Virus record (IMG/VR): IMGVR_UViG_3300025789_000179
Coordinates: 1 to 21,367 of that record
Origin: a virus
Strand: one strand, 5' to 3'
Length of the DNA stretch: 21,367 bases
A model generated the notes under the pieces. That model was not told where the DNA came from, did not search any database, and saw nothing but the letters and a program-made list of their open reading frames with translations. Positions within the stretch are counted from its first letter, which is position 1. Every line of letters starts with the position of its first letter. This document shows, piece after piece, positions 1-21,367 of this stretch. Both the position numbers and the translations under genes were made by a program.

Positions 1-83
1 ACTTCCATGGGGTTGTCCCCCTTAGCAACTAAACGCCATTCTTTCGCCAGCGGCGTCTTTGTTTGGCCAACGTATTGATTCAT
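1..83 (-). CDS. Hypothetical protein, 5' part only (cut by the window edge)
   Basis: Reading leftward from the ATG at 83-81 gives about 27 residues beginning MNQYVGQTKTPLAKEW, with no stop before the window ends. The start overlaps the stop of the upstream gene as ATGA, and a GGGGAAGAA purine run just upstream can serve as ribosome binding site. Coupling to the zinc-protein gene at 80-373 makes the start credible. Too little is visible to propose a function. Confidence 0.6.
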   Translation of the reverse strand, partial: MNQYVGQTKTPLAKEWRLVAKGDNPME

Positions 84-373
84 TTCTTCCCCTTCAATTC
101 AAACTGTGGGCAACGCTGTAGATGGAATCTCAGCGGTGGAATCGGCTTGCCCTTCTTGTCCTTCACGAATAGGCAATCACGTCCACTCAAGCCCTTGCAT
201 TCAAAGCACACACGGCGGTCATCCAATGGATTAGTCGATCCGCGGTTTTCACGGTCACGCACCATCATGTGATAGGCCAACTCTGTGGCCTCTTCTGGCG
301 GGCATCCAGCGGCAACAAAGGCAGCCTTGCGCCGCCCCATCACCAAATAATCCATCTCTTCTGATTCGCTCAT
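80..373 (-). CDS. Small putative zinc-binding protein, function unknown
   Basis: A 97-residue protein. The C-terminal half holds four cysteines, C56-x2-C59, C67 and C88, in a basic setting (FECKGLSGRDC and HLQRCPQF), which looks like a treble-clef or zinc-ribbon site. The N-terminal half is probably helical and acidic. The start at 373 is preceded by AGGAG five bases upstream. A promoter-like motif lies at 405-428, giving a leader of roughly 28 bases. Its stop overlaps the next gene's start (ATGA), so the two are probably translated together. A nucleic-acid-binding role is possible from the cysteine pattern, but I do not recognise the family with certainty. Confidence 0.8.
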   Translation of the reverse strand: MSESEEMDYLVMGRRKAAFVAAGCPPEEATELAYHMMVRDRENRGSTNPLDDRRVCFECKGLSGRDCLFVKDKKGKPIPPLRFHLQRCPQFELKGKK

Positions 374-404
374 TCAATCTCCTAAATACCCTATGGTGGG
401 CATA

Positions 405-428
405 GAGATTGTAACATCAAGTTAAAGC
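405..428 (-). promoter_or_regulatory. Promoter-like motif, copy A (extended -10)
   Basis: On the minus strand a 24-base block contains GCTTTAA followed by TTGATGTTACAATCTC. TGT-TACAAT is an extended -10 element (-10 at 413-408). The same 24-base pattern recurs with few changes at 1292-1315 (minus) and 5793-5816 (plus). Predicted transcription would start near 401 and reach the start codon at 373 after about 28 bases. No good -35 hexamer is visible, which is usual for extended -10 promoters or for promoters needing an activator. Confidence 0.6.
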
Positions 429-653
429 GTAAGGGATGACCGTGATTAAAGATTTTTCTCGGTCGATGTCTATCGTGCCCTCACAGGCGATGTTCCAGTC
501 GTCACCATCACGCTCTGAGTGGCAGACAACCATGATGGTCACTTCTTTGCACAGGTATTCTTTTTTATCAACGAACACACGCCAAGCGTGATCTGGAGTA
601 CCCCTGCCCGGTTGACCTCGAGACTTGTTGAACCTGATTTGAATGTGTGCCAT
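417..653 (-). CDS. Hypothetical protein, 78 residues
   Basis: The protein starts MAHIQIRFNKSRGQPG and looks like a small mixed alpha/beta domain with many short beta-type segments (AWRVFVDKKEYLC, VTIMVVCHSE, WNIACEGTIDID). No membrane segment or known motif is seen. The start ATG shares its A with the stop of the oxygenase gene (TGATG), so translation is probably coupled. The ribosome binding site is unusually strong: GAGGTGATC matches nine bases of the classic 16S tail complement. Its 3' end overlaps promoter copy A of the next gene. Function unknown. Confidence 0.75.
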   Translation of the reverse strand: MAHIQIRFNKSRGQPGRGTPDHAWRVFVDKKEYLCKEVTIMVVCHSERDGDDWNIACEGTIDIDREKSLITVIPYALT

Positions 654-1270
654 CAGATCACCTCAGCTTGTGGTGGTGGGTTGGGGTTTTGCATCACGCC
701 AAGATTCATGTGAATGAACTCGGTTGGTTGTTCAGACTGGTTGCGAGAGAAGCTGTGCGGCAGCCAAGAATTCGTGAGCACTAAGTCGCCGGGTGAGAAC
801 GTAAACACCACCGAGTTCGACGCAGCCGTGTATTTCGATGGATCACTTTCTCCGATGCTTGCATACACCTTCGCATGGCGGGGATCATGAAGCGTCATCG
901 TGCATCCACCTTCGGGCACAGTTAAAAAGTAAAACGCCGTGACTTGAGTCTGCGAGTGAAGGTGTTGCTCCATCCCAGAATTCTGGTTGTGCCGTTGCAT
1001 CCACATCTCCGTGAAGAACGTCACCAAGGGCGTCATGTTGTAGCCCTGCGAATTTAAGACGTTCCAAGCGGTCTGGGAGACGTATTGCGCAAATGGCTGT
1101 ACCTCGGGGTCAAGGGACATGTTTGCGCCCATCTGAATGTCGTGTATGGCGTTGCGCGGGCCATCGACAAAGTTCTTGTAGGCAGACGCCTTGACGATGT
1201 CTAGGTACTCTGGCTTCTTAACCAAGTAAACCGAAGACGCAAAGTAACCAACCTCATCCAGCTTGTCCAT
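653..1270 (-). CDS. 2OG-Fe(II) oxygenase-like protein
   Basis: A 205-residue protein resembling the phage 2-oxoglutarate/Fe(II) oxygenases (PF13759-like), which use 2-oxoglutarate and oxygen to hydroxylate a substrate, often nucleic acid or protein. The matching signals are QHLHS (H103, H105), DPR at 129-131, and GDLVLTNSWLPHSFSRN with H172 as the likely distal iron ligand. In relatives an Arg follows the last His by about ten residues and binds 2-oxoglutarate; here that stretch reads QPTEFIHMNLG with no Arg at the expected place. I chose the ATG at 1270 over the GTG at 1276 because AGGAG at 1280-1276 lies five bases before the ATG and overlaps the GTG. The gene has its own promoter-like motif at 1292-1315. 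Substrate unknown. Confidence 0.8.
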   Translation of the reverse strand: MDKLDEVGYFASSVYLVKKPEYLDIVKASAYKNFVDGPRNAIHDIQMGANMSLDPEVQPFAQYVSQTAWNVLNSQGYNMTPLVTFFTEMWMQRHNQNSGMEQHLHSQTQVTAFYFLTVPEGGCTMTLHDPRHAKVYASIGESDPSKYTAASNSVVFTFSPGDLVLTNSWLPHSFSRNQSEQPTEFIHMNLGVMQNPNPPPQAEVI

Positions 1271-1275
1271 AACCA

Positions 1276-1307
1276 CTCCTGTTGTTGCTCAAAGATTGTA
1301 ACAACAG
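1276..1307 (-). promoter_or_regulatory. Inverted repeat over the ribosome binding site of the oxygenase gene
   Basis: CTGTTGTT and AACAACAG form 8-base arms separated by 13 bases. The 3' arm on the minus strand runs into the AGGAG ribosome binding site (1280-1276). If transcribed, the hairpin could hide the site; as DNA it could be an operator. The left half coincides with promoter copy B, so transcription starting near 1288 would leave out one arm. That favours an operator, or control of read-through RNA from the region upstream. Confidence 0.4.
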
Positions 1308-1315
1308 ATTACAGC
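1292..1315 (-). promoter_or_regulatory. Promoter-like motif, copy B (extended -10)
   Basis: On the minus strand the block reads GCTGTAATCTG followed by TTGTTACAATCTT. It aligns without gaps to the copies at 405-428 and 5793-5816, keeping the extended -10 (TGT-TACAAT, 1300-1295). A start near 1288 would give a leader of under 20 bases for the oxygenase gene, just enough for its AGGAG. Confidence 0.55.
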
Positions 1316-1614
1316 AAATTCGTGACGCACCACGAGTCTTTGATTGATTATTGTTTACTTACTAATCCCTTATTTTTTTCTTATTCTTCACTTACTGGGT
1401 ACTTTGCTGCTCCGAGGTGGACAGGCCCAGCCCTCCTGCGAGGGATAAGCCTTAACAGATTCTGCTCGTCGGAGTATCTGACCCGTCAGCCGTTCGATGC
1501 TAGGGCGCTAACTTCGCCACCCATACCCCTGTCTCAGCATCTTTCCCGTAGTGGGGGTGTCCCTGAATCGCTACCGCCAGTGCGCGTCCGATTCAGCGGG
1601 TAAGGCCACAAAGC

Positions 1615-1712
1615 AAAAAACCCATTGGTGAACGAGCTTTAGGCTTGGTTGCCGCATAAGAGCCTGCGTAGACAGGACATCCCAGCTTTGACGAAGCCCG
1701 CTCACCAATGGG
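1615..1712 (-). terminator. Terminator-like helix with T tract (leftward)
   Basis: A perfect 11-bp helix (1712-1702 with 1631-1621) is followed directly by TTTTTTGC on the minus strand. The loop is a branched domain of about 70 bases, much larger than in a usual rho-independent terminator, so efficiency is doubtful. GGGT of the 3' arm could instead pair with ACCC near 1400, which would open the helix; this is inference. Confidence 0.35.
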
Positions 1713-1761
1713 TTTGCGGTTGCGTTTCTACGAACTACAACGGGTTACCAATCCGTTGATG
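1615..1761 (-). ncRNA. Candidate discrete small RNA inside the structured region
   Basis: Downstream of the consensus promoter at 1768-1797, a transcript starting near 1761 would first form a hairpin (CAACGG 1758-1753 with CCGTTG 1743-1738). It would then form a branched element closed by 11 bp (CCCATTGGTGA with TCACCAATGGG) containing GCTT/AAGC, CCTG/CAGG and AGGCT/AGCCT arms, and end in six T. The CCTG/CAGG and AGGCT/AGCCT arms share bases and exclude each other. The whole is about 147 bases. It could be an independent RNA or the middle domain of the larger RNA. Confidence 0.4.
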
Positions 1762-1767
1762 GTTTGG

Positions 1768-1797
1768 ATTATACACAGATAAAACTGTTGTCAACAA
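1768..1797 (-). promoter_or_regulatory. Consensus sigma70-type promoter inside the noncoding region
   Basis: The minus strand holds a perfect -35 (TTGACA, 1794-1789) and a perfect -10 (TATAAT, 1773-1768). The spacer is 15 bases, two shorter than ideal. TTGTTG at 1797-1792 would give 18 bases instead. A palindrome with arms GTTGT and ACAAC (1798-1787) lies on the -35 and could be an operator. Apart from the structured RNA there is nothing to express for about 490 bases downstream. Confidence 0.55.
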
Positions 1798-1886
1798 CTT
1801 TTTTTAGGTGGGGTACTCGCTGCGTCTAGTGTCTCTTTATGTGCCCTGTCTAGAACAAGTAACCAGCATCCGCTTTCCCCCTAAAT

Positions 1887-1914
1887 TGGTCGGGTCGTCT
1901 GGAGTCGAACCAGA
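1887..1914 (-). other. tRNA-like T-arm, acceptor 3' strand and CCA
   Basis: On the minus strand TCTGG-TTCGACT-CCAGA forms a five-pair T-arm with a canonical T-loop. It is followed by seven bases CGACCCG, a discriminator A and an encoded CCA. No matching 5' acceptor strand occurs at tRNA distance. The closest partner, GGGTCG, lies at 2085-2080, about 190 bases upstream. The preceding TTCTA/TAGAA helix sits where an anticodon stem would be but encloses 27 bases instead of 7. It is therefore not an ordinary tRNA; it could be a tmRNA-like or tRNA-mimicking domain. Confidence 0.5.
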
Positions 1915-2118
1915 TAGACTTCTAACACACCCTGCTGTTTATTACGCACTCTAGAAGTTGCCGTTCAAGCAAGTAGCCACAGAAGAAGTTTTGCACCCAA
2001 TGTGCAATCGTGCCACCACATCACGCTTCAACCCGAAAATATTGTTGGTGTGTGCATCGCAGGGTGTATCTGCACACGGCGACCCTTTCAGCTTTCGCTT
2101 ACTCGCCCCCAACCCATT

Positions 2119-2183
2119 ACCAACACGACTTAGGACTAATCATGGATGAACCCATATAAGCGTCAATCCTAATGCGTGTTGGT
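2119..2183 (-). other. Rod-like hairpin near the 5' end of the structured RNA region
   Basis: Three stacked helices share one axis. ACCAACACG (2183-2175) pairs with CGTGTTGGT (2127-2119). TTAGGA (2172-2167) pairs with TCCTAA (2135-2130). An inner ATGG/CCAT closes a GTTCAT loop. Nineteen of the pairs are Watson-Crick, separated by short internal loops. A DNA-level role (cruciform or protein site) cannot be excluded. Confidence 0.6.
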
Positions 2184-2274
2184 GTTGGTGGCTCACATAA
2201 AGCAGTGTTACCTAGGGGAATAGAAGATGAATTGACTCCACCGGCGCTAACCCGATGCACCACCAACAAAAAAA

Positions 2275-3117
2275 TTATATCTCCATTATTTTGGCCACTA
2301 CAGCAAACAGCCCGTTGTTTTTATGCAAATCGTTCGCATCCCAACCCTTCTCATCGGCCATGACGTAAGGCTTGCCAGTCTCCTTAGCAGTTGCCTCACC
2401 CACGCCCGACTCGTCGTTGTCAGCAAAAATTTTGACAGAGCCTTGCAGCTTCTCAGCAACCGACTTCATGTTGTTCGCAGAAAAACAAACAACAACCGCA
2501 TCTTGGTGGCCAATCGATCTTAAAGCTTTCAAGAGCGACAAACCCGTTGCATAGCCCTCTACAAGCCATGCCCCTTGGTTCCGCGGCCCCATCCACATAA
2601 CTGCATCTTTCGCCCGCATACCAAAGATCATTTTCTTGTGGTACTTGCGCTCATGGTCATCCCACCAGATCGTCTGGACGCCTTGCAAATCATTCGTGAT
2701 GACGTTGCGCATCGGAACCATTAACCGGTCTTCTAGGACAAGTCCCATTTCGTCCGGCAAGCCCTTCATCTCGAGGTATGAATGGGAACGGCGATCGGCG
2801 TGTTTAAGCAACTCCATAGCGCGTTCTACGGCCTTTTGTTGCTCAGACTGACGCCTCTGTGCCTCGTGCTGCCTTTGGCGCTTCCAAGCGTCTTTATCGG
2901 CGTCTGTCCATGGCTTCGCGTTGGGGTCTTGATACCACTCAACTCGAGCACCTTCAGACCAGTTAAAAACCCAACCACGCTGGCCATCCCAAAAGTAAGC
3001 ACCGTTGGTCGACCGGGGTTTGTCAACCGTCCCGCACCGGCGAATGCGCTCGGACGCAAACAACCGGTCGGGGTTGATCTCCACCCCATGGGCACGGGCA
3101 AAGTCAATGAAACTCAT
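2275..3117 (-). CDS. Toprim-domain DNA primase
   Basis: A 280-residue protein that probably makes RNA primers at the phage replication fork. Residues 25-60 (RRCGTVDKPRSTNGAYFW, WVFNWSEG) resemble the template-binding N-terminal part of phage and plasmid primases but lack a full set of zinc cysteines. Residues 80-105 are a charged helix. SHSYLEMKGL at 111-120 is typical of TraC- and P4-type primases. The Toprim fold covers about 183-265: VEG with E187, then the metal-binding FADND with D233 and D235, and KGWDANDLH. The start overlaps the helicase stop as ATGA, so the pair is coupled and may act together. It is short for a full primase, and a separate catalytic partner is possible. The candidate structured RNA begins within about ten bases of its stop. 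Confidence 0.85.
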   Translation of the reverse strand: MSFIDFARAHGVEINPDRLFASERIRRCGTVDKPRSTNGAYFWDGQRGWVFNWSEGARVEWYQDPNAKPWTDADKDAWKRQRQHEAQRRQSEQQKAVERAMELLKHADRRSHSYLEMKGLPDEMGLVLEDRLMVPMRNVITNDLQGVQTIWWDDHERKYHKKMIFGMRAKDAVMWMGPRNQGAWLVEGYATGLSLLKALRSIGHQDAVVVCFSANNMKSVAEKLQGSVKIFADNDESGVGEATAKETGKPYVMADEKGWDANDLHKNNGLFAVVAKIMEI

Positions 3118-4694
3118 TTGTCACCTCGCTCTTTCAACATTTCGAGGAACACGTTTACATCACTTTTTTTCTGGTTTCCCTTCTTCCACTTCATGTTCAT
3201 CTGCGTGATCTTGTTTTTAACGGCCGGTGTAATTTCAACTTGCGGAGCCGTACTGAACTGCCACGTCGTTTCTTGCCCCGTAATATCTTTATACAAGTGC
3301 CAAGCACGACCAGACTGCTTCTCAGGAGCGCTGTGCATCCGCGCATAACTGCATAACTGATGCCAAAGATGCCTCGCATCGTCTGCAAGTTTCTTTCGAT
3401 TCTTGCCTTCGCCAATGAAGATCTCTTTCATCTCCCCCGGACGTTGTTCGATCAATGCTTGCGGCTTCTTCTCAAAACCACACGCCATGCAGCGCTTCGT
3501 AAACGGCTTGTACCCACACCGCGGGCAACCCTTCAGTTCGTAGTCATCATCCTTACGGATCTTCTTGTCCAGCTTCTCACCAGAATCCAACTGGGCCAGA
3601 CCATTGAAAAAGATCTCGGTGTAGTCCTCGGCAAACCGGATGATGTTGCCCGAGAAGTCCAGCAAGATGCAGTCGGTCTTACCAGTCTCAGGCGATGAAC
3701 GAAGTCCACGACCCCACATCTGAATGGCCGTCGACAACGACTTACGCAAAGGCCTTGCATCACATACACAACCGACGTCAGGCACGTCAAAACCTTTTGC
3801 CAAGGCCTCGACACTGATCAAGACCTTCAGCATGCTGTTGGGCTTCCTGTACTCTTTCAACAGTAGTTCACGTTCGGCGGCAGTTGTCTCCGAAGTAAAC
3901 ACCGCGGCCATGATGCCGTGGCGGGTGAACTCAGAGGCCAGTTGTTTGCAGTGAGCAATCGTCGCACCAAACACAATCGTCTTGCGGCGCTCAGAATAGC
4001 GAATCCACTCCGAAACCACATCCCCGACGATCTCCATGCCACGCTCGGCAGCCGCAACGTCAGTCCACTCACCGCCAGCGGTCTTAGCGCCGGTCATATC
4101 GGGCTTTGTGCAAGAGAAAACACGCATGGGCACCAACACCCCTGACTTTGTCAGTTCGTTCATTGTGGTGGCGTTAATCAGGTTTGAGAATATCTTTCCC
4201 AGACCCGGCGAGAACGGCGTTGCAGACAGACCGATCACAGCCGCCCCAGTTGACATGGCGTACTCAGTCCAGACCTTCAACTGAGTGTGAGCCTCGTCAA
4301 CCACCAGCACATCCAACTGTGGCCAGTACTCACGCTTGGCGATGGTCTGTGCTGAGGCGATCTGGAGCAACTGGTGAGGCTGGCGCCTCCAATGATCCGC
4401 TTGAATCACGCCGTGTTCGGTCAGCCCATAGTTGTCGGCAGCGGCTGATGTCTGGTTGATCAGCGTGGTGCGGTCACACAAAAACACAGCACGTTTGCCT
4501 TTTTGCATGGCCTCGTTGCAGATACGCAAGCCGAGGTAAGTCTTTCCAGCCCCGGTGGGGGCCATGATCAACTGGTTCTTGTGGCCATCACGGAACCCTT
4601 GGCGAAGGGCTTGATGGGCGGCAGATTGGAACGGGCGTGGTTCAGGGAATGTAGTTCCATCATCACACCCACTTGGTGCTAGGACGTTGGTCAT
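3114..4694 (-). CDS. SF2 DEAH-box helicase with zinc ribbon
   Basis: A 526-residue ATP-driven DNA helicase, probably the replicative or recombination helicase partner of the adjacent primase. Visible motifs in order: Walker A APTGAGKT (45-52), Walker B DEAH (133-136), motif III SAT (157-159), motif V region EALAKGFDVPDV (296-307) and motif VI QMWGRGLR (325-332). A four-cysteine zinc ribbon follows (C390-x2-C393, C402-x2-C405). The C-terminal tail of about 120 residues is basic, with no recognised fold. Layout is closest to RecG/UvsW/RAD25-like SF2 helicases found in phage replication modules. Both ends overlap neighbours by ATGA (primase downstream, ParB-like gene upstream), indicating one operon. 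Confidence 0.92.
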   Translation of the reverse strand: MTNVLAPSGCDDGTTFPEPRPFQSAAHQALRQGFRDGHKNQLIMAPTGAGKTYLGLRICNEAMQKGKRAVFLCDRTTLINQTSAAADNYGLTEHGVIQADHWRRQPHQLLQIASAQTIAKREYWPQLDVLVVDEAHTQLKVWTEYAMSTGAAVIGLSATPFSPGLGKIFSNLINATTMNELTKSGVLVPMRVFSCTKPDMTGAKTAGGEWTDVAAAERGMEIVGDVVSEWIRYSERRKTIVFGATIAHCKQLASEFTRHGIMAAVFTSETTAAERELLLKEYRKPNSMLKVLISVEALAKGFDVPDVGCVCDARPLRKSLSTAIQMWGRGLRSSPETGKTDCILLDFSGNIIRFAEDYTEIFFNGLAQLDSGEKLDKKIRKDDDYELKGCPRCGYKPFTKRCMACGFEKKPQALIEQRPGEMKEIFIGEGKNRKKLADDARHLWHQLCSYARMHSAPEKQSGRAWHLYKDITGQETTWQFSTAPQVEITPAVKNKITQMNMKWKKGNQKKSDVNVFLEMLKERGDK

Positions 4695-5464
4695 TTTTTA
4701 ACTTTGTCGAGTTGTCGTTGGAGGGATTTGACCATCTTGGTCAGTTCGGTGTTGGTGTTAACCAAACCATTGTTTGTGATCTTGAGGTGGTGAATCTCAA
4801 GCAGGGATTGCTTCAGAAGTTTAGCGGTCTCTTCCAACACGTCATCAGCCTCGAAGGCTTCTTGCATGAACTCCAAGAATTCATTGTGCGCACGTTCAGA
4901 AGCACGAATCTCTTCGTCTGAGGGGCCGAAATCGTCCAGTTTAACTGGATCGTCAGTTTCAGTTGAGTCCAGTTTAACTGGGGCCTTGGCCTTCTTTTCG
5001 ATATGCTTTTGCATATTCTTGGCTTGCTTGGCCTTGACTTCAGGATTGCGGATGGCGGCCACAAACGTGTCAGAGACTTCGCAAGCTATCGCAATTTTGA
5101 TGTTGCTCAACAAACACCATTCAGCGTCATTCAACATAGTCTGAACGCATATGCGCTTGTCTTCGTTGGTGCGACGCAATCCATGATTTTGATTGGCCTT
5201 GAGCGCATACAAAATTGCTTCTCGGACAGAGCCAAATCTTACTTCGCAGTCAAGCGTCATGATCTTGGCGGCCTCGGTTGCATGGTAGCGGTGGAACCCG
5301 TCAGCCAGCCAGTAATTTACGCCATCAAAGAACACAACGCATGGAACAAACTGTGCGCCCCCACGGAACGCTTCAGCGTATTCCTTCACCAAGTCCATAT
5401 TGATGGAGGCACGCATCTGTGTTCCACCGTCAATACGAATTTCACTAAGTTTCAATCTTTCCAT
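4691..5464 (-). CDS. ParB/Srx-domain protein with C-terminal coiled coil
   Basis: A 257-residue protein. The N-terminal 95 residues match the ParB/Sulfiredoxin-like fold, with the hallmark WLADGFHRYHA (G56-F-H58-R59) that binds nucleotide in CTP-using ParB proteins. Residues 100-150 look helix-turn-helix-like. Residues 150-200 are an acidic, low-complexity linker with PVKLD twice. The C-terminal 60 residues form a coiled coil, so a dimer is likely. In phages such proteins act in DNA binding, gene control or nicking rather than necessarily in partition. The start is preceded by AGGAG, and the stop overlaps the helicase start. Its own coding DNA contains two copies of a 13-base palindrome (4936-4981). 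No ParA partner is visible. Confidence 0.85.
   Translation of the reverse strand: MERLKLSEIRIDGGTQMRASINMDLVKEYAEAFRGGAQFVPCVVFFDGVNYWLADGFHRYHATEAAKIMTLDCEVRFGSVREAILYALKANQNHGLRRTNEDKRICVQTMLNDAEWCLLSNIKIAIACEVSDTFVAAIRNPEVKAKQAKNMQKHIEKKAKAPVKLDSTETDDPVKLDDFGPSDEEIRASERAHNEFLEFMQEAFEADDVLEETAKLLKQSLLEIHHLKITNNGLVNTNTELTKMVKSLQRQLDKVKK
4936..4981. repeat. Paired 13-base palindromes
   Basis: CCAGTTTAACTGG occurs at 4936-4948 and 4969-4981, spaced 33 bases, about three helical turns. Its reverse complement CCAGTTAAACTGG is at 15548-15560 inside the large virion gene, and a 12-base match lies at 15972-15983. Here the pair encodes PVKLD twice, so a peptide duplication explains part of it. A protein-binding site, possibly for the gene's own ParB-like product, is an alternative. 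Confidence 0.5.
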
Positions 5465-5500
5465 TTTGATCTCCTAAAACACCCAAAAGCGGGCCACTAT

Positions 5501-5701
5501 TTAACCCCAGAGGTCGGGGCGCAATTCTTCTTTTGTTACCAGTCCGCTTGTAGCGGCTTCAATTTTTCGTGCTAACGCTGGTGAGGCTTGACGGCGCATC
5601 GCAATCAAGAGCGCCAGCCACGTTGTTGTGATCCCAAGGTACTCAGCCATCTCTGACTTCGCCCCCCGGACATCGCTGTCAAAGTATTCTTTTAATGTCA
5701 T
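5501..5701 (-). CDS. YdaS/Cro-like helix-turn-helix regulator
   Basis: A 66-residue protein starting MTLKEYFDSD at 5701. I prefer this ATG over the one ten codons upstream because GGGAG lies at the right distance. The helix-turn-helix is AKSEMAEYLGITTTWLALLIAMRR, and the protein ends with VTKEELRPDLWG, the typical tail of YdaS-type Cro-like proteins. In lambdoid phages such proteins bind operators in the adjacent divergent region and set the early transcription balance. It is the first gene of the leftward replication operon and faces the rightward operon across about 170 bases. The likely target is that region, including the TTGATGTT elements; this is inference. Confidence 0.85.
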   Translation of the reverse strand: MTLKEYFDSDVRGAKSEMAEYLGITTTWLALLIAMRRQASPALARKIEAATSGLVTKEELRPDLWG

Positions 5702-5871
5702 AACAAACTCCCAAAGCCCGATTCTACACAAACTTCACGTTACAAGAAAACAACATCAAGAAAAAATAATTTGCAAGAAGTGTTTACAACTTGCTTTAAT
5801 TTGATGTTAGAATTTCATCACGTTCAATTCGAACGGTTTAGCGCAGAGAGTTCTGCATTTAGGAGTGAATC
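5702..5871. promoter_or_regulatory. Divergent early control region
   Basis: An AT-rich noncoding gap between the repressor gene (left) and the early rightward operon. It holds AACATCAA at 5752-5759 and its inverted copy TTGATGTT at 5801-5808, so the element faces both operons. A leftward -10-like TAGAAT lies at 5726-5721 with a weak -35. A second inverted repeat, TGATG/CATCA, covers the rightward -10 region (5802-5820). The rightward leader can form a small GCAGA/TCTGC hairpin (about 5843-5856). Confidence 0.55.
5793..5816 (+). promoter_or_regulatory. Promoter-like motif, copy C (extended -10), rightward operon
   Basis: The plus strand reads GCTTTAAT followed by TTGATGTTAGAATTTC, aligning gap-free with the minus-strand copies at 405-428 and 1292-1315. 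The -10 is TAGAAT (5808-5813) with an upstream TGT. A start near 5820 gives a leader of about 52 bases before the ATG at 5872. Confidence 0.6.
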
Positions 5872-6168
5872 ATGAAGTTGCCAGTTTACATTTTCTTGTC
5901 CACCTACGCTTCAGTAGGCATCGACAACCTCGAAGACGCCAAGCCCGGCGATCTGATCCTTACCAACTTACGCGACTGGAACCCCGACTATCTTTTGGTC
6001 GGCGAGTCTGTCGTTGATGTTGACTTCCGCAAGAAGAGCGACATTGCCGCCGACATGGTGACCAACATCTTGAAGAAGAAGTCTGACCTCGAAAAAGACT
6101 ACGAGGCCAAGATGCGCAAGATTGACGACCAACTGGCAAACATGCTGGCGATCACCTATGAAGCGTAA
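5872..6168 (+). CDS. Hypothetical small protein, first gene of the rightward operon
   Basis: A 98-residue protein with a good ribosome binding site (AGGAG, six bases before the ATG). The N-terminal part is beta-rich (LPVYIFLSTY, GDLILTNL, DYLLVGESVVDVDF). The last 40 residues are a charged coiled-coil helix (LKKKSDLEKDYEAKMRKIDD). No catalytic motif is seen. It follows promoter copy C, so it should be among the earliest products. Its end overlaps the start of the 33-residue membrane peptide by 11 bases in another frame. Function unknown. Confidence 0.8.
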   Translation: MKLPVYIFLSTYASVGIDNLEDAKPGDLILTNLRDWNPDYLLVGESVVDVDFRKKSDIAADMVTNILKKKSDLEKDYEAKMRKIDDQLANMLAITYEA

Positions 6169-6259
6169 CTACACCCCCTACGAACGTGTGATGTTCGTCG
6201 TTTACTTAGCGGCGTTCATCGTTTTATTTCTTGACCTTTTTCTATGGAGAAAATTATGA
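6158..6259 (+). CDS. 33-residue single-pass membrane peptide
   Basis: A short gene wedged between two others. The ATG at 6158 lies inside the end of the upstream gene, and the TGA stop overlaps the SSB-like gene's ATG as ATGA. The product has a polar start (MKRNYTPYERV), one hydrophobic helix of about 18 residues (MFVVYLAAFIVLFLDLF) and a basic end (WRKL). The exact stop/start coupling and the clean membrane-segment design support a real gene. No strong ribosome binding site is seen, so it may rely on re-initiation. Topology follows the positive-inside rule ambiguously. Function unknown. Confidence 0.55.
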   Translation: MKRNYTPYERVMFVVYLAAFIVLFLDLFLWRKL

Positions 6260-6900
6260 GCTTTTTTGTTGAAGACCGCGGTGGTTCTTTTGAGTCCACC
6301 CCTCCCGGCATGCACCTCGCACGGTGCTACCGCATCGTTGACCTTGGCACTCAGAAAACCGAGTACATGGGCCAAGTCAAGTTCCTGCACAAGATCATGC
6401 TGGGTTGGGAAATCCACGGCACAGACGACTCAGGAAAAGAGATCAAGATGCGTGACGGCCGTCCGTTTGCCATCTTTAAGAACTACACGCTGTCATGGAG
6501 CGATAAGGCCAATTTAAGGCTTGATTTGCAGTCGTGGCGGGGTAAGCCCTTCTCTAATGAAGAAATGCGCCGCTTTGACCTTAAAAACGTCCTTGGCGCG
6601 TGGTGCATGTTGAACGTGATCGAACGTGCTGGCCAAGACGGAAAGATGTATGTGAACGTGAGCGGCGTGAGTCCAGTTCCATCCATGATCAAACAAGCTG
6701 GTCTACCCCAAGGCGTGAACCCCAACGAGATTTTTAATCTCGAGGATCCTGACATGGACTTGTTTGCCAAGTTCAGCGAACACCTCAAGAAGAAGATTGA
6801 AGCCTCGCCTGAGTGGCAACGCCTTGGCATCAAGGAAGCGCCCCCAGAAGCCCCGCCTGAGCCAATGACAACTGGCTTTGTCGACGACATTCCGTTCTAA
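6256..6900 (+). CDS. Phage single-stranded-DNA-binding-like protein with SSB-type acidic tail
   Basis: A 214-residue protein. I start it at 6256 (MSFFVEDRGG) because GGAG lies six bases upstream and the ATG forms ATGA with the preceding stop; an in-frame ATG at 6244 lacks such a site. The body is beta-rich (PGMHLARCYRIVDLGT, VKFLHKIMLGWEIHG, RPFAIFKNYTLS), consistent with an OB-like fold. The tail is Pro/Glu-rich and ends in DDIPF, the hallmark tip by which bacterial SSB proteins recruit partners. With the nuclease gene 640 bases downstream it probably forms a replication or recombination set. Known relatives are mostly annotated hypothetical, so the SSB role is inference from the tail and context. 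Confidence 0.7.
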   Translation: MSFFVEDRGGSFESTPPGMHLARCYRIVDLGTQKTEYMGQVKFLHKIMLGWEIHGTDDSGKEIKMRDGRPFAIFKNYTLSWSDKANLRLDLQSWRGKPFSNEEMRRFDLKNVLGAWCMLNVIERAGQDGKMYVNVSGVSPVPSMIKQAGLPQGVNPNEIFNLEDPDMDLFAKFSEHLKKKIEASPEWQRLGIKEAPPEAPPEPMTTGFVDDIPF

Positions 6901-6909
6901 GGAGACATC

Positions 6910-7143
6910 ATGTTTATTTCTAATGCACAAAAAGAAAACATCAAGATGGAAATCATCTCGCTCAAGGCGCGAATCAACGTGCAAGAGAAGGCCATGGAAG
7001 AGGCGGCCACAATCATTCGGTTGTTGAACAACAAAATCGAGTCTTTTGACAAGGGCGAGAAGAAAACGGGCTGGAGCCTTGAGAACCGCAAAGCCCAATC
7101 TGATCGCATTAAAGCCATGTGGGCCAAGAAGAAGGGGGCTTGA
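6910..7143 (+). CDS. Small coiled-coil protein
   Basis: A 77-residue, highly charged protein that is almost entirely helical with heptad-like spacing (MEIISLKARINVQEKAMEEA, IIRLLNNKIESF) and a basic end (AMWAKKKGA). GGAG overlaps the upstream stop region, five bases before the ATG. Too short for enzymatic motifs; likely a dimeric scaffold or a DNA- or protein-binding accessory factor. No family recognised. Confidence 0.75.
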   Translation: MFISNAQKENIKMEIISLKARINVQEKAMEEAATIIRLLNNKIESFDKGEKKTGWSLENRKAQSDRIKAMWAKKKGA

Positions 7144-7144
7144 G

Positions 7145-7534
7145 ATGGGGGTCGCAACAGCAGTGGCCATCTCGGCCGCTACTTCGGCCAGCATTACGGC
7201 ACAGCATGCAGCGGAGGCTGCATCCCGCGCTGAGTGCATAGCCTTTGTGCCTACTTACCAACATGCAGGCGCTACGTTGGAGCAAATCCATTACTACGCC
7301 TATTGCGCACAGAAGCTGTACCCAGAGCCGCATGATTCAGACCGTGACATCATCATCATGCTCAAGGTGGCCTTGATCTTGATTTTCATTGGTGCTGGTG
7401 TAGGCGGCTACTTGGGCCGAGACACCTCTGAAGGCCCAGTTGAATATGCTTTTATGACAGCCGGTTTGGTGCTTTTGGCTGAGTTCATTTTGGCCGTTAT
7501 TGTGGTGGCCTTGGCTTTTATATTTTTAGGATAA
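7145..7534 (+). CDS. Two-helix membrane protein, unknown function
   Basis: A 129-residue protein starting MGVATAVAIS, one base after the upstream stop and behind an AAGGGGG ribosome binding site. The first 30 residues are an Ala/Ser/Thr-rich weakly hydrophobic helix. A soluble middle with two cysteines and the segment ATLEQIHYYAYCAQKLYP follows. Two strong membrane helices end the protein (IIIMLKVALILIFIGAGVGG and a 30-residue stretch up to the C-terminus). Two-helix phage membrane proteins include holins, but there is no endolysin beside it and it lies in a recombination operon, so I do not assign a lysis role. Confidence 0.7.
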   Translation: MGVATAVAISAATSASITAQHAAEAASRAECIAFVPTYQHAGATLEQIHYYAYCAQKLYPEPHDSDRDIIIMLKVALILIFIGAGVGGYLGRDTSEGPVEYAFMTAGLVLLAEFILAVIVVALAFIFLG

Positions 7535-7537
7535 TCA

Positions 7538-8326
7538 ATGACAACAATTATTGCAAGAGCGGGAGAGCAAACGCACTGGTACGACCAAAAGGGCGCCCCT
7601 GCCTACACGGTCAAGGCCAAGGACGGCTCAGACCGGCCTACAACGCTCAGGGACGCACGAAAGATGAATCTGGTGCCCTCGGTCACCACGATCTTAAAAG
7701 TCGCCGCAAAGCCCGCTTTAGAGGCTTGGAAGATGGAGCAGATGCTGTTAGCGGCTATGACCCTTCCACAGCTTCCAAACGAGCCGGAAGTTCACTTTGT
7801 TCAGCGGATCATCCAAGACTCCAAGGAAACCGCCAAACGCGCCGCAGAGCGTGGTACGCGCATCCATGAGTCGATTGAGAAATACTTCTTGGGCGGCCAT
7901 CAGGTTGAGCACGAAGACATGGCGAAGGCTTTTGACGAGAAGGTCACCAAGCACTTCAAACTCAAATCATTGACGCCGTGGATTGTTGAGAGTTCGTTTA
8001 CTGACCCTATGGGGTTCGGCGGTAAGGTTGACCTCTACACAGGGATCGATGCCACCAGCCCCACAGGGATCGTATTGGACGCCAAGACAAAGGACTTTGA
8101 CTACGACGATGACGTGCCCGCATACGATGAGAATCTCATGCAACTGGCCGCCTATCGTTATGGGTTGAAGTTGCCCTTCGCACGTTGCGCAAACGTGTTT
8201 GTGTCAGTCAAACGCCCCGGCTTAATTAAAATTCATGAGTGGGACGAGGCCGACCTCATACGCGGTTGGTCGATGTTCCAGAATTTATTGGCCTATTGGA
8301 AATTAAAAAATAAGTTTGGAGAATGA
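7538..8326 (+). CDS. PD-(D/E)XK nuclease, RecB/Cas4-like exonuclease
   Basis: A 262-residue nuclease. RGTRIHESIEKYF at 105-117 matches the first motif helix. GGKVDLY supplies D165, IVLDAKTK supplies D181 and K183, and ENLMQLAAYRYGL is the QxxxY motif (Q202, Y206) of the RecB/Cas4/AddB-type group. These residues bind metal and cut DNA. No Cas4-type cysteine cluster is present, so an iron-sulphur site is unlikely. Together with the SSB-like protein it suggests a phage recombination or DNA-end-processing function; a separate annealing protein is not visible. It has an AGGA ribosome binding site and a 3-base gap from the membrane-protein gene. Confidence 0.88.
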   Translation: MTTIIARAGEQTHWYDQKGAPAYTVKAKDGSDRPTTLRDARKMNLVPSVTTILKVAAKPALEAWKMEQMLLAAMTLPQLPNEPEVHFVQRIIQDSKETAKRAAERGTRIHESIEKYFLGGHQVEHEDMAKAFDEKVTKHFKLKSLTPWIVESSFTDPMGFGGKVDLYTGIDATSPTGIVLDAKTKDFDYDDDVPAYDENLMQLAAYRYGLKLPFARCANVFVSVKRPGLIKIHEWDEADLIRGWSMFQNLLAYWKLKNKFGE

Positions 8327-8327
8327 A

Positions 8328-8552
8328 ATGTTAAGCGAAGAGAAAATCAAACAGTTGTACTTCAGTACCGATGAGCGCATGCCCGGAGCATTGGTGGCCG
8401 AAGAAGTTGATCTGATTGCGTTTGCGCATGAGATCGAAAAAGAAGTTGCCTTGGACTACGCCCGCAAAGAGCGTAACGCCTGCATTGAGTTTGTGGCTAG
8501 TCTGAACCCAGAGGTTGCCAAGAAGCTTGGTGAGAAGCGGGGCGGGATGTAA
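8328..8552 (+). CDS. Hypothetical small acidic helical protein
   Basis: A 74-residue protein (MLSEEKIKQLYFST). I use the ATG at 8328 because GGAG lies six bases upstream and the ATG follows the nuclease stop by one base. An in-frame TTG at 8316 would overlap the nuclease gene. Predicted to be helical, with EVDLIAFAHEIEKEVALDYA followed by ERNACIEFVASL. This size and composition is common among small phage early proteins. Function unknown. Confidence 0.75.
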   Translation: MLSEEKIKQLYFSTDERMPGALVAEEVDLIAFAHEIEKEVALDYARKERNACIEFVASLNPEVAKKLGEKRGGM

Positions 8553-8582
8553 GAAAAAGACCTCCCCCAACACTGGGGGAGG
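8551..8582 (-). terminator. Rho-independent terminator of the leftward virion operon
   Basis: A perfect 8-bp hairpin (CCTCCCCC 8561-8568 with GGGGGAGG 8575-8582, six-base loop). On the minus strand it is followed by TCTTTTTCTT. On the plus strand there is no T run, so it mainly stops leftward transcription coming from the 312-residue gene that ends at 8681. It also shields the early operon from antisense read-through. Confidence 0.8.
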
Positions 8583-8604
8583 GAAATCACCGGGGAGACA
8601 GCCG

Positions 8605-8688
8605 ATGATCGAATGGATTCTTAAAAGCCTGTTGGTATGGCTAATTGCCTACCTGCTGTTGCCACTTCTTTTCCTAATAATCACATAG
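8605..8688 (+). CDS. 27-residue single-pass membrane peptide
   Basis: MIEWILKSLLVWLIAYLLLP and seven further residues form one hydrophobic helix after a very short polar start. The ribosome binding site is strong (GGGGAG, 8592-8597, seven bases before the ATG). The gene overlaps the convergent 312-residue gene by eight bases, tail to tail. It lies past the 8561-8582 hairpin, which lacks a T run in this direction, so early-operon transcription can reach it. Good start signals and a clean membrane helix argue for a real gene. Small lysis or membrane-perturbing peptide is one option, not proven. Confidence 0.55.
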   Translation: MIEWILKSLLVWLIAYLLLPLLFLIIT

Positions 8689-9619
8689 GAAAATTCATGC
8701 TTTCGGGTGTGTATGCTTTTTTCACAATGCCTGTGGCTTTAGCATACAACTCGTGAGCCTGTTCTGGGTGATCATGAACCCATTGAATAGGCATCCCAAT
8801 GGCTGTTGCCAAAATAGGCAAAGGGATTGAGGCGGCAGCCATTGTTCCCGCAATCAAAGCACCAGTCTTGTCGCCTGCGTTATAGCGGTTGTAAGCATCC
8901 ATGGCTTGCAAACCAGCGCCAGCATAGGGTATTACCTTCCCAGCGGTTCCAAGAGCGCCTGCCACGCGTGTAGCAGTATTTGCCTTTGCACCCAATGCCG
9001 CATCTTTCAATGCTTGTTGGGCAACAGTTTCTTCAGCCGTTGCTGCTGGCACCGCAACACCGCTTGGTGTGGATGACATAGGGCCAGCTTTAACAACTGG
9101 ATTGCCTTTTGCATCAACCAGACCGCGAGATTGCAACTCATGCAGTATTTCTTGACCCTCTTGACCAGCTTGCGATAAACGGCTTGTCTCGGCGTTGAAT
9201 GCCATACGAGCACGTCCAGTTGTACCAGTCTCTGGATCAATAGAACCATTCAGAATACGAGCCGTTTGATCTGGTGTTGGCATCAAAGAAGGTTTGGCAG
9301 CAGAAGCAATCTTGGCCGCTGAACCTTGTGGAACGCCAAACGCCTTTTCAACCATAGGAGTGAATCTGCTGGATGAGATGGTTTTTGCGCTGGGCAAGGT
9401 TGGTGTCATTCCCGCGCCAGATCGACCATACCCCAACAAACCACCAGCCCCTGCGGCTATGGCAATTGTTGGGTCTTGATAGGTGTGCTCATACGGCTCA
9501 GGCTCATCCAACATTGCATAAATGTTTTTCTCAGGTTCGCCTTCTTGTTGAGTAGGCTCTTCAGCCTCCAAATAAGCATTTGCGGCATTTTCAGCTTGTT
9601 TCTCTAGGTCAGCCATCAT
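8681..9619 (-). CDS. Putative internal or ejection virion protein, 312 residues
   Basis: The last gene of the leftward virion block. The N-terminus is acidic and Gln/Glu-rich, followed by a Gly/Ala hydrophobic stretch near residues 50-70 (IAIAAGAGGLLGYG). A long Ala-rich helical middle leads to a C-terminal segment, KVIPYAGAGLQAMDAYNRYN then TGALIAGTMAAASIPLPILATAIG, that could insert in a membrane. Such Ala-rich, amphipathic proteins at the end of podovirus tail operons are often core or ejected proteins. The start ATG overlaps the upstream stop as ATGA. A second ATG follows at once, so the product may begin one residue later. No enzymatic motif. Confidence 0.7.
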   Translation of the reverse strand: MMADLEKQAENAANAYLEAEEPTQQEGEPEKNIYAMLDEPEPYEHTYQDPTIAIAAGAGGLLGYGRSGAGMTPTLPSAKTISSSRFTPMVEKAFGVPQGSAAKIASAAKPSLMPTPDQTARILNGSIDPETGTTGRARMAFNAETSRLSQAGQEGQEILHELQSRGLVDAKGNPVVKAGPMSSTPSGVAVPAATAEETVAQQALKDAALGAKANTATRVAGALGTAGKVIPYAGAGLQAMDAYNRYNAGDKTGALIAGTMAAASIPLPILATAIGMPIQWVHDHPEQAHELYAKATGIVKKAYTPESMNFPM

Positions 9620-11562
9620 TGCGCCTCTTTAAAGCTGTTTAAGTGTTTTTCAGCACGTTTTTGTGCAATCTTGTCGAATTTGGCTTTGGTATTGGCCATG
9701 TCTTCAGACTGCATATAAATGTCATGCAATGGAGTCAAACTATTTTGATCAGTTCGTTTCAATCCATTGGCATACGCCTGATGTAGTTCTTGGGACATTT
9801 GGAACAGGTCTTTGTTTTGCTTCAGAGCAGCTAATGCAGCGCTGCCAGTATTACGCATCACAGGTTCTTGTTGCATGGCCAAAGTCATCTTGTCAGCACC
9901 GGCATTCTCTGGGTTAATGCCTCGGGCCACCATTGAGAAATAACCGCTGGTGGCTATTTTCTGCGCCAGCATGTCCGCATAAGCTTGATCTTTTGGATCA
10001 ATCTTTGCATTCAGCCATGCTTCAACTGGAACATTCAAGTGAGCACCATACGGGCCAATTTGAATACCAATCCCAGCTTGGCCAGCAGCGGCTAGTGGGC
10101 CAGCTTGACGCACAACATTAAAAACTTTTCTAGCTAATTCTGGGCGCTGTTGAATTGCCTGAATTGCTTCATTAGTTGAACTATTAGCCAAATGAAACAA
10201 TGCAGGCCTGTTCAAATACGATAAGGAATCGTATTCATCCTTGCGTGGTTTTTCTACGGCCGCGGCTTTGTCTTTGGCTGCGTTTCTCACAAACTCATAG
10301 TCGCTTGGATTGACCTTGGAAAGATCAGGCATTGGAACAGTTGCCGAAAAGATTGTTGGTTTTTTCGGTTCTTGTGGTGCTTGCGCTGTAGCCTGATCGC
10401 CAAACTTGACAAGACTGTTTGGGTCAAGTCCGTTGTTCCACAGATTGCCCTCTTCTTTGGCTTTCAAGGCGCCTACAGACATATTTTTGTTGTAGCCATT
10501 TGCCGCCAACACTTTGTCAGAAAGTAGATCGCCAAGCTTGGCTTTGGGATCGGCTTGCAACAGTTTTGCGCCATCATCAGCACCAAAGTGCCACATCATG
10601 CGGTGGTTCAATGCTGTAGGATCAATGTTGGCATTTGCCATGGCGCTGTGATGGTCGCCAAGCAACGCATAGTCATACGCTTGGGTGACGTTTGCATCTT
10701 TGCCGTATTGATCAGGCGTGGCACTCATGTTGTACTTGTCATGAATGCCTTCACGCGTCTTTTGCGTCATTTGACCGGGGCCAATGGCACTGGAAGTTTT
10801 GCTAGGCGCTCCAGTGGGGCTTTCAATGTTGTGGTTGGCATCAATCCATGCCTGCGCATTTGTAGCGTTCTGGGCTGGTTGAGTAGCCACGCTGGGTTGG
10901 GGTGCAGCAGGTGTTGGGTTTGCTTCTGTAGCCGGTGTTGGCGGCAGTGTGTTGAATCTTTGAGCATAAGGTGATTGCTCATACAACGCTGCAAGTCGAG
11001 CGTTATAAGTCGGCTGGTCAATAGTATGCGCCGCCAATTGTTTGCTCAGAATGTCGACTGCCTGAGATTGCGCTTGCAAATCTTGGCCTTGTTGTTTTTG
11101 AGCAAAGTCCAAAGCTTTACCAGCCGCTAATACTCGAGGCGTATTAGGTGAAATAGACGCAGCATGCTCATAAACATCCTTTGGAATTGGCTGTCCGGGA
11201 TGTTCTTGTTGCCAACTATCAAGATAGTCAGCGGCTTTTTTGTTCTGGCCCATAACAGCGCTTTGAACACCCAATTGTGCCCGCATTTGAGCAAGCGGAA
11301 TGGCCAAACGACGTTGTTGCTCAATGTTTTCACCTTGAGCTTCCGCAGCACTACCCAAAGAGGCTACAAAACCACCCAATTGAGGTTTGGCAAAACCAGC
11401 AGCAATCTTGAACCAGTTTGGCTGTTGATAACGCGCCTCAAGATCATCGAGGGTCTTTTGAATGGCATCAATATTTTTGCCGTATTCGTCGCCCAAACCT
11501 TCGGGATTTAAGTTGGAAAGGTTGGGGAACCCAGAAGCCATGTTTTGCTGTTCTTGACCCAT
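9616..11562 (-). CDS. Virion protein with lysozyme/SLT-like segment, 648 residues
   Basis: A large helical Gln/Ala-rich protein. Residues 205-235 are a Pro/Ala linker. Residues about 236-375 resemble a soluble-lytic-transglycosylase-like domain: IESPTG with candidate catalytic E247, then SAIGPGQMTQKT (compare the G-x-x-Q-x motif of SLT enzymes), and NHRMMWHFG. In podoviruses such domains sit in ejected internal proteins (as in T7 gp16) and open peptidoglycan during DNA entry. The rest (380-648) is helical with no motif. GGAGAT at the upstream stop is the ribosome binding site, with a 3-base gap from the Cys-rich gene. The domain is divergent, so activity is inferred. Confidence 0.7.
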   Translation of the reverse strand: MGQEQQNMASGFPNLSNLNPEGLGDEYGKNIDAIQKTLDDLEARYQQPNWFKIAAGFAKPQLGGFVASLGSAAEAQGENIEQQRRLAIPLAQMRAQLGVQSAVMGQNKKAADYLDSWQQEHPGQPIPKDVYEHAASISPNTPRVLAAGKALDFAQKQQGQDLQAQSQAVDILSKQLAAHTIDQPTYNARLAALYEQSPYAQRFNTLPPTPATEANPTPAAPQPSVATQPAQNATNAQAWIDANHNIESPTGAPSKTSSAIGPGQMTQKTREGIHDKYNMSATPDQYGKDANVTQAYDYALLGDHHSAMANANIDPTALNHRMMWHFGADDGAKLLQADPKAKLGDLLSDKVLAANGYNKNMSVGALKAKEEGNLWNNGLDPNSLVKFGDQATAQAPQEPKKPTIFSATVPMPDLSKVNPSDYEFVRNAAKDKAAAVEKPRKDEYDSLSYLNRPALFHLANSSTNEAIQAIQQRPELARKVFNVVRQAGPLAAAGQAGIGIQIGPYGAHLNVPVEAWLNAKIDPKDQAYADMLAQKIATSGYFSMVARGINPENAGADKMTLAMQQEPVMRNTGSAALAALKQNKDLFQMSQELHQAYANGLKRTDQNSLTPLHDIYMQSEDMANTKAKFDKIAQKRAEKHLNSFKEAQ

Positions 11563-11565
11563 GTC

Positions 11566-13323
11566 TTATCTCCGATATGTGGGCAAACCGCCCATGTGAC
11601 TTGCGGATGCGCAACCAAAGTTGATCAATTTGTCAGCCTTGACAGTGCCGCCCTTAGCAGACAAATCGCCCCAATCAAATGTAGCGCCAGTGTTCTTGCA
11701 AATTGATGGATTGCACACGCAACTGTTGATGTATTTACATCCAGTTCCGCCACCATTTCCACCAGTTAATTTGGAAAAAGACTTGCCAATTTGCGAGATC
11801 AAACTTGGGCCAGTACCGCACTTGCCAGTGCCGCCAAACAAACCAGCAGCAGTTGAGCCAACGCTGGCCAAGCCAGACAAGGGCGACATGCACATCGTTT
11901 GTTTCGTCGATGTAGGAACGGTGTAGCCCTTCAACAAGTTCGAAATGTTCGACAGCTTGGTCAGTGGGTAGCACTGTTGGTTTTGCAGGATGGTCTGTTG
12001 TTGGCCACCCAGCGTAGACAAAGCATTGATGCAAGCCAGATTCTGCGTTGCAGCCTGACCAGCCAGAGTGCCCATACCAAGGCCAGCAGCCTGACGTGCA
12101 GCCGCTTGTTGAGCCGCCAAGTTGCCAGACGTTTGACCTGCTTGCAACAGATTCGTGTTGAAGGCGTTTTGAGCGCCAGCAGCGGTATTTCCCAACCCGG
12201 CAGCAATTTGGTTTGCCGCGGTTTGTTGGCCACCAAGTGTGCTGCCTGCGTTGATCAGGTTTTGCATTTGTGCCGAGGTCAAAGTTCCGGCTGTTTGGCC
12301 CAAAGTTCCAAGCAAACCTTGTTGCTGTTGAGCCAACGAACCAGCAGTTTGACCAGCAGTCAATGCAGTACCAGCGCACTTCGAAGCAGCGCAAGCGGCC
12401 GTACCAGCCAACTGGCCCAACAACGCTTGTTGCGACTGACCCAAGTTGCCAGCAGTTCCGCCCAGTTGACCCAGCAAACTTTGTTGCGCACCGGCAGCCG
12501 TCAATGCCTGACCGTAGCCTTGGCTTTCCATGCCAGCAATCGTGTTGTTTAGGCACTGCATGGCGTTGGCTTCAACCTGACCCAATACTTGGGCGCCACG
12601 TTGAGAGCCAAACTGACCAGAGCCTACAGCAGCAGCAGTAGCTTGAGGGGCCAAGTTCTGCTGAATGTTCCGCATGGCGATGTCAGACACGTTCTGCACT
12701 TGATTCTTCAAGTACGGATTCATGTAGCACTGAGCCAATTGACCGGGGTTATTTGTTGCGGCTTGTTGCAAGTAAGGGCTGGCAGCGCACAGACCACCGC
12801 GGGAAGCGGCTTGGTTGATCAAAGGCTGTGCAGCACCAACGATGTTGGCGTTCGTGCCTTTGTTCAGATAACCTTGTGCGGCACACAAACCACCCTGAGA
12901 AGCGGCGGCTTGGATGTAAGGGTTAGCGGCACCAGTTGCGCACAGAGAGGCGCCTTGGTTAACGTAAGGGCTGGCGACTTGAGTGCCGCTTGTGGCCAAC
13001 GCTTGGTTGGCGTAGGGCTGCATGGCGCCCAGACCGCTGTTTTGAGTACCTGCTTGAATGTAACCAGCGCCAGCACCAGTGATATTGGTATTAGCAGCGC
13101 ATCCCAAAAGGTTTTGGCCTTGCTGGAAGTTGCCTTGCTGCGCACCAAAGTTCTGTCCAACGGCGTTAAATGCTTGATTCTGAAGGGGTTGAGCGCCAAC
13201 GAACTGACCGCCACTTGGCCCAGTTTGATTGATGCCCTGCGTAGCAAGGCAAGAAAGGTATTTGTTGTAATAACACGGCGCTGTCGTTGCCGTGTTTTGT
13301 GAACTTTGCAGGAGGTTGGCCAT
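11566..13323 (-). CDS. Cys-rich, Ala/Gln/Gly-repeat virion protein, 585 residues
   Basis: Low-complexity, mostly helical protein of Ala, Gln, Gly, Leu and Asn, probably an internal or ejected tail-associated protein by position. Residues about 85-200 contain loose repeats built on NPYIQAAASQGGLCAA-like units. Residues 270-350 contain LLGQLGGTAGNLGQ-like units. It has 19 cysteines, rare in this kind of protein. Four lie in a tight C-terminal cluster, C529-x5-C535-x-C537-x4-C542, which could bind metal or form disulphides. The C-terminal 120 residues are less repetitive and may be a folded domain. AAAGG before the ATG is the ribosome binding site. No enzymatic motif. Confidence 0.7.
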   Translation of the reverse strand: MANLLQSSQNTATTAPCYYNKYLSCLATQGINQTGPSGGQFVGAQPLQNQAFNAVGQNFGAQQGNFQQGQNLLGCAANTNITGAGAGYIQAGTQNSGLGAMQPYANQALATSGTQVASPYVNQGASLCATGAANPYIQAAASQGGLCAAQGYLNKGTNANIVGAAQPLINQAASRGGLCAASPYLQQAATNNPGQLAQCYMNPYLKNQVQNVSDIAMRNIQQNLAPQATAAAVGSGQFGSQRGAQVLGQVEANAMQCLNNTIAGMESQGYGQALTAAGAQQSLLGQLGGTAGNLGQSQQALLGQLAGTAACAASKCAGTALTAGQTAGSLAQQQQGLLGTLGQTAGTLTSAQMQNLINAGSTLGGQQTAANQIAAGLGNTAAGAQNAFNTNLLQAGQTSGNLAAQQAAARQAAGLGMGTLAGQAATQNLACINALSTLGGQQQTILQNQQCYPLTKLSNISNLLKGYTVPTSTKQTMCMSPLSGLASVGSTAAGLFGGTGKCGTGPSLISQIGKSFSKLTGGNGGGTGCKYINSCVCNPSICKNTGATFDWGDLSAKGGTVKADKLINFGCASASHMGGLPTYRR

Positions 13324-13326
13324 TTT

Positions 13327-16300
13327 TTAACCTTTCGCCATTCTGAGGTAATCAAGCGGGCTTTTCGCCTTGGGTGGAATCTTGTTGACAGGCGCAGACC
13401 GCTTGTGCTCTCGCAACTCTTCACGCATTTTATCCAGCAACTTCGATCCTGTCTTGTTGTCACCACCACCTAAAGCGCTAACAAATGCAGCCGGTAGCAC
13501 ATATTCACCGTCCGCAATCTTAGCGGGAACCGGACTTGCAGAGCCGCCATGAGCATGGTGGGGGATCTGATTGCGGAAATGCTCGAGCGCCTGAGCGCCT
13601 GCTTTGCTGGAGCCGTCACCCAACTGGGCCACGGAATCAGCGTCAATCACATAGTCACCATCGTGGAGCATAGCGGGGATGTCGTCCGACTGCCCAGTGC
13701 CTCGCCCAGCGGCGTAATAGCCCGTTTGGCCAGTGATAAATTCTGGGTGATGCCCTTCAGGCGCCTCGGGGTGATAACGCGCTGGAAGGCCTCCTTCAGC
13801 CATTCCGCCCATACCAACAACTGGGCCACCCATTAAATAACCGCGCAGGGCGGGGGTAATCGAATCATACAAGTGTTGCAATTGACGCAGTTTGGCGGCT
13901 TGAATGTATTTTGTGCTTGAGTCAAGACCAGTTGATGCGGGCGATCTCATGGGGGTTGGCTGAAAAGCCTTTTGCGCATCATTGAATACGCTTTGCATGG
14001 TTGGTGTGTTGGCAGAAACCAAGTCATCCACCGCATCAGAAACGCTACCGGCTCCAGCCATGTGAATGAGTCCGCCATGTTTTGAGGTTGGCATGATGGG
14101 TACTTCTTTATTAAAATCGGATGGAGGTATCAAATCTTTATAGTTGACTTCTTCCGGCTTCATTGCAGCAGGCGCTTGAACTGAAGTGCCCATAGCTTGC
14201 TTCAAATCGGGGTCAAGTGAATCATACAGTTGCCTCAAGTCCACCAGTTTGGCGCCATGCAAGGTTGGGACATACGACTTCAAAACCGATTCGGCATTGC
14301 TGAATGTCGGCATCATTGACTGCGCTTTGGCTTGCTGTTGCGCTTGTTGTAAAGCAGTCAATCCAGTCCCTAATCCTTGCAGCGCAGAACTGGTAGAAGC
14401 TTGATTGGAAGCAATAGTGGAATTTGTTGCAGCATTAGCAGCCGCCGAAGCTTCAGCAGCTTTTGCAATCTCGTCTTGAGTCTGCGTAGACAAGTCATTG
14501 ATATTTTGGTTGGTCGTATCCAAACCGGCTTGGGTTTGTTGCTGGTAAGCATCTAGCTGACCTTGCACAGTTGCAATGCCTTGCTCATCCAAATTCTTGA
14601 CCTGATCAATAGCGTCACCAAAACTGGTGCCCATGTCGGTCAAAGATTTTGCAAGATCAGCCTGAGCAGAACTTAGATTCTGGAAATCAGATTGTTGTTG
14701 GCCAGACAACTGACCAAAATCAGTTTTTTCTTGGTCAGACAAGTTGGCCACATTCTGGTTGGTCGATGCCAAGGCCTCGTTGGTGGCTTGCTGGTTGGTG
14801 TTGATTGTGTTAGTCAAACCACTTGTTGCAGCCTCAAGGTTGCTCTGGCTGGTGGCGGACGCATTATCAATCGCTTGCTGCAAGTTTCCAGTATCTTGGG
14901 CTTCTTGTGTTGCTTGTGCTTTTTGAGCATCAGAAAGACCATTAAACGCATCCTGCGTGGCTTGGTCAGATGCCGCTAACTTTTGGTCAAACGTAGAGGA
15001 CAAGTCGCCAATAGTGGATGTCAGACCAGCTTGAACGGAATTGATGGCATCAGTCAAACTCGTACCTTGAGCCGCCAAAGCCTGAGCTTGTTGTTGTTGT
15101 TCCTGTGACAACTGACCAAACTGAGCCTGTGTATTTGCATCAGATTGCGCCAACTGATTGGTGAACTGACTAGAAAGAGCGTTTAAACCAGACTGATTTT
15201 CTTGCGCAACTTGGTTGATAGCATCGGTCAATGAAGCACCTTGAGCAGTCAATGCCGCGGCTTGTTGTTGCTGTTCTTGCGTTAACTGACCAAATTGTTG
15301 TTGTGTTTGTTGATCAGATTGATTCAACTGATTAGTAAACTGGGTTGACAACGCATTCAAACCGGCTTGGTTCTGCTGAGACACTTGGTTGATAGCGTCT
15401 TGCAGGCTAACGCCTTGCTGTTGAAGCGCTGCCACATCAGATTTTTCTTGCGCTGACATGCCAGACAGTTGGTTTTCCGTCTGTGCTTGGTTGTTTGCAA
15501 CTGTGCCAGACAGACCACTTAGGCCTGACTGCAAGCCAGAAACTTGTCCAGTTAAACTGGATAGGTTGTTCTGCACAATCTGGTTGACCTGATCAGCAGT
15601 CATGCCGGGATTGGCGGCCATCGCAGATTGAATGTCGGCCTTTACTTGCGCTTCAGATAAACCGGGGTTAGCCGCCATCTGTTGGGCAACAATGTTCTGA
15701 ACTTCAGAAGCCGACAAACCAGACGAACCAGAAGATGTTGGGATAGAAAGCGACAAGCCGCCGGTATCACCAGAAGTGTCTGTGTTGTCGTTTGTTGACG
15801 TGTCAGTTCCGCTTGTAGATTGAGAATCTGTATTGTCCAGATTTCCAATCGTGCCTAAATCAATTGTCTGGCCGGTTTTTGCAGCAGCCGCTAATTCCGC
15901 ATCAGTCATTGGAGGTGCACTGCCGGGGACATTGGTCAATCCCGCCGTCATCGGGCCAGCAGGGCCAGCCGCAGTTAAACTGGGGTTTGAGAACACCAGA
16001 TTGCCATTGGCATCAGTGGTTAGACCAGTTCCAGCCAGTGGATCATTAGAGGCTACTGTGGTTGAAGGCAATCCGCCACTTGGAATGGTGGTGTCAGGGC
16101 TTCCATTGTCTGGATTCAAGCTGGAACTGTTCATAGTTCCAATACCGCCAGTTTGACCGGCAGTAGGATTGCCAGCTAAATCTTTTAATGCGCCGCTGAT
16201 CTGGCTGCCAACGTAGTTGCTACCAGCGCCGATTGCAGCATTGGTCAAAATTTGTGTTGGGTCTGCACCCTTCAAAGCAGCAGAAGTGGCGGCACCAGCA

Positions 16301-17334
16301 GCACCCGCCAAAGGCGATGACAATAAGTTTGCCCCATTCTGGCCAAGCCCGGAAGAAACACCGCTACCAATACCGCTGATCAACGCATTGGTTGGGCTGG
16401 CACCAGTCACCATATTACCGACTGTTGAGCCAATGGTATTTGAAATTCCAGTTGTTAGGCCTTTATTCTGACAGACAAGGCAAGAAATAGTCGGGGACAC
16501 CAAGTTACTGACATTACTTCCAACCACACCGCCAACAAGACCCAAAGCACCGCTCTCGAGGGCTTTCGTGGGGTCTTGGCCAGATGCCAAAGACAAACCA
16601 GTCTTTAGTGCGGCATTCTTGATCGCCTGATCGGAAGGCATCAAGTTAAGGTTTGACAATGGGCTGGCGGCAGCATCGGCGGCTCCAGCACCCGCTCCAG
16701 CGCCAGCGGCTGTTGCGGCATCTATACCGGTGCCAATTCCAGCATCGGCTAAAGCGGCTTGAGTGGCCGCTGTACCGGCAGCATAATCACCAGCACCTAA
16801 AAGGCCAGCCTCCGCACCGCCGCTAGCTAATAACTCAGGCAATAACTCAGGGGCAAGCAACAATGCGCCAATACCAAGAATTCCACCCAAACCTCCACCA
16901 AAAAACCCACCGCCACCACCCCCCACCGCTGCCTTACTTGTGATGTTGCCTGTATTGGGGTCAACACTGTAGCCGTAATTATTGTCAAGACCACTTGTAA
17001 TCCGACCTTGCGTGTCGTATGTGATCCCGTTTTGGCCTCCGCCGTAGCTAATCAAGTTTCCATTGTAGTCGTACTGCGCCTGCAGGCCGGGAATTGTTTC
17101 ACTGTATGTGCCAATGTTGGCAATCTGATCGGGGGTCAGGTTGCTCCAACCTAACGAAGACATGTTGCCATACTGAGAAGCCGGAGCAGGGGCAGGGGCA
17201 GGGGCGGGGGCGGGAGATGCGCCAGCCGAAGTGGTGGCAGCACCACCAGTAACAATCGGATTGGATAGCGGAGGCGTATATGGGCTGCAACAAAATGCAC
17301 AGCAATACGCTCTGTTAATTGTAGTTCCGCGCAT
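13327..17334 (-). CDS. Giant coiled-coil virion protein (tape-measure/pilot-like), 1335 residues
   Basis: I start at 17334 (MRGTTINRAYCC) because GGGG precedes that ATG at the right distance; the longer in-frame start at 17379 would overlap the upstream gene by 43 bases. Order of parts: CCAFCC near the N-terminus; a PAPAPA linker (41-52); YD-repeat-like YDYNGNLISY and YDTQGRITS (88-133); Gly-rich hydrophobic segment (138-170); Ala/Gly-rich region to about 460; Gln/Ser/Asn-rich coiled coil (about 560-1060) with three 58-residue tandem repeats; two LYDS(L/I) motifs; and two 36-residue C-terminal repeats ending near 1304. Composition fits a tape-measure-like or DNA-ejection pilot protein. In a short-tailed phage it would be carried in the capsid or neck and injected. 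That role is inferred. Confidence 0.75.
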   Translation of the reverse strand: MRGTTINRAYCCAFCCSPYTPPLSNPIVTGGAATTSAGASPAPAPAPAPAPASQYGNMSSLGWSNLTPDQIANIGTYSETIPGLQAQYDYNGNLISYGGGQNGITYDTQGRITSGLDNNYGYSVDPNTGNITSKAAVGGGGGGFFGGGLGGILGIGALLLAPELLPELLASGGAEAGLLGAGDYAAGTAATQAALADAGIGTGIDAATAAGAGAGAGAADAAASPLSNLNLMPSDQAIKNAALKTGLSLASGQDPTKALESGALGLVGGVVGSNVSNLVSPTISCLVCQNKGLTTGISNTIGSTVGNMVTGASPTNALISGIGSGVSSGLGQNGANLLSSPLAGAAGAATSAALKGADPTQILTNAAIGAGSNYVGSQISGALKDLAGNPTAGQTGGIGTMNSSSLNPDNGSPDTTIPSGGLPSTTVASNDPLAGTGLTTDANGNLVFSNPSLTAAGPAGPMTAGLTNVPGSAPPMTDAELAAAAKTGQTIDLGTIGNLDNTDSQSTSGTDTSTNDNTDTSGDTGGLSLSIPTSSGSSGLSASEVQNIVAQQMAANPGLSEAQVKADIQSAMAANPGMTADQVNQIVQNNLSSLTGQVSGLQSGLSGLSGTVANNQAQTENQLSGMSAQEKSDVAALQQQGVSLQDAINQVSQQNQAGLNALSTQFTNQLNQSDQQTQQQFGQLTQEQQQQAAALTAQGASLTDAINQVAQENQSGLNALSSQFTNQLAQSDANTQAQFGQLSQEQQQQAQALAAQGTSLTDAINSVQAGLTSTIGDLSSTFDQKLAASDQATQDAFNGLSDAQKAQATQEAQDTGNLQQAIDNASATSQSNLEAATSGLTNTINTNQQATNEALASTNQNVANLSDQEKTDFGQLSGQQQSDFQNLSSAQADLAKSLTDMGTSFGDAIDQVKNLDEQGIATVQGQLDAYQQQTQAGLDTTNQNINDLSTQTQDEIAKAAEASAAANAATNSTIASNQASTSSALQGLGTGLTALQQAQQQAKAQSMMPTFSNAESVLKSYVPTLHGAKLVDLRQLYDSLDPDLKQAMGTSVQAPAAMKPEEVNYKDLIPPSDFNKEVPIMPTSKHGGLIHMAGAGSVSDAVDDLVSANTPTMQSVFNDAQKAFQPTPMRSPASTGLDSSTKYIQAAKLRQLQHLYDSITPALRGYLMGGPVVGMGGMAEGGLPARYHPEAPEGHHPEFITGQTGYYAAGRGTGQSDDIPAMLHDGDYVIDADSVAQLGDGSSKAGAQALEHFRNQIPHHAHGGSASPVPAKIADGEYVLPAAFVSALGGGDNKTGSKLLDKMREELREHKRSAPVNKIPPKAKSPLDYLRMAKG
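13423..13680 (-). repeat. Two 36-residue C-terminal repeats in the giant virion protein
   Basis: Residues 1219-1254 (13680-13573) and 1269-1304 (13530-13423) share the pattern P-A-x4-D-G-[DE]-Y-V-[IL]-x-A-x2-V-x2-L-G-x-G with matching length, separated by 14 residues rich in His and Gly. The same type of motif is known at the C-termini of other phage tail or virion proteins. It is a protein-level duplication; the DNA has diverged. Confidence 0.75.
14908..15429 (-). repeat. Three 58-residue (174-base) tandem repeats
   Basis: Units at 15429-15256, 15255-15082 and 15081-14908 encode residues 636-693, 694-751 and 752-809. Units 1 and 2 are highly similar (GLNALS-QFTNQL, QSD, Q-QFGQL, QEQQQQA). 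Unit 3 is divergent but keeps exact length and the A-x2-QG-x-SL-x-DAIN pattern. A weaker fourth unit may follow. The repeats extend a coiled coil, the kind of array whose copy number can set a measured length. Confidence 0.8.
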
Positions 17335-17336
17335 AT

Positions 17337-17570
17337 TTACCCCGTGATACTCATAATGCCGCACATGGCTTCTGCCCAACCACGCCAGTCCTTGAACTGA
17401 CGTGCATCAGGGATGCCCGACTGCGTGAAGTAACCGATGCCGTTTAACCCGTCGACCCAGTCCATCCAATGTTCTTCGTCGACATGCCCAAGCTGATTGG
17501 GAGCAAACAACTCCTCCATCAGTTTGCAATAGGTGTCCCAAGTCATTCCGCGGGGATCGTATGTGACCAA
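17337..17570 (-). CDS. Small Trp-rich hypothetical protein, TTG start
   Basis: A 77-residue acidic protein with five tryptophans (MTWDTY, HWMDWVDG, KDWRGWAEAM) and two cysteines. Its start is TTG at 17570, supported by AAAGGGGAA seven bases upstream; the first in-frame ATG (codon 9) has no such site. It sits between the stabilisation protein and the giant virion gene with short gaps. Probably a small virion assembly or connector factor because of position; no family recognised. Confidence 0.65.
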   Translation of the reverse strand: MVTYDPRGMTWDTYCKLMEELFAPNQLGHVDEEHWMDWVDGLNGIGYFTQSGIPDARQFKDWRGWAEAMCGIMSITG

Positions 17571-17581
17571 TTTATTCCCCT

Positions 17582-19558
17582 TTAAGGATTGCCGGTGCCG
17601 CGCACATCGCCTGTGTCGACGCTCAGAATGATCTTGCCCAATTGGTAGTCGCCATTGAACGTGTTCGACTCAAACCGCAACCGCATTTCACGACGTTGTT
17701 CACGCATATCAATCTTGAGCGTTGAAGACGTGAAATTGTAAGGGCTAGAGGGCTGGTCGACATCGTCGGCATAACCCTTACCTGTAACAATTACATCCAT
17801 TTGGCCGTTCTGTACAAAGTCAGGCTCAATACGCTCTAAGCGAGTCCAGTTGTTGTCACCCGGCTGTTGAGTCGAGCCAACCAACCCAGCCAAACCACCA
17901 AGGCTTGGTGTCTCAAACATCGAATAGATTGCATCGACGTTCGTCAAATAAACCTGATCTGTGCCGGTTTCGTGTTGCCATACTGTATAGCCATTGGCAT
18001 ACAAAGTTGTGGCCCCTACGGCCGTTCCTGTGGGGTTGTTGACGGTATATGTGCCAGTCCCGCCAGTTCCAGTTCCTTGAGCGGTGATGACCATCTGGTC
18101 TAGGACGCCCAGACCTTGCAGAATCTGGCCCACAAAGATGGTTCCATAGTTCATGGCGGTGACGGTCAACGTCGTACCGCTCACCGAGCCTTGGAACGAA
18201 ACAATTGGAGTGGCGTCCGTGCCGCCCCAGATAGGTTTGGGGAACACTTCGGTAAAGATGCCAGCCGAGCGACGAGAGCCGGGTGCAGAACCAGCGTCAT
18301 ACCATGTCTTCTCACGCACGTTATAGATCACCGCATCGGTGCATTCTGTGGCGTCACCGCGGGGATAAAACCACCAAATTTCACCCCAACGTGGAACCTT
18401 TGTACACCAGACTTTTTGGCGCTGGCTGAAGTTGACGTTGTCAAAGAACCAGTTCAGGTTTTGCGTGTTTGGTATTTCTTGAACAGTACCGTTGTACATC
18501 AAGAACCGGTCAACGCCGCACCAGTAGTAAATGCCATCGTATTCAATGACAGAACTGGACGACATGATCGAACTTTGCTGGGTCAATAAGTCATAGCGCC
18601 AGTAGAGCGTAGACGTTCCCACGTTTTGGGGCGCATAGGACACGCGTATAACCGAATCCAGCGACCAAAACAGCCCAGAGGGTGATGTAGTACCACCACG
18701 AACTGGAAGCCCCTTCACGATCTTTGTAGAGGCTACGTTGTTGGCGTTTGAGTCAGCACTTGTCCAGTTGGTGAAGTCACCAGCCGCAGAGTTTTGGATC
18801 AGGCCATTGTTGCCGTACACAAAAAGGTATGGGTAAAGCATCACAACACCGCCGGACACGGAGATGTTGTTGTCAAAGGTCAATGTCACCGTGCCGGATG
18901 CGGTGGCGGCGTTGTTCAAAGTTGCCGTCCAAACACCGGCCACGATGGCCGCGGACACCACATAAGTGTTGGCAGGGATACCAGTTCCGGTGACGGTCAC
19001 ACCCGCCCCAATCCCAGAGATGGTGGTAGCGAACGTGACTGTCTTTTGTGTTGCAGTCGTTGTCCCTGCGGCCGTAAAAACACCGACGGGCGCTAGAGTT
19101 GTACCAGTAAACGGCCCGAACAAAGGACGTGTATTGACGGTGCTTGAGATGAAGTTCAGATTCTGTCCGGGGTGAGCAATTAACTGAAGAGCATTCCCAC
19201 CGGTTGAGTCCCAACCAATGTCAAACTGCCACAAGTTATTGGCGTTTGGGGTGAACGATGAACTCAGCGAAAACGGTGTTGGCCCAGTACCAATGGCCGT
19301 CACGTTGTTGGTGACCCATTGTTGAATGCCCGCGCTATAGCCCGAGATGATGTAGTTGAGGCCGTTTGAGGCGCTCATGGTAAGACCACGAGAGATGCCT
19401 GAAGCGTTCAAAAAGGCGCCGGAGTAGCCACCAATTTTTCTGGGCAAGCCACGCTGGAAACGCACCCACTCACCGTCGACATAGGACGGCGCAGCAAATT
19501 GAGTTCCATCCCGCTGTATACCCGGCGGGATTTGTAGGGCTATGACTTTAGAGGTCAA
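17582..19558 (-). CDS. P22-gp10-like neck/tail stabilisation protein
   Basis: A 658-residue protein starting [20 protein letters not shown]. The N-terminal region ([21 protein letters not shown]), the repeated aromatic beta segments ([20 protein letters not shown]) and the later [20 protein letters not shown] resemble the phage stabilisation/tail-needle-platform family typified by P22 gp10, which seals the neck in short-tailed virions. Two Gly/Thr-rich inserts interrupt the fold: one near residues 157-230 ([18 protein letters not shown]) and one near 455-507, the latter shared with the next gene upstream. The start is TTG and overlaps the upstream stop (TTGA). No ATG lies nearby in frame, and GGGGG lies about ten bases upstream. 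Confidence 0.75.
18041..18196 (-). repeat. 52-residue beta-rich module, copy 1
   Basis: This stretch encodes [13 protein letters not shown], then [11 protein letters not shown] and [12 protein letters not shown]. An equal-length relative (156 bases) lies at 20665-20820 in the adjacent fibre-like gene. The pattern is common in phage tail and neck proteins as a removable insert. Here it interrupts the stabilisation protein. Confidence 0.75.
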
Positions 19559-20991
19559 AATGTGCCCCCGCTGATACCGCTAAACACGGTCAGTCCAGTT
19601 GAACTGAAGTAAGCTTGCTCAGAGCCGTTGATCGTGATACCCACTTGGTTTGAGTTGGGCAAATACAAACCAGTTGTCAGGTTACCCACAAAGTTCAGCG
19701 AGGGGTTAGTCGATGATCCCACGCTCAAGGTCAGCGAGGTGACGTTGTTGGACACAGTCGAAACAGCGTAGACGTTCGTGCCATCGCACACCATCGCAAC
19801 GGTTGAGCCGTTGGGGATAGTTGTTGTTGCACCACCGCCAACGCTTGTCTTGAAAGTCAGCGTGTATGAACCAGTTGTGTTGTTGGTGATGACGTAGAAC
19901 TGAACCGTGGAAGGAACAACCACGTTTGTGTTTTGGCTCAGGACACCTGAGTATTCTTGCAACGTATAAGAGGCTTGGCTGGATGTCAGCGTAATCGTGG
20001 CGCCAGCGCCGGTCACTGAGATTTGTTCTTGCGTGAAAGAGAAGATCGCGCTTTGGCCATAGCCCCAAGAGTTGTATGTTGACGTACCGTCGGACACCAA
20101 GGCAAATGACTCACCGATTTGCAACTGGGTTGAATTTGAAATGCCGTCAATCGTGTCCGAACCAGAGGTCTGAACCGTCAAGATACCGGTGCCGTTGTTC
20201 TTGACAATGGTGAACCAATTCGCGCCAACACCTGATGCACTTGGCAAAGTAATCGTGCCAGCACCACCTTCCCACACAGACAACTGTGACTGAGCGTTTG
20301 CGCTCAGGGTAGAACTGGAGTAGTAACTGGTGATGGGTGTGATGGTGTTCAGCGTTGCGCCCAGAGCCTCTAAGCCATATCCAGCCAACTGTGAGGCGTT
20401 GGCGGATGACGTACCAGCACCCAACTGAACCTCAGTCCATGTACCGTTGACAGTTGAGTTGTTTGTCAGCCAAATGTAGTACGCAATCCCGGAGGCCACG
20501 GACACGATGGTGTTGCCAGAAGTGTCAGCCACCGTGAATGAGTTTGAACCCACGTTGCGCACGATGATGGCTTGGCCGGTCGACACCTGAGTGGCAGGGG
20601 GCAACTCCAAAAGCAACGCAGAGGCCGTAATAGCCTCAGCCGTGCCGATTGTTTGCGAGATGCTGATGGTGTATGTGCCTGTGCCGCCAGAACCGCTTCC
20701 AAGGGCTGTAATGGTCGTTCCTGAAGCGATATTCGTTCCGGTGATCACTTGACCCACGGCAATCGTTCCAGAGGTCACAGAGGTCACAGTCAACGTCACG
20801 CCTGAGATTGTTCCGCGGAAAACCGCACCACCGATGGTGGCAGTCACGTCAATGATGTTGGCCGAAACAACCGTGTTGTTGCCGTTGATGGGCCACGACA
20901 AGGGCGTGTTAGCGCTGATCGTCAGCGACTCGTAAGAGACTTGGCTCGGTGAAATTGTTTGGCCGGTAAACGGACTGATATATGTGGTCAT
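19555..20991 (-). CDS. Fibre-like virion protein, 478 residues
   Basis: A Ser/Thr/Gly-rich, almost wholly beta protein. The N-terminus ([20 protein letters not shown]) probably attaches it to the neck or tail. Residues about 57-108 are the 52-residue module, and [20 protein letters not shown] and similar stretches look like beta-prism or beta-helix strands. The C-terminus ([17 protein letters not shown], then [20 protein letters not shown]) resembles the region before the chaperone or tip in tail fibres and spikes. This suggests a receptor-contacting or neck-fibre role, inferred. No catalytic or intramolecular-chaperone domain is present, so the tip may come from another protein. The ATG has TAAGG upstream and follows the adaptor gene closely. 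Confidence 0.7.
20665..20820 (-). repeat. 52-residue beta-rich module, copy 2
   Basis: Encodes [14 protein letters not shown], then [11 protein letters not shown] and [12 protein letters not shown]. It has the same length and pattern as 18041-18196 and sits early in the fibre-like protein, between an N-terminal anchor and the beta-rich body. Confidence 0.75.
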
Positions 20992-20999
20992 GGTTTGCC

Positions 21000-21367
21000 T
21001 TAACTGTCAACAGCCACCGCAGAACGGTCGCCAACGCGGGATACGTCTTCGGTCTTGAGGGCGTTCAATGCTTCGGTAAACATCTGACTCCACAGAGCCA
21101 GTCGAGCATCGTTCTTCAAGAATGGGGCTGTTTGTTTCAATGTGCCAAACAGCATGGCATTGGGTGCATTCTGCGTGAGCCAGTTGGTTTGGTTGTTTGA
21201 GTCCAGCGGCTGGAGTCGGGTGTAGCACAAAGCTTCAAAACTGTATGCCGCATCAGGTGTAGGCGCCACGAACCAATGATCGTAGTCATAGTCGGCGTAA
21301 TACAGCGGCTGTGCGGTTGCGCTCACCACGGGCCAGTAGTTGTTTAGGTATTCCAGTTTGCGCAGCA
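21000..21367 (-). CDS. Head-tail adaptor protein, C-terminal part (5' end outside window)
   Basis: The frame is open to the right edge ([20 protein letters not shown] continues into the visible part), so the apparent GTG start near 21329 is internal and the gene is cut. The visible 121 residues include [45 protein letters not shown], then [17 protein letters not shown]. This is the typical pattern of short-tailed phage adaptor proteins (SU10-type; functional counterpart of P22 gp4), which bind beneath the portal and connect to the tail. It is first in the visible virion operon; portal and capsid genes would be expected further right. Confidence 0.8.

Follow-up and report, generated by a model that had tools for sequence, protein, structure and literature searches.

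The gene-free stretch behind a phage primase gene very probably holds, as judged from sequence comparison, at least four separate structured RNA elements and not a single giant RNA. One of these elements belongs to a known family of unassigned function, Betaproteobacteria-1 RNA (RF02932), and the others appear to match no described RNA family. We read this island as an exchangeable, modular set of separate phage RNA genes that probably act in trans and face the host, a reading to which we assign a probability of roughly 60%.

The window analysed spans an entire viral contig (21,367 bases). Between the primase stop and the point where the 2OG-oxygenase ORF starts, it contains 998 nt with no plausible gene.

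653-1276, minus strand: 2OG-Fe(II) oxygenase ORF (Pfam)
2275-3117, minus strand: Toprim primase ORF

The longest ORF in this gap (93 amino acids) is antisense to the RNA strand, and a protein-coding explanation was rejected for lack of a long ORF on the RNA strand itself. Conservation, compensatory changes, promoter and terminator alike indicate the minus strand, which is also the strand of the helicase-primase operon. Compared with 20 dinucleotide shuffles, an 895-nt region has a more stable fold (z of -3.4 on the minus and -3.7 on the plus strand), an excess due mainly to two hairpins, S (z of -5.2) and M2 (z of -5.0). The initial annotation had described about 880 bases of structured, gene-free DNA; the structure and the absence of genes stand, whereas the single block dissolves into several separable elements. 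Its claim of noncoding, structured, minus-strand phage RNA with tRNA-type sequence is borne out by conserved elements and compensatory changes, and the contrast between random and compensatory changes, which it had named beforehand as the refuting test, came out in favour of structure.

The part of the island nearest the primase comprises the following elements.

2184-2267, minus strand: M1, a conserved 84-nt element with outer stem GUUGGUGG/CCACCAAC, hairpin CAnCGG-GUUAGCG-CCGnUG and invariant ACACUGCUUUAUGUG
2119-2183, minus strand: M2, hairpin ACCAACACG...CGUGUUGGU, from comparison with L003-L006
1800-2118, minus strand: M3, a block with a GC-GAAA-GC loop, split by the tRNA-like insert, from sequence comparison
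1887-2035, minus strand: tRNA-like insert with a 7-bp acceptor (CGGGUUG/CGACCCG), T-arm (UCUGG-UUCGACU-CCAGA) and encoded CCA

BLAST matches to M1 span 24 loci in several phage backgrounds, including relatives with other flanking genes (L030, L036, L040, L050 and L051) in which the order M1-S-T is unchanged. The n-n pair of its hairpin is U-G, C-G, U-A, G-C or A-U in a nine-sequence alignment, and because just one pair covaries, support for the predicted M1 structure is modest. M1 is followed by variable hairpins bearing the tRNA-like insert. The inner part of M2 is swapped out in relatives, and in L006 an M2-type hairpin precedes M1 instead of following it; M3 is present in L005/L014 and L062 and missing from L003, L004 and L006. 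The GNRA loop and the T-arm that had been read from the sequence at the outset were both found, the former near position 2090 of the minus strand. The geometry of T-arm, 7-bp acceptor stem and CCA was seen in 0 of 200 whole-contig shuffles. The insert is absent at the same site in L005, and L062, in other respects a different phage, carries an identical copy. ARAGORN finds no tRNA gene in the window, and with neither an ARAGORN nor an Rfam call the insert does not qualify as a tRNA or tmRNA.

The middle of the island is occupied by S, a compact unit with signals of its own.

1768-1794, minus strand: S promoter, sigma70-type (TTGACA at 1789-1794, 15-nt spacer, TATAAT at 1768-1773)
1615-1761, minus strand: S RNA, about 145-147 nt, with the 5' end inferred from the promoter
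1727-1732 and 1667-1672, minus strand: S pseudoknot strands A and A', in which the leader pairs with a hairpin-loop segment
1621-1639/1694-1712 (19-bp stem) and 1615-1620 (U6), minus strand: S terminator

The promoter hexamers score 12/12 matches, and their arrangement is repeated before S in most relatives. Most islands contain, just before the last module, a near-TTGACA/TATAAT promoter, a leader of about 25-60 nt, a long hairpin and a U-run. With TTGACA-15-TATAAT, a 19-bp stem and U6, S has the anatomy by which intrinsic-terminator sRNAs are recognised (promoter, stem of at least 7 bp, U-run); a generic promoter/terminator scan, which accepts 16-18-nt spacers only and limits the loop, misses both signals. 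Leader-loop complementarity across 42 S RNAs is 9.92, compared with 7.54 for shuffled leaders and 7.76 for the leaders of other S RNAs; the former difference has a Mann-Whitney p of 5e-15, which is not a strict probability since the sequences are related. Within S2, a type represented by 16 aligned RNAs, 93.5% of cells are paired with the pseudoknot included, and 16 double-changed pairs compare with 6.4 in shuffles (0/500), relatedness in this count and in those for T2 and T3 below being handled by slid-partner and shuffle controls alone. Sliding the partner by one base lowers S2 pairing from 93.5% to about 49%. In S1 (five RNAs, 96% alike), A and A' are complementary in every case, as CGUAGA/UCUACG in the window and as CACAGA/UCUGUG, CAUCGA/UCGAUG (twice) and CACUGA/UCAGUG elsewhere. 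The S RNAs appear to form one structural family, because a covariance model based on S2 detects S3 and other S types immediately upstream of T. S has no Rfam match, and models of S2 and T3 found nothing in 300 Burkholderiales genomes. In its predicted features, as comparison among relatives shows, S is a short RNA unit that combines a promoter of its own with a covarying pseudoknot between 5' part and loop and with an intrinsic terminator. The S RNAs would offer a natural set of terminator pseudoknots that differ by swapped specificities.

Immediately after S comes a slot, T, filled by RF02932 in the window and by T2, T3, T4 and more classes elsewhere.

1400-1605, minus strand: T module, Betaproteobacteria-1 RNA (RF02932) together with a 3' domain outside the Rfam model
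1481-1598, minus strand: Rfam-modelled part of RF02932 (101.2 bits against a gathering score of 49.4, E of 2.3e-18)
1462-1467, minus strand: repeat copy 1, GAGCAG, in the 3' domain
1407-1412, minus strand: repeat copy 2, GAGCAG, in the 3' domain

RF02932 is the sole family of Rfam 15 that cmscan places above cut-off in the window, with no other family above chance even at E<=5, and the T module spans the full model (positions 1-120). The hairpins of the model covary (A2 columns 63-66/92-95, with 10-17 double changes per pair), as does the stem of the 3' domain (CAGAU/AUCUG, CAUGU/ACAUG, CACAA/UUGUG). As single sequences, RF02932 (z of -0.5) and T2 fold no better than shuffles, their support coming from covariation alone. 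The 3' domain was analysed by anchored comparison, a MAFFT alignment of all copies being poor there, and is ordered as stem, variable motif after CUCC, conserved stretch and the same motif repeated after CCACC. This motif of 6-9 nt agrees between its two places in an RNA and varies from phage to phage (GAGCAG, UAAGCAGA, GGUGCAG, AAGGAAU, GGGUGUA, GGUUCAUG and AAAAGCAAA). Among 33 non-redundant RNAs the mean common stretch is 7.0 nt, compared with 3.89 +- 0.20 after permutation; none of 20,000 permutations reached the observed value, and their maximum was 4.9. The repeat was also the strongest direct repeat in a blind scan of all window pairs of four alignments, and no comparable covarying direct repeat was present in T2, T3 or S. 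In six out-of-sample copies, read by hand, it measures 7-8 nt in three and is partial, at 4-5 nt, in three. The complement of the repeat does not exceed mismatched controls, whether looked for within the RNA, in S or in upstream and downstream sequence. A target-site duplication is an unlikely origin because the repeat sits at fixed positions within a conserved scaffold.

The two repeat copies may be duplicate contact sites for one partner that varies from phage to phage. We tentatively entertain a more specific possibility, a two-slot cassette that joins a pseudoknotted, terminator-ended S to an exchangeable T of at least four dissimilar classes, in which the duplicated hypervariable motif of the RF02932 T, guide-like and 6-9 nt long, would recognise a nucleic-acid partner in trans.

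Of the 300 Burkholderiales genomes, 7 contain RF02932, above cut-off in 5. In Variovorax and Xenophilus its place is after a helicase-primase pair, in what are evidently prophages. It also lies in chromosomal intergenic regions of Paraburkholderia and Caballeronia and is therefore not purely a phage gene. The repeat of these chromosomal copies is nearly constant (AGGGGCAU in L065, L070-L072, L074, L077, L079-L081 and L083-L085), and its copy 1 can base-pair with a GAUGC that follows it, a feature that most phages lack. Another RF02932-bearing viral contig contains a group I intron (L033, 11889-12147, 79 bits). No paper on Betaproteobacteria-1 RNA was found in the literature covered, mostly open-access journal papers.

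Other occupants of the T slot are structured as well. T3 (16 sequences) has 55 pairs including a pseudoknot, with 95.6% of cells paired and 15 double-changed pairs compared with 6.5 in shuffles (0/500); T2 (7 sequences) has 88 pairs and 17 double changes, again compared with 6.5 (0/500). Neither has an Rfam match. Isolate-phage records contain no T3 and a single 41-nt match to T2. In six relatives (L005, L105, L106, L116, L126 and L128) an insert takes the place of the T3 apical loop, mostly seated on an adaptor helix, GUGAUUGAUGAUG/CAUCAUCAAUCAC; in L106, Rfam recognises this insert as a tRNA (33.7 bits, cut-off 29), its arms being expanded. The early suggestion of a new class holds in so far as S, T2 and T3 lack an Rfam match.

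Searching with S alone, using patterns for two S types only, recovered 93 viral contigs (53 with S2, 40 with S1). Where enough downstream sequence was available, one of four T classes followed S in 56 of 90 contigs: RF02932 in 10, T2 in 8, T3 or a T3-type 5' domain in 33 (some of these matches being weak, at 38-47 bits) and T4, the L062 type, in 5. S1 and S2 were each found with all four classes. Most of the remaining S contigs carry further conserved clusters, including a 12-member RF02932-like group. An RF02932-like T group with a GGUGGGCGAAG...AGAGCC core (L142, L145, L149, L150, L154, L160, L161, L171, L183 and L190) was missed by BLAST with RF02932 seeds and is probably a sister class of that family. 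In primase relatives, long gene-free stretches of other sequence behind the primase (L019, 5896-6215; L022, 5895-6216; L020, 5981-6250) are possible further T classes.

The comparison set was gathered by relatedness to the primase or to the RF02932 core, and in it blocks are lacking, reordered or replaced in close relatives whose neighbouring blocks are about 95% identical. L003 and L004 keep nucleotides 1-112 and those from 499 onward of the 895-nt query (L004 to 677) at 94-97% identity, with the middle missing. L062 shares 537 nt of the island at 98.5% identity, and its helicase and primase, 4-7 kb away, are only 35-37% identical. An HNH endonuclease gene (L062, 3336-3930) follows the transferred island and may have aided its movement. 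Comparison thus shows S and T types that, by all appearances, recombine freely in different phage lineages. Plasmid relatives were not found. Among other observations, a primase relative bears an int-alpA RNA (L016, 887-963, RF02996), and in Manatee Spring phage (L055, MW202545.1) six tRNA genes separate the primase from the S/RF02932 pair. The RNA region of this phage is overlapped by two annotated 'hypothetical proteins' (4245-4820 and 4832-5289), which are probably no genuine genes; parts of such regions are annotated as hypothetical proteins in both MW202545 and MW202426.

These exchanges bear on the idea of a single large, ornate RNA like GOLLD or ROOL, about 880 nt long, in which the S hairpin would be an internal rod and the tRNA-like insert would sit in a linker. 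Size and tRNA-type insert do recall GOLLD, whose linker sometimes houses phage tRNAs (PMC12286853), and the M1-S-T order is kept in distant phages. A single 880-nt molecule is nevertheless very improbable, because promoter and 19-bp terminator signals occur in mid-region and because relatives gain, lose, reorder, replace and exchange single blocks independently. Homology to GOLLD or ROOL, as the initial annotation had inferred from size and context, finds no covariance-model match at the gathering score or at E<=5; as recognisable members, GOLLD, ROOL, tmRNA and 6S are ruled out by cmscan. Nor does the island fit GOLLD as a single RNA of about 800 nt with a conserved 3' half, given the independent block exchange and the internal promoter and terminator.

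The gene context addresses a different proposal, a DNA-level replication or packaging site beside the primase whose hairpins would act as DNA structures. The island does follow helicase-primase genes in many relatives, yet elsewhere it stands between other genes, and of the 69 S contigs that extend far enough upstream, only 18 show a homologous primase immediately before S. The latter count indicates that the island has spread across several phage lineages. Strand-specific promoter and terminator logic and the tRNA-like insert suit RNA, and we give the DNA-site proposal scant credence.

Under the preferred reading of separate RNA genes, S would be made by host RNA polymerase from its own promoter and end at its own terminator. 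T would arise through read-through of the helicase-primase transcript or form its tail, and would act in trans as a folded RNA. In L008, L012, L018, L041, L044 and others, T lies about 20-50 nt after the primase stop and S is absent. Where S is present, a strong terminator separates it from T, and read-through leaves the transcription of T unexplained. In the main rival reading, S would be a cis-acting attenuator whose pseudoknot and terminator decide read-through into T and the genes behind, by antitermination like that at lambda pR'-tR' or by a riboswitch-type switch, with T as the regulated product or part of the leader. It would account for the fixed order, for T standing directly after S (typically within 50 nt), for the succession of promoter, short transcript and terminator and for the fact that T exists without S, yet almost every S has a T-like RNA behind it. 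Against this, S shows little sequence conservation of the ligand-pocket kind, A-A' pairing is compatible with the terminator rather than competing with it, and an independent terminator-ended sRNA would show identical anatomy. We consider the attenuator unlikely. For the trans-acting RNAs, an accessory, host-facing role in host takeover or defence evasion would suit better than housekeeping, because the modules exchange rapidly and the contact sites are hypervariable.

What appears new is the S-T two-slot arrangement, of which the literature searched (mostly open-access journal papers) contains no instance; the RF02932 module itself is already known, and S, T2, T3 and T4 lie outside every family tested here. 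The accessory regions of phages tend to be interpreted as protein-coding, and this locus would instead consist of RNA genes, mostly outside Rfam 15, that are conserved yet rapidly exchanged in relatives of Burkholderiales phages. Should T RNAs target the host or its defences, they would represent a reservoir of RNA-based phage effectors.

A comparison with known systems places the island as follows. The window T shares with Betaproteobacteria-1 RNA the conserved GGGUGGCGAAG..AGCGCC core, whereas the Rfam model ends before the 3' domain, with its covarying stem and duplicated hypervariable motif, and gives no tie to S or to a slot. For RF02932, the island thereby supplies a setting in phages, the 3' domain that was missing and, in the duplicated variable motif, a feature open to testing. 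Like GOLLD and ROOL, the island elements are phage-borne structured RNAs close to tRNA-type sequences, and the T3 of some relatives has a tRNA-like insert in its apical loop; unlike them, they are far smaller units (about 145-380 nt) arranged in series with an internal promoter and terminator, and show no sequence or structure match to either. Phage c4 antisense RNA (RF01695) is likewise a small structured phage RNA, but it has no Rfam match here, and nothing like the c4 target genes was seen. In the late-gene control of phage lambda, the strong promoter of the pR'-tR' (6S) region is followed by a short RNA and a terminator. S is built along similar lines, with a strong promoter, a short RNA, a terminator and a further transcription unit behind. 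It differs in that no antiterminator gene or site was identified here, in that the unit standing behind S is another RNA and in that S itself has a covarying pseudoknot.
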